A stretch of 64,000 nt of DNA from Pyropia haitanensis (Eukaryota; Rhodophyta; Bangiophyceae; Bangiales; Bangiaceae). The position numbers were made by a program, and so were the translations under genes. The notes beneath the pieces are model-generated. The model was not told the DNA's origin. It saw only the letters and a program-made list of their open reading frames with translations, and did no database searches. Position 1 is the first letter of the stretch, and the number at the start of each line of letters is the position of its first letter. Positions 1-64,000 of this stretch are shown here, one piece after another. Where the stretch lies: NCBI GenBank assembly GCA_008729055.1, contig SDUX01000003.1, forward strand, positions 682,001 to 746,000, given 5' to 3'.

Positions 1-1021
1 GCGCGAGAACAGCAGCGGCAGGTACGGCAGGGGGTGGCATCGGCAGACGTCGTCCCGTGGGAGAGGCGGCGACGTATAGCATGGAAGACGGCCGGCAGGA
101 GGGGGATGGAGGTGGGGACAGCAAGGGAGGGAGAGCGCTCTCAAGGAGGATGCGACGCTCGATTTTTCACACTCGCCCGTTCAAACAGCTTGCGCGCGGC
201 CAAATGTTTGCTTGCGTCGCAGTCCCCACCAGCTCTCACACGAGCTCTGGGGCTGTTCAGTACATGCTTTTTCACCATCTTCATAACTCCATTGGGCAGG
301 AGAGCTTCACAGAGAAAAACACTGTCCCAAATGTGACGTGTACCAATCAGAGAGCAGGAGCAGCAGATGAAACATGAGGGCAGCCAACGAGAGGGCAGAA
401 CGGCATTCGAAAAGCCGTACGTCCCAGATAGACCGGTCTTAACTGGGTGTGTGCGGGGTCGAAAGAGAGGACACGAAACGACAACGACCGGTTGCGCGTG
501 CGGGGCGTGGATCTCGCATGCAATTTCGTCGTTCGTGTTTGTGGCCACATTCCGAAGTCTCACGCGCCATTTGTAGCAAGTCTCAACAGCATGGAATTGT
601 TTTGGAGTCAAGGTTCAAAGTGCGCATGCGGAGTGGTCATTTCTTGTAATAACTACTGTCCAAGATTGGCTTGTTTAGGGAGATCTGGCGGGACGTGGGA
701 TTTTTTTCTCCCGATATCTTTGTCGGCCGAGCGATAGGCCACCGGGACGACCCCATCTGGCGCTAGCCTATGCGGAACGCGGGGCCATTTCGCATGCGTT
801 CTGCGACATGCACGGGGGCTCGGACGCATCGGCTCTTCGTTGACCCGTCTTGCTCCCCTGCGCCCACCACCCGAGAGCCCGCGCATTTCCCCCGCGTGCT
901 GCTCGTCGTCACTGTCGCTGAAGTTTCTGTACACGTTTGCTTCGCACCATCACCGTCCTCTCACTCCGTCTGCTTCCGCACCGCTTGCTCACCTCCCCCG
1001 CCCCCCGGCGTCTCCCTCACC
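1..1021. other. Intergenic, no gene seen
   Basis: The first 760 bases are clearly less GC-rich than the genes that follow and give only short overlapping reading frames with no recognisable protein. From about 840 to 1021 the sequence becomes C/T-rich (cytosine runs with TCTC and CCTC motifs), which looks like the promoter or 5' leader of the gene starting at 1022. Confidence 0.6.
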
Positions 1022-2001
1022 ATGGCTTTTGTCGCCGGCGCCCCACTTTGTGCGCACCTCCGCGCCGCTGCGGCGCAACGCGCAGCGGGTCGGCTGTCCA
1101 CCCGCTGGCCAGCCCCCCCCGTGGGTCGCGCCGCCGCGGCGGCCTGGGGCGCGCCGGCCGGCGGTAGGGTGGCCCTCCCGCGGATGGCGGCGTCGTCGGA
1201 GAACACGTCTGCGCCCGGCGTGGCGGCATCGCCGGTGGCGGCGCCGCAGATGGCCGGCGGTGGCGGCGGCGGCCCGACGGCGCCCGTCACGGACGCGGAG
1301 GTGGGCAACCGCAGCTTCCAGCTGATCGAGATGGAGGACAGCGAGCAAGCCGTGTCGGCGCTCTACCTCCGCGCCGCGGACAAGGGGGTGGACTTTGGCG
1401 CCACCGACGGGCCGGTGCCGGACTCGGTGACGGGGGAATGGACGCTCAACGAGGCGGACGGGACATTGGGGCTGGCGCTGACGCGCAACTATGAGGGGGA
1501 CTTTAGCTTCTCCGTGACCCGGTTTTATAAGGTGCGTCTTTGCAGGGGGGGGCGGGGGGAGGGGGGTACCACGCGTGGGGACCGCGTCTGGGGGTGGCCT
1601 CGCTGCATCTCTGTTGTGCTGTGGCGGTTGTCTCATCATTGTGTGGGGGTTCCGTGGGGGGCACACTCTTTGGGTGCGTGCCCTCTGCGTGTGGCTTGTT
1701 CGTCGGATGCCTGGAAGCTGAACCAGTTCTTCTGTCGCCGATGGGGTGCTGTGCCGCCTGCGTTCCCTCTGTATGGGACCCTGTTCACGCTGTGTCCATC
1801 GCCTGTTTATTTTGGCCTCCACCACCACAGGGCCACTATGAGCGGCGCGAGGGCTCCTCCCTTGTCACCGTCCAAGGCTACATCTTCCAGGCGGAGCACG
1901 CAATGGAGCCGGAAAACGCGGTGGGCTTCTTCAGCCTCGTCACCGCCACCGACGACCTGCCGTCAGAGGACTATGACGTCACCAAGCCGAGCGCCGACTG
2001 A
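1022..2001 (+). CDS. Plastid-targeted conserved protein of unknown function, two exons
   Basis: Exons 1022-1531 and 1831-2001 give 226 residues. The 299-bp intron begins GTGCGT, ends ACCACAG and is phase 0. The ATG at 1022 sits in a strong context (CACCATGG). Residues 1 to about 60 (MAFVAGAPLCAH, rich in Ala/Arg/Ser, almost no acids) look like a chloroplast transit peptide, followed by a low-complexity Ala/Gly linker to about residue 95. The folded part begins near SFQLIEMEDSEQAV and continues through TGEWTLNEADGTL, FSFSVTRFYK and, after the splice, GHYERREGSSLVTVQGYIFQ. Its regular alternation of charged and hydrophobic residues suggests a small beta-rich domain. I do not recognise the family. 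Targeting is inferred from composition; the gene structure is well supported because the frame and splice signals agree. Confidence 0.8.
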
Positions 2002-3266
2002 GCACGCCCCCCTTCCACCGCCGCCGCCGCCGGCCGTACGCCTGCCGAGCATATTGTCTGGCTTGTTGTCTTTTTTGTTGTTACTCTCATGTGTTTTGGT
2101 CTCCCGTGGTCTCGTCATCATGCGCCACGGGGTGGCGCGGGCGGCTGGATTGTGTCTGCCGCGCCATAGGAACGCGTACCTGGTGTGTGTGCGTGAGCGT
2201 TTTTTATTCCCTGGATGCGTGCGGCCCAGCGGCCAAACGTGTGCTGTTCCTCTTTCACCCCCGTGCCTTGTGATTGAGCGTGGCGGGCGCCGCTGCGTCG
2301 CGTGCTCGACACTTGCCGCCGCGCCCGCCGTCGCGCCTAGCATGCGCCACGGTGCCGGCCGCGCTCGCGGTCGTTCGCGGCGGCTCCCGGGGGCGTGGGC
2401 ACAGCAGGGGCCGTAGCGGACCACCGCGCCACGGCGTGCCTCGTCGGTCGCGGGAGCGCGGGGAGGCGCGGGGGGCGATGGCCGGGTCGTGCCCCTCCGC
2501 TCGCTTCCCCCGGACGCTCACTCGCTGACCTCGACCGCTTTGGCCCTGCGCCGGCGGCACTCTTGCCCGCACGCTCATATACACCCGCCGCCGCCGACGC
2601 CGCCACCGCCGCTGCCACCGCCGCCGCCACCGCCGCCGCGTGGGCGTGCCTCGTGCTGCATGCGGCGGCCGACGGCGCCCCGCCTGGACAGCATCCGCCG
2701 GCAGCAGCCCGGCGGGACGCCGGCAGCCGCGCCGCGCGTGGCGCGCAGCACGTGGCGCCCGGGTGGGGACCAGCCGTGCCGGCGCACCTACCCTCCGCCC
2801 CTCCGCCCCGCCCCCCCGCCGCCCCCCCACCTGGCTGTCCACCCCTCCCCTGCACGCCACGGCCGCGGCATGGCGTTCCCGCCCGCGCACCCTGCCGCCC
2901 GCCCTCCACGGCGGCGGCGGTGCCGGCGCGCACCGGGCGACGGGGTGGGGAGCGGCGCGGCCAGCTGGCGGCACCGCCGCCGACGGGCAGTGGCGGTGGC
3001 AGCGACGGCGTCCGCGGCGGCGGCAGCAGTGGCACGCCCGGCCGGCCGCCGGCTGCCTCGCCTGCCCCCCGCACGACGGGTTGACCTCGACTGGCACATC
3101 CGCCCAAGGCCCGGGGTTGGCGGCGGCCGCCTGTGACCGCGACCGCGGCTGCCGCCACGAGGCCCGCCCCCTCCGGCAAGGTGACGCCGGGCAGTCTTAC
3201 CAGCAGCCGCCGCCGCACCCCCGTGCCCCCCCCGTCGGCGCCCTTCCCCCCCCAGCACCCCGCCAG
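2002..3266. other. GC-rich intergenic, convergent 3' region
   Basis: This lies between the ends of two convergent genes. To about 2280 it is T/G-rich like a 3' untranslated region. From 2580 it is dominated by CCG/GCC repeats that open long frames on both strands with Arg/Ala/Pro-only proteins. On the minus strand a donor-like CTGCTGGTAAGACT occurs near 3203, but I could not connect it to a gene. Confidence 0.5.
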
Positions 3267-3974
3267 TCACCCCTTGACCGCCTCGGGCGGCACGTACCCA
3301 CCCGCCACGTCCACGTCCACCCACTCGAGCCACCCGTGCGTCACCCAGCCCTCGTGTGCCCACTCGAGCCGCCGGCACACGTACACGCCGACGCCCGCCG
3401 CGGCAAAGCGGTCGGCAAACGCCGCCACCACCGCCGCAACGGCCGCCAGGGACGGCGGCCGGGCGGCGCCCCCGCTGACAAAGCCCCGCAGCAGCGCCTG
3501 TCGCCTCGCGCCGACCGCCAGGAGTGGCGGCGTCGCGGCGCCGCCCGCCGCCGCCGCCGCCGCCGCCGGCCGCGACGTCGCGGCGGTGGCCGCCGCAACA
3601 AACGCCGCGTACGTGGCGGCGGCGCCTTTGCGCGCCAGGAACGTCGCGGCGTCGACGAGAGGCGCCGCCGCCGTCCCCGTGCCGCCGCCGCCGTCCCCGT
3701 CGCCGCCAGTGTCGCCGCTATCGTCCCCGTCGCGGCTGTTTAAATCCCCACCCCCGCCACCGCCGCTGCGGCTGCGGCCTGGGGGCCACGGCGGCGGCGG
3801 TGGCGGCGGCGGCGCCGTGCGCCGCCACCCCCCTCCCGAGGCGGCGGCGGCGGCGGCTGCGGCGGCCACGACGCCCGGCAGGTGCTCGGCAACCACACCC
3901 GGCGGCAGCTGCTTGGCCGCCCACCCCGCGACGAGGGTGGGGGTGGTGGGGAAGCGGGGCGAGCCCGTGTCCAT
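3267..3974 (-). CDS. Uncharacterised protein, 235 aa
   Basis: A single frame from the ATG at 3974 to the TGA at 3267-3269. The N-terminus (MDTGSPRFPTTPTLVAGWAA, then LPPGVVAEHLPGVV) and the C-terminal 60 residues look like folded protein. The end contains ADRFAAAGVGVYVCRRLEWA and HGWLEWVDVDVAGGYVPPEA, with clustered Trp, Tyr and acids that are unlikely in a random GC-rich frame. Between them is a Pro/Gly/Asp linker and an Ala-rich helix-like segment. There is no signal peptide or membrane span. I do not recognise the family, and the frame stays open upstream of 3974, so the start is chosen only as the first Met before conserved-looking sequence. The C-terminal part could be an exon of a longer gene. 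Confidence 0.5.
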   Translation of the reverse strand: MDTGSPRFPTTPTLVAGWAAKQLPPGVVAEHLPGVVAAAAAAAAASGGGWRRTAPPPPPPPPWPPGRSRSGGGGGGDLNSRDGDDSGDTGGDGDGGGGTGTAAAPLVDAATFLARKGAAATYAAFVAAATAATSRPAAAAAAAGGAATPPLLAVGARRQALLRGFVSGGAARPPSLAAVAAVVAAFADRFAAAGVGVYVCRRLEWAHEGWVTHGWLEWVDVDVAGGYVPPEAVKG

Positions 3975-5175
3975 GCCGCCCTCAGGGGTGGCCGCGCCCT
4001 TGCGACCGGCGCGCAAGCGGGAGGGCGGCCCGGCGGGTAGGCGGGCGGGCGGGCAGGCGGGCGAGCGGGCCGTCAAAGAGACGGTTGGGGAGGACTGGGG
4101 GGGGGGGTCAGAGGACCGCGCGACAGGCGGCGTGCGAACAGAGAGCGGCGGCAGGTGTCTTGCTCTGGTCGCGTGGGGGGGGGGCGGGGCGGGCCGGCCC
4201 GGTGGGGGAAGAGGGGGCGGGACGCACCACAGCGAGGGACAGGCCAGGCCCGGTGGCACAGGGCTCCGTGTGGTGGGGGGGCGGGGGGGGGACGCCCCCG
4301 CGATGGCGTGCGCTGTGCTGGCGCCCCTTTGCACCACCGGGGCGTGAACGGTGGGGGCTTGGGACCGCCAGCAAGGCGCGGGGCCTGCGCGCACCGCGTT
4401 GGGGCCCGCGGGTCGCGAGACGGGAGCGCGCGCCCATTGACAAGATTTGGGACGTGCCGGTGGGGCACCCCCCTTCCCAGCGTGCGCGGTTGGCCGTCCC
4501 CGCGCCGCCTACGGCTCGTACCAGCGTGTCCCATGTGGCAGCTGCCGGCGGTGGCATCCCCGGCGATCACGGGTGGTGCCAGTGTCGCAGAGCCGCCGCC
4601 ACCGCGACGACCGCCGCCGCGACGACCGCCACCGCGACGGCCGCCGCTGCGACGGGTTGCGGCCGCAACAGCCCGCGGCGGCGCGTCGCCAAGCGCCCCG
4701 ACGGTCGACCGGCGACAGCCGCCGGTAGACAGCGCCCGGGGGACCCAGTCGGCGCCTGCCAGCCGCGGGTGCGCGCCAGGCCAGGCCGCCGCCGGCATCG
4801 CACCGCGCGGCGCGCCGGCGTTGGCGGCCGTTGCCAGTCCCACCCCACCCACCGCGCGAGATGCCGCGTCGCCAGGCGACGCGGTGGTGGCGGCGCCCGG
4901 CCGAGGTGAGCCTGCCAGCAGACCAGCCGCTGGCGCATGCCGTGCACCGCCACGGCGACCCGCCGCCGACACGTATCGCGCCGACGGCGGTGGTGGGCGG
5001 TGACGCCGGCCGCGGCGTCTGCCGCAAGAGTACCCCCACGGCCGCGAAGCGGCCATGCCAGGCGGCAGGGCAAAAAAAAAAGCGGTCCGCACCATAGTGG
5101 TCGACCGATGTGACGGCGGCGGCGCCATGCGCCAACAGCACCCCTACAACCGCCGCGTGGGACCACCGGGCAGCG

Positions 5176-6351
5176 TCACATCCCCGCCCCTCCCCACACG
5201 TTCGTCGCCGGCACGGCCACCGCCGTCGCGCACGGCCCGACCGCCGACTGGCAACGAGTCGTGTCCTGGCCGCCGAGTGGCAACAGCGACGAGTCACGTC
5301 CTGGAGTGTGCACACAGCTGGGAACGGCGCAGCAGTCCCGCCAGCCGCCATCAACAGCACCACGACATCCGCAGCGTGACCACCAGCTACGGCCGGGTGC
5401 GGGGGTGCTCCGACCCCTCCCCTCAGTGGCGTCCACCGAGGAAAAGGACACCACCCACCGCATGACGCTGTCGCGAAAAACCTTGCGCACCACTGTCGAC
5501 CCGCACCTGCCGGTCACAAGAGCCGGGGAACCCACACCACACCAAGGACAGCACCATGACCCCACCCACGGCGTCCTTGACGCTCATGCAATTCGCAAGA
5601 GGCAGGAGCGCCACACCCGTCTCGTCCACAGCGTCGGGTCGCGGTCAACCGCAGCTGCGCCGCCGCCACCTGCGCGCCGCCCGCCTAGCGGTCCTTGGCG
5701 TACGGACGCGCATGGCCGCCCTCGCCGACTGCGGCCGCCGCGGCGCCCGCACCCAGACAGCCATCGTGGACGGTGCCATGGCCAAGGGCACGCCGTTTGC
5801 CCACCGGCTCTCCACCCACGCACGCCGGTCGGGTCGGCGGTGACACCCACGACCAGCGCCACCCACGGCAAGCGCGTGGCCACCGCGCGCAGCGTGAGGA
5901 GACCAAAAAAAAAACAAAAAACCGCAAGCCTCGGATCGTCCGTGGCAACCAATCGAGCCGCCAACGGCGGCGCCACCTCAGCCCCCGTGTTGCCACACAT
6001 CGCGGCCACGTGCGGGGAATCCGCCTCAGGTGGCCTCCGCGGTCAGCCGTTGCAGGGACTCCACCGGCTCACGTGACCCCCGCTGGGAGCCTCGAGCAAA
6101 CGGGCCCTCTCGTCCACGGTGACCGCATCGGGTAGTGTGCCCACCGCCATCGCCGCGCCCACCGCCAGAGTCTGGCCACGACGCCCGTGCGCGTGTCGGG
6201 ATGCCTGTGTGCTTGTAGGGGAGAGCCTCGCCACGTCAGCCGTCCACGCCAGCCGCGGCGGCGGCCACCACCATCGCCGCCAACACCACGCCGCCACCAC
6301 CCTCCACGGCATGGCCCGCGGCGGGCACCCCCGCGCGGGACGTCGTGTCAC
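5176..6351 (-). pseudogene. Possible broken protein-coding remnant, several frames
   Basis: Read leftward on the minus strand, successive stretches in different frames look like real protein rather than GC noise: LAVGAAMAVGTLPDAVTVDE then LLEAPSGGHV (about 6070-6180), MCGNTGAEVAPPLAARLVAT (about 5950-6009), RAVATRLPWVALVVGVTADP (about 5830-5905), ANGVPLAMAPSTMAVWV (about 5750-5810), VDETGVALLPLANCMSVKDA (about 5570-5630) and VVRKVFRDSVMRWVVSFSSV (about 5440-5500). Frame changes and stops separate them, and unlike the other genes here the breaks are not at G/C runs. I cannot name the family. It may be a degenerate transposon or cellular pseudogene, or a multi-exon gene with unseen introns. Confidence 0.25.
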
Positions 6352-7189
6352 GCCGGGCGCCCGCCGTCCCGACCGCCGCCGCTGCCACCACCACCGCCGC
6401 CACCGCCGGCGTCGTCGCCACCATCACCATCAGCAGTAACTCACTCCCAGTTCAACCAGACGGGCCGAGACAGCCGCCACGCCGGGCCGCTCCCCACCCG
6501 CCGGGGCGCCGCACCGCCCAACAGCCACCGCCGCCGCGACCGCCACCACCACCACCACCACCGTCATCCCACCGCACGCGGCCGCGCGACCGACGGGCGC
6601 CGCCTGCCCGTCGTGCCCCACAGCGGCCAACCACCACCGCCGGGCGCGCCGTGCCGACGCCCGCCGCGGGCCGCGGCGGCAGACGCGGCGGCCCCACACG
6701 ACCCGCCGCTGTCGACCCCCCCCCCCCCCCCCCCCCCCTCCCCCCCCCTCCCCCCCGCCCGCCCGCCCGCCCGCCCGCCCGCCCGCACGGCGGGCGGCCC
6801 AGGCCGCGGCGGCGTGGCGGCCGCCGCCGCCGCGCGACGCCGCGGACGCAGGCGCGTTGCGCTGCGCGGATCGTCGCGCCGCCGCCGCGGGCGGCGGGGG
6901 TGGCCCCCCCCCCTCCGCGGGCGTGGTCCGTGCAGCCGGAATTTTGCGCGCCGCCGGCGGGGGCCACGTGGGCGCCCGCGTCGGGGGGTGTGGGGGTCGT
7001 CGGCGGGGGGTGCGTCGGGGGGTCGGTGGGCTGAGGGGGGGGTGGGTGCGTGGGTGGGCCGCGTGGCGCGGCGGTCTCCGCCGTACAGCCGGCTGCGTCG
7101 TGGTGCGTCCGCCCCACCGCCACCACGACGGTCCACAGACGCTGGCCGCGGCGGCGGCGTCGTCGGTGACGTGATCGACGGGCGGCTGC

Positions 7190-7190
<1 letters not shown>

Positions 7191-7249
<59 letters not shown>

Positions 7250-7288
7250 GCGGCGGTGGCGGCGGCGGCGGTGGCGGTGGCGGCGGTG
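7191..7288. repeat. (GGC)n/(GGT)n trinucleotide tract
   Basis: About 98 bases of almost pure GGC with scattered GGT, about 200 bases upstream of the remodeller ATG. If transcribed it would be a G-rich leader able to form G-quadruplexes (inference). Confidence 0.8.
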
Positions 7289-7488
7289 GGGTGGGCGGAG
7301 CGATCGCCCCCGCCGGCCGCCGCCAGCGCCAGTCGCTGTGGCTGGCGTCGCCGGCGGGCGACGGACTGGGCGGGCGCATCCCCCGGCGGGCCCGTCGGCC
7401 CACCGCCGTGACCCGTCGCGCGGCGTCGCCCCCCCCCTGGCCGCCGCCGGCCGCGGCGGTGGCCGCCGCGCCCGCCGCACTGGCGGTG

Positions 7489-7545
7489 ATGGCGCCGCCC
7501 GCCAAGCGACAGCGCCGCGCCCCGCCGGCAGAGGCGGCGGCGGCG

Positions 7546-7590
<45 letters not shown>

Positions 7591-7917
7591 TACGATCCGT
7601 CGGCCGCCGCGGCGGTGGCCGGGTCGACCGCGGCGGCCGCGGCGGCGGCTGGGCGGCCCCGCCGGGCGCGGCGCCCCCCTACGGGGCCCCTAATTGCGGC
7701 GGCGGCGACGGCGGCGGCGGCGGGGGGGGGGGGCGCCGCGTCCCGTGGCGGCCGGGGCGGCGGCAGCCGTGACGTGGACCTGTCGAGCGACGGCGGCGGC
7801 GGCGGTGGCGGCGGTGGGGGTGGCGGCGGCCATGCGGGCGGCCCGTCGGGTGCGCACGACGCGACGGGCAGGGCGCGGCGGGCCACGGCTGGCGAGGACC
7901 CCGACGCGGCGCACGGC

Positions 7918-7960
<43 letters not shown>

Positions 7961-8326
7961 GGTCCACGGCGGGGGGGTGGGGGGGAGGGCGCCGCGGGCC
8001 GCCGCGCGCCGCACGCCCCGGCCTGCTGGTCGACGGCCACGGCGGTCGCGGCCGGCGGTCCCCGTCGGCCGGCCGGCGGTCCCCGTCGGCCGGCCGGCCT
8101 GCCGCGGCGGCCGCCGCGGCGGCCGCCGCGGCGCCAGCGGCGGTCGACCGCCCGCCACTCGGCCGTGGCCGCCGCCGCGTGGCGGCCGCCGCGCCCGCGG
8201 CGGCGCGGCCACCCGCCACCGCCCGGCGGTCACCGGCGCGGGGGGCCCGGCCGGCAGCAGCAGCAGCAGCAGCAGCAGCCGCGGCGGGCGCCACCGCCGC
8301 CGCCGCCGCCGCCGCCCGTGGCGACC

Positions 8327-8363
<37 letters not shown>

Positions 8364-8741
8364 GGCGGCCGACCCGTTTGCCCGCCGCGCGCCCGTGGCG
8401 GCCGCCGCGGCGGTGGCGGCGGCGGTGGCGGCGGCGGCGGCGGCCGCCGCGGCGGTCGCCGCTGACGCCGCCACCGTGTCGGACGACTCGGAGGGCGGCG
8501 ACGCCGCCCCGCCGGTCGGCCTCGTCCGCGCCGCGCAGCTGGTGCGCAAGGCGGCCGCCCGCGCCGCGGCGGCGGCGGCGGCGGTGCCCGTCGTGCCGCG
8601 GCCGCCACGGGCGGCGGCGGTGGCGGCGGCGGCGGCGCGGGTGTGCCACTGCTGTGGCAAGGGCGGCGGCCCGGCCGACCCGCTGTCGACGTGCACGGGG
8701 TGTCGGGTGGCCGTCCACCTTGAGTGCTACGGCCTGGATGG

Positions 8742-8782
<41 letters not shown>

Positions 8783-11257
8783 GGTCGCCGTCGCGGTCGC
8801 CGTCGCGGTCGCCGTCACCGTCGCGGACGGCGGCTACCCCCCCACGGCCGGCGTCGGCCGGCTGCCGTGGCGGCAGCCGCGGCACCTTTTGCTGCGACGC
8901 GTGCGCGGCGGGCGTCGAGCCGCGGACCGTCGTGTGTGCCGTGTGCCCGACGGTCGGCGGCGCCGTGCTGCCGTCCGCGACGCACCGCAAGGCGCCACGG
9001 TGGGTGCACGTTGCGTGCGCCGCGTGGGGCGCCGGCCTCGCCGTCGACTGGGCGGCGCGCCGCGTCCGCGGGCAGCTGGCGGGCGTGCCGCCGCGGCCGC
9101 CCGCCGCGTGCTGCGTGTGCCTCGAGCCGATGCGGTGGGGGGTGGTCACGTGCGCCGCGGCCGACGCGCTGACCGACGCCGCCCGCGGCGGCGACCCGCT
9201 GCCGCCCGACATGGCGTGCACGCGCACGTTCCACGTGCTGTGTGGCCGCCGCCGCGGCTGGGTGGCCGCGTACATCCCGGGACGGCCGGCGCCGCACGTG
9301 GCGTGCTGCGGCGCGCACTCGGCGCCAGACGTGGCGGTGCCGCTCGCGCGCCTCGCCGTCGCCGAGGCGGCCGCGGCGACCGCGGCGGCGACGGCGGCGC
9401 CGGCGCCGGCGGCGGCCGCCGCCGCCGCCGCCGCAGAGGACCGCGGCGGGTCGGCCACCCGCGGCGGCGGCGCCGCGCGGACGGCGGCGCAGCGGCGAGC
9501 CGCAGACGACAGCGCGCGGGTGGCGCACAACCGGGCGCTCAAGCGGGCGGCCGCCGCGGCGGCGCCCTACCGGCTGGGCTTCCTCTCCGCCCACTGGCGG
9601 CGGTTTGAGCCCTTTCTCGGCGCCGCCGACGCGGACACGTCGCTCGGCGGGCCCGTCGCGGCGCGGCTGCTCGGCCCGCTCCGGGCGGCGGTGGGCAGCG
9701 CCGCGGGGCTGCCGCTCCCAGACGTGGACGCGTTCCGCACGCAGCCCGAGTGGGTGCGCGGCGGCACGATGCGGTCGTACCAGCTGGACGGCGTCCGGTG
9801 GCTGGTGCGCCACGCGCCGGCCGCGACGGGGGGGGTGCTCGGCGACGAGATGGGCCTCGGCAAGACGATGCAGGTGGCGGTCTTCCTCGAGTACCTGGCG
9901 GTGGAGCGGGGCGTGCGGGGGCCCCACCTGGTCGTCGCCCCGCTGTCCGTGCTGCCGTCGTGGCAGGCGGAGCTGGCGCGCTGGGCGCCGGGCCTGCGGG
10001 TGCTCCTCTTTTACGGCAGCCTCGCGGAGCGGTCGCGGCTGCTGGCGTCGGTGGTGATGCCGGGACAGTTTGACGTCCTCCTCACCAGCTATGAGCAGCT
10101 CGTGTCCGAGACGCGCATCGGGGGCGTCCAGATGGCCTGGCGGTACGTTGTGTTTGACGAGGCGCAGCGGCTCAAAAACTGGGACAGCGGCTTTTCTGCC
10201 GTGGCGCGCCGGCAGTCGGGGTGCAAGCTGCTCCTGACGGGGACGCCGCTGCAGAACAACCTGACCGAGCTCCGCGCCCTGCTGCGGTTGCTCTACCCCG
10301 AGGTGTTTGGGGGGACCGCCGCCGAGGCGGCGTTCGCGTCGGCTTTTGCACTCACGTCCACGAGTACGGACCGCCGCCGAGGCGCCACGCAGGTGGTCAT
10401 GAACGCAGAGCTGGTGGACGCGGCGCACGCGCTGCTGGCGCCGCTCATGATGCGGCGGACCAAGGCGTCGGTGCAGCTGGGCTTGCCGCCCAAGACGGAG
10501 CGCCTGCTCTTTGTGCCCCTGTCGCCGCTGCAGCACGAGGCGTACAAGGCGGTGCTCGAGGCGGACGCGAATGTGCTCAAGACGGCCCGCAAGGCGGTGC
10601 AGCGTGCCAAAGAGGCGGGCGGCGGGGGCGGCGCGCGGGCGTACAAGCCCGCGGGCGTGATGAGCTTGCTCATTGCGCTGCGCAAGGTGTGCAACCACCC
10701 GTGCCTGCTGCCGGCGTTTGATATGCACCCGGGCGAGCTCACCGAGGCGCTGGTGGCGGACTCGGGCAAGACCGCGGTGTTGGACAAGATCCTTGCGAGC
10801 ACCGCCGCCGCCGGCGACCGGGTCGTCATCTTTTCGCAGTGGACGCAGACGCTGGACGTGCTCGAGGACCTCCTCAACTACCGCCGCATCCCGCACCTGC
10901 GGCTGGATGGGGGGACCGCCTTTGGGCGGCGCAAGTACGTGGTGCGCCGCTTTGCTGACCCGGACGACGTCAAGCGGGTGCTGCTCGTGTCGACGCGCGC
11001 GGGCGGCGTCGGGCTCAACCTCCAGAGCGCAAACGTGGTCATCATGTTTGACAGCGACTGGAACCCGACGATGGACAGCCAGGCGCAGGACCGGGTGCAC
11101 CGGATTGGCCAGACCCGCCCGGTGACCGTGTACCGGCTGGCGACGCGCCACACGTGCGAGGAGCGCATCCTCTTTTTTGCGGGCGAGAAGGCCAAGCTCG
11201 GCGCCCGCGTCTTGCGCGATGACTGCCTGCTCGCCGCCGCGGCGGCGGGGGCGGCCA

Positions 11258-11338
<81 letters not shown>

Positions 11339-11655
11339 GCGCGGGCGGGTCTGCCGCCGCGACGGACAATGACGACGCGGCGTCGGCGGGCGGCACGCCC
11401 GCCGTGCCCGACGGTGCCCTGTTTGACGGCCACGCGCTGGGCAGCATGCTCCTGCACGGCGCGGAGCTGCGGCTGGCCGACACCCCAGAGGCCACCGCCG
11501 CGGCGTTTGACGCCTTCCTCCGCCAGCCGCTGGCCGACGCGATTGCGGGCGGCACCGCCGCGGGGCCCCGCACGGCGGTCGGTGCCAACGCGTCGGCGGC
11601 CGGGGCTGGCGCCGCGGCCGGCGTGGCCAATGGTGGCGGTGCCACTGGCGGTGGT

Positions 11656-11689
<34 letters not shown>

Positions 11690-11885
11690 CGGCGCCTGGC
11701 CCCAACGGTGTTGCCAATGGTGCTGGTGGTGCCGGCGGCACCCCCGCCGCGGCCGCGCCGGCCTTGGCGCTCGAGACGGACGTGCGCGTGTTTGGCGGCC
11801 GGCGGCTGCCGCGCGCGCGCGACGCGGACGTGCCCGACTATTGGGTGCCCGCCGCGGTCGCCGCCGCCGACGCCGACGCCGACGC

Positions 11886-11943
<58 letters not shown>

Positions 11944-12110
11944 ACCGGCGGCGGCACGGGCGGCACGGGCGCCCCCCCTCCCCCCCCCCCCCCGGCGGGC
12001 GCAAGTCCCTCCGCCGCGGCGTGGCGGTCGTCCAGCCGACGCACGTGGCCGGCGTCGGCACGATGGGCGTCTCGCGGTGGTCCCTCGCGCAGGCCGCCCA
12101 CAACCGCCAG

Positions 12111-12143
<33 letters not shown>

Positions 12144-12572
12144 CGCACCGCGGGCCCCGAGCGCACCGCCCGGCCGTGGGCCCACCGCCGGCGGTGCGCC
12201 GTGTGTGAGCGCCCCGCAACGACGGCGGCGGCGGCCGCCGCCGCCGCCGCCGCCGCCGCCGACCGCCACGCCGCGGCCGTCGACGCGGCCCGCACCGCGC
12301 GGGCGGCGCACGCGGCGGCCGCCGCGGCGGCGCGGCAGGCGGCCGCCGTCGGCGCGGCGGTGGCGGCTGGCCAGCCGGCGCACCCCCCCCCCCCCCCGGC
12401 GTCCCCCCCCCCCCCCCACCCCCCCCCCCACCACCGGCGGTGCGGGTGCGGGTGCCGCGTCTGCCGCCCCCCCCCCCTCCCCCCCCCAGTCGACGCCCTC
12501 CCCTGCCGCCTGTGCCCCAACGTTGCCCACCGGCGGTGCATCCCCGCCACCGGCGGCGCCTACACGGTCGCG

Positions 12573-12613
<41 letters not shown>

Positions 12614-13300
12614 GGCCGGCAGCCGCGGCACGGCGGCACGGCGGCCGGCGGCGGCGGCGGCGGCGGTGTTTGCCGCCGCCGACGCGGCGGTGGCGGCGGC
12701 GCCCGCCGTCGTCCGCGGCGGCCCGCCGCCGGGCTACACGTGCGCCGCGCACCGGTGTGGCGGCTGCGCCCGCGGCGCGTCGGCGGTCGGGTCGCTGCTG
12801 TACCGCTGCGCCGCGTGCCCGCGCGCGTGGTGTGACGGCTGCGTGGGGGCGGTCGGGTTTCCACGGCCGCCGGCGGCGGCGGCGGCGGCGGCGTCGCCGG
12901 GGCCGGGGGGGGGGGGAGGGAGGGGGGGGGGGGGAGCGGAGCCGCCGCCACCCCGAAAGGTCATGCCGCTGGATGGGATGGACGCCCGGTCGGTGGGGGT
13001 GGGGTGGGTCGTGCCGGATGCGTACGAGCTGGTCCTGTGTGGCGCGTGTGGGGAGGCGGGGGCGGCGCTGCTCGCCCGCCGGGGGGGGGGGAGGGGAGGG
13101 GGTGGTCGCCCCGCCGCCGCGGCGGCCCCCACCACCGCCGCCACCACCACCGCCGCCGCCGCCGCCGCCGCCACCGCCGCCCCCGTCGGCCGTGCCGACG
13201 CCGCGCGGGCGGCGGTGGTGATGGGCAATGGCGTTGCCAACGGCGGCAGCCGTGGCGCCGACGGCGCTGCCGCGGCGGCCGCGCCAGCGGCGGGCGGCCA

Positions 13301-13344
<44 letters not shown>

Positions 13345-13379
13345 GCCCCTTCACGCCCTGGTGGGCAGAGTCGGACTAG
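7489..13379 (+). CDS. PHD/ePHD SNF2-family chromatin-remodelling ATPase
   Basis: A nuclear DNA-dependent ATPase. From the ATG at 7489 the order is: an Ala/Gly-rich, basic N-terminus (MAPPAKRQRRAPP); a PHD finger from residue 385 (VCHCCGKGG, then CTGCRVAVHLECYGLDG), interrupted by an SR-like RSPS repeat; an extended PHD from about 481 (CAVCPTVGG ... WVHVACAAW ... FHVLCGRRRGW); then the SNF2 domain with RSYQLDGVRWL, motif I GDEMGLGKT (about 785), motif II DEAQ (890-893) and TGTPLQNN. The helicase C lobe has FSQWTQTLDVLED, STRAGGVGLNL and DRVHRIGQTRP. Catalytic motifs resemble the ISWI/CHD/LSH group. After a Gly linker the frame changes at the C-runs 11972-11978/11980-11993. The new frame encodes GVAVVQPTHVAG, CAVCERPA, LPCRLCPNVAHRRC and a Cys/His cluster (YTCAAHRCGGCA ... 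RCAACPRAWCDGC) like the C5HCH finger of NSD proteins, ending at the TAG 13377-13379. There is no obvious intron. Confidence 0.9.
8051..8092. repeat. 21-bp tandem duplication inside the remodeller
   Basis: Two perfect copies of a 21-base unit (GCCGGCGGTCCCCGTCGGCC plus G) encode two RRSPSAG heptapeptides in the N-terminal linker. The frame is preserved. Confidence 0.85.
11269..11334. repeat. (GGC)n tract coding polyglycine
   Basis: A near-pure GGC run in the linker after the helicase lobe. A second one is at about 11891-11940. Both are in frame and encode Gly runs, as commonly seen throughout this window. Confidence 0.8.
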
Positions 13380-13752
13380 GCGCGGCCGCCCGCGGCGGCG
13401 GCCGTCGCCCGTGACCCAGACGCGGGGGCGTGCCGTCGCGGGCGCGGCCGGCACGTCGTCGGCAAGAACAAAAAAAAAAAAGACAACAAAAAACAGCAGG
13501 GGCACACACCGCCTGCCGCTTTTTTTTTTTTTTGGATGGCCGTGCACCGCGGCGCTGCCGACGAGGCCGCCGCGGGCTCCGCCACCAGCGGGTGCGCCTC
13601 GGCCCTCCCCGGTGCGCCGTGGCGGTCGCCCGCCCGCCGGCGGTGGCGGCTGCCGCCTCGGTGCGGTCGCCGCCCCACAGGCGGTGGGCCACCGCGGACG
13701 CCCGCCGGCAGCCGTGCCGCGTCGACGCGCCCAACCGCACGCCTCGTCGGCC

Positions 13753-13787
<35 letters not shown>

Positions 13788-14541
13788 CGACGATGGGCGG
13801 GCCGCCCTGTCGCCGCGGACGTGGGGCGGCGGCGACCGCCGCGCGGGCGGCGCCGGTGACCACGCGGCACACCGCGGGGCGACGAGGCCATCGCCGCCGC
13901 GGCCGCACAGAGGCCGCGGACGCCGCGGCAGTCAACGTTGGCCGCCGGTGGCAGCGGCGGGGGCGATGCAGCGTCCGTAGGAGCGCGCGGCAACGCGCGG
14001 GCGGGGACACGGGTGGGGGGATGGCGGCGGCGGTCAGGGGACGGGTCGCCCGCCGCCATCACCGGGTCGGCTGCGGGTGTGCCCAGCGACGGGGAGGCGG
14101 CGCCACAGCGGCCGCGACTGGCGGCGACCCGTGAAACGGGGACGACTGCCGCGGCGGCGCTCGCGCCAGGGGGGGCGGCGACCCGGCTGTGGTCGCCGGC
14201 GGCGGGGCGGGCAGGCCAACGCGGTCGGCACCGACGGCGCTTGGCGCGAAAGGCGGCACGCGCACCAACAACGACACGTTGGAAAAGACATCTTTCAACG
14301 GAAAGAGTGGTACTTTTGCGTCCCATTCGCAGCCATTCAGGTCCCCAAGGCATGGATGGACCCGCCGCCGGCGTCCGCGAGTCGCCTTGGACCCGTCCAC
14401 GCGTGGTGGCCGTCCCACCGCGCCACCTTGGTCAGTGGCGGTGGCGTGCCCCCCCCCCCGTCCCCCTCCCCCTCCCCCCCCCCCCCACTACCCAGTACTC
14501 CCCTTGACCTCCTCTCCCCCCTCCCCGCTTTGCCGTGGACC
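13380..14541. other. Intergenic between remodeller and NOM1
   Basis: Contains an A-run (about 13470-13482) and a T-run (about 13521-13532) flanking ACAACAAAAAACAGCAGG, then GC-rich sequence with no supportable gene. The last 100 bases before 14542 are C/T-rich with long C runs, like the leaders upstream of other genes here. Confidence 0.5.
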
Positions 14542-14891
14542 ATGACGACCAACCGGCAGGCGCGGGACCCCGACGCGACGCTCCCCGCCCTCCTCCGCAC
14601 GGAGCTGGCCGTCTCGGCCCGCCCCGCCCCGCCGCGCCGCTCCCGCGCCGCCGCCCGCAAGGCGGTGCGCAAGGCACGCCGCGCGCGTGGGCCGGGCGCC
14701 GCCGCCGCCGTCGCCGCCGCCGCCGCCGCCGCGGCGGCCGCCGCCGCGGCCAGGGGGGGGGACGCCCCGCCGCGGCCGCCGCCCGGGGGGGGCGCCGCGT
14801 GCCGCCGCGGGCGCGCCGCGGGGGGGGGTCCCCGGCCGGTGGGGGGGGGGGGGGTACCCGCGCTGCTCCTGGTCTCCCGGCGGCCGCCGCC

Positions 14892-14923
<32 letters not shown>

Positions 14924-15110
14924 ACCCGCCGACGCGGCGGCGCGACGGGCGGCCAAGCGGCGGGAGCGGCGACGGCGCAAGGCGGCCGCCGCGGCCGCCG
15001 CGGTGGTGGCGGCTACCAACGTGGGCGGCCCGCGGATAGAGGCGGTGGCGCTGCCAGACTCGGTCGCCGCGCTCGTCGCCGCGGCCGCGGCGGACGGTGA
15101 CGGCGACGGC

Positions 15111-15157
<47 letters not shown>

Positions 15158-15904
15158 GGGGGCGGCGCCCGCCGAGGACCCCGACGCGGCGCTCATCCGG
15201 TCACTGGAGAAGAAGCTGGCGCGTGGCCGCAAGCGGGGTGGCCGCAAGGTCAAGCGCCCGGCCGCCGCGGACGGCGGACAAGGCGGGGGGGGGGGCGCCG
15301 CGCTCGACTACGCGACCGAGTTTGCCGAGGACCCGGACCTGCTGGCGCTGTTGAAGGCGTGTGAGCCGCCCGCCAAGCGGCGGCGCGTCACGCCGGGTGG
15401 GGCGGTAGTGGAGGAGTACGAGGAGTCGGGGGAGGAGGAGGGGGCGGCGGTCGCGGACGGGGGTGGCGGCAGCGGCGGTGAGGACGGTGACGGCGACAGC
15501 GGCGGTGACGGCGGCGACAGCGGCAGCGACGACGGCAGCCAGGGGTTTGATGACGGCGGCAGCGACGGGGGGGGCAGCGACAGCGGCAGCGACAGCGACA
15601 GGGGCAGCGACAGGGGCAGCGACAGGGGCAGCTACAGCGGCAGTGACAGCGGCAACGGCAGCGGCAGCAACAGCGGCAGCGACCGTGTTGGCGGGGCTCG
15701 GCCAGCCGCCCCCCCACCCGCCGCGGTCGCCACGGCCGCCAAGTACGTCCCGCCCGGCCTGCGGGGCAGCACCACCGGCGGTGGCGCGGCGGCCGCGACC
15801 GCCCGCCTGTCGCGCCGCCTCCACGCCCTCCTCAACAGGCTCACAACGGGCAACGCGCCCGGCATTGCCGCGGACCTGGCGGGCCTCGTCGTGTCGGGTG
15901 GCGT

Positions 15905-15998
<94 letters not shown>

Positions 15999-17879
15999 TC
16001 GGCCGTGGCGGTCCCACGCTCCGAGACTGTCGGCGCGTTTGTGGGCGCCGTCCTCGACGCCGCCGCCGAAGGTGGCGGCGGCAGCCCGTACGTGGCGGCG
16101 CTCGCAGCCGTTGCCGTGCACGTTAGCCGGACGGTGGACGCGGCGGTGGGGGCGCGCCTCGCGGCGGGCGTTGCGGGCCGCCTCGAGGCAGCCCGCGGGG
16201 CGGCGGCGCCGGGTGGGCCAGGCGGCACGGCGGCGGCGGTGGCGCCCCCCGGGGGGGACCGGCGCGCGGCGCTGGCGTACGCGACGCTCCTCGGGTGGCT
16301 CTACCGCCGCGGCGCGGTCGCGGCGGGGCTGCTGCTCGGCGCCGCGACGGCGGTCGCGGCGCGGCTGGTCGGCGCCGACGTGGACGTGCTGCTGGCGCTG
16401 CTCCGCGTTGCGGGCCACGCGCTGCGCGCGGAAGACCCGGTCGCGATGCGGGACCTGCTCGTCGGCATCAAGGCGCGGACAGAGGGGGTGGCGGCGGCGG
16501 CGGCAGCAGCAGCAGCACCGGCACGCCCAGAGGCGGGCAGCAGGGACGGCAGCGACAGCGATGGCGACGGCGGGGGCACGCCCGACGACGCCGCCGCGGC
16601 CGACCAGCAGCGGCTCGCCATCATGCTCTCCCTCGTCTATGACGTGGCCAACAACCGGGGCGCCCGTGGGCGGGGTGGCGCCGCCACCGCCGCCGCGGAC
16701 GACGCGCGCGAGTGGCGGTGGGTGGGGGCGGGCGTCCCGGGCGGGACGCCGGCGCCGCTCGATGTGGGCTGGGCCGAGCTGCTCGACCCGGCCGTGACGC
16801 GGGGGCGCTGGTGGGACGCTGCCGCGATGGCACGGCGGCGGGTGGACGCGGTGTTGCGGCCGCCGGGGGGGGGGGGGGGGGGTGTCGGCGGGGGGGGGGC
16901 GGCCAAGACAAAGGACGCTGCCGGCGGCGGCGGCGGTGTCGAAACGAGTGTTGGTGGCAGCGGTGGTGGCGGCGGTGGTGGTGGCGGCGGCGGCACCGCG
17001 GCAGCGTCGCTGCTCACCGGCGTGGCGGCGGGCGCCCCCCCCCTGGCGGCGCTCGCCGCCGGGCAGCGGCTCAACACGGCCACCCGGCGGCGGCTCTTCA
17101 CCGCCCTCATGGCGTCGGCCGGGGTGGACGAGGCGGCGGCGCGGCTCGCCGCCCTCGGCGCCCTGTGCGCGACGACCGCCGGCGCGGGCCGCCAGGCGCG
17201 CTCCATCGACGCGGACGCGGCGCGGGTGCTCCTCCACTGCGCGGGCGCCGAGGCGGCGGAGAACCCGTTCTACGCCGCCCTCGCGGTGCGGCTCGCCGCG
17301 GCCAGCGCGCCCGCCGGCCGGGCGCTCACGTACGCGCTCTGGGACGAGTGGGCGCGGCTGGACCCGCCCGCCGCCGCCGCCGCCACCGCCGGCGTCGACG
17401 CGGGCACGGCGGCGGCGGCGGCGGCGGCGGTGGCGCCCATGGGGGTGCGGCGCGCGAGGAACCTGGCGGGCGTGGCGGCCGCGCTGCTCGCGTCGCGTGC
17501 CGTGTCGCTGCGGGTGCTGCTGCGGGGCGCGCGGGACTGGGTGCTGCCGACGCCGCGGGAGGCGTTTCATTTTCGGTGTCTGCTGGTGCGCCTGTTGGGT
17601 GGCGGCGGCGACGGTGGGGAGGAGGGGGGGGAGCGGGACACTGGCGGCAGCGGCGGCGGCGGCGGCGGCGGCGGCTGGGCGACCGCCGTGGCGGCGGCGG
17701 TGGCGGAGCTCGCCGCCGACCCCCGCCGCGGGGACCTCCCCGCGGGGCTGGCCGTCTTCCTGTCCACCCATGTGGTCGGCGCGCCAGACGGGGGGGTGCC
17801 GCCAGTGGTGCGCGCCCGCGCACGGGAGGCGGTGGCGGTGCTCGAGGCGGCGGCAGAGGAGCGGGACGAGGCGGAGTAG
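14542..17879 (+). CDS. NOM1: Nucleolar MIF4G/MA3 protein NOM1 (yeast Sgd1)
   Basis: NOM1/Sgd1 proteins act in the nucleolus in 18S rRNA/40S subunit maturation, with an eIF4G-like helical scaffold that binds an eIF4A-type helicase (family knowledge). The N-terminus from the ATG at 14542 (MTTNRQARDPDATLPALLRT) has basic RKAVRKARRARG sequence. The frame then changes somewhere in the G runs at 14753-14761, 14785-14792, 14820-14828 or 14841-14854. The remainder reads ALIRSLEKKLARGRKRGG, an acidic Gly/Ser/Asp stretch, then the family hallmark KYVPPGLRG followed by RLSRRLHALLNRLT, which starts the MIF4G domain (about 15740-16700). The MA3-like domain (about 17010-17600) contains RLNTATRRRLFTALMAS, ENPFYAALAVRLAAA, ALTYALWDEWARLDP and the matching RNLAGVAAALLASRAVSLRV. 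Many Gly/Ala insertions enlarge it. It ends at the TAG 17877-17879. Confidence 0.9.
15601..15636. repeat. 12-bp tandem repeat coding DRGS units
   Basis: Three copies of GGGGCAGCGACA within a longer region of related GGCAGCGAC units (about 15470-15690). It encodes the acidic Gly/Ser/Asp linker of NOM1. Confidence 0.8.
15914..15998. repeat. (GGC)n tract coding about 28 glycines in NOM1
   Basis: A pure GGC run of about 85 bases that interrupts the start of the MIF4G domain between LAGLVVSGGVSG and SAVAVPRSETVGAF. The frame is unaffected. Confidence 0.85.
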
Positions 17880-18529
17880 CGCCGCCCTTGGTCGACGGCC
17901 GCCGCTGCCGCGGCCGGGCGTCGCGGCGGGCGGTCGCCGCGGCCAGCCCGCGCATCGTCTGTGATCTCAGACCCCCCCCAACGCAGCAAACGGCCCCAAA
18001 CGTCTGCGATTCGCGTGTGGAATTGGAGTGACGCTCCCGCGGATGGGTGGTGGAAGTGGGAAAAAAGCGCCGACGCCTGCCACGCTTCCCCAGAGCCAGT
18101 CCTCGGTATCTGGGCTGCGCGCCGCGTCTGGGACACGCGCCGGCACGCCCGCAATTGCGGTCGCCGGCAGACCCCCCCGCTGGGCGGGCGCGTGGCGGCG
18201 GCGGTCGCCGCCGCGGCGGGGCTCGGGCGCTGGGTGCCGACGGCCCGTCGGCGCGGTCCGCATCTACGCGGCCGCCGTCTTGGCCAGGCCGATTCGCGGC
18301 GGCGCGTCGCGGCGCGCACGCGCTCTGCGGCGGCGGCGCGTCCCCCACCCCACCCCCCCCCCCCCCGTGCACACCCGCCCCCAACGTTGGACGGTGCCTC
18401 GCTACGGAGCGGACGCCTCGCTCGCCTCCGCCCCCCCCTCCCCCCCCCCTCCCACCACTCCGCCACTGCCGCCGCCGCCGCCACCGCCGTTGCCCTTGTC
18501 GGCAGCCGCCCCCGTCCCCCCGCCCCGCG
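17880..18529. other. Intergenic between NOM1 and AMPK beta
   Basis: The first 150 bases are lower in GC. From about 18350 there are C/T-rich runs (C runs at 18351-18365 and 18436-18450) leading to the AMPK beta start, consistent with a pyrimidine-rich leader. No gene seen. Confidence 0.5.
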
Positions 18530-18673
18530 ATGGGCGCCGCCGCCGGCCGTGAGGCGTCGGCGGTGTCCATTGACGATGCGTACGGCGCCGCGGGTGGTGG
18601 CCGCGGCGGCAAGCGCGCCGCGGAGGGGGACCCGCGGCGGGCTGGTGGTGGCGCGGGTGGGGGCGGCGGCGGC

Positions 18674-18704
<31 letters not shown>

Positions 18705-20560
18705 AGCCGGGAGGGGCGGGGGGGGGGGGGGGGGAGGTGGTTCCGGTGGGGGGGGAGGGGTGGGGGGGGACCCACAAGGTGGTGGTGGTGGTGGCGGTGG
18801 TGGTGGCGGCGGCGGCGGCAGCGGCGACGGCGGGGGCGGGCGACCAGCGTCGGCTGGTGCCGAGGGGGGGGGGGCGCCGGCGGCGGCGGCGGCTCGGCGG
18901 GGATGATGGGGGGGGTGGTGTGCGCGGCGGCGGCGCGGGAGGGGGGGCGCCCGAGCAACCGCTACTTTATTCCACGAGGTGCGTTGGCCGGTGGTGGACG
19001 GGGGATGGGGGGGGGGGGGGCGGCGGTGGGGCGGGAGGCTGCGGGCGTTTCGACTGGGGGGGCGGTGTGGGAGGTGGGCGGCGGAGGGGGATGGGGGCGG
19101 GCCGGCCGCGCGGTGGGGCCCTCGCCCGCTGGAGGTGGCGTGCGGTTTGTCGGCGGGCCGCGACGTCCGCGGGCGTGACGCGCGCGCCCACGCGGGTGAG
19201 GGGGGTGCCGTTGGCCTGGCGGCCTGGGTCCCGGTGGGCGCCTCGTGTGTGTGGACCCGTGTATGGGGCTGACGCTGACGCCCGTGTCTGTGATGACCTG
19301 GTTGGTTGGGTGGCCTGTTTTTTGTTTTTTTTTTCTGGGGGTGGGGGGGCGCCGCCGTGCCGTGCTCGGGGGGGGTGCTGGCGGGATGGGGCGGGGACGT
19401 GTCACGGCGCTCCTTTTTGCCGACGGCCCACCCGGGGTGGTTGGCGGTCGCGTTGGCGGCGCGCCCCACAGAGACGACGGCGGTGCCGACGCTCTTCACG
19501 TACACCGTGCCGACCGCGTCGCCGGTGCTGCTGTGTGGGTCGTGGGACGCGTGGACCAGCCGCACGCCCATGCACCGGCACCATGATGTGCATACGGCAC
19601 AGTTTTCGCTCCTGCCGGGGACGTACCATTACAAGTGCGTTTTTTTTGGGGGGGGGGGGGGAGGGGGGACGCCGGGGGAGGGCGGCTGCTCTGGGCGGCT
19701 GCTCTGGGCGGCGGCAGGCTGCTTTGGGGCGGCGGCGGGCGTGCGCGTGTGGTCTCTTTGGGTTGCTTTGTGGTGCGCTGGGGCGGCTTCTAGCTGCGCG
19801 TCTGGGGTTGTCGTGTACCCTGGTGTCACGACACGGCGCGGTCTGGGCGATGGCGGCGGCGGCGGCTGCGCGTTTGCATACGACGCCTGTTTTGCAGCAG
19901 AGTCGGGTGTGGCAATGGGGTGTCGCTACTGTTTTGCCTGTGGTTTTCGCGGCCGTCTGACGCACGTCTCTGTGGTGGCCTCCTCTTTGTACCTCTTTCC
20001 GTCCTCCTCCTATTCCCTGTGCTCTCGCCTCGACGCCCGCCCCCCTCTGCAGGTACATTGACGGCGGAAATTGGCGGCACGCGACGGACCAGGCGACGAC
20101 GCTGGACGGCTCGGGCAACCTCAACAACGTCATCACCGTCGAGTCGAGCGCCGTCGAGTTTGACCTGGACCACTCGTCCGACTCGGACACCCCCGCCGGC
20201 GCGTCGGCCGCCGCCGCCGCCACCGCCGCCGTCGCCGGCCGCCACGCGCCACGGCCCGACGGCGCGGGCGGCTCGCCGCTCGCGTCGTACGACTGCGCGC
20301 CGCCCGAGCCGGCCGTCGTCGAGCCGCCCGCGCTGCCGCCGCACCTGCGCACGCCGTCGCTGCGGACGGGCACGAGTACGGGGTGCTCGCGCGCGCCCGG
20401 CGCGACGCGCGTCGACGCGTGCGGGCACGTGCGGCTCAACCACCTGTTTATCGCCGTGCCGTATGATGGGGTGTGCTGTGTGGGCGTCGTGCGGAGGTAC
20501 CAGGCGACCAAGCGGGTGACGTCGCTGGTGTACCTGGCCGAGGCGGAGGTCAATGAATGA
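18530..20560 (+). CDS. AMPK/SNF1 kinase beta subunit, three exons
   Basis: The scaffold and glycogen-sensing subunit of the heterotrimeric energy-sensing kinase. Exons are 18530-18978, 19472-19634 and 20053-20560; introns begin GTGCGT and end CACAG or TGCAG. The N-terminus MGAAAGREAS could be N-myristoylated as in animal beta subunits (inference). A long Gly-rich stretch follows. Across the first splice the sequence reads SNRYFIPR/ETTAVPTLFTYTV into the glycogen-binding CBM48: PVLLCGSWDAWTSRTPM, FSLLPGTYHYK/YIDGGNWRH and NLNNVITV, keeping the conserved Trp and Asn positions. The C-terminal ASC domain has PPHLRTPS, GHVRLNHLFIAVPYDGV and RYQATKRVTSLVYLAEAEV, which normally bind the alpha and gamma subunits. 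The start frame joins the splice frame only if a G run (18864-18874 or 18718-18734) contains an indel; the two later splice junctions are frame-perfect. Confidence 0.93.
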
Positions 20561-21187
20561 GGGGGGGGCGGGGGGGGGGGGGGGCGGGTGGGTGTGGTGT
20601 AGGCCGCCCCCCCCCCCCCCACAAGCTCTTTCTCTTTTTTTGTGTGTCGCGGGCGTGTGGGTGCGTGTGTCTTTTTTTATATACATCCTGTCACTGGCCT
20701 GTTGTGTTTTCCGTGTGTTCCGTGGCCCCCTGTCGGACTGGGAGTCGCCACCGCGCGGCGGCCGCAGACAGAGGCGCCGCGCAGCACGTTTCTGCCAGCG
20801 TCATGAACGGCGAGCGTGACTGGGCCGTCTGCCCCATTGTCAGCTGCTGCTGCGGCTGATGGGTGGGGGGGGCAGACCACGCCCGCCGCGTACCGGGCGT
20901 GGCCGTCGACAGCACCAACCAACCGCCACAGGCGCCGCCAGGGGCGGCACGCACGCCGCGGCGACCGCCGTCGTGGCGGCGCCCGTGGCGGGCGACCCAC
21001 CACGGGGCGAGCCGCCGCGACCGCCCGCGGCATCGTCGCACTGGCCTGTGCTGTCTGTTTTTCTTCGTGTGTGTGCGCCGTGGCGCCCGCCGCCGGCTGG
21101 CGGTCCCTCCGCGCGGCGGCCGCAGCCAGCGACGGCGGCGCTTCCGCTCGGCGGCGGTGCCACCACCGGCGACGGGCGGGGGCGGCC
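20561..21187. other. Intergenic, convergent 3' ends
   Basis: To about 20720 it is T/G-rich with G, C and T runs and a TTTTTTTATATACATCC stretch, consistent with the AMPK beta 3' end. The rest is GC-rich and may hold the uncertain tail of the minus-strand Hog gene; a frame remains open to 20677. Confidence 0.5.
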
Positions 21188-22461
21188 TCACAGCTCGACG
21201 TGCCCCCCCCCCCCACGAGGCGCGCCGCGGTGTGCCCCCACCACCGCCCCACCCCCCCCCTCCGCCACACCCACCCCCCCCAGTCGACGGACCCCCCCCC
21301 CCCCCCCCACGCGGCCGCCACGCGCGCCACCCCCACCGCCGCGTGCGCGGCGGCCGGGTGCAGCGCGTCGGTGTAGGCGCTGACGCCAACGCCGTCCACG
21401 TACAGGAGGCCACTCGCGGGGTGGGGCGCCCACGCGCCCGCCGCGACCGCCCGACGCGTCGCCGTTACCGTTGCGGTGCCGGCGGCGGTGAGCACCGTCG
21501 CGCCGGGGCGGATGGAGCGGGCGGTGGCGAGGTGCGTGGCGCGCCGGCCGGTGGTCGAGGCGGGGGGGCCAACGACCACCACGTAGTGGCCGCCCGACAG
21601 GGTGAGCGTCAGCGTCGCATTGTCCGCCGGGCGCAGCGCGGTCAGCACCACGTAGGCGGTGGGGGTGGTGGCGTCCTTGTGCGTCCACGCGAGGATGGGT
21701 GACCACACAGAGGGGGGCGCCGCGGCGCCGTCCGCGACGCCCACGTCGGGCGCCAGCGCCGGCCCCGCCGGCGACAGCACCGCGTCCCCCACCGCCAGGC
21801 TATCCACCCGCGCCCGCTCCGTCACGCCGCCGCCCACCCCCCCCCGCCGCACCAGCACCGTCGCGGCCGACGGGAAGCACACGCTGCCATCTTCCCCCCC
21901 CCCGCCGGCTCGGCGGCGCCCTCCCCCGCCCCCGGCGTCGGCGCACCCGCCGACGACGGGTCGTCGGGGGCGCCGACGCCCACGTACCGCAGGCCGAGGA
22001 CCTCCCCCGACGCGTCGCTCGTCACGAGCAGCGTGCCGTCGGCGGCCCAGGCCACGTCGACGGGGCGGATGGGCCACTCGCCGGCGGCCGCCTTGGCCGC
22101 CGCGGCCTGCTCAAAGAGCACCCGGTACGTGCCGCGGACGGCCGGCGGCGCGCCGCCGTCACCGCCGCCGCCACCGCCGCCACCACCGCCGCCACCACCA
22201 CCACCACCGCCGCCACCGCCGGTGAGGGCCGGCAGGTCCACCTCGGCGACCAGCCGGCCCGACGGCACCACCCGGTTCCAACTGCCGTGCGCCGTCACGA
22301 GCACCCCCCCGCCCCCACGCCCATCCCGCGCCGCCGGTGGCGTGTAGCGCCCGTCTGCCGGCGCGTCGGCGGCGAATGCCAGGCCCAGCGGCGCCCAGTG
22401 GGCGGGCAGACACGCGGCGGGCGGCCGGTTGACGCGGCCGCCGACCACGCCGCCGCCACCG

Positions 22462-22492
<31 letters not shown>

Positions 22493-23682
22493 TCGCGCGG
22501 CGGCACCAGCGGGTGGACAGGGGCGTGCCCGCCGCGTCGACCTGCCGGTCATCGCGGAACGTTGGCCACACGTGCTGGGCGCCGACGCCGTCGGCCGACG
22601 CGGCGGGGAGGCGCCACTCGGACCAGCAGACGGGGTACCCAAAAAAGGCGGGCGGAGCGCGTGACCCGTTGGCTGCTGGTGCGGGTGGCGCCGGCGGCGG
22701 CGGCGGCGGCGGCAGCACGTTGACCTCCTCACACGGGTTGTCCTCGGTGACGTCGCCGCCCACGGCCGGGTCGACCAGGTTGTCCGCCCCGTTCTCCACC
22801 CCCACCACCACCCCGGAGCCGGGGTGTACGCCCAGGCCGGCCGTGTTGCGGAGGCCCGCCGCGACGGGCACCAGGTCCGCCCACGCGGCGCCGCCTGGCG
22901 GCACCGCCGCCGCCGCGTCCGCCGCCGCACCCAGCCACAGCGCCCGCACCGCCGACCGCTCCGTCTCGTCCACGCCGTCCACGTTGGCGTCCGAGCCGAC
23001 TTGGACATACAGCCAGGACCCCGCCCCCTCCCCCGACCCCTCCCCCCCCCCCCCCCCCCCCCCCACCGCCCCCACCGCCCCCACCGCCGCCGTCGCCGCC
23101 GCTCTCCCCCCCCCCCGTGGCGCCACCGGCGGCGGCGGCGACGACGACCAAGCTCCGCGTCGAGTGCCCGCCCGTCGGCATCCCCCGCACGACCACCGCC
23201 CGCGCCGTCGCGGGTGCCCGGACCGCCGCCGCGTACTCCCACCGCCACACCGTGTCGGCCGACGAGGCGTACAGGTGGCCGCGGCGGGCGTCGAGGGCGA
23301 CCCCGTGGTTGAGCCCCGCCGCCGTCGCGACCGTCACCCGCCGCACCCCACCGCCGCCGCCGCCGCCGCCGCCGCCACCCGCGTCCGCACCGCCACCCGC
23401 GTCGGCGGCCGCCCACGACGCGACGACGGCGCCGGCGGCGCGGTCCACCCACAGCACCCCGCCGGCGCCGTCGGCGATGAGGCCCCGTGGCACGCCCGCC
23501 GCCGCCGCCCACACGCCGGCGCAGTAGCCGGGCGGGAGCGCCGCGTCCGCCACGGCGGGCAGGTTGCCGCAGGTGGTGGGGCGGGCGGCGGCCGCGGCGG
23601 TGGCCACCGCCGCCGCCGCCGTCACGGCGGTCACCAGCAGTCGAGTCGCGCCGCGACGGCGGGCGTCGCGGCGGGGGGTCAT
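21188..23682 (-). CDS. Secreted sorbosone-dehydrogenase-like propeller fused to Hedgehog Hint (Hog) domain
   Basis: The ATG is at 23682. Residues 1-35 form a signal peptide (RLLVTAVTAAAAVATAAAAA). Next comes a six-bladed propeller of the PQQ glucose/sorbosone dehydrogenase (GSDH) type: GVPRGLIADGAGGVLWVDR, ATAAGLNHGVALDARRGHLY, GGHSTRSLVV, then after a frame change in the C run 23042-23064, WLYVQVGSDANVDGVDETER, GLRNTAGLGVHPGSGVVVG, ENGADNLVD, TAHGSWNRVVPSGRL and RPVDVAWAADGTLLVTSDAS. A second frame change at the C run 21894-21903 leads directly into the Hint fold: catalytic CFPSAATVLV (Cys codon 21877-21879), SLAVGDAVLSP, SPILAWTHKDAT, LTLTLSGGHYVVVV (His 21586-21588), GAWAPHPASGLLYVDGVGVS and AYTDALH. 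In Hog proteins the Cys starts N-S acyl shift and release of the N-terminal part, in animals as a sterol ester. The TxxH motif is SxxH here, and the late SCY Cys is Ala. The exact stop is uncertain because of the C run 21292-21308. Confidence 0.85.
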
Positions 23683-24986
23683 CGCGTCGGTCCCCCGACA
23701 CGCCCCGAAGCGGTCCCCCGACACGCGCCGCGGCGGGTCGTCCCACGGGCGGCCGGACCACAGGCGCACACACAGACAGCAGCGCCAAGACAAGAGAGGG
23801 CGCCGCCCGCCCCCCCCCCCCCAACCGGTGCGTGGAGTGGGGTACAGCAGCCGGCTGTGGCGGGTGCGTAGCGGGCTGGTTGACGCGGCGGCCAGGCGGG
23901 ATGGGCGGCACCGGCAGCGGCAAAGGGGCGCGGCTGGCGGGGGACGCGGACGCCGCGCGAGGCGGCCGGGGGGAGGCCACACGTCCAGCGAACCGCGGGC
24001 GAGGCGGGACAGCCGCCAGCGCCGTGGTGCGGGTGTGGCGGTGGACGGCGCGCCCGCCACGACCGGTTGGCCGCGGCCGGCGGCGCGTGTCGCGGTCGCG
24101 TGGGCGGCCGCCGCCGCCGGCGCGCTGTCCCGCCCGCCTGGCCGCCGGCCGGCTCGACGGCGGCCGCGTCGCGCGCGGCCCATGCGCGGTGCACGCCCGT
24201 GGCGGGTGTGGCCGCGGCGGTCGGCAACGGGGCGAGCCGCGGCGCGCGGCGGGATCAAAAACGTGGCGGCGCCAGCCGTCCACACCGCCACGCGCGGCGC
24301 ACGGCGCACGGTGCGCGGGTCGTGCCCCGGCAGCGTTGCTGGAGGTGCCGGCAGCGCCGCGCGGGACTCTGGACACCCACACCCCGCAGGCACCCTCCGT
24401 CCATGGCGGCGGGCCGTCTTCCCCCCGCGACGCCATCCGAGCCTCCCCACCCACACATACGCACGCGGCGCACGCCGTCGTCCCCTCCCCAATCCCCCAC
24501 CAACGGGGACGTGTGGGCGCCTGCTGGGGGGGGGGTGGGGGGTGACGGCGCTTGGACGCGCCCGCCCCGCGTCGTCGGCGCGTGCCCAGCACGACGCGGG
24601 GCGGGGGAACCGTCGGGTGGAGGGGCGGGCGGCGCGCCCGCGCGCGACCGCTGCAGTGTTGCACGCGTGACTGGCGCGGACACGGGTCGCTGCCGACGGC
24701 GGCGGCGGCGGCGGCGGCGGCGGCGACAGCAGCGGCGGCGGCGGTGGCGGCGGCGGTGGCGGGGGCGGCAGACGATTCCACGTCCGCGTCACGGCCGCGG
24801 GGCGGCTGCACCGGCAGGGGGCGCCATTGGGGAGGGCGTGGGGGGGGGGGCACGCACGCCGTGCCGCCGTGCCCAGGACGGGACCCAACAGCCCAGCCCC
24901 CGCAAGGGCGGACGGTGGGCTTGGGCGGCAGGGGGGAGAGAACCCCCGCCCCGCTCTGCCCCGCGCCGCGGTAGGAAAACGGCTGC
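23683..24986. other. GC-rich intergenic upstream of the Hog gene
   Basis: Holds the promoter side of the minus-strand Hog gene and the 3' flank of the OSCA gene. Proline/arginine frames on both strands come from CCG/GGC repeats (for example 24698-24770). No supportable gene. A C run at 23810-23822 lies about 130 bases upstream of the Hog ATG. Confidence 0.5.
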
Positions 24987-27900
24987 TCAGATGCTGACGA
25001 CCACCGGGTCCGCCGCCCCCCCCCGCCCGCCGCGCCTGTACAACGGCAGCGTGTCGGTGCTGTGGTTGTCCGCGTCGCCCTCGCTCGCGTCACTCGAAGA
25101 GGAGGACGCACCGCAACCCCCCCCCCACCTGGCACCCGCCGCAACCACCCCCCCGCCGCCCACCCCACACGCCGGCGCGGTGTCGTCGTCGTCGCCGTCC
25201 TCGTCACCGCCCAGCGCCAGTGCCTTGGCGGCCGCCCCCGTCAGGCCGTTGCGGTTGGCGACCACCGCCGGCAGCGGCACCAGCGGTGGCGGGATGTAGG
25301 CCGCAACCGCCGCGGCCGCGGCGGCGGCCGCCTCGGCCGCAGCCGCCGCGGCGGCCGCCGCGTCCAGCGACGCCGCGTCGCTGCCGCCGGGCGCCGCCCC
25401 CGACGACGCGTCGGCGACGCGGCGGCGCAGCGCCGCGAGCCGCGCCCGCCCCACCGCCGCGCCGTACGCGGCGGCGCCGTGGGTGGCGGTCGCGCGAAAC
25501 CGGCCGCGGAGCCACGACAGGTACGCCGCCGTGCCGACGAGCAGCGCGAGCGACACGACGCCCCCGGGGGTCCACTGGAGGGTCCCATAAAACCCCGCCA
25601 TTGTCGCGTGCTTGACCAGCAGCGCGACGCCTATCCCCGCCGCGGCGCGCGGGAAGAGCACCCCCCCCGCGTCGCCCGGCCCCGCCGTCGCCGCGTACGT
25701 TAGGTTGTACCCCGCCGTCACGTACGAGGCAACGTGGAAGACCGCGCACGCGGGCAGCAACGCGGGGGTGATGGTCGAGTAGACGAGGCCGATGAGGCTG
25801 ACGACCATCGCGCCCGGGTAGAGCGCGTGGTAGTCGGGCGCCGCGTCGGCCGCGTCGGCCGACGCGAGCGCCCGCTCCGTCGGCGGCGCCGTCGCCCGCC
25901 GGACTGCTCGCGCGCCCAGCCGCCACCACGAGGTCAGCTCGGGGGGCGTAAACCACAGCGCGTGCGCGAGGACGTACTGGAGGAAAAACAGGCCCTGCCG
26001 CGCCACCGACGACGCGAGCACCCGCAGCATGTGCGGCGGCTGCGCGAGGAAGACGCGCAGGTTGGACGCGACGCTGCCCGCAAGCAGCATAAACAGGAAC
26101 GAGGTCGTCTGGAACGCAAACAGCCACGTCACGACGCGCGCGTCGACCGACGCGCGCGAGCGCAGCCGCTGGAAGTTGACCGCGAACCGCAGCACCGCCG
26201 GCACACCGCGCACAAACGCCGACAGCAGCAGCGGCGGGAGGAGGCCCTCGACAAACGCCGCCGCCGCGGGCGCCGCCGCCACCACCCGCGACAGCCAGTG
26301 GAGGCCCGGCGCGGACGCGAGCGCCCGCGCGTTGGCCAGCCCCGTGATGGCGGTGAGCGGCGCGACCCAAAAGAGCGTCACGGCCAGGGCGGTGGCGAGC
26401 GACAGCAGCCGCCGCGACAGCACCTGCGACGGCGGCAGGCACAGCTTGGACCAGTGCACCAGGGGGGGGGGGGGGCGGGCACCGCCGTCCACGCCAGGGG
26501 GTGGGGGCTCACCGACAGCTGCGCCGCGATGGACGCGAGCAGGGGGGTGCGGAAGACCACCACCGCCGCCCGTGGGGGGGGGGGGGCGCCGCCGCCGCCG
26601 CCGCCGCCGACGCCGCCGCGCCCGGGTCCGCCGGAGGGGGCCAAACTCAAGGCGGGTGGGGGGGACGCCCCGCGGCTCCGCCGGTGCCGCGGCGTTGGGA
26701 GGAGCGGCAACGCCACGGGCGGCGGTGGCGCGAGCGCCCCGTCCGACTGACCGGCCGCCGTGGCGGCGCCAAGGTCGCACGGCACCCCCCCCACGGGTGA
26801 GGATGCGGCAGCGGCAGCGGCAGCGGCAGCGGCGGCGGCGGCGGCGGCGGCGCCCCCCCCCCCCCCCACCCCGTACGCCGCCTGCGCGTCGACCACCTCT
26901 GCGCGACGCTCCTCCACCTGCCGCCGCCAGTAGGCGACCGCGTCCTCGGCGGGCGCCGGCCCCCAGCCGAGCCACCCCCACACCCCGTCGGTGCGGCGGG
27001 CCACCCACGCCGGCCGTACCACCGGCCGGCGGGCGGGGTGCAGACGGTGGCGGCGGTGACCACCGTCGCCACCGCCACAGCCGCCGCCACCGCCGCCGCA
27101 CCGCCCCCACCAGCGGCCACACCGGCCGCCCCCCCCCCCCCCCCCCGGCCCGGCACGGCGCCCGCCGCGGCGGCGGCGCGCCACTCGGCCTTTTCCGCCG
27201 CGTCCACCGCCGCCCAGTAGCGGCCGACCGCGCGGCGCGGCGCGGCCACGTCGACGGCGGGGACCACCCCAACGACCACGCCCGCGCCGAGGACGGCCTC
27301 CCAGTACGCCGTCACGGCGGCGCCAAAGTCGACGGCGGGACCGCCGTCCCGCACAACGACGCCGCGGCCGCCCCGCCCGTCGCAACCCTCCCCCCGCTCC
27401 GCACCGGCGGCGCCGTCCGCCGCCGCCGTTGCCGCTGACGCCGCCACATTGGCGGGGATGTCGGTGAGGAGCACCGCGAGCGCCTCTGGGGCACCCCGCC
27501 GCGCCGCGTGCGCGACGCGCGCGCGCGCATACGCGGCGGCCTGCCAGTAGAGGGTGCTGCCGACCGCGACCGTGATGGCCACGTCCGCGGCCAGCGCCGC
27601 CCACAGGCGCGCGCGGTCATCCGGCGGCACCGCGCCGAGGCTGTACGCGGCGAGGCCGCCGGCGGCGGCCGACGCGGCCGCCGCCGCGCCGTCGCCGTTG
27701 GGGCCACCCGCCGCCGCCGCGCCCGCGGCGGCGGCCGCGGCGGTGGTCGCGCCCGCGGCGGAGCGGTAGAGCGGCCCGAGGCCGCCGGCGAGGAGGGTCA
27801 GGCCGGCAAAGAGGGCGGCCTGCCAGCGGAGGAAGCGGAGCGCGACGACCACGTCCAGGCCGTGGGTGACCGCCAGCGCGTCGGGGTGGGGGGGGGGGGG

Positions 27901-28275
27901 AGCGACGCCGCCTCCTCTGCATGGTGGCCGGCAAACCCAGCCGCCCCGGCGGTGGGGGAGGCGCCATCACCAGAGGCGCGGCCGGCGGGAGAGACGTGGC
28001 GGTGGCGGCGGTGGCGGCCACCCCCCCAGCCGCGGCGCGCGAGGGGCACCCCCCCCGCCCCCCCGGCGGGGCGGCGGCCCAGTCGCCCCCCCCCCCCCCA
28101 CCCCCGACGGCGGCGCGGTGAGCGCCGCGAGGAGCGGCGGCAGCCACGCGAGCCACCCCGCCGGCGGCGGCGGTAGCACCCCCGCCGGCGGCGGCGGGTG
28201 CGCCGCGGACCAGTCGCCCGCGGTGGCAACGACGGCGGGGCCCGCCGCCGCGCCCGCCGGCATCGACGGCCCGGC

Positions 28276-28327
<52 letters not shown>

Positions 28328-28491
28328 GCCGCCGCCGCTGCCGCCGCCACCCGCCGGTAGTCGTACACGCCGGGCACGCGGGTGCGGAGGAGCTCAAACG
28401 TGACGACGCTCGCCGCGGTGATGGCGGCACCAATGCCAACGTTGAGCAGCAGCGCCACCTCGTCCGACGCGCCCCGGCTGCGAAAGTCCAT
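24987..28491 (-). CDS. OSCA/CSC1 (TMEM63-type) mechanosensitive ion channel
   Basis: OSCA/CSC1 proteins are cation channels opened by membrane tension or hyperosmotic stress, in plasma or internal membranes (family knowledge). The ATG is at 28491. MDFRSRGASDEVALLLNVG begins the first membrane helix (VGIGAAITAASVVTFELL), followed by VYDYRRV and a polyalanine loop. The next helices lie at about 27850 (RFLRWQAALFAGLTLL) and 27600 (LWAALAADVAITVAVGSTLY). The cytosolic RRM-like part has APEALAVLLTDIPAN, WRRQVEERRAEVVDAQAAYG and VVFRTPLLASIAAQLS. The pore block (about 26450-25500) reads CLPPSQVLSRRLLSLATALA, NARALASAPGLHW, GLLPPLLLSAFVRGVPAVLR, FLFMLLAGSVASNL, RQGLFFLQYVLAHAL and YPGAMVVSLIGLVYSTITPA. 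It ends at 24987. Frame changes lie at C/G runs 28086-28097, 27888-27900, 27129-27146 and 26462-26475. No intron seen. Confidence 0.9.
28277..28326. repeat. (GCT)n microsatellite coding polyalanine in the OSCA gene
   Basis: About 16 GCT units. On the coding (minus) strand it is an AGC/GCA series read as Ala, part of a run of about 28 alanines just after the first membrane helix. A likely polymorphic marker. Confidence 0.85.
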
Positions 28492-28882
28492 CGCACGGGG
28501 CGGCGGGAACGGGGCACGGAGGGTGGACGACGCTGGGAGGCAAACAGGGGAGGGGGGGGGGGGGGGGACGGTAGGGGTTGGAGCAGAGACGGGGGGAGGC
28601 GAGCCCGTCAAAAGGCGTCCAAGAGGGAGCGCCGTCCACGGCGAGGCCGCCGTCGCGGCGCGCCGCCCGCCGTGGCCGGGTGGCGGCGGCACCCTCGACG
28701 CGCGCCGCCGCCCCGAGACGCCGACACCCGCCGCACGACGCACGCCGCGCACAGCGCTGCGCGGCACCCAGCGGCGCCAGCCACGTCGCCGCCGCCGTCG
28801 GGTGGGCGCGACGCGCCCCAGCGGCGGCGCGGCGCGGGCGGCGGACCGCCGCGGGCGCCGCCACCAGCCGCACGCAGCCGCG

Positions 28883-28961
<79 letters not shown>
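28883..28961. repeat. (GGC)n tract, about 26 units
   Basis: A pure GGC run about 390 bases upstream of the OSCA start. It lies outside any supported coding sequence. Confidence 0.85.
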
Positions 28962-29347
28962 GGCGCCCGCCCAGCCAGCACGCTGGCGGTGGTGGTGGGG
29001 CGGCGGGAGGGAGGACCGCCGCGGCGGCGCCGACGGGCGGGGGCGGGGCGGCAAGGCCGACCCCCCCCAGCAGAGGCGCGCGGCGGAAAACCGCCGCCAG
29101 GCGTCGACGCGGCCGCCGCTCCGAGGGCGGCCCGCCGCGGGCGCCACCCAAATTCCGGTTGGCGCCCGCGCCGCGGCGGCCGCGTGCGGGCGGCGGCGGC
29201 GGCGGCGGCGGGACCCCGCCGCGGCGGCGCGCCGCCGCCGCCGCCGCCGCCCGCCACTCCCCCCCCGCCCGGCCATGCCCGTCGGCGCGTGGCCGGGACA
29301 CGGCGGCGGGCGCTGCTGCGGTCGTGGGCGGCGGGGGTAGCGGCGGT

Positions 29348-29403
29348 GGGGGGGGGGGGGAAGGGGGGGGCGGGGGAAGGGGGGGGCGGGGGAAGGGGGG
29401 GGC
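29348..29403. repeat. G-rich tandem repeat, about 18-bp unit
   Basis: Repeats of a [20 protein letters not shown] unit, about three copies, with slight length variation in the G runs. It marks the edge between GC-rich and lower-GC DNA. Confidence 0.75.
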
Positions 29404-29617
29404 GGCCAGGCAGGCGATCGGGTGGGAGAGGGGGTGCGGTGGCCGGCAGTAGAGCGACGACCGCGACCTGGTGTCTGGTGTGTCTCGACGCGGCCTCCGT
29501 GTTCGCTGCATAGACAATGATCGCGTGAAGAGCGCTCGAATTCCGCATCTGGCGCAACCATTGACTTGAAACCCTCCATGGCAAGGTTGGGAATTTCGAC
29601 GTCGATTTTTGAATGGG

Positions 29618-29954
29618 GATTAATTCAGCCAAAATACTGAATTCGGTCGCCCGAACGTCACATGCAGGAGATACACGTGTTCTTAGGTTGACCACGTGTA
29701 CGTGTGTTTGCAAACTATGAAGGGTTCGATCACTTTCTGCAGTTTGAGAGCACACCCCCGTAATGTCAAACGCTCCCCCCACCCCCGTACCCTTCGCCGC
29801 TTCTCATCGCCCCCCCCCCCCCACCCCGACGGAGGGGCGAGTGTTTCGCTTTCGGAGTCGGGTTTTGAATTAGGTCCAATTCAACCAAATGCTGGTTGCG
29901 TTCGCGTGAACGTCACATGCACGAAGTACACGTCCCAACAAAAGAACACGTGTC
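29618..29954. repeat. Diverged direct repeat, two copies about 255 bp apart
   Basis: Copy one at about 29618-29685 and copy two at about 29874-29941 share AATTCAGCCAAA/AATTCAACCAAA, then GAACGTCACATGCA exactly, then TACACGT. The copies differ between these blocks, so this is an old duplication. No coding frame is conserved. Confidence 0.65.
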
Positions 29955-30900
29955 ACCCCCCCCCCCCCCCCGGCGTGCACTTGTGCTTGACCCTTTCCCC
30001 CCCCACTGGCCCCGACAGGGGCCTTGTACGCCGCTGTACGATGGCCAAACGTTCCCGAGGTGAATCCCACTGTGCCGTGTGTGTGCGATGCCGCCGAAAA
30101 TGACCGGTCAAGAAAGGAGAGGGTCACTTTCTATTGGAGTGTCTGTAGCGATCGTCCACCAAGCCGTTGGCCAGCCGGCATGCACTCGACTACTTCAACC
30201 CCTCCTCGCAAGTGACGATGGCTATGCCAGGAGATGCGCCGGGCTGTCCCCGCCACATCGATGGCCACAGGTGGGGCGCGTCTCGCCCGGGTGGCCCTCC
30301 CTCGACGGCCTCGCCATTGTCGTGGATGATTAGACAGCGTGGAAGCGGACGAAGGCCAATCAGGTGGCCTTCTCGCATCTCCCGGCCTGCTCTTGAGCAA
30401 CGGGTGGCTGCCCGCCTGTCGTCCGGTGCGTGCCGGCGGTGTGTTGGAGGCGAGGAGGGTCGTTGCATCCAATCCGATGCTCCCGTCTCCTCGGTGCTCT
30501 TTGGATCCGATGCCAACGGCGAGGTACTGCGGTGCCTAAAAGCAGAATCGATGACAAGCCTGTTTTTCCGTGTGTGTACCGGCTGGTCAAGACCTTGTCT
30601 AGGCTTGTACGACCCCCCCCTCGGAGCCGGCGCCACCCGGCAGGCTGAATCCATGTCGACTCGTGGACGAATATCGCACTTAAAGCGTCCATAAGTGCAA
30701 TAAAGTGCGCGCAGTTAAGGCAGCTAGGCGCTAATCGGCCTCCCTACAGTACAGCTCTCGCGCCTGTTAAATATCCCAAGAAATACGTATCGTGAGAAGG
30801 TAGCTGGTCCGTCAAGACGATCTGTTTGTTCCCGTGCAATGTCTCGGACAATTGCCACTCTTCCGTGTCCACTCCATATATTGTGCGTCTGCTAAAAAGT

Positions 30901-30993
30901 GTATGTTGCTTGGAAGTGCAGGTGTGGGATCTATTGGTCCAGGCAGCGAATTTGTACACCTTCACGTACCGTCAGCATCCATTTTTTATAGGA
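30901..30993 (+). repeat. Dispersed inverted repeat, left arm
   Basis: About 93 bases that match the reverse complement of 36510-36601 at roughly 80% by eye. Shared blocks include ATGTTGCTTGGA, GTGCAGGTGTG, AGCGAATT and CACCTTCACGTACCGTCA. The arms lie 5.5 kb apart and flank the FG-GAP/ASPIC gene. Probably two insertions of one repeat family in opposite orientation. Confidence 0.8.
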
Positions 30994-31734
30994 AGCACCA
31001 TGGGAAGCCCGGTGCTGGGCAGAGGGGCTCGCCATGTCTTGTGTGACACCGAAATCTGCTCACCAAGCCCAACAACGCCAGTCCGGATGTCCATCAGACT
31101 GCCAGTTACGGCTGTACTTCTTCCTAGTCGTCGTTAAACAGCCCTAATGTGGAACTCAGACCGACATGGTGCCTCGGCAAAGAGCTTCTCGTCGTCGACT
31201 TGTAAAGGCTTCTACGTTTGTCGAGGTGTTCGACATCCTGTCGCTTCTTTTAGCTCTTCTTGTACGCACCGTCGCTGCGGCTCTGAACATATCCCTAAAG
31301 GTTGCAGTCTTGAGGTATAGGGGCAACGTCCGACGTATAGAGGCAAAAACCTTGTTCCGGTGGTCCTTGCGGGGCCGTTGGGGGTGTTCAAGGGGGCTAC
31401 TTGACGAGGTCTAGACAAGCCGTTACAGGGAACAACAGGATTGTCACGGATCCTGCTTTAAGCATCACAGCGCTGAGGTGTGCCGCTCTCTGCGCCAGGC
31501 CGGCAGCCGCTCTGCAGACCGCTGTCGCTGCGACAGCGGCAGTCGGCAGCGCAGCGCCGTCAAGCACGCGGCGGGGAGAGGCCTGGGCGATGCGCCCCGC
31601 ATGGTGACACCGAGGCACGAGCTCGATCAAAGCGGCCAGCGGGGAGTCCGTTCTCCCATCTCCATCACACGCGTGCCTACACTCGCCCCGCAGTAACATT
31701 TAGGACAATCTTGCACTTTCTCGACTGGGCCACT

Positions 31735-32382
31735 TCAAAAGAAATGAAGAACTGCCCACGTGTGAAGCATTTTAGACAGTTTCTCGATGTCTGCCACCGG
31801 AGTAATCTGTCCACTTTGTGTTCTAGCATGAACAAGTCCTCTTTGTGTTGTCTTTCTTCCGCAGGACGCCGAAAAGTACGTCACAGCGTGTACATCCTGG
31901 AGGATGATTGACGGCTTCCATTCAGATACAGTCCATTCTCCACTCACGAAAGAAATTATTTGAAACAATTGGACGAAGTGCCACTCCTGTGCCGCCTGTC
32001 CAATGATCGAATTTTGAATTGCTCTTGTTGCACTCCTGGCGACCATGGGCCCTTTTTGATCGACCAATTCACCCGGGCCACACATGTAGCACCAACAGGA
32101 AAACGGCCGCTTTGCTCTGGTAGGGCACAACTGGTGGCGGGTCGTGGTGAGGATGCCTCGAGAGGCCGCGCAGCGCCCGTCCCACGATATTGTGCTGCTT
32201 CCCAATGGCCGGCGGGATGACCCCCTTGCTGCCACGGTGGGGCGTTGGCGGCCGTGGCGACGGTGACACCGACCGGTCCCGAAGCGCCACCAGAGGGCAG
32301 CGCCGTGACGAACCCCAGCTCGCCACCCGTGACTTTCGGCAGCCGTTCCGGTCCTCGCGCGCATGTACGGTACCACCACCAT
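31735..32382 (-). other. Unexplained 215-codon reading frame in lower-GC DNA
   Basis: An ATG-initiated frame (32382) in DNA of ordinary composition, where a frame this long is less expected by chance than in the GGC-rich parts. The C-terminal half looks protein-like: RAIQNSIIGQAAQEWHFVQL, FVSGEWTVSEWKPSIILQ and QSGQITPVADIEKLSKMLHT. No family recognised and no neighbouring gene in phase. It could be a transposon remnant or a lineage-specific gene. Confidence 0.25.
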
Positions 32383-32759
32383 TGGACACGCCGTTGAGCC
32401 GGGTCGGGTGCGAGAATAGCCGTGCTCGTGGCCACGATGAGGTAACGAGGGGTCAAAAATCGGCCGTACGCGGCGGCCTCATGCAACCGAGGACCATCCT
32501 CTTGCCGCTCCCTCTCTTCTCAACCGCTTGCCCTTTCCTCGGCCACCCCTGGCCAACCCCAGTCTCCTCCCTTTCTCGTTGCAGAGGGGAAGTCGACGGG
32601 GCGGGCCGTTCCTCTTTCACCGACCACGAACAGGCCAACCAAGGGCGTGCGGAGGGAGGACATGCTGCCAGGAGGGGGGGGGGTGGCGTCGTGCGTCGTA
32701 GCTGTTCCGACTGCGCGGTGCGGGTGTGGGCTTGGGCGTGCCGTGCGCGGCCGCCCGCC

Positions 32760-34322
32760 ATGGCCGCACGGCCCGTGGCAGCTGTGGTGGCGGCGGTCGC
32801 GGCGGTGGCGATAGTCGCGGTGGCGACCCCCCCCCAGCCCGTGGCGGCGGACACGACCTTTTTCGACGCCACCGCCGCTTCGGGCATCCCGACGACGCGG
32901 CAGCTGTCGTACGGGGGCCCCGTCGTGGCGCCGCTCGCCGACAGCCTCGGTCCTTACGACCTGCTCCTCCCCAATCACGACTCGGAGCCCGTGTGGTACT
33001 ACACCAATGACGGGACTGGCACGTTTACCCGCGGCCGCAACGTCCTTCCCAGCATCGAGGACGTCCACGGCCTTGCCGTTGGCGACGCTGACCTCGACGG
33101 CCTCCCAGAGGTGCTCCTCACTCGGGGGGGGGCCAACGGGATGATCCCTGAAGCGGTGGAGTTGCTGTCTCTCCGGCGGGGGAGGTTTTTGAACGTAACC
33201 AACCCCGCGGGTCTGCGCTCGCCACGACGGCGGGGGCGCGCACCCCGCTTTCTCGATATTGACGGCAACGGCACGCCCGACGTGGTAATCATCAACTTCA
33301 AGGGCGCCGCCCCCGGGGGTGACCCCTTTCCGAGCGACGGCACCCTGCAGCTGGCATTTTCCAATGGCATTGGAGGCGTGCACACGCCGGTGGCGAACGC
33401 GGCAGGCCTGGGCAACGTCCCGGTGGAGCGGTTGTTCGTGACAGACCTCGACGGGGACGGCCTCCCCGAGGTCATCATCTTTCCCTTTTTCCGCATCTAC
33501 TCGGCGGTGGGCGGAGGGGAGGTGCGCTTTGTCGACGTGTCGGGCCGGTGGCTGGCTCGCATCGGCAGGGGCCGCGTGTCCCCCGCGTTTGCGGTGGCGG
33601 CGCTTGACTACAACGGCGACGGCCGGACGGACCTGTACGTGGCGCGGGGCACGCAGCCCGACATGCTGCTTCGCAACGACGGGACCGGCCGGTTTGTGGA
33701 TGAGAGCGTCCCGTCGGGCATCCCGCGGGATGGGGACCATCAGGGCGTGACTGTGGGTGACCTTGATAATGACGGCTGGGAGGACATCTTTGTGGTGCGC
33801 CACGAGGCGCCCCGCAAGCCCGACTACATCCTATGGAACAATGGCGGCGACGGCACATTCCGGGTCAGCACCACCCATGGCGCGACGACGACGCCCGAAA
33901 ACGGGCGGGGTGACAACGCGGTCGCGGCGGACCTCGACGGCGACGGGCGGCTGGACCTAGTCGTCGCGAACGGCGACTTTGTCAACAAAAGCCTCGCCGG
34001 CAGCTGGTCCGTCTACCGCAATGGCCGCACGGGGGGGGCGGCGGTCAACCACTTCCTCGCCGTCCGCGTCGGACGGTCGCCGTCGACCAACGCGTGCAAC
34101 AACGGCGCGACCGTGACGCTTGTGGACGCGGACGGGCGGGTGCAGGTGCGGCGCATCGGAGCGAGCGGCTCCTCGTTTAGTGCCAGCCTCCTCAACGTTG
34201 CACACTTTGGGCTGGGCACCACCGACGAGGACGTGCGACTGGTGGTGGTGCAGTGGCCATCTGGCGAGTTGTTCACCGACACGAGCGTGAAGGTAGACCA
34301 GGTGGTGACGTACGGAACTTGA
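32760..34322 (+). CDS. Secreted FG-GAP/VCBS repeat protein with ASPIC/UnbV domain (CRTAC1-like)
   Basis: One exon of 520 residues from the ATG at 32760. Residues 1-30 form a signal peptide (VAAVVAAVAAVAIVAVATPP). The body is a seven-bladed FG-GAP/VCBS beta-propeller with calcium loops visible as DADLDGLPEV, DIDGNGTPDV, DLDGDGLPEV, DYNGDGRTDL, DLDNDGWEDI and DLDGDGRLDL. The C-terminal ASPIC/UnbV domain has NNGATVTLVDADGRVQVRRI, NVAHFGLGTTDEDVRLVVV and WPSGELF. This is the domain order of animal CRTAC1 (cartilage acidic protein) and bacterial UnbV-type proteins, believed to be calcium-binding extracellular proteins. Codon use matches the neighbouring genes, and there is no break or homopolymer problem. 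The substrate or partner is unknown. Confidence 0.92.
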   Translation: MAARPVAAVVAAVAAVAIVAVATPPQPVAADTTFFDATAASGIPTTRQLSYGGPVVAPLADSLGPYDLLLPNHDSEPVWYYTNDGTGTFTRGRNVLPSIEDVHGLAVGDADLDGLPEVLLTRGGANGMIPEAVELLSLRRGRFLNVTNPAGLRSPRRRGRAPRFLDIDGNGTPDVVIINFKGAAPGGDPFPSDGTLQLAFSNGIGGVHTPVANAAGLGNVPVERLFVTDLDGDGLPEVIIFPFFRIYSAVGGGEVRFVDVSGRWLARIGRGRVSPAFAVAALDYNGDGRTDLYVARGTQPDMLLRNDGTGRFVDESVPSGIPRDGDHQGVTVGDLDNDGWEDIFVVRHEAPRKPDYILWNNGGDGTFRVSTTHGATTTPENGRGDNAVAADLDGDGRLDLVVANGDFVNKSLAGSWSVYRNGRTGGAAVNHFLAVRVGRSPSTNACNNGATVTLVDADGRVQVRRIGASGSSFSASLLNVAHFGLGTTDEDVRLVVVQWPSGELFTDTSVKVDQVVTYGT

Positions 34323-35261
34323 CGGGAGGGTGCCGACGGCGGGGAGGGGGGGGGGGGTGGCGGTGGGTGGAGGAGGAGAGGCCGTGGGTGTGACTACTAG
34401 GCGTGGAACGGCGGGAAACGGGTAACCAAGGGTGGAGACCGCGGGGTGACAAAGTGAGACCCATGGGGGACTTGTCTGAAGCAGGACGTATTTGGCATTT
34501 TGGGGCTTGGTGTGGCTTACACTTCGTCATGACCAAAACCGCTACTTTCAACACGTGTCAGGCGCCCCGGCAGCCCACAGCTGCGTCGGGCAATGGCGTC
34601 TGCTCGCTGCTTTGGGAGCTCCCTCGGTGCCACCCACCGTCTCGCCTGCTCCCACGGCAGTAGCGCCGATGGTCGTGGCCGTCGATAGGCCCGCCACCGC
34701 TGCGCGCGCCGCCGCTGTGGCCGGCCGGCCGCGGTGCTGCCACCGCGTCGTGACGGCCGCCGCCGCGCCTGCCGTTCTGCTGCCACGCCGCCGCCACGCG
34801 CGCCCCCCTCCACAGTCGCCGTCTTGCCGCTTGCGGCCGGCTGGCGCCCGCATTTGTCCGCCTGTCAGCAGTGGAGCTACGCCGGCGGTCGCTGCCACTC
34901 TGCGGCCTCGCCGCCACCATGAGCGCCCCACTCCACTCCCACCCGCTGCTGGTCCAGGCTGGCCGGCTCCCGGCCGCGCGACCGTCCGTCTCAGAAGCGC
35001 GTTGCACGGCCCTGCAGGGGCACCGTTACCGTGGTTGACCGCTCCACTGTCTGGCCCTGCGTCATGGTAGGCCCACCGGTCGATGGGAGCGAGGTGGGGC
35101 GGCCTAGCTTTCTCATCGACACAGCGAAGGTCGGTGACGTGGAACTCTTGTTTGTGGGATCCGGACGCGCGGTTTGGCAAGCGCGCGTCCGGACCTGCCG
35201 GAACCATGGGGTGGCGGGTGGCTGCTGGGCCTGAGTTGCCGATGAAATGGAAGGACGTCCA

Positions 35262-35405
35262 CGTGCGTCAAGTCAGCGTGAACGACCTCCTCGGGCCGGT
35301 TCACTACGCGAGCCAGTGACTATCAGGGGACGACGTGCATCAACTCAACAAGGACGCCCACCTCGGGCCAACCAACCACGTGAGCCAGCGGCCGTCAGCG
35401 CCAGG
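35262..35405. repeat. Imperfect 72-bp tandem duplication
   Basis: Units begin at 35262 and 35334 and share CGTGC-TCAA, ACCTCGGGCC-like and GAGCCAG-like blocks in register at roughly 65-70% identity. One frame reads VNDLLGPVHYASQ in the first and KDAHLGPTNHVSQ in the second, hinting at a former coding repeat. Confidence 0.6.
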
Positions 35406-36509
35406 GAAGTTGCAGCGACAAGAGGGAGGCGGGAGAAGCCTGCAGCAAGTAGCACTGGGGGCAAGACCGCAGCGCCGAGGACGGGGCGACAGCCGCACCG
35501 AGGACGGAGGGGACGGTACGGCATTCACATCGGAGTGGAGCGCACGGGCCGGCAGCCCGACCAAAGAGGGGCGAGCGAGGGAACCCACAGTCCCGCAGAC
35601 TAGGGAGGGGGAGGCGAGGGAGGGCGGCGCGAGTCCAGGGAGGAGAGGAAGAGGGCTTCGTGTTGGCGCGAGCGCCAGCGGTGGCACCGGCGCTGTTTAT
35701 TCCCAGCAAGCAGGCGCAGCGATGCCGTGTCGGTAGCATCCCCGCTGGTACGCGACCGCCTCTCCCCCCCGCAACGTCCACGCCCGTTCGCGTCCAGATG
35801 GCCGGGCGGCGGCGGCTCCCGCGTTGGCGGGTGACGAAGGCCGCAACAGAGCAAGTGGGAGAGCGAGCGTGCGGGCATTTGGGCGGTGGGGGCGGCGGAT
35901 GAGCAAGTGTGCGGGTAAGCGGGTGAGCGGGTGGACGAGAGGAGTACGCGTGCGTGGTAGCACTGGTCGTAGCCCGTCCCCCTCCCAGACTGACATCTGC
36001 TACTGCATTTTGCGTGCGCAACATGATCCGAGCAAAAGACTCGAGCCCATGTGGGTGTGCCCATGGGATGGCTATTGGGCCACTGGGAGTGCTGGCCTCC
36101 ATAATGGGAGAGCCCATGGGATGCCATTCGGCCACCCGGCACAATGTCTGGACTACTCAATTTTATTGTAAAGTCACGGCCCGCCTGTTCTTTGTCATAT
36201 CAATTGCACAAGATGAGAGGCAAACCAGGCAACCAATGATGAATCGTCGCAGCGTCCCCAGTCGCATGGATCGTCTCTATCATTGGCCGTTGACGGCCTG
36301 AGAGATTTCTCTTGTCTTCACAGTCAATTTTTGTGAAGTCGCTGTCTTGGCAGGCTTTTGTCAAACTCAGACGACCCAGGGTCGTGCGACGATGCGCTTC
36401 GAACTTTGATCCCACACGGCGCTTCATCTCATCATTGAACGACTCAGGATCACGCCAGGGGTCTTCGGCATGGTCTCGAGATGCGCTGCGTAGTGGGGCC
36501 TAGAGTGCG

Positions 36510-36601
36510 TCCTATAGAGAGTGGATGTTGACGGTACGTGAAGGTGCATGAATTCGCTGTCAGGACCAATGAATCCACACCTGCACGTCCAAGCAACATC
36601 C
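36510..36601 (-). repeat. Dispersed inverted repeat, right arm
   Basis: Reverse-complement partner of 30901-30993. Read in the matching direction both arms carry GGATG(T/C)TGACGGTACGTGAAG and then a short frame (KVHEFAVRTN here, KVYKFAAWTN in the other). An in-frame TGA precedes it in both, so it is unlikely to be coding now. Confidence 0.8.
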
Positions 36602-39600
36602 AATGGCAAAAGTGTCCGGCGTGGCACTTCACGGATGCGCGAAATCTGGTGCACGGCGGCACGCAGTCGAACAGACTTCTCGGGTTCATGCAACATTTGA
36701 TGAGCACCTCATGCACCGTGGGAGTGCAAACCCTGCACGGGCACGTGCTCTGGTGCCAGGGCCAAGAATGCAAAGAGGTCCTATCTGACAAGGGAAGCGC
36801 CGGCAAAAAGAAACCATCTTCGCGCATACCTCGATGAGGTGGTTCTCACGCTCTATACAAAAGACGGGGACTCGCCGCAGCTTCTTCGCCTTCAGGGGCG
36901 AGCCCGCCTGGACTGGGCGTGTGTCTCAAAAACGCGACAAAACTGCGTTCTGGGACGCTGACGGTCACGTTGCAGACACACGTGCAGGAGTCTAAGAGCA
37001 GTATAGGTCAAATCGGCCGATTCTTAAGGTACTGGGTTTTGCCCTCGCTTCGCGGCTCACGGTGCCCTCGGCTGCGCGGTCCAGACTGCAGCCTCTGTGC
37101 TCAGACACTCGCCAACCAGACGAGGAAAAAAGTGCCTCGCGCAATTCGTGTGGGTGGAGCGCTACAGGGTCGGCGTCCACCGTCACTGCCACGTCGGCGG
37201 TGCGGACCAACCCTCAGTGATGGGCCCAGTCCCTCTCTTTGCTGGTGGGCGCTGCAGATCGTGGCGTCTCAAAAAAAAGAAAAAAAATCCTCGAACAGTG
37301 CACGTATGGCACCGAACTCTTCTTTCCTGACTCATTGCCGCCACAATCCGCGGCACACTCCACTCACCGTGACTGGTTGCGTGCACGAGTCTCCCCGCGG
37401 CGCGTGCGACCCCACCCGCTGCAGGGAGACACGCCCTCCCTATCTCTGCCTCCACGGCCGCCCGCCGCGCACGTGCGCGAGGCACGTGTCGGCTCGTCTC
37501 CGCCGACGAGGCGAAGAGGCCCGAGTCCGCCCACCCCCAACGTTCCTAGACAGAATGGCAAAAACCTGGCGACTTTCATCCCGCACGGGCCCCCAACGCC
37601 ACGAACAGCCACGGGCCAGCCCGTGACGCGCCCGGAGTTTTGGAGTGAGCCGCCGGTCCCAAGGCTGGTGATTCGGGCGCTTCACGACGGCGCCGTCGCG
37701 TGTCTCCGTCAGCAGGGCGTGAGACAGACAGACAAGCACGAGAACGGGAGCCTCGCCGGCGGGCTCTCTACAATACATGGCACCGCCGCTCACAGACGGG
37801 TCCGAACCGGTTGCCGTGCCCCTGCTTTCTTCTCTTTGCCAAGTGCTGAGGCCCTTTGCTACGCGCCGTGCAGCTTCTCCTTGTGCCCCGAGCGCCAGTG
37901 GGGTATGACGTGCTGGGTTGCAAGGGGAGATCTCGTGCGCAGCCAGCGCCTCCGGGGGGGGGGGGGCGGTCGCGGTCGGCAGCCGACACCGCCGATGCCC
38001 CCCGCCCCCGCCCCCCGCCGCCACCGCCGCCACCGCCGCTGCCGCCGTCGGCTGCCGACCGGCGGGCGCCGTCCGCAGCACGAGGCGGGGGCTGCAATTC
38101 TGGCGGGGTGGGCGGCTGCGGCTCGTTGGCGTCAGGATGCGTCGGTCCCGGACATCCCTCAGGGGGACGTGCGCGTGCGCCGGCGGCAGCACGATGCGGC
38201 GGTGCCGCACGTCAGGAGGGGAAGCGGCGGGGGGGGTGGGGGCGGGGCGGATCCCACTGCTAGCCCGCCACTGCCGACCGACGCGGCACCTTTGCAGAGC
38301 TGGCGGGGGGGGGGGGAGAAGGGAGCGAGACGCTGTAGGAGGGGGGTCCGGCCACCGACGGCGACCGGCGCCAGCTGAGCAGCGGCCCGGGATCTCCCAC
38401 CGCAGCCTCGCTGTTTCCCCGCCCCTGTCCCTGGTGGCAGTCCCCCACCGCCACTGCAGTGGGCGGCTGGCGCCGTGCCCGGCACGGGAGGGTGGGGTCG
38501 GCCGGCCGACGCGCGAGCCGCTTCGACCGTCGTCCCCCTTCCGCTCGCGTCCCTGCGACCTTCCGCCAGTCACGTCGACCAGTCTCGTCCGGTCGCCGCG
38601 GCCAGTGTTCCCGTGGGGCGGCCAACTCCTCCGTACGGACCTCTCCGCGGCGGCGGCGGCGGCGGCCGCCGCCACCACCGCCACTGCCATTGGAGGTGGC
38701 GCAAGTTGGGCGAAGGGGCGGGCACGGGCGGGCAGGCAGGCCGGCCACCCCCACCCCCCGGAGGCCTCCCCCCCCCGTCCCACCCGCCGTCGCGGCCAGT
38801 CCCCAACGGGGCTTGCCTCGGGAGGAGCTCGGTGCGCGCTCCGGGGGAGGGGGGACGAGCGTTAAGGGAGGCAGGAGCCGGCGGCACTGGAGTGCGTACG
38901 TGCCCGTTGGCCGTCGGGCCGGCGCCGCAGCGAGCGGGGCGGCCAACGGGGGCGCAGGCGGGTCCGCCGCGGCGGCGGGGCTGTGAGCTGGCAAACGTCG
39001 CCACCCAACGGCACGCGCACGGCGGGGGGTGGTGGGGTAGCGAGGCGTGCCACGCGGCCGTTGCCCCACCGGGGGCGCCCCGTTGCCCGGTCCCGCGGCG
39101 CGCTGGCCTGGCCGCCGCCGCCCATCGGGCGTGGCCGCCAGCGGGCGTGCGCTCACGCGCACCCACTCACCCATGTGGGGGTCTCCAGCGGGGAGACCGC
39201 GGCGGCAAGGGTGGTCCTCCCAGCTGGAAACGGTGATAGCTGGCCGAGGAGCGCGGTTGGGGGGGGACGGCCGCCGGAGGCGGGGCTCGCGTTTTGGTTG
39301 GGGGGGGGGGGGGGTACTCGCGCCGCTGCACCGGCGCGGCGCGCTGCTGTGGTGGTGGCCCGGCCGGCCACCCGTTGCTGCCACGCGGAGGACGATGGCG
39401 GCACCCTTCTGTTCCGCACCCCCCCCCCCCACCTGCGCCCGCCGCCGCGGCCGCCCCAGCGGCAAAGGGAGCGAGGCTGCGTGCGTGGACGGCCCTTGCG
39501 CTGTTCAGGCGGCCGCCCGCGTCCGGAAACGCCGGCCACGCGGGCCGCGGCGGCCGCCGGGAGAAGCTGTGTGGTACGCGGACGAGGCGGGTGGATGGAT

Positions 39601-40536
39601 GCCAGCAGCCGCCGCAGCGAGGGTGTCTGAGCGGCCCGACGGGCCGGCCACCGCTCGACCGCCACGCCCCCGCCAGTGGCGGTGGCGTGCGATGATGGCC
39701 GGCAGCGCCCCACCCCCTCCGCGTCCTCCCGGCAGCCGTGCAAAACCGTCTATCGGGTGACTGGCGAGGAGAATGTGGCCGTGGTGGGCCCGTGGGCGGG
39801 GGCTGGGGGGGGGGGGGGGGGGGGGGGGGAGGGGAGAGGAGCGCTGACGGAAGGGGCGTCGTGCGAGGTTGGCTAGAGAAGTGGAGGCGGGAGGAGGGCC
39901 AGGGATGGCCGCGGCTCGTCGCCACAGCCTGGCACGCCTCACACTGTGTGGGTGAGAGCCGTGGAAGGCGAGGGAGGAGCTGCGGCGGTGGCGCCCTCTG
40001 CCCGGCTGTGCCCCGCCATGTGCCGGCCGATGGCGACGGCTCGGGGCGCCGTGGCTGACCCCTCCTGTGCAGGAGCGGTGGCCTTACAAGGGCCCGCTGT
40101 CGCCGAGCGACGGGATAAGCACACACTGGTCATCATCCGACGTCGTCGCCACCGTGCCGGGCCGACGTTCCTGCCGGCAGAGACGTACGTAACCAGCGCT
40201 GCGCCGCGCTCACTCCATCCACTGGTCCTCACCTCACCTTCACGTGCTCTTTTCTGCTGCCGTCTTCATTGTCGCCGCCGTCCCCCCCGACTTCTCCCTC
40301 TGTGGCTCTGATCACCGACGCACCCTGACAGTTTCCCCCTCTCTGTCTGTTCCCACCTCACGGTGCCACCACTCGGCTGACCTGTCTTACCCCTCACTTT
40401 TTCTCGACCCTTTTCCACCATCCAACTCCCAAGGACCTCGCTGACCATCACAGCCCACAAACCCCACGGCCCTTAACCCGGCACACACCCGGCCCCCGAC
40501 CGCCACCTGCACCGCCCTCGGTCGCTGCGAGACGTT

Positions 40537-41647
40537 ATGGCAGGCGCGGGAACATTCCGTGCGCAGTACCCTGCTCGGGATGCGTTCCGCTCCATTGCCT
40601 TCTGCCCGATCGCTCGCCGCAATCGCTGGGTGTTGACAACCATAACCGCTCTGGCATCGTTGGCGATGGTCATGGGGGTGACGCCTGCGGTGGCGACGGA
40701 CGCGACCCCGTCGACAGCGGCGGCAGCGGCGGCAGTAGCGACTGCGTCTTCGGCCGCGTCAGCAGTGGCGATGGAGGCGGTGGCGATGCGTGCGGGCGAC
40801 GCTTTCTGGGGGCCGCCCGCCGCCGCCGCCCGCGCGGCGGCCAGGGGCGTGCCCGCTGCATCTGGTCGCACCCTCGCTCTCGACCGCCGCGGCGGACGTG
40901 GAGCAGGCGCGCTCGCCCCGTCGGTGCGCCGGGCCGCGTGCCCACCGCGGCGCCAACAGTGCAAGTGCCGGCGGCTGCCGGTGGCCCAGGCGCTTGCCGC
41001 GGCGACGGTCGTCGTTGAGGTACTCGTCGTATCTTGTGTGAGGGGCGGGTACCGGGTGCGCGCCAACCAGGTCTTGCATGGGTGCCCGATTCGGTACGTG
41101 TCACGGGTGGCGCGCGGGCGCCGATCGGAGGGGTGCGAGGGGGGCGCCGCGAGTGGCCTACAGAGATCGGCAAGTGGAGAGGCGATCGGGGGGGGCGCCG
41201 GCGGTGCTAGGTGCCCACCGGGGGAGCAAACCATCCGTCCATCTCCCGCACCACATGTTCCGTCGGTGCTGTCGCCTGACGCTTTATTGCCTTTGTTTAT
41301 TTGTTGGTGGACACCCCCATCCCTCCCCTTCACCCCCTCTATTCCCACCTTGCCTCACCTGCCCTGCACTGTTCTCGCCCTCCGCCAGATTTTCCGTCAT
41401 TGGCGTTGGCAACAAGGGTCTGGTCAAGCTGTCCATCACGCGCGAGTGCCCCCCTCCCCTAGTCATTGGCCGCACGTACCTCCTCGGCCTGACTGGAGGC
41501 CGCGATGGCGCGCTCGGCGGCCGCGCGTCGGGCTGCGGGCTGGTCGTTGACGTCGCCGGCGCGCCAGCGGCGGCGGCGGTGGTCACCCGCCGCGCGCAGC
41601 CGCTTTGCAAGTGCAAGCGGTCGACGGGCTTGCGCACGACGCGGTGA
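40537..41647 (+). CDS. Secreted NTR (netrin/TIMP-like) domain protein, two exons
   Basis: Exons 40537-41093 and 41389-41647 give 271 residues. The 295-bp intron starts GTACGT, ends CCGCCAG after a long pyrimidine tract, and restores the frame exactly (HGCPI-R-FSVIGVGNKG). The N-terminus is basic then hydrophobic (WVLTTITALASLAMVMGVTP, cleavage near AVA/TD), so the product is probably secreted. An Ala/Arg linker leads to the domain: CKCRRLPVAQALAAATVVVE, VLVVSC, YRVRANQVLHGC, then KLSITREC, LVIGRTYLLGLTGG, GCGLVVD and a final CKCKRS. The CxC start, VVV-E-V strand, Y-V-V motif, L--G--YL- turn and paired cysteines match the OB-like NTR/TIMP fold by pattern, which is inference rather than a database match. 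The TGA at 41645 overlaps a donor-like GGTGAGCT, so a further exon is possible. Confidence 0.6.
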
Positions 41648-42779
41648 GCTGGGGTCCTCGGGCGGTGGTGATGGTGGCGGGAGTGGCAGGCCTGGTGGGA
41701 GAGGGCGGCGAGCTTGGGGCAGGCGGGGGGGGACCGCTGCTGCGCGTGTGCCTGCTGCCTCCGCCAATGGCGCCGCGTGGGGAGATAGTCTGCTTGCGGC
41801 GGTGGCCGCGTGGGGATTGTGACGTGCGCGGGTGCGACTGCAGCAGCGGGGTGGCACCCAGTCTGTGCCGCGACGACCGCAGTAGGGCTGTGTATTTTAC
41901 TTTAGTATTTTTTGTATGTCTTCGCTCCCCGGACCGCCCGTCGTCGTTGCTGCGCTACCGCCCCAGGAGCCGACCACGTCTGGGAGACGCACTGGCCCAC
42001 AAATGGAGCCCGACGAGAGCTCGAAATGCACCCGCCCGGGGCATGCATTGTCACCCTGTGCCGTCCCTTTCGTGCGCCACCGTCGTACAGTGACCAAAGC
42101 ACAAGGGCCCCTTCCCATGTCTCATGCGCAACCTCGCACTCCACCCCCGCCGCTTCATCCCGTCTCTCCACAGAAGCCCTGCGTTTTCAGCAATACTGCA
42201 CGCGCTCCCGCGCTTCAGCTATCTAACCCCCATTGTACTGCTCAGCTCGCCGCTCCTCGCACAGCGGTAAGCGCGAAGGTGCCCACACAGTCTTCGATCC
42301 CAAGAAGGAAGAGTGGCGCACCTGCTGCTCTCGCCAATTGAACTTGACGCTCGGTCGTAGTTTGTGGCGACCGAACCGCGGGGTGCCTATCGCACGGGTG
42401 TTCCCGGGCAAGCGGATGAGGTCACGGACGGCGGCGCCGTGGGTTGAAAAACCACCCTCGCTCAGCAGGTCATGCAGCTGCGGTGAAAATGGAGCTAAAA
42501 ATGTAGGCCATAGGGCCCTGCTCGAAGCCAGTGTGGCTGGCGTTTCGAAGTTTACAGTAGCCACTCGTGGAGTGGCGTGCGGACGTTCGTCGTGTCTCTG
42601 CGCCGTCCGCGTCGCCGCGACCGCGCACGCGCGCGCGGCTTGCTCCCACCATCCCCGCGGCCGTCACGTCCCGTGCTGCCGCCTCTGCCGCGGTGCTGGC
42701 CCCCGCCGCGGTGCGGGACGACCCGCTCCCTTCCCGCCCTCTCTGCCGCCCCGCGCCCTGTCCCCGGGGCGGTGCGGTC
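41648..42779. other. Intergenic between the NTR and SNARE genes
   Basis: An AT-rich stretch near 41885-41925 (GTATTTTACTTTAGTATTTT) probably lies near the 3' end of the preceding transcript. 42000-42560 is of moderate GC content with no conserved frame. From about 42590 the sequence becomes GC-rich leader-like DNA. Confidence 0.5.
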
Positions 42780-43665
42780 ATGCCGCCCCCCCCCCCCGCC
42801 AACTATGGCGCGGTCACGGCCGAGGAGGCGGACGCTGCGCTCGCCGCCACCCGCGGCGCGATGGCCGCCCAGGACGGGGCGCTGGCAGAGCTGGCCGCCT
42901 CCGTGTCGCGCGTCAAGGCGACGGCAGTGACGATGGAGGCGGAGGTGCGCGACGGCAACACGGAGATTGATGCGCTAGGGGGGGGGGTGGGGCGTGCCGC
43001 CGCGGACGCGCGCGTGCAGGCATCACGGGTACGTGCTGGGGGAGGAGGGTAGGGGGGGGGGGGGGTATTGTTGATGGTGGGGAGGGGGAGCGTGTCGGTT
43101 CGAAGGGGTCGTTGTGGGAGGAGCGGATGCCACCGAGTGGGGGGGCGGGTGGGTGGGGCTAGTGGAGGACCTGGTGTCGGAAGCGGGCGGGGCGTGGCCA
43201 ATGGCAGTGTGGTGGTGAGGGCGGGGGGGGAGGGGCGTCGAATTGCCAGGGAGGGGTGAGGGGGTTAGGAACTTGAGGGCGGGGCGGTTTGCCGCGCACG
43301 TGGCCGGCCAACCGGCGCCCGCGGAGGCGACGCTCTCCACACCTGGGCGGCCGTGCAGCCCCACCGCGGTCTCGGCCGGGGCTCCTTTCCCCGGTTGTCC
43401 CCGACTCTGACGCCGGCTGCCTGAGACGCCCTCACCACCGCTGCCCTGTCTGTCCATGTGTGCCGTGTCGTTCCGTTTTGCCCCGCGCTTCCTCCCTCTT
43501 TTTGGTTGCTACTCTTCTGTATTGCCATCATCACCCACACCGCAGGTCGCGGAAGCAGCGTCGAGCCCCTATACCTGGCGCCTCTTTTGCCTGCTCATCT
43601 GGCCGGGGGTCGTTGCGGTGCTCATCATCCTCCACCTGCTGCGCAAGCTGCTGTTTGGGTGGTGA
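42780..43665 (+). CDS. Tail-anchored Qc-type SNARE, Bet1-like, two exons
   Basis: Exons 42780-43028 and 43546-43665 give 122 residues. The intron begins GTACGT, ends CACCGCAG and is phase 0. SNAREs of this size (Bet1, Sft1, syntaxin-8 C-terminus) drive vesicle fusion in the ER-Golgi or endosomal pathway. A short Pro-rich head (ANYGAVTAEE) leads to heptad-patterned coiled coil from ALAELAASVSRVKATAVTM through EAEVRDGNTEIDALGG and RVQASRVAEAASS, then a single C-terminal membrane helix (LFCLLIWPGVVAVLIILHLL) and a short basic luminal tail. Aligned to Bet1 or syntaxin-8 (E-V/L-x-x-Q-N-x-x-(I/L)-D), the zero-layer glutamine falls on Gly in VRDGNTEID. The membrane anchor and register support the call; placement in Bet1 rather than another Qc clade is uncertain. 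Confidence 0.75.
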
Positions 43666-44806
43666 GGCGGCGGTGTGGAACGGGTGGGGAGGCTGGGGGA
43701 AGGCGAGGAGGAGGGAGAGGGGGGTGTTAGTTGGGGCGACTCGAAAAGGAGGGGGGGCAGTGCTCGGCGGCGGTAGCAGGTTGGGAGAGGGCTCAGCGGG
43801 GGGGGCTTCGTGGCGGAGAGCCAGACAGCGTGTAGGGGAGTGATGTGATGACCGATACGGTGGGGGGAGCCCTGCTGTCGGTGGGGCGCCCGGCGTCGGG
43901 GGTGGGGGGGGCGGGCGGACGTCTTCCCGTCGTGCGCCGCACGGGGCGTACGTCCGCAGCCGGGCAGTGCCCGCCCTCTGGCCGAGGGGCGAGAGGGGGT
44001 CGGGGGGTCTACGGGGGGTGTCTTGGCCACCCGTCGCGCCCTCTGCGCGGGTTGTTGCCGCGAGGCACCCGTGCCACCGAGCAGGCGGAGGCTTGGACGT
44101 TAGCTTGTTTAGGGAGGACGCGGGCGAGTCTGGTGGTGTGGTCGCACTGGTCGGGTAGCGGCGGCAGTGGCTGCAGCCACGGAGGCCTCGCCTCTACCTC
44201 GTGCATTCGCGCGTGGCCCGGGGGAGGGGGCGATGGGGGGGAGGACGGTGGGGGGGGGGCGATGGGGGGGAGGACGGTGGGGGCGGGGTGGCGCGCGGGG
44301 TGCAGCGCGTACGTCAGGCACCCGCAGGCGCGCGTGGGCAGCTCGCCGGGTCGTTCTGTGCCGAGAGGTGAGCAGACCGCAATGGAAGAAAAATAGAGGG
44401 CAAGGAGCGGCACGAGGCCAACCGAGGGCGGGTGACGGGGGGAGCACGACGGCCAGAGAGTCCGCTGCGCGGAGAGCGCCATCATGGCGCGATGGCGTAG
44501 ATACCCCACTTATGAAGGAAAACAACAGGAGAGGAGGAAAAGGAGGACAAGGGGACCCTCGAATGTGACAGGAGGACAGAGCGGCCGACAAAAGACAGAG
44601 GTGGGAACCCGGAGGTGCATAGGAAGCGAAGCAGACCGACCGCCGCGGCGGACCACAGCCCGTGAGACACGCGCGCCGCAGTGCGGGGAGAGATGGGGGA
44701 GCCGGGGGGCGGCGCAGCGAGGTGCGCAGCCACAGCGAGGGGAGCGAGACGGAAAGAAAGAAAGAAAACAGGCCACATTCGGGCGGAAAGACGGCGGCTG
44801 CGAACG
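43666..44806. other. Intergenic, convergent 3' ends of the SNARE and Raptor genes
   Basis: A G-rich sequence with a 29-bp duplication (44226-44283), then purine-rich GAAAGAAAGAAAG-like sequence (about 44750-44770) just beyond the Raptor stop codon on the opposite strand. No gene seen. Confidence 0.55.
44226..44283. repeat. 29-bp tandem duplication, G-rich
   Basis: Two copies of a unit containing GGCGATGGGGGGGAGGACGG, period 29. Non-coding. Confidence 0.75.
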
Positions 44807-47800
44807 CTAGTGATAAAACGTCACCGACGCGTTCTCCGACCCCACCGCCAGCACCCCGTCGGTCGGGTGGAACGCAAGCGATGACACGTGCCCGAGCCGC
44901 ACCTTGTCGTGGCTGTATCGGAACATCCGCAGCCAGTTACCATGCCCGCCAAACAGCTTGACGCTCTGGTTGTCCGAGCCCGTCGCGACGACCGACGAGC
45001 CGGGCCATGTGGCCATGCACGTCAGCTCGCTGCTGTGCGCGACGGTCACATTGACCACCGCGGGGCCGCCCAGGCTGGCCAGGCCGCCCCCGTCGCCGCC
45101 GCCGCCACTGCCGTCACCGCCGCCACCACCACCGCCGGCGACGCCGTCTGCCCACCCCGCCACCACGGACCGGCTGGGCGGGTCGGCGAGGGGAGACGAC
45201 GACGCCGCGCGGACGTCCCAAAAGACCAGGCACCCGTCCTGAGAGGCCGACACCAGGTTCTCATCCCCGCTGTTGCTGCTGCCGCCCGACACGCCACTGC
45301 CGCCTCCTCCGCCACCGCCGCCGCCGACGCCGCCCGCACCGCCGCCCACACCGCCACGACGCCCAAAGTGCTGCTGCGACAGCGACACCACCGCCGACGC
45401 GTGGGCACCCAGGGTCAGGACCGCCCCCCCACGACCGCTGCCGCCCGCGCCGGCGATGCCGCCTGCGCCCGCCGGCACGCGCGTATCGGCCAGCGCCACC
45501 GTGCCCGCAATGCCGGCGACGGCCACAAGTGAGCCCGCCCGGCCGCCCGCGCTGTCTGCTAGCACCGTCACGGCGGTCGGGGTCTCCCCCCGAGGCAGCA
45601 CCCGGCCCGTATACACGCACACCTCGGAGCGCAGGTCCCACTGGCGCACCACCCCCCGCTCACAGCCGCCCGCGACGAGGCTCTCCGTCGCGTCATCCCA
45701 CGAGGCACACAGGCCACCGCCCTGGGCGGCGGCGCTCGCGCCCACGCCCGACCACGAGGCCGCCACCTCAGACCCACCCGACGCGCGAAAGGACGAGACG
45801 AGGCCGTAGCGGACGCTCGTCGGTGCGGCGCCGCCACCGCTGGCGCCACCGCCGACGCCATCCTCGCTATCAACGTCGTCCCCGGCAATACTGCCACTGC
45901 CACCACCACCACTACCGGGACGGCCCAGCGCGGTGCGCACACGGCGGCGGCGAAAGACGCCCAGCCGCCCGTCAGCGCCGCCTGCGAGCAGCAGGCTCCC
46001 CACCGACGCAACGGCGGAGAGGAAGACGACACCTACGCCCGAGCCAGCCGACTCCAGCGGCTCGCTGACGTCGTCCGTCCCATCAGCGTGCGATGAAGGA
46101 ACTGGCGACGACACCTCACAGGGGGGGGCGACGCCCGGAGGCAGCCCATTGACCGCCGGCCGCGGGCCACGACCAGGCGGGCTGCCCGGCGGCCGCAGCC
46201 CTACACCCAGGCCGCCGACGCCAGCTCGTCCCAGACCAGCGCCCCGTCTGAGAAGGAGACTGCCTGCGTCATCGACGGCGCTCCCCACGTCCAACGGACT
46301 CTCTCCCCGCCTGAGCGTTGAGCCAAGCGTCGGTAACGGCGGCAAATGAAACGATGACTCGACGGCACCAAACGTCTCCATCGATAGCACGCTGATTCGG
46401 CCCGACGAGCCACCGCACGCAAAGCTCCGCACGGACGGCAGGAACGCCATGGCCCAGATTTCCGCCCCACCCGTCGGCGCAGGGGCGTAGCCGAGCGGCG
46501 ACATGGCGCGAGCGACTGCCTCATCGGCAGCCGTCGCTCGGGCGGTGCGACCAGCTGGCAGCGGCAGCGCGTGTGGCTCGGGCTCATCCACGTCCGAGTC
46601 CTCCTCCGATTCGTCCCACCACGCCTCGTCACCCGACACGTTCCAGGCGCCACCCTCGGATGGGAAAGAAACAGGTGGCAGACCAGGAGCCAGACCCGCG
46701 CCCCGCACCTCTTCGTGTGTCTCGGTGGGGCCTACTGGCACGGGCACCAGCGCACCATTGACCGAGTGACGAAAGAAGAACGCCTCGCCCATGTCGCCCA
46801 TCCGCGTCTCACCGACGCCGCTTTCTTCGTCCTCAAAGCCAGGCGGGCCGTCACACACCAGCCGCATGACGGACCGGCAGCTCCACGAGTAGAGGCTGGG
46901 CGGCGGGGGGCCGCACACCAGCGGTTCCCGCTCCACCGCCGGCGAGTCTTCCGATGCCACGTCATTAAATGAAGTGAGGAGCGTCGTCTCCACACCGTCG
47001 GCACTGGTACTTCGCCGTACCGCCTGCTGGACAGAGTTTCGAGGCGACGAAGGCGACGATAATGCAGACGCGAGCAAGGAGAAGGAGGAGCTGCGGCCGC
47101 TGCCAGCAAAGCTCCGAGAGGTGGCGAGAGCGGGCGTGCCGTTGCAGGGGGCACCAGTGAGGGAGGTGGAGCGAATCGCCTGCATCGACGACTGGCCACC
47201 TGCAGATGCTGCCGCCGCTGCCGCCGCTGCCGCCGCGTCCGCTGCAGATGCCGATGGGCGGGCGCCACCAGTACCTGCCTGGCGGGAGCCCCCAAATATG
47301 AGCTTGTTGAGGCCTTCAAACGACATGACCGAGGCCATCCCACTCCGCCGACCGCTGTCAGTCCCCCCAGCAGCGCCGCTCTCCGCAATGTCGCTGGCAC
47401 CCGAGCTGCCGGCAACGCGGGGCGCCTCTGGCGGCCGTGGTGGCCGGAGCCGCCGCGACGGGCCGGCAGCAACTGCCTGCGCCATGTCCACGTACGCGGT
47501 GGTAGCGGGTCCTGCTGGTCCCGTGGGGACAATACCGCCCACCCCACCGCCAGGAACGCGACGACGGGAACCGCCAGGACCCCCGTGGGCCATGGGCACA
47601 GGGCCAGCTTGCGGAACACGAGGTGGCGAGTGAGGTGGCGCCCCCAGAGCGGCCGAGGCTGGCCGGGGAGCCTGACCTGTAGGCGCGTCCTCAACTGCAG
47701 ACAACGACGTCCTTGTCCCTCCCGGAGGGGGGTCGCGGCCTCGCAGCGCAGGTGCCCGACCGACACCTGCCGCTGGCCGTCCGTGTGACCTGGCGACGCC

Positions 47801-50800
47801 GGCGTTGCCCGCCACGCCAGAGAGCACTGTAGCATAAGCGGCAGTGGAGGCAGCAGCCACCACAGGGTGGCTGTCAGCGGCCAATGCGGCAAGCGCTGCC
47901 CAGTACGGTCCAAACGGATGGTCCAAGGACCGCCGCAGGCCTTCCACCGCATAGCTTCCGCCGTCGTCAAAAGTCCGCCGACCAACGCCACTGCTCCCGG
48001 CAGAACGCTCACTCTCCGCCGTGCCCACCACCGACGACGACGAGGACGGTGAATGTGGGGAGCGACCACGCGCGCCTGGGTGTCGTGCCACGGCCGCGAC
48101 GGCAGCAGCATGTAAGTCGGCCTCCCGCTCTTCAACCATCCGGGAGAGCACCTGAGCCACCTCTCGTCGCACCAGCGGCGACGCGTCCCCATCAGCCATG
48201 CGGAGAAACGCAACGCCAACGTCGTAAAGCGCCACTGCCGCCATGCGTGGAAGCCGGAGCGTCGACGCGTGGAGCGCCCCACCCCCAACGTTGCTCTGCG
48301 ATGGAGACGTACCCTGAGTGGGAGGAGAGCGCGCATAGCCGCCCCCGTCCCCTCCATCACCCGAAGCCCCATGCGGATGGCAATACCGCTCACCAGACCG
48401 CGGCGACTGTCGCTCAGCGGACAACTGAACGCCCCCGCCAACTCCAGGGCCGTGCATGTGCCCCGTGCCTACTTCCCGTCCGTCGCCACCACCGCCGCCA
48501 CCAACGCCAATAGCGCCACCGCCGTCACCACCACCACCGCCGCCGCTGGCTCTGTACACACCCGATGCATTGTTGCTGCTAATGGACGGTCCGTCTCTCA
48601 CCGCAGACGATGACGGGTTGTACACGTGCGCCGGCCGGCTGTCACCACTGCTGCTCTCGCCGAAACTCGTCGTCTGTCGGTGGTGGCCCGCGTCCTGCGA
48701 GTGCGACTGTGCACTATCATCACCAGAGTACGATGATGTCACCGGCGATGGGGGTGGCGCTGCAGGCGGGCCCACACCAGCGCTTTCCGCGCTCCCGCTG
48801 CTGCCCCCACTACTTGCGTTGTCGGACGCGGACGCATCGGCGCGGCCGGGCGGGCGGCGGCGACCGACAAGTTCGTCCACCCGTGGATGCCGCACGTCGC
48901 CCGGTGCCTCCCCACCGCCAGCACCACCGCTAGACGAACTGTAGCCGACAGCCCCACCACCTCCAGTAAGGGGCGACACGTACGCATCGCCACCATGCGT
49001 AGCAGAACCCACGAGGGCGGTGGTATCCAACGCAGCCGCAACGTACGTCGGTCGCAGCACAGCCAGCAGCAGCGACGTCAGCGGAGCTACTACTGCAGCC
49101 CTCACGGCCGCAACGGGGTCTGTCCGGGCCACCCGCAACAGAACCGAGATGGTGCTAGTCATCCAAGAGAAGCTAAACGGCAGTGTCGGTGATGCTGACG
49201 GGGAAGGCACAGGTGGTGGAAGCGAACCCGCCGCTGCTCCAACGACAGGTTGCTTGGTTTCGTCCGATGAGCCATCAGACCCGTCCGCGGCTGCGATAGC
49301 CTTAAAAGCACACTCAAGACACAGGGCGGCCCAGCGCCGCACCAGTGGAGACGGTGACGACGCCAGCAGGCGCACGCACGAGTCAGGCACACTGTCGGGT
49401 AGCACACAAGGACCCACAGCTGCCGCTGACACCGCTGCCGCTTGCATTGCTGCCGCCCCGCTGGCAACGGACAGCGCCAACGCGTCTTCTCCTGAATCCG
49501 GCGATGGAGCGGCGACGGGTAACGGCAATGCATCATCCGGGTAGGCCACCGTCGCCAACACGTACGCCGCCAGTGCAGTGTGGACCGGCAGAGACGTCGC
49601 CTCGGGCGACGCCAGGAACGCCGCAAAATACTCTTGCCCATTCTCCTTGACTAGGTCAGACCGACAGGTGCCGTCTACGGCCAGCACCTTGGCCCAAATA
49701 AACACCAGCGGCGCCCGTGGGTCGAGCGCCGACGACTGGAGCAGCCGCAACACGTAGGGGAAGATGCCCACCGACAGCGCGAGATCAATCGCCACGGGAC
49801 CCGTCTGAAGAAAGCGAGCCAGCAGGTCCAGCGCCCGGACCCGATGCACCTGTGACAGCAGCACCTGCAACACAATGGGCAGCTGCTCTGGGGGCTTGCG
49901 GTAGGCGGGGCCCATGCGAAGCCACACCGAAAAGGCCGTCATCTCGTCCTCAAAGAAGGTGTTATGCTGGTACACAAACGGCTCCACGACAGGCAGCGAA
50001 TCGGACAATTGAAGCGGCTGCTCGTTGCCATCCAAGCCATCGTCCATGACGTAGCCGACACGAGTGCCGAGGCCGCCAACGCCCGGCCCATAAGGGTTGC
50101 TCGTCAGGGGAGCAGCCATGGGCTGAATCTGTGGCGCACCGCGCTGTACCTGTATGGGCGAAGGCTGCTGCTGCTGCTGCTGCAACTGCGCCAACTGCTG
50201 CTGCTGATGCTGCTGATGTTGTTGTACATCGTAAACGTTGGCAGCCCCACCGCCTGGTGGCCCGACCCCCCCAAGGTCCCCCCCATTCGCTGGCGATGGG
50301 GGCGCCCGGGCGGCGGTCGTCGCAGCTGCCGCAGCCGCCGCGGCCGCAGCTGCCTCGTCCGCCGCAATCAGCTCGGGGAGCTGCGCAAGGCACTGCTCGA
50401 CGGTGTAGTCCCACGCCTGCCATAGCGGGTGCTCGTGCGTCTTTGGCAGCGGCGGCTCCGACACGGGCGTGCAGTTGGCCGACCGCATGATGCGCTCGGC
50501 AAGGAGAAAATTCCGCATCAGCGACGCGAGCAGCAGGTCCTGCCGGAAGAGGCGCTTGAAGAGCGGCCGCGGCAGCACATTCCATGCAATCGTGTCGGTG
50601 ATGGCGGTGAAAATCCAGTTGAGCTCGCCGAGCGGCGTTCGCCGCTCGTTGAGCCGCCCGGGGATGCGCTCCAGCATGGCCGGCGTGATGTTGTTGAGCA
50701 GCGAGCGCGGTGCAAACCAGCGAAGGGCGGTCTTGATGGGCGTCGTCAGGCAAGACGTAAACAGGTCCGCAGGCAACTCAGGCGCGGTGGGCAACAGCTC

Positions 50801-52728
50801 ATCGGCACCGCAGGCGGCCAACAGGATGCACTGCTTGAAGTCTGGGGTGCCGGCCAGCGGCAACGGTGTTGCTCCGGGGGGGGGGCAGCGTTCGCGTACG
50901 GCCCGTCTGCGCCAGGTGGGGGGTACGCCCCGCGGCCGCCGCCCAAAGAACGACGCCCACCCCCCTCGCCGCCGCCGGCCCGATGGCCTTGCCGTTCCGA
51001 GTGACCCCCTGCGGCCGGCTGCCGCGGGTGCCCCGCCCCCCCACCGGCCGCCCCGCCTGGTGCACCGGCCGCCGCTGCTGCCGCCGCCGCCGCCCGTGCT
51101 GCTGCTGCCGCTGCAGCCGCCGTGGCCTGCGACTCCATGCTGTCACCCCCCCCCCCCCCTCTTCGGGGTGCCCGGCCGGCCCCTCCCCCCGCAGAGGCGG
51201 CGGCAGCCATTTGCGCCGCCTTCCACCGCACCTCCCGCTCGCGCTGCTCTGCAAACTGCCGAAACGCCGGGATGCATAGCCCCGCGGCGGAGCAGTCAAA
51301 GACGTAGATCGCGGGCGCGCCCATCCACTCTTGGAGGTCAAACAGGGACAGCGGGATGTACTGCGTGATGCTCCGGTTGAACAGCCACAGCTCCCCGTTG
51401 GCCGTCGGCCGTGGCACTCCGTGACCATTGTAGTGGAAGAGCACTCGCTCGTCCTTGGCGTTTCGCCGCAACGCCACACACGCCTTGCGGACGTCATCAA
51501 ACGTTGGGTCCGTGACGGTACGGTACCGGGCGGTCGGCTGCCACCCCTCGTACTGTGCCTGGAGGGCGCGGCCGATCAGGTCCAGCGCCCGCGCCGCGCC
51601 AATCGTCTTGGGGTCGTGCCAGCACTCGAGCCGCGCGCACGGGTCGGGCTTGACCACGTCGGGCGGGTCAATGCCCAGGTTGAGGCACAGCACCAGCACG
51701 ACCGACGCGGTCTTCATGCGGTCCCGCACGCGCCACGGCTGCAACGTTGGTGGCGCCGTCGCGAGGGGCGTCATGGGCGCGTGCACCAGCGGCAGTGGTA
51801 CAGCCAGCGACCGGTCGTCCTCCGCGCCGCCTCCGACGCTGCCGCCGCCTTCGCCACGACCACGACCACCACCGCCGCCACCGCCTGCCGCCGCCGCCAA
51901 CCCATCGGGCACGACGTGGGGCGACGACTGCCGCCCAGCGTCCGCCCCCCCCCCGGGTACTAGTAGCTGGGACGGCGAGTACGAGGCCATGCCCACTTGT
52001 GGTGGCCTCGTGCCGGGAACCACGACCGCCGCCACCTCGGACCGTTCCCCGTCCCCCCGCCCCGCGCTGCCGCCGCCGCCGCCGCCGCCGCCCCCGCCGA
52101 CGCCGCCGCCGCCCCCGCCGCTGCCGCCGCCGCCCCTGCCGCCGCCACCAAGATCCACCCCGCCCCCCCCGTCTGTGACACGGCCGTCCCCTCCAAGCGA
52201 CAAGTCCGTCCCCGATCGAGGAAGCACCGCCGACGGCTCCTCCTCTAGCACCATCACATCGTGGACGGGGGAGCAGTAGAGGGGACGCGCCGCCAAGCCA
52301 CCACCACCACCACCGCCGCGGCCGCCGCCGCCGACGCCCATGCCGCCGCCGCCGCCGACGCCCATGCCGCCGCCGCCGCCGACGCCCATGCCGCCGCCGC
52401 CGCCCACGGCAGCGGTGCCGCGACAGTCACAGCCGCCACCCTCCACCGCCCCGCAGCCGGCGCCGGCATAGCTGCCACGGCCGCCGCCCCGCCCGACCCC
52501 ACCCGCCGCTGGCCCACCGCCAGCGGGGCCACACGGCTGGTCCGGCGGGCAGGCGCCGCCCCCACCGCACGCCCCCGCCGCGGCCGGGTGCCCACAGCCG
52601 TCAAATGCCCCTCTTGGCCGGCCGGGCGCCTCGCCGCCGCCGCCCCCGCCGCCGCCGCCCCCGCCGCCGCCGCTGGGCAACCGGGGGTCGACCCCCGCGG
52701 CGGGCCCGCCAGCCACCGACGGCACCAT
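44807..52728 (-). CDS. RPTOR: Raptor (Kog1), TORC1 substrate-recruiting subunit
   Basis: Raptor presents substrates to TOR kinase in TORC1 and links it to nutrient signals. The start is the ATG at 52728 ([12 protein letters not shown]), after which a Gly-rich head precedes the RNC/caspase-like domain: [20 protein letters not shown] (51717), [30 protein letters not shown] (about 51430) and [20 protein letters not shown] (about 51300). The caspase-like His and Cys are both kept. A frame change at the G run 50876-50885 leads into [40 protein letters not shown] and [20 protein letters not shown], then HEAT repeats ([40 protein letters not shown]). Long Ser/Gly/Pro insertions follow. The C-terminal WD40 propeller (about 46490-44810) includes [14 protein letters not shown] and [15 protein letters not shown] and ends NASVTFYH. 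At about 2640 residues it is roughly twice the human protein; the excess is low-complexity insert. No intron visible. Confidence 0.95.
50165..50222. repeat. CTG/CAG repeat coding polyglutamine in Raptor
   Basis: CTG units interrupted by CAA and ATG; on the coding strand they give [18 protein letters not shown] sequence in a loop of the HEAT region. In frame. Confidence 0.85.
52327..52398. repeat. 24-bp tandem repeat, three copies, in the Raptor N-terminus
   Basis: Three near-perfect 24-base units (GACGCCCATGCCGCCGCCGC plus CGCC) encode MGVGGGGG three times on the minus strand. A recent in-frame expansion. Confidence 0.85.
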
Positions 52729-54749
52729 GCGGGCGTGGCGCACGGCCACAGTCGCCACGCGTGTGGCTCAAGGCGTCGGAGAGGGAACGGGGCGGGGGGT
52801 GGCTGGGGGTGGAACAGGCAGCGACCAGGGGGAGGAGCGAGCGGGGCAGAATAGTGCGGGGGGAGGGAGCGCGGGGTGCAAGCGAGTGGGACGAGGGGCA
52901 GAAAGAGGAGGGAAACGGAGAAGGGGAGAGAGGAGGGGAGAGGGGGACGAAGGAGGGGGGTGAGGAAGGGGGAAAGGGACAGGCAAGGGGGCGGAGGGGG
53001 GCAGAGGGAGGAGAAGTGGGGGAGGGGAAGGGTAGGAGGGAAAGGGCGAGGGCCGAGGGGCCACGCTCGTGCCGACGCGGGCAGAGTGGCGCCGTGCCCC
53101 GCGGGACGCGCGACGCGGGCGTGCTAGCGCCGGTGGCTCGGACGACGGGCGAACCGGGGCACGCGCGGGGTCGCGCCCCCCCGCGGGCCGCCGCCCCACC
53201 GGCCGCGTCCCGGGGGCGGCGGCCCCGCACGCCTGCCAAGGCTGACGGCCCGGCGGGGGGGGGTGTGGCGGTGGCGGTGGCGGTGGCTGCTGCGCGCGCA
53301 CACGGGGCCTGCAGCCAGCGAGGGGCGGGGGGCCGGAAGGGGAGGGGCGGTGCTGGGTGACGCCCGCCTGCGGAGCCGCGGGTGCGCCCCCCCCCTCCCC
53401 ACGGTACTGCTGCGGGGGGAGCAGTCGCGCGGTCGGGTCTGTCCCCCTCGCCGCCCACCCCCCCCCCCCCCGGAACGAAAACCCTGCGCACCAGCGCGCG
53501 CGGAGCGCGCAGCGGCCCGTCCCCCCACCCCACGCTGTCCTCTCGCCCCGCTCCGGCGTGGGTCCAGCAGCTCGGCGCGCGCGCGTGAGTGGGTCGCTGC
53601 GGCGGCGGGGAGTGGGGGGAGGGTCAAGAGTCCCGCGCGGGCGCGGCGGCGGGCTGGCCCGCCACCCCCCAAATCCATGCGTGAACGGCCCAGGCTGCTT
53701 GGGGTGGGAGGGGGGGGGGAGGGCACAAGGCACGACCACAGGGGGCCAGATCGGCACACGAAACCGCCACCGCAGACGCGGGAAGAGTGGGGGGGCAGCG
53801 GGAAGAAGCGGGAGCTGGGCGGGAGAGGGCTCCCTGTGGGGGGCCCCCCGGGCGCCCCCCGGGTGGCCCGCTGGCCCGGCCCGTTCCGCGACCGCTGGCC
53901 CGCTGGTGGGGACGGCACGGGGCGGACCCGCTCCGCCGCACCTTCCACTGGCGGGCGGCGGTGGGGGTCTCTCCCCACCCACCGCCCAGCCGCTGCGGCT
54001 GGCCGCCCCGCCAGGGGTGCGGCCATCTGCGTCGCCGTGCCCCGCGCTGTGTCTCGGGCGGGGGGGGGGGGCCTGCGGTGACTTGCGTGGCTGGTGGAGG
54101 GCTGTGGAAGGGTGGGTGGGGGGGGTGGGGGGGGGGGCCCGTCCAGAGGTGTGGTACTGCCCGCTGGGGCGACCGCCGTGGGCTGCGGAAGGGGCGGAGG
54201 CCGGAAAGGTGGCGCGGGGGTGAGACACGGGCTGGCGCGCGAGCCAGCGGGGGGGAGGTTGCGTGCGCATGGCGCTCGCGGAGGAAGGTGGGCGGAGGGG
54301 CAAGCCCTGGGGAGGGTGCGGGCTGCGTCGGCCATGGAAAAGGGAAGCGGTGGCAGCGGCAGCGTGCTCGTGGGGCACGGCCGCCTCAAGAAGGCGTTGC
54401 CGGGGTGGTCGCGGCGGCCGCGTGGCGGCCGCCGCTGGCTTGCGCGCCGCCACTAGCCGCCAACATTGGAGCAGCGAGCAAACTGCCGCTGGGTCAGGAA
54501 GCGGGGCGAACGTTTGAGGGGCAGCAACTGGGTTTGGGCAGACGCCACGGTCATGTGGAGGGACAACATGCTTCCTGCGGCAGCAGAGGCAGTTCATCAA
54601 GAAAAAAACAAACAGAAAAAGAACCCACGACTTGATGTCTGCCCTCACCGACGGCCGTTGCGCCTATCAACGCGCCTCCACCCGTGCGCGCACTGGTGGA
54701 AGGCGCGTCAGCCGGCACGGCAGCCATCGGGCGGCGCGAGGGGGTCACC
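52729..54749. other. Raptor promoter/leader side and taspase 3' flank
   Basis: 52760-53060 is a purine-rich (GGGAGGAG-type) block which, read from the minus strand, is a pyrimidine-rich leader upstream of Raptor. The rest is GC-rich with C/G runs, including an open minus frame (52768-54648) of Pro/Arg/Ala composition that has no recognisable domain. Lower-GC DNA with A-runs lies at 54590-54640. No gene supported. Confidence 0.5.
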
Positions 54750-56632
54750 TTACCCCCCCCCGCCCCCCGCCGCCGGTGGCCACCGCACGCAACGACCGCC
54801 GGCGGCGACCGCCGCGCCCGGTGGCAGCCGCGAGACGGTCACGACCGGCACGGCCAGTGCGGGCGCCCAGACGCCCACCGCAAAGCTGGGCGTCGCGTGG
54901 GCCCAGCTCACCGCCGCCCCCGCTGGCGTCAGCGGGCCGACTCCAAGTACGCCACCACCACACGCTCCCGCTGCCACGCGGCACAGCGTCGCGGCGTCCA
55001 AGCGGTCGCCGCTGCCAGCGCGCCCACCGCCGCCGCCACCACCGCTGCTACTGCTACTGCTGCTGCCACCGCCGCTGCTGCGGTCACAACCGCTACGACT
55101 GCCGTCGTCGCTGTCGATGGCAGGGTTCGCCGGCCGCCCCCCCCCCCAGCCTTCCCCCGTTGCTCCGCCGCGGCGGCCGCCATCAGCGGGCACCCCCCCC
55201 CCAGCGCACGCGCGAGCGTCGCAGCCACCCCCCCCGCAATGAGCCTCTCGCCCACCCCCGACGCGGCCGCTGCGGCGGTGCCCGCCGGGTCCACCCCCGC
55301 CGCGGCGCCCGGGATGGCGGCGGCGCCCAGCCGGCCGGGGGGGCGGAGCCACGCGCCGCCAGACGAGGCGGCCGCCGCCACCCCGCCGGCCGCGTCCACA
55401 ACCACCGCGCCGACCGTGTCGGTGACGGCATCATAGAGTGCGAGGGGGGGGTCAGACGTCGCAGCACCACCGCCACCCGCGGCACCGTCCGCGCTGCCCA
55501 CAAGGCCACCGCTGCCGCCACCGCCGACCGAGGGGGCCGCCGCCAGTGGCGGGAGAAGGAGCGGCGGGGTGTCCGTCGCCGAGGGGGGGGGTTGCTTGCC
55601 GGAGGGCGGCGGTCGCCTCCTATCGACAACGGCGGTTGTGCTGCCATCGTCACCCTCTGGGCGTCCCGCCCCGCCGTCAGAGGGGGACCGGGGCCGCTTC
55701 CCCCGTGCCCCCCCCCCCCCCGACACCGCTCCGCGTCCACCGCCGCCGCCACCACCGCTGAGTACCGGCGCCACCGGTCCTCCCGGCGGGTGCCCACTCC
55801 CTCCCCCGCGCGGGCCAACCCCAGCCGCGCGACGTACGCGGCGGCGCCGTCGCCAGCCAGCACGCCAGGGGCGACCAGTCCCGCCACCTCCCCTCCGCCG
55901 TCGTCACCTGCCTCCCCACCCACCGCCGCGGGTGCGGCGGCGGTCCCGTCCGCCCCCCCACCCCCACTCGCAACACCCGCCCGCCGCCGCCCTCCCCCCC
56001 TACCTTGCGCTTCGGCCACGGCCGCGGCGGCGGACACAGCCGACGCGAGCCCCGCCACCGCCCCCACCGCCCCGTACGCCGACGGCGTCACCACACACGC
56101 GTCCACCTCGGGGGTGCCCGCCCAGGTGAGGGCGCCGCCAGTGGGGCCCGCGTTGGTCACCCCCGACGCCTCGAGGGCGGCGACCGCCGCGGCCGCCACC
56201 GTCGCCGCGTCGCCACCAGTGGCGGCGCCGGCGGCGAGAGCGGCGCGCATCGCTGCGCATACGCGGCGTTCTGTGGGCAGAGGGGGGGGGGGGGGGAGGT
56301 GAGCGACCACTGAGCCGGGGCGGGGTACGAACGGGCCAGGCTGTCAGTCGCGCCACCCCTCCCCTCACTCACTGTCCCGTGGCCGTACCGCGGCGATAGC
56401 GACGGCGGCGGCGGGTGCAGGCGGGCGGACGCCGCGACACAACCCTCTTGGTGCATAGCCTCACGGCGGGGCGGCGAGAGCGAGCGGCGGGGAACGTGCC
56501 TTCCCGCACCCCATGGAGCCCGGCGCCGGCGTGGACGGCAATGAGCCGCGGCGGCCGGGCGGCTGCGGTGGCCGCGGCGGAGGTGCCGCCCGTGGTGGCG
56601 GTGGCAGTCGCCACCGATAAGGGCGGCGCCAT
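54750..56632 (-). CDS. TASP1: Threonine aspartase 1 (taspase-1)-like Ntn hydrolase
   Basis: Taspase-1 is an asparaginase-2-family N-terminal-nucleophile protease that activates itself by cutting before a Thr, then cleaves nuclear factors after Asp (family knowledge). The proposed start is the ATG at 56632 (MAPPLSVATATATTGG). Exon 1 carries RPPRLIAVHAGAGLHG, the family's first strand. The intron 56499-56271 ends CCCACAG; the frame-consistent donor is GC (AAG/GCACGT). A GT four codons earlier would break the frame. Exon 2 has RRVCAAMRAALAAG, VTNAGPTGGALTWAGTPEVD and YGAVGAVAGLASAVS, then, after a frame change at the C run 55708-55721, a disordered loop and the nucleophile motif DTVGAVVVDAAGGVAAAASS with RLGAAAIPGAAAG and GERLIAGGVAATLARAL. 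A second change at the C run 55137-55147 reaches VSWAHATPSFAVGVWA and VTVSRLPPGA, the usual C-terminus. Confidence 0.85.
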
Positions 56633-57229
56633 TGTGTTCCTGGCGCGGTTGGGGGAGAAAAGTGGAAGAGCGGGCGGGAGGGGGGGCGCAGCGCACATGG
56701 GAGCCAGAGCAAAGCGGACAAGGCTTCGGCAGCCACGCGGCAGTGACATGCAGCCACAGTTGGTGACGTGGGGACATCAAGAGAGACTTGCTGATGATGT
56801 CAGACTGCCAACGAGAAAGTACGTCCTCAGTGACTACTTCATACACACGTGCATCCCAATAATTTCCGATGATATATACTTTCGGTCAAAGATGAAAATA
56901 AGAACGGGAAACAAGCTCGAAACAATTGTTTCAGCCGGATACTGTACGCAAGACAGTTCAGTCCCCAGTCCGGGTTGGACCGGGAGAGGCGGATGGCCCC
57001 CCCCCACAACCTCGTCAGCCGCGACTCGCTCTCCTTCCGTAGCCGATCGTCAGCACGGGACAGGGCGATGGGGTGTCCCTGGGCCTTTTGTGTCTTTGTG
57101 GCGGCCAAAGCGTGCTTGCAGTCATAGCACCCAGCAAGGGCTGCGACAGGCGTCGCCGGGGATCGCGGTGCGCCCGCCCGTTCTTCTGTACGTACGTACA
57201 CCCAACGGACCGACTGCCACAGCTCGCCG
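56633..57229. other. Intergenic
   Basis: Begins GC-rich next to the taspase start. 56740-56980 is clearly AT-richer (GATATATACTTTCGGTCAAAG) and may hold the taspase promoter. The 57000-57229 stretch is 3' flank of the minus-strand LRR gene. No gene seen. Confidence 0.55.
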
Positions 57230-57872
57230 TCACCCCACCCCATCTCCCCTCATCCCACCCCAGATGAGCTCATTCCGCCCCCCCCCCTCTGCTGGCTGCC
57301 TCGGGCGCCAACCCACTTTATGGGTGCCAACCGTCCACCCATCCCCCCCCCCCTCTCCCACCCCCAAACCGCCGACGTCCGTCGTCCGCAGCTCACACGC
57401 GGGCATCGCGGCGCGAAACGCCGCGACCCCCTCCCGCGTCACCCCCTCCGCGGCCCCCCCATCGACGCCCAGCACCCGCAGCGCCGGCGCGTACGCGGCG
57501 GCCGCCACCGCCGCGAGGCCCGCGTCCGTCACGCCCGGCGCGTGGCCCAGGTGGAGCTCCCGCAGCGCGGTCGCGGCGGCGAGGCCCGTGACGGCCGCGT
57601 CGGCCAGCCCCACGCCCCCATTCGCGCCCGCCACCCACAGGTGCGACAGGCTCCGCCCCGACGGCGAGTCACCGACCGCCCGCACCGCCGCGGGCGACAG
57701 CCCAGACGCGCCCGTCAGCCACAGCCGCTGTAGCCGCCCGGCCGACGCGACCGCGGCCAGCGCCGCTGGCGTCAACGCGTGGCCGCTGAGGGAGAGGGAG
57801 GTGAGGGCGGGCAGCGACGCGATGGCGTCGGCCAAGTCCTCTGCATACGTTGCTGCGGCAGGGCTGGAGAGG

Positions 57873-57904
<32 letters not shown>

Positions 57905-58241
57905 ATTGGCAGCGGGGTAGCCTAGGTTGAGGTGGGACAGCCGGGGGAGCCCCGCGAGCGCCGCGACCGCCGCGGCCGGCAGCCGCGGGATCCCCGCCAA
58001 GCGTAACGCCTCGAGCCGCGGCGCGGCCGCCGCGACCGCCGCGACCGCCCGCGCGTCAAACCACCCCGCCCGCACCGCCGACACGCAGCGCAGGGCGGGG
58101 AATGTGCGGAGGAGGCGGACCAGCGCGGCCGCCCGGCGGGCCGACACGGCCGCCGGGTCCACCAACCCCTTTCCCCCCCCTGGTGGCCGCCCCGACCGCC
58201 CGGTGCTGGTGCTGCTGCTGCTGCTGCCGCCGCCGCCGCCG

Positions 58242-58275
<34 letters not shown>

Positions 58276-58828
58276 GGCCGCCGCCCAGCAGCGTCCTCGC
58301 CAGTGGCGAAGACGACGGCGGCGGCGACAGCGACAGCGTGCGGACGGCCGGCCGCAGCGCCGACCGGGCGGCGCGGCACGACGCCGCGAGCGGCGCCACC
58401 GCCGCGGCGCCTGCGAGCGTCAGGGCGCTGGCAAACGCGCCCGGCGAGTCCGGGTCGGCGGGGGGGGCGGACGTGAACGGCACGCCCGCGAGGTGGTCGT
58501 AGACGAGGCACGCCAGCTCGGGGATGGAGAGGAGGGTGGAGAGGGTGGCGGGGGGAAGGGGGGGGCGGCGGCCGTCGGCCGCCACCGGCGTCCCTGGTGT
58601 GACCGCTGTTCCCACTGACGCCGCCGCGTGTGCCGCCGCTGCCGCTGCTGCTGCCGCTGCTGCTGCTGCCGCTGTCTCTGCTGTCTTTGCCGCTGCTGCC
58701 GTGGTCGATGCGGCACGCGCGGCGGCAACGGCCGCGGCGGCGGCGTCCGCCACGCCTCTGCCCGGCGCCGGCGCCGCGGCGGGGGCCGTAACCGGCGGTG
58801 CCACCGTCGCGGAAGAGGTGGGCGCCAT
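57230..58828 (-). CDS. F-box-like leucine-rich-repeat protein
   Basis: One uninterrupted frame of 532 residues. The ATG at 58828 lies in a strong context (GACGCCATGG); the frame stays open upstream, so a longer protein from about 58954 is possible. An Ala-rich N-terminus leads to a short F-box-like helical segment (LLSIPELACLVYDHLAG ... PLAASCRAARSALRPAVRTL). Next is a Gly/Ser-rich insert and then at least seven cysteine-containing-type leucine-rich repeats: LRCVSAVRAGWFDARAVAAV, PRLEALRLAGIPRLP, PRLSHLNLGYPA, PALTSLSLSGHALTPAALAA, GRLQRLWLTGASGLSPAAV, LSHLWVAGAN and LRELHLGHAPGVTDAGLAAV. Such proteins usually act as substrate receptors of SCF ubiquitin ligases (family knowledge). The F-box match is weak, so an AMN1-like LRR protein without ligase function is the alternative. 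Confidence 0.75.
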
Positions 58829-59920
58829 GGCGTCGGCCCGCAGAAAGGGGAACTGAAGTGGGGGGGTGGGAACGGGGGGGTTTCGGGAGAGGGGAGGAGG
58901 TGGAGCGGGAAACAAGGCAGTGGGCGGGAAGGGAGAGGGGCGGAAGGGCGTCAACGTGCTCCCTCAGGGTGGAGAGAGGGGGGGAGCGGGGGCGCGCCAC
59001 GCCGTGGCCGTGCGCAGCGAGGCGGCCCGCGGCGGCAGCCGCCCAGGCGATGGGGGCCGTGCCGCGGGGTGGGCGCGCAGACGCGGCCAGGGCGGCGGCA
59101 GGCGCAGGCGATACGCGTACCGCCCTTGTACGTAGACGCCGGCGCGCGGCGCCAGCGCGGGCGGCAGTGGCAGTCTGGAAGCGTCGGCTGGGGATCGCCC
59201 GGTCGCGGCCGAGGTGAAAGCCAGCGATCCCACGGCCAAGCTGTCACACCAGCCAGCACAGCTGCTTGCTGTACCGCCCGTCGTGGGTCGGCCCGCGCGC
59301 ACTCCAGCCATTTCAGTGTTTAACTCTTTCTTTTTGGCGACACTTTGCCGTTTGATCGTACCATCTTGCATGGGCCTGTCAATTCAATACAACCAGGCCT
59401 TGCCACGCGTGTTCATTGGACAGCATTGACGATTGTAGCCTGTCCCGAGTGTGCGATCGTGTACTGTACAGGCCGGACGGTACAGTTTGTCACCCCCATT
59501 GGCACCCTGCCTGCGAAACAGAGCACAGCACCACTGAGACTTTTTTCACGCCGAAATCGGGTCGAGGCGACGCACGTCAGCATCGGCGCGCGCTGCGCAC
59601 GCGCCGCGTCCCGGTTGAAGCGACGCGTCCGCGTCGAGGCGACGCGTCCCCGTCGAGGCGACGCGTCCCGGTGGTGGCGACGCGTCCGCATCCCCCGCTC
59701 CGCCACACCTCCCGTCGAGGCTGCCAGACGCCGCTTATCTCCCTGGCCCTGCCACAACGTTTGCTGCACCGGCCGTGTTGACGTGCCCGCGCGACTCGCC
59801 TCGCCCGCGCGGCCTCTTCCCACTCGCGCTGCCCGCGACGCGCCGTCCGCGTGCGGGTGGCCGGCTGCCGGCGTTTGTCTGGCAGCGGCGCGGCCGCAGG
59901 TGGTGTGCTGATTTTTTTTT

Positions 59921-59952
<32 letters not shown>

Positions 59953-60055
59953 ACCCGCGGCTGCCTTGGTCCCCGCTCCCCCCTGGCCCTTGTGCCACGG
60001 TGGGGCGGCGGGCGGTGCCCGCGCGCGTGGCTGGCCCCCCTCCCCTCACCAGGCG
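58829..60055. other. Divergent promoter region between the LRR and MED6 genes
   Basis: Purine-rich to about 58980 (pyrimidine-rich on the LRR coding strand), then GC-rich. A lower-GC block lies at 59270-59530, a 19-bp palindrome array at 59616-59692, and a T run followed by GGC units at 59912-59953. No gene seen. The two flanking genes diverge from here. Confidence 0.55.
59616..59692. promoter_or_regulatory. Array of four palindromic GACGCGTC sites, 19-bp spacing
   Basis: The sequence CGACGCGTCC occurs at 59621, 59640, 59659 and 59678, each embedded in a 19-base unit like CGACGCGTCCGCGTCGAGG. GACGCGTC is its own reverse complement. A related, imperfect GAGGCGACGCACGTC lies at about 59566. 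Regular spacing of a palindrome between divergent genes suggests a protein-binding array (inference); simple tandem duplication is the alternative. Confidence 0.5.
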
Positions 60056-60864
60056 ATGGCGTCGCCCGCGGCGGCGGTCGGCGCCGGGGCGGTCCCCCCC
60101 CCCCGGGCCCCCCCCCTACTCCCCTTGCCGCGGCGGTGGCGGCCACCCCCGACCTCACCGCCCTCCAGTGGTCGGACAAGACGTGGCTGTCGTACCTGTC
60201 CCTCAACGCGACCACCGCGCTCGACTACTTTTCGCTGTCCCCCTTTTACGACGCGAGCTGCAACAACGAGCTGGTCAAGATGCAGCGCCTCGACCCGGCG
60301 GCGATCCTCCCCACCATGACGGGCGTCGAGTACTCGGTGGAGCCGGTACCCCCCGACCGGGAGCCCGCCCGCATCTACATTGTGCACAAGGGGTACCGGT
60401 CGGGGCCGGCCGCGGCCGACGTGACGCCGCTCGCGACCTTTTACATTGACGCGGGGGGGGTGTACCAGGCGCCCGCCGTGGCGGGCGTCCTCAGCTGTGT
60501 CGTCCGCAGCAGCCTCGACGCGGTCGGCCGCGCGTGGGCGGCCGTCCACGCCGCCGCCGCGGTCGAGTGCTCCGCGCCGGGCGGGTTTGTGTGGCGCCCG
60601 CCGCCGGGGGGGGCGGGGGGGTCGGGGGGCGCCGCCGCCGCCGCCACGTCGGCCGCCGCGGCGGCGGCGGGCGACGCGGACGGGCGGGAGGGGGCCAACG
60701 TGGCGGAGCGGCGGGTGGTGGACGGCCTCCTCGTGGGGCTCGTCGACGGCAACCACCGGATGGCGACGGCGGCGGGGGAGGTGGGCGAAGCGCCCGTTCC
60801 AGGAGGGGGGGAGGGGGGGGGGGACGGGGGGGAGGAGGGGAGGGGGGACCCCATGGTTGTCTGA
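60056..60864 (+). CDS. MED6: Mediator complex subunit 6
   Basis: MED6 is a head-module subunit of Mediator, bridging activators and RNA polymerase II. The proposed ATG at 60056 gives MASPAAAVGAGAVPPP; the frame then changes in the C runs 60094-60104 or 60108-60116 to the conserved body. That begins ALQWSDKTWLSYLSLNATTA and continues LDYFSLSPFYDASCNNELVK, the diagnostic MED6 motif. Next are MTGVEYSVEPVPPD, RIYIVHKGYRSGP, ATFYIDAGGVYQAPAVAGVL and CVVRSSLDAVGRAWAAV, all in the expected order. The C-terminus has an Ala/Gly insert, then VVDGLLVGLVDGN, and ends GDPMVV at 60864. The sequence just upstream of the ATG (TCCCCTCACCAG) resembles a splice acceptor, so an upstream exon cannot be excluded. 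About 265 residues, close to the usual size. Confidence 0.9.
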
Positions 60865-62848
60865 GGGATGGGGGAGGGGGCGGGGGGGGGGGGGGAGCTG
60901 CCGTCACCGCGCCGCACACTGCCACCGCGGTTCGCAGCCGCCCGTCCACCCGCCCATCTGCACGCCCATGGCCGGGCGGCCTACGCCCGCTCTGCATCTC
61001 ACTCACCACGGCGCGCTACAAAGGTCCCACGCCCCTACTCGGCGGGAGTGGGTCCGTGCCACACTCGTCGCGCACCAAAATGGGCGCGCCGCCGGGCCGC
61101 CGCCCTGTGTCCCGGTGCCGCTCGACGACTGGCGCGTGGCGCGCGGCGGCGCACCGCCGCGGCACCGTCAGCCGCGGCACCGCGGACGCCGTCCCAGTAG
61201 GCGTGCCTGACACCCGCCGCCCAGAGCGCGTCCGCTCCCGCCCCCCCCGCGGCCACCCAGTGCGCGGGTTCCCCCCCACACGTGGGCGCGCGTCCTCGGT
61301 CGGCGTGGGCGGGCGGGCGCGGCTGACGTGGCACACTCGCGCGGGGTCCGTCCGCGCGGCCGGCCGGCGCGGGGGGGCGCGCGCCCCGCCGCCGGGCCTG
61401 GCCGCCGCCTGGCCCGCCCGCCCCGGGACGCCCCGCGCCGCGTCCCTGTGCCGCTCAGCCCCGCGCGCACGTACCCCGAGTGCGCGCACACGCCGCCGGC
61501 GTAGGCATGCCGTCGTCACCAGAGGGACCGGTGCTGCTGTCAAGCCGCTGCGCGGGCGCCACGACGCGACACGCGGCGGCGTGCGTGTCACGCAGCCGAA
61601 TGTGGCCGCGGTGACGGCAGCCGCCCAACGCTACCGTCGTTGCGGCGGCGGCGGCGGCGGCGGCGGTGGGGGTGGGGGTGACGGCAGCGACTGCGACGGC
61701 GGCAACAGCTACGGCGGTGGCATAGCTACGCCACCACTCCTTCCTCCTGTTCCCGTACGCTTGCCAGTCCAGGCGTGGCCGGTGGCCTGCAGACGTGCCC
61801 TCCCGAGGTGTCCCAACCGCGCGCCCCCTCCTCCCCCTCCAGTGGGAAGATGAAAGCAGACAAGGCGCACACCGGGGGACCACGGCGGCGCTGCTATTCT
61901 CCCAACGGTCCCCCGCAGCACCCACCCAACTGAGAGGCGGGTAGGGAGGTGTCTGGTGCCGCGTCAGCCGCGGAGGGCGTCGCTTTCCCGGTCGTAGCCG
62001 AGCACTGGCGGACGGGGGACTGTGTCGTTCGATATAAACAGCACGCCACGAGTTGAGGGCGGGGGCGGGGAGAGTTGGTCGGGGTGGGCGCGGGGTGGGA
62101 GGGAGGCCCTTGCGGCGGTGCGTGAGCCCCAACTGGGAGAACGAGCAGCCGGCGCGGGGGATGGCGGGCGGCACAGCCTGGCAACTGGAAGACTGCGCAC
62201 CGGGAAGTACAGCGGCTTGGGAGGGCGACGCCACGGCGTCGGCGGCGGCGGGGGCGCCATGACTGCCGCGCCCCCGTCCCCGGCGCGCGCCCCGTCAACG
62301 GCTGACAGGCCGCCTGCCAGCCGCGCACGCCACGCCGGCGCCGCCTATGCCAGCGTGGACACAGGTGGGGGGCCCGCGCCGCCCCCGCGGCCGTACTGGC
62401 GCTTGGATGGGGAAAGAGGCGCGGGGCGAGTGTGCTGGAAGGTGCCACGGGGTCTGGTGGGCCCGTCACGTGGGAGGAGGGTGGGGAGGAGGGGAAGCTG
62501 GTGCGTCGGGGGGGGGGACTGCGGACGGGGAGGAAGAGAGGGCGCCCTCTGCGGGGCGACGTGGCATCTCGATCGCCACCGTCTGGGCGGGGCATCGCGG
62601 CAGCTCGACCACCACCGCTAGCCCGGCGCATCGCGTCGGGGGTGGCGGTACAAGAGGCCGCCGCGGGGGCTTGTAGTCTGGAGCACACCTCCTGGACAGC
62701 ACACCCACGGGCGAGAAGCGACGGACGCGCCTCAAGCGCGGGAGCAGCCTGTCGTCTGTGACCCGCTCTGCATCCCCGACCCTCCGCTGCCGCCTCCCAC
62801 CTCTCCCCCGCTGTACTCCCCTTGCTCATCCCACGCCTTGCAAACGCG
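60865..62848. other. Intergenic between MED6 and the Cys-rich gene
   Basis: GC-rich with frames on both strands. The longest plausible one is minus 61455-62234 (about 260 codons, with WQAYGNRRKEWWRSYATAVA). No domain or conserved pattern is recognisable, and no frame continues across the region. A pyrimidine-rich stretch at 62760-62830 looks like the leader of the gene starting at 62849. Confidence 0.45.
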
Positions 62849-63772
62849 ATGGGACCCCGTGGGTGGATGACCACCCTGCTGGTGGCCGCAGCCGTGGCCT
62901 TAACCATTCCACGCCCCGCTGCTGCGATCGACACGCCCACCCCGGCGCCGGTCGTCACGCCGTCGCCTCCGTCGTCGCCGCCGCTGTCGCTCCCCCCGGG
63001 ATCCATTGGCGTCCCGCGCCCCCCCCCGCGGCCGCCCGCGACCACCATCAACGCCACCGCCTGTCTCGCCGCGTACCGCGCCTCTGGCGACGCGGCCGCC
63101 TACCTCTGCTGCATCGATGTATCGCTCGGCTATTGCGCGGGGCAGGGCCTCGAATTTGGTCCCGACGGGGAGGTCTGCACCGTTGACTGGAAGCTGTCGT
63201 TGCCGCTCGGCGGCCGCCAGTGCTGCTTCCGTGCGCTCCCGCCGGAGGGCGCCGCCAACGGCGACGGCGGTCCGCCGCCGCGCCGGCCGCCCGTTGGGCC
63301 GACCGGCAGCTACGGCGCCGGCGTGTCGCCCAGCCTGGACGTTGACTGCCGCGCGTACGGCTGGTGCAGCCGCACCGAACGCACGCGGCCCGCGCCGCCG
63401 GCCGAGGCGGGCGCTCCCGGCTGGGTGACCGCCGAGGCGGTCACCCGGTGTGGCAGCTGGGCGCCAGACGTCTACCGCCGCTGCGACGTGACGCTCTGCC
63501 GCTTCCACAACGAGGTTGGCAGCGCCGGCGGGCGCGTCGGCCGCGGCCTGCGGCTGCCGCCGGCGGCGGACCCCGGCGGTGTTGCGTTTTGTGGGTCCAA
63601 GAGGAACACGCGGCTCGGCTTTGGAACGCCGGCCAAGTGCTGCCTCCGCCGCTCATCCTACTGGGCGCGCGTCCGCTGCTGCAGCACGTGCAAGCGGCGG
63701 CTGGTGCGGGGGCGGTCGGCGTTTGGGTGCTGCTGGGCGGGGCCGCGGCCGAGTGGCAATAAGGGGCGCTAG
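62849..63772 (+). CDS. Secreted cysteine-rich protein of unknown function
   Basis: One exon of 307 residues. The ATG at 62849 is followed by a clear signal peptide (GWMTTLLVAAAVALTIPRPA, cleavage near AAA/ID). Residues 28-65 are a Pro/Ser/Thr-rich stalk (TPAPVVTPSPPSSPP) of the kind often O-glycosylated. The rest carries about 25 cysteines in clusters: YLCCIDVSLGYCAG, RQCCFRALPP, VDCRAYGWCSRTER, RRCDVTLCRF, FCGSKRN, KCCLRRSSYWARVRCCSTCK and FGCCWAG, implying many disulfides. The C-terminal tail is basic. I do not recognise the fold. It is plausibly a cell-wall or extracellular-matrix protein, on the basis of the signal peptide, stalk and disulfides only. Confidence 0.8.
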   Translation: MGPRGWMTTLLVAAAVALTIPRPAAAIDTPTPAPVVTPSPPSSPPLSLPPGSIGVPRPPPRPPATTINATACLAAYRASGDAAAYLCCIDVSLGYCAGQGLEFGPDGEVCTVDWKLSLPLGGRQCCFRALPPEGAANGDGGPPPRRPPVGPTGSYGAGVSPSLDVDCRAYGWCSRTERTRPAPPAEAGAPGWVTAEAVTRCGSWAPDVYRRCDVTLCRFHNEVGSAGGRVGRGLRLPPAADPGGVAFCGSKRNTRLGFGTPAKCCLRRSSYWARVRCCSTCKRRLVRGRSAFGCCWAGPRPSGNKGR

Positions 63773-64000
63773 TAGGCGGCCGCCGACGAGGGTGAAGGGG
63801 GGGTTGCCGGAGGGGCTGCCGGCAGCCGCCGTCCTTTGATGTGGGGAGGCGAGCGCTGGTGATGGGCATCCCCCGCAGTCGCGACGGCCATATGCTACCA
63901 GTACCTGACGATAGTTTGACACTATTTTATTATTCTGTTCTACGTTTACTTGCTAAACTATGAATACTTGTCCACGGCGCAAAAACACACACCCGATGAG
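63773..64000. other. 3' flank, AT-rich at the window end
   Basis: The last 100 bases (TTGACACTATTTTATTATTC) are the most AT-rich in the area and probably include the 3' end of the preceding gene. Nothing else seen. Confidence 0.5.

Follow-up and report, generated by a model that had tools for sequence, protein, structure and literature searches.

In Drosophila Hedgehog (1at0, 6tyy), the Hog domain lies C-terminally behind another domain and combines a Hint fold with a Cys nucleophile, the His of a TxxH-type motif and a base at position 303. In animals this tail cuts itself off and places cholesterol on Hedgehog signals. To our knowledge, covalent attachment of cholesterol to a protein is known mainly from Hedgehog. 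Hog domains as such are already in print for red algae, from Porphyra (Burglin 2008, PMC2362128) and from Cyanidioschyzon, where the Hog genes are reported to lie under H3K27me3 (PMC5405695). The Hog proteins described from ESTs of Porphyra haitanensis and P. yezoensis have the late Cys replaced and share a conserved upstream region, for which that report gave no match elsewhere in 2008 (PMC2362128). In Cyanidiales, multi-copy families of Kelch–Hint genes join a beta-propeller, annotated as galactose oxidase, to a Hint domain (PMC9812998). A second group relevant here is that of the AA12 pyranose dehydrogenases, such as CcPDH (6jt5) and TrAA12 (6i1t), whose six-bladed propellers bind PQQ and Ca; CcPDH is described as joined to an AA8 cytochrome and a CBM1 (PMC6881789).

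We analysed a window of 64,000 nucleotides from Pyropia haitanensis, which holds a gene combining features of both groups. Read on the minus strand from 23682, it starts with a signal-like N-terminus, followed by a PQQ sugar-dehydrogenase propeller of the AA12 type and then by a Hog (Hint) domain. Its features are as follows.

23584..23682, minus strand: ATG (23680-23682) and a hydrophobic, Ala/Val-rich N-terminal stretch in frame 0, likely a signal peptide; its end was estimated by eye
23080..23583, minus strand: first part of the AA12-like propeller, frame 0
23485-23487, minus strand: Arg at the place of CcPDH Arg273, in the first propeller part
23164-23166, minus strand: His at the place of CcPDH His363, catalytic according to PMC6881789, in the first propeller part
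23042..23064, minus strand: 23-G run (minus-strand letters); site of the first frame change, unless that lies in the 11-G run at 23106-23116
21904..23041, minus strand: remainder of the AA12-like propeller, frame 1
22845-22850, 22782-22784 and 22398-22400, minus strand: Arg-Asn, the Asp that is a Ca ligand, and a His, all in the second propeller part
22275-22289 and 22065-22067, minus strand: the motif HGSWN and an Arg, in the second propeller part
21894..21903, minus strand: 10-G run, return to frame 0 ahead of the Hint part
21307..21882, minus strand: Hint part of the Hog domain (Pfam PF01079)
21877-21879 and 21679-21681, minus strand: the Hint Cys, and His at the Asp303 place
21586-21597 and 21376-21378, minus strand: SGGH (the TxxH equivalent), and Ala at the late-Cys place
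21188..21306, minus strand: C-terminal region past the Hint part, where an adduct-recognition region would be expected; frame and end uncertain
21292-21308, 21252-21260 and 21203-21214: poly-G runs past the Hint part

No single open frame spans the gene. The signal-like stretch and the Hint part share one frame and the middle of the propeller lies in another; both frame changes fall at poly-G runs and together they cancel, which brings the Hint part back into the frame of the N-terminus. The first-pass annotation, which relied on the letters of the window, had placed the end of the gene at 21188. Position 21188 is instead a stop in the third frame, and the end of the open Hint frame at 20677 is the other stop candidate. 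For comparison with other proteins, the three segments were spliced across frames, with the Gly runs shortened, into one joined protein.

The best match of the joined protein was P0001, the hypothetical protein MMPV_006688 of Pyropia vietnamensis (792 aa), with 70% identity over 99% of the query and with TrAA12 and Hint as its precomputed domains in the database. Seven proteins matched in all, and for the six besides P0001 propeller domains but no Hint are listed. No protein of Porphyra umbilicalis or P. yezoensis was among these matches; the search scored the 7986 candidates with the most words in common, from a database that includes Hog proteins of both species, and is thus weak evidence on AA12–Hog beyond Pyropia. 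Within the P. haitanensis genome itself, a paralog on contig C21 (Hint place L057, read further as L094) encodes both domains in a single unbroken frame, separated by a short linker. Local identities were 59% between the window protein and L094, 66% between the window protein and P0001, and 62% between L094 and P0001.

A frame change at the propeller–Hint junction could suggest that two neighbouring genes had been read as one. P0001, however, is a single annotated product, and in L094 one open frame runs through a short linker from the propeller to the Hint Cys; L094 largely refutes the two-gene reading, to which we attach very little probability, and on these two proteins we ruled out separate genes for propeller and Hint. 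Judged from the sequences, the AA12–Hog fusion is real, since both domains occur in one P. vietnamensis product and in one open frame of L094. The proposed order of a signal-like N-terminus, a propeller and a Hog domain was thus borne out by an ortholog and a paralog, and the ortholog extends it to the proteome of another red alga.

Whether the copy in the window is intact is a separate matter. Its frame is disrupted, which may reflect an assembly error or a damaged allele. In the latter case the frame changes would be real and the fusion would work only in L094, a reading consistent with the two frame changes in long poly-G runs and with the unclear 3' end. Against it stand the lack of a stop in any of the three joined segments and the pattern of differences from L094. 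Codon positions 1, 2 and 3 differ at 30, 44 and 66 of 180 codons in segment 1, at 57, 68 and 122 of 342 codons in segment 2, and at 37, 40 and 70 of 193 codons in segment 3. Third positions vary most in all three segments, which points to protein-level constraint in each frame. In addition, the second change undoes the first, which leaves the signal peptide and the Hint part in one frame, and poly-G runs are prone to sequencing error. We therefore regard a damaged copy as unlikely.

The propeller was compared with known structures by sequence and by fold. A sequence search of the PDB with P0001 (E up to 1) returned four entries: 6jt5, the Coprinopsis PQQ sugar dehydrogenase CcPDH, at E 4e-19, and three chains from Trichoderma at E about 5e-16 (6i1q, 6i1t and 6h7t). 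An AlphaFold model of P0001, built with 16 sequences, had a mean pLDDT of 70.9 and a pTM of 0.60, with several propeller loops under 50. In a Foldseek search with this predicted model, AA12 entries took ranks 1-4 (TMt 0.70-0.75, rmsd 4.9-6.5), followed by bacterial sugar dehydrogenases. The PQQ contacts reported for CcPDH are Arg273, His363, Arg430, Asn431, His539, His560, Trp563, Asn564 and Arg621 (PMC6881789). When this numbering was transferred by counting along the P0001–6jt5 alignment, motifs with all nine residues were found to be kept in the window protein, L094 and P0001. At the Ca site, Asp451 is kept, and Ser449, a backbone ligand, is replaced by Gly. The propeller is thus predicted to be a PQQ- and Ca-dependent sugar dehydrogenase of the AA12 kind, joined to a Hog domain in place of the cytochrome and CBM1 of CcPDH.

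Profile searches were less sensitive to this relationship. In the genome profile searches the window matched neither Pfam GSDH (PF07995) nor TrAA12 (PF22807); PF22807 reached the first window frame below threshold (E 0.0049, 15.7 bits) and, though precomputed for P0001, was not reported in our Pfam scans of the joined protein, P0001 or L094. PF07995 matched five other places in the genome and PF22807 likewise five others, none of them beside a Hint place as judged by distance. The propeller had been called GSDH-type in the first-pass annotation; AA12 is the better family name by both sequence and fold, and GSDH was dropped. The same annotation had drawn a parallel to the propeller of the Hedgehog antagonist HHIP. 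This holds at the level of a six-bladed propeller within the same wide fold group, and goes no further: the first HHIP entry stands at rank 22 (about 10% identity; TMt 0.47, against 0.70-0.75 for AA12), with no sign of kinship beyond the fold, and a kinship with HHIP was rejected. HHIP binds the signalling part of Hedgehog and not the Hog domain.

Behind the propeller, PF01079 matches at 21307-21882 on the minus strand with 48.3-50 bits, above the curated cut-off of 29.7, confirming the Hog/Hint assignment. The catalytic Cys and the His of the TxxH place are both kept, and the individual codons agree with the first reading of a Cys start, SGGH at the TxxH place and Ala at the late-Cys place. 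Hedgehog chains were absent from the PDB sequence matches of P0001 (E up to 1); they were reached through a sister Hint domain and through the fold model. In the Foldseek search with the P0001 model, the Hedgehog Hint structures 6tyy (D46H mutant; TMt 0.83) and 1at0 (TMt 0.87) ranked 7 and 13, with the split intein 8ubs below them at rank 36. Drosophila Hedgehog differs from the window protein in having a Hedge domain, Asp303, the Thr of TxxH, Cys400 and a Gly ahead of the Cys. At the corresponding places the window protein has His (as in the engineered 6tyy), Ser, Ala and Val, and a Gly-rich end; Pfam scans of the three window frames, the joined protein and P0001 found no Hedge signalling domain, the N-terminal part being the propeller.

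These residues were then viewed across the family. In the 53-Mb genome, 80 PF01079 Hint matches were merged by hand into about 76 places including the window, 74 of the 76 lying over the curated cut-off alone or with in-frame neighbours. The alignment comprised 77 rows including P0001, many of them partial matches, and the following counts cover own-genome rows with a letter in the column (gapped rows left out: nine for the Cys, four for the TxxH His, six for the Asp303 place). The Cys is present in 65 of 67 rows, the exceptions being L061, which has CLLGTSTV just ahead and may be misaligned, and L093, with a stop in the column. The TxxH His is invariant (72/72; L090 is out of frame there), and the Asp303 place is occupied by His in every row (70/70). 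Of 72 rows, 43 open the TxxH motif with Ser, 28 with Thr and one with Ala; at the late-Cys place, 36 of 69 rows have Thr, while Cys and Ala occur in nine rows each. A Gly precedes the Cys in only 1 of the 66 rows with a Cys. The Ser and the late Ala of the window protein, which had been thought to alter the chemistry, are therefore both common in the family, and decay of the active site on their account was rejected.

The Asp303-to-His change was absent from the first-pass annotation. When the sister Hint domain L034 was aligned to Drosophila Hedgehog, its His fell on Asp303, and L034 scored higher with 6tyy (D303H mutant, 33.2 bits) than with 6td6 Hedgehog (31.1) and wild-type 1at0 (28.7). 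Among 80 Hog proteins from database searches, 74 fitted a pattern with His at this place, which serves as a consistency check because the pattern itself demands His. In fly Hedgehog, D303H is reported to keep structure and activity, to raise the activity with coprostanol more than 200-fold and to broaden sterol use, while D303A blocks full cholesterol transfer and leaves thiol-driven cleavage unaffected (PMC9163320). By its aligned residues, the red algal Hog family naturally carries the base swap that was engineered in fly Hedgehog.

On this basis, the product of the window gene would be a secreted, PQQ- and Ca-dependent AA12 sugar dehydrogenase that carries Hog at its C-terminus. Within the secretory pathway, an N-S acyl shift would form a thioester at the Hog Cys. 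The His at the Asp303 place would activate a hydroxyl to attack this thioester, and the dehydrogenase would part from Hog with its new C-terminus esterified. A sterol would be the likeliest nucleophile, and would then keep the dehydrogenase on the cell surface or within the matrix. Hog would serve many secreted proteins as an exchangeable module and, for some, may do the job of a GPI anchor. Taken as a whole, from AA12 dehydrogenase and Hog self-cleavage to a sterol-type ester and a module partly replacing GPI, we consider this proposal evenly poised between right and wrong. A self-released, possibly lipid-modified extracellular enzyme is the best reading of the gene. The Val, or another non-Gly residue, ahead of the Cys counts against the proposal, because the shift may be slowed or water favoured, as do the loss of the late Cys and the weakly modelled, Gly-rich end.

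The same features would fit simple hydrolysis, in which Hog cuts with water and releases a soluble dehydrogenase bearing no lipid, for example as a timed activation or a secretion step: the residue ahead of the Cys is mostly not Gly, the late Cys is lost and the Gly-rich region past the Hint part is weak. The retention of the base as His in all 70 rows speaks against it. Since Asp303 is reported to be needed for cholesterol transfer and not for thiol-driven cleavage (PMC9163320), such strict conservation argues for a specific nucleophile. Hydrolysis thus appears somewhat unlikely to us.

A nucleophile other than a sterol is also conceivable. A hydroxyl of a cell-wall galactan could attack the thioester, which would place the enzyme covalently on wall polysaccharide rather than on a membrane sterol. 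We know of no precedent for attachment to galactan by a Hog domain. Some partners resemble wall or matrix proteins (FAS1, spondin, DOMON, sugar oxidoreductases), the AA12 copies are Gly-rich past the Hint part, and the His base is reported to tolerate other nucleophile geometries (PMC9163320). In the P0001 model, on the other hand, helices are predicted at 722-737, ahead of a region whose block means fall to 29-45 after residue 740, and a VAxxxLxPxR stretch past the Hint part is common to sister proteins. By eye, both look like the start of a sterol-recognition region. We regard the galactan link as improbable and retain a sterol as the likeliest nucleophile.

PMC8234223 cites 37 red algal species in which cholesterol is the main sterol, and reports a measurement of it in Pyropia tenera; for Porphyra and Palmaria, the same paper cites a share of just 1.3-8.6% of sterols. 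As cholesterol is reported in red algae, a substrate for the proposed transfer would be available.

To place the AA12 fusion within the family, a Pfam scan was run on 23 loci, made up of 19 long loci out of 20 (all but L024, with L033 taken only from an inner Met onwards), three upstream pieces and L094. A named domain ahead of Hog exceeded the cut-off in three of these, with two imelysin M75 stretches in L034, FAS1 in L096 and three DOMON stretches in L095; L097 is DOMON-like by eye, with no Pfam match. The AA12 partner of the window gene and L094 was recognised by sequence and fold and not by the Pfam scan. Database proteins gave a similar picture: in one set of 11 Hog proteins, imelysin occurred in six and Kelch in one, and in a second set of 71, eight had another named domain (FAS1 in four; spondin, copper monooxygenase with DOMON, imelysin and PF24784 in one each) and 63 had none. 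By eye, many own-genome Hog loci share an N-terminal domain that has no name; this is possibly the conserved upstream region of Burglin 2008 (PMC2362128).

Outside the red algae, FAS1 proteins often carry a GPI anchor. The genome contains 20 FAS1 matches in 12 open frames, of which one adjoins a Hint match, both lying in one 440-residue open frame near C11:5624-5625 kb. The other 19 do not, which indicates that proteins of this kind do not generally end in Hog and counts against Hog as a GPI substitute. A 2015 study by Qiu on genome reduction in red algae is said to have reported the loss of GPI genes. GPI-anchor synthesis is described as apparently missing in Rhodophyta (PMC3797821). A genome profile search with five GPI-related families, PIG-T, PIG-M, C13 peptidases, PIG-A and PIG-C (PF04113, PF05007, PF01650, PF08288 and PF06432), gave no matches, while STT3 was found with 336.8 bits; as PIG-T, PIG-M and PIG-C had no match in the control genomes either, three of these searches lack a working control and the absence of GPI anchors rests mainly on PMC3797821.

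More broadly, red algae devoid of GPI anchors might use Hog as an anchoring device, with dozens of secreted proteins (AA12, imelysin, FAS1, DOMON, copper monooxygenase, spondin, Kelch) cutting off their Hog domain and gaining cholesterol, or another hydroxyl-bearing molecule, at the C-terminus through a His-based active site. We put this forward as a tentative reading, doubtful in its full breadth.

In the literature searched, which consisted of open-licence papers, we found no AA12–Hog fusion, no family-wide His at 303 and no link between Hog and missing GPI anchors, nor were AA12, imelysin, FAS1 or DOMON found there as Hog partners. Among the matches listed for Hedgehog or Hint with algae, none indicated an AA12–Hint fusion by its title or the start of its abstract, and none of the matches listed brought together a Hog domain, a GPI anchor and a red alga. 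The Kelch–Hint genes of Cyanidiales are a precedent for joining a propeller to Hint; theirs is a Kelch propeller in subtelomeric genes, and that of the window a PQQ dehydrogenase propeller (PMC9812998).

If the proposal is true, anchoring of proteins through a sterol would be a more widespread chemistry that is not confined to animals. Hog domains with a natural His base may have a broader substrate range, of use for protein labelling. The gene also predicts an extracellular PQQ enzyme in an alga living alongside bacteria, PQQ being a cofactor made by prokaryotes. With about 75 Hog tails in the genome, these algae appear to possess a lipid-attaching or self-releasing device for secreted proteins, and this would, if correct, help to explain how surface proteins are retained in a lineage reported to be without GPI anchors.

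Besides the AA12-like propeller–Hog fusion gene, the window contains three further features:

19306-20058, plus strand: AMPK1_CBM domain, glycogen-binding (39.7 bits)
24990-27272, minus strand: RSN1_7TM match (168.6 bits)
32205-34319, plus strand: protein with FG-GAP repeats and ASPIC/UnbV

The RSN1_7TM match, which resembles an OSCA/TMEM63-type channel, is the next gene upstream of the fusion gene, and the AMPK1_CBM match is situated past its 3' end. The FG-GAP/ASPIC/UnbV family is known chiefly from bacteria.

Elsewhere in the genome, near-identical Hog places stand side by side as L041/L042 (contig C10, 2990-2994 kb), L049/L050, L052/L053, and L083/L084. These pairs are recent local duplications. 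At L061 and L067, the CFP motif that opens the Hint domain with the catalytic Cys is absent, and CLLGxSTV is found in its stead in both frames. Because of this replacement, the Cys may be preserved in another form, or the Hog domain may be inactive.

Other domains accompany Hog as well. Locus L034 (C11:643750-652732) combines a doubled, EfeO-like imelysin with Hog. A protein database search identified related proteins in both P. vietnamensis and Porphyra umbilicalis; for the P. umbilicalis protein, EfeO (7wgu) is the best PDB match. The L034 protein is possibly a surface iron binder. P0065, a JGI protein from outside this genome, contains a copper type II monooxygenase, a DOMON-like stretch and Hog; in the domain scan, the DOMON-like stretch scored 29.9 bits, below its cut-off.

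At L095 (C8:2147990-2150150), three DOMON units lie in tandem upstream of the Hog domain. As the units are near-identical, the triplet suggests a recent internal duplication. AA8 cytochromes are DOMON-like. In the fungal pyranose dehydrogenase CcPDH, AA12 is joined to an AA8 cytochrome (PMC6881789). By analogy, the AA12-Hog and DOMON-Hog proteins may therefore form a cooperating pair.
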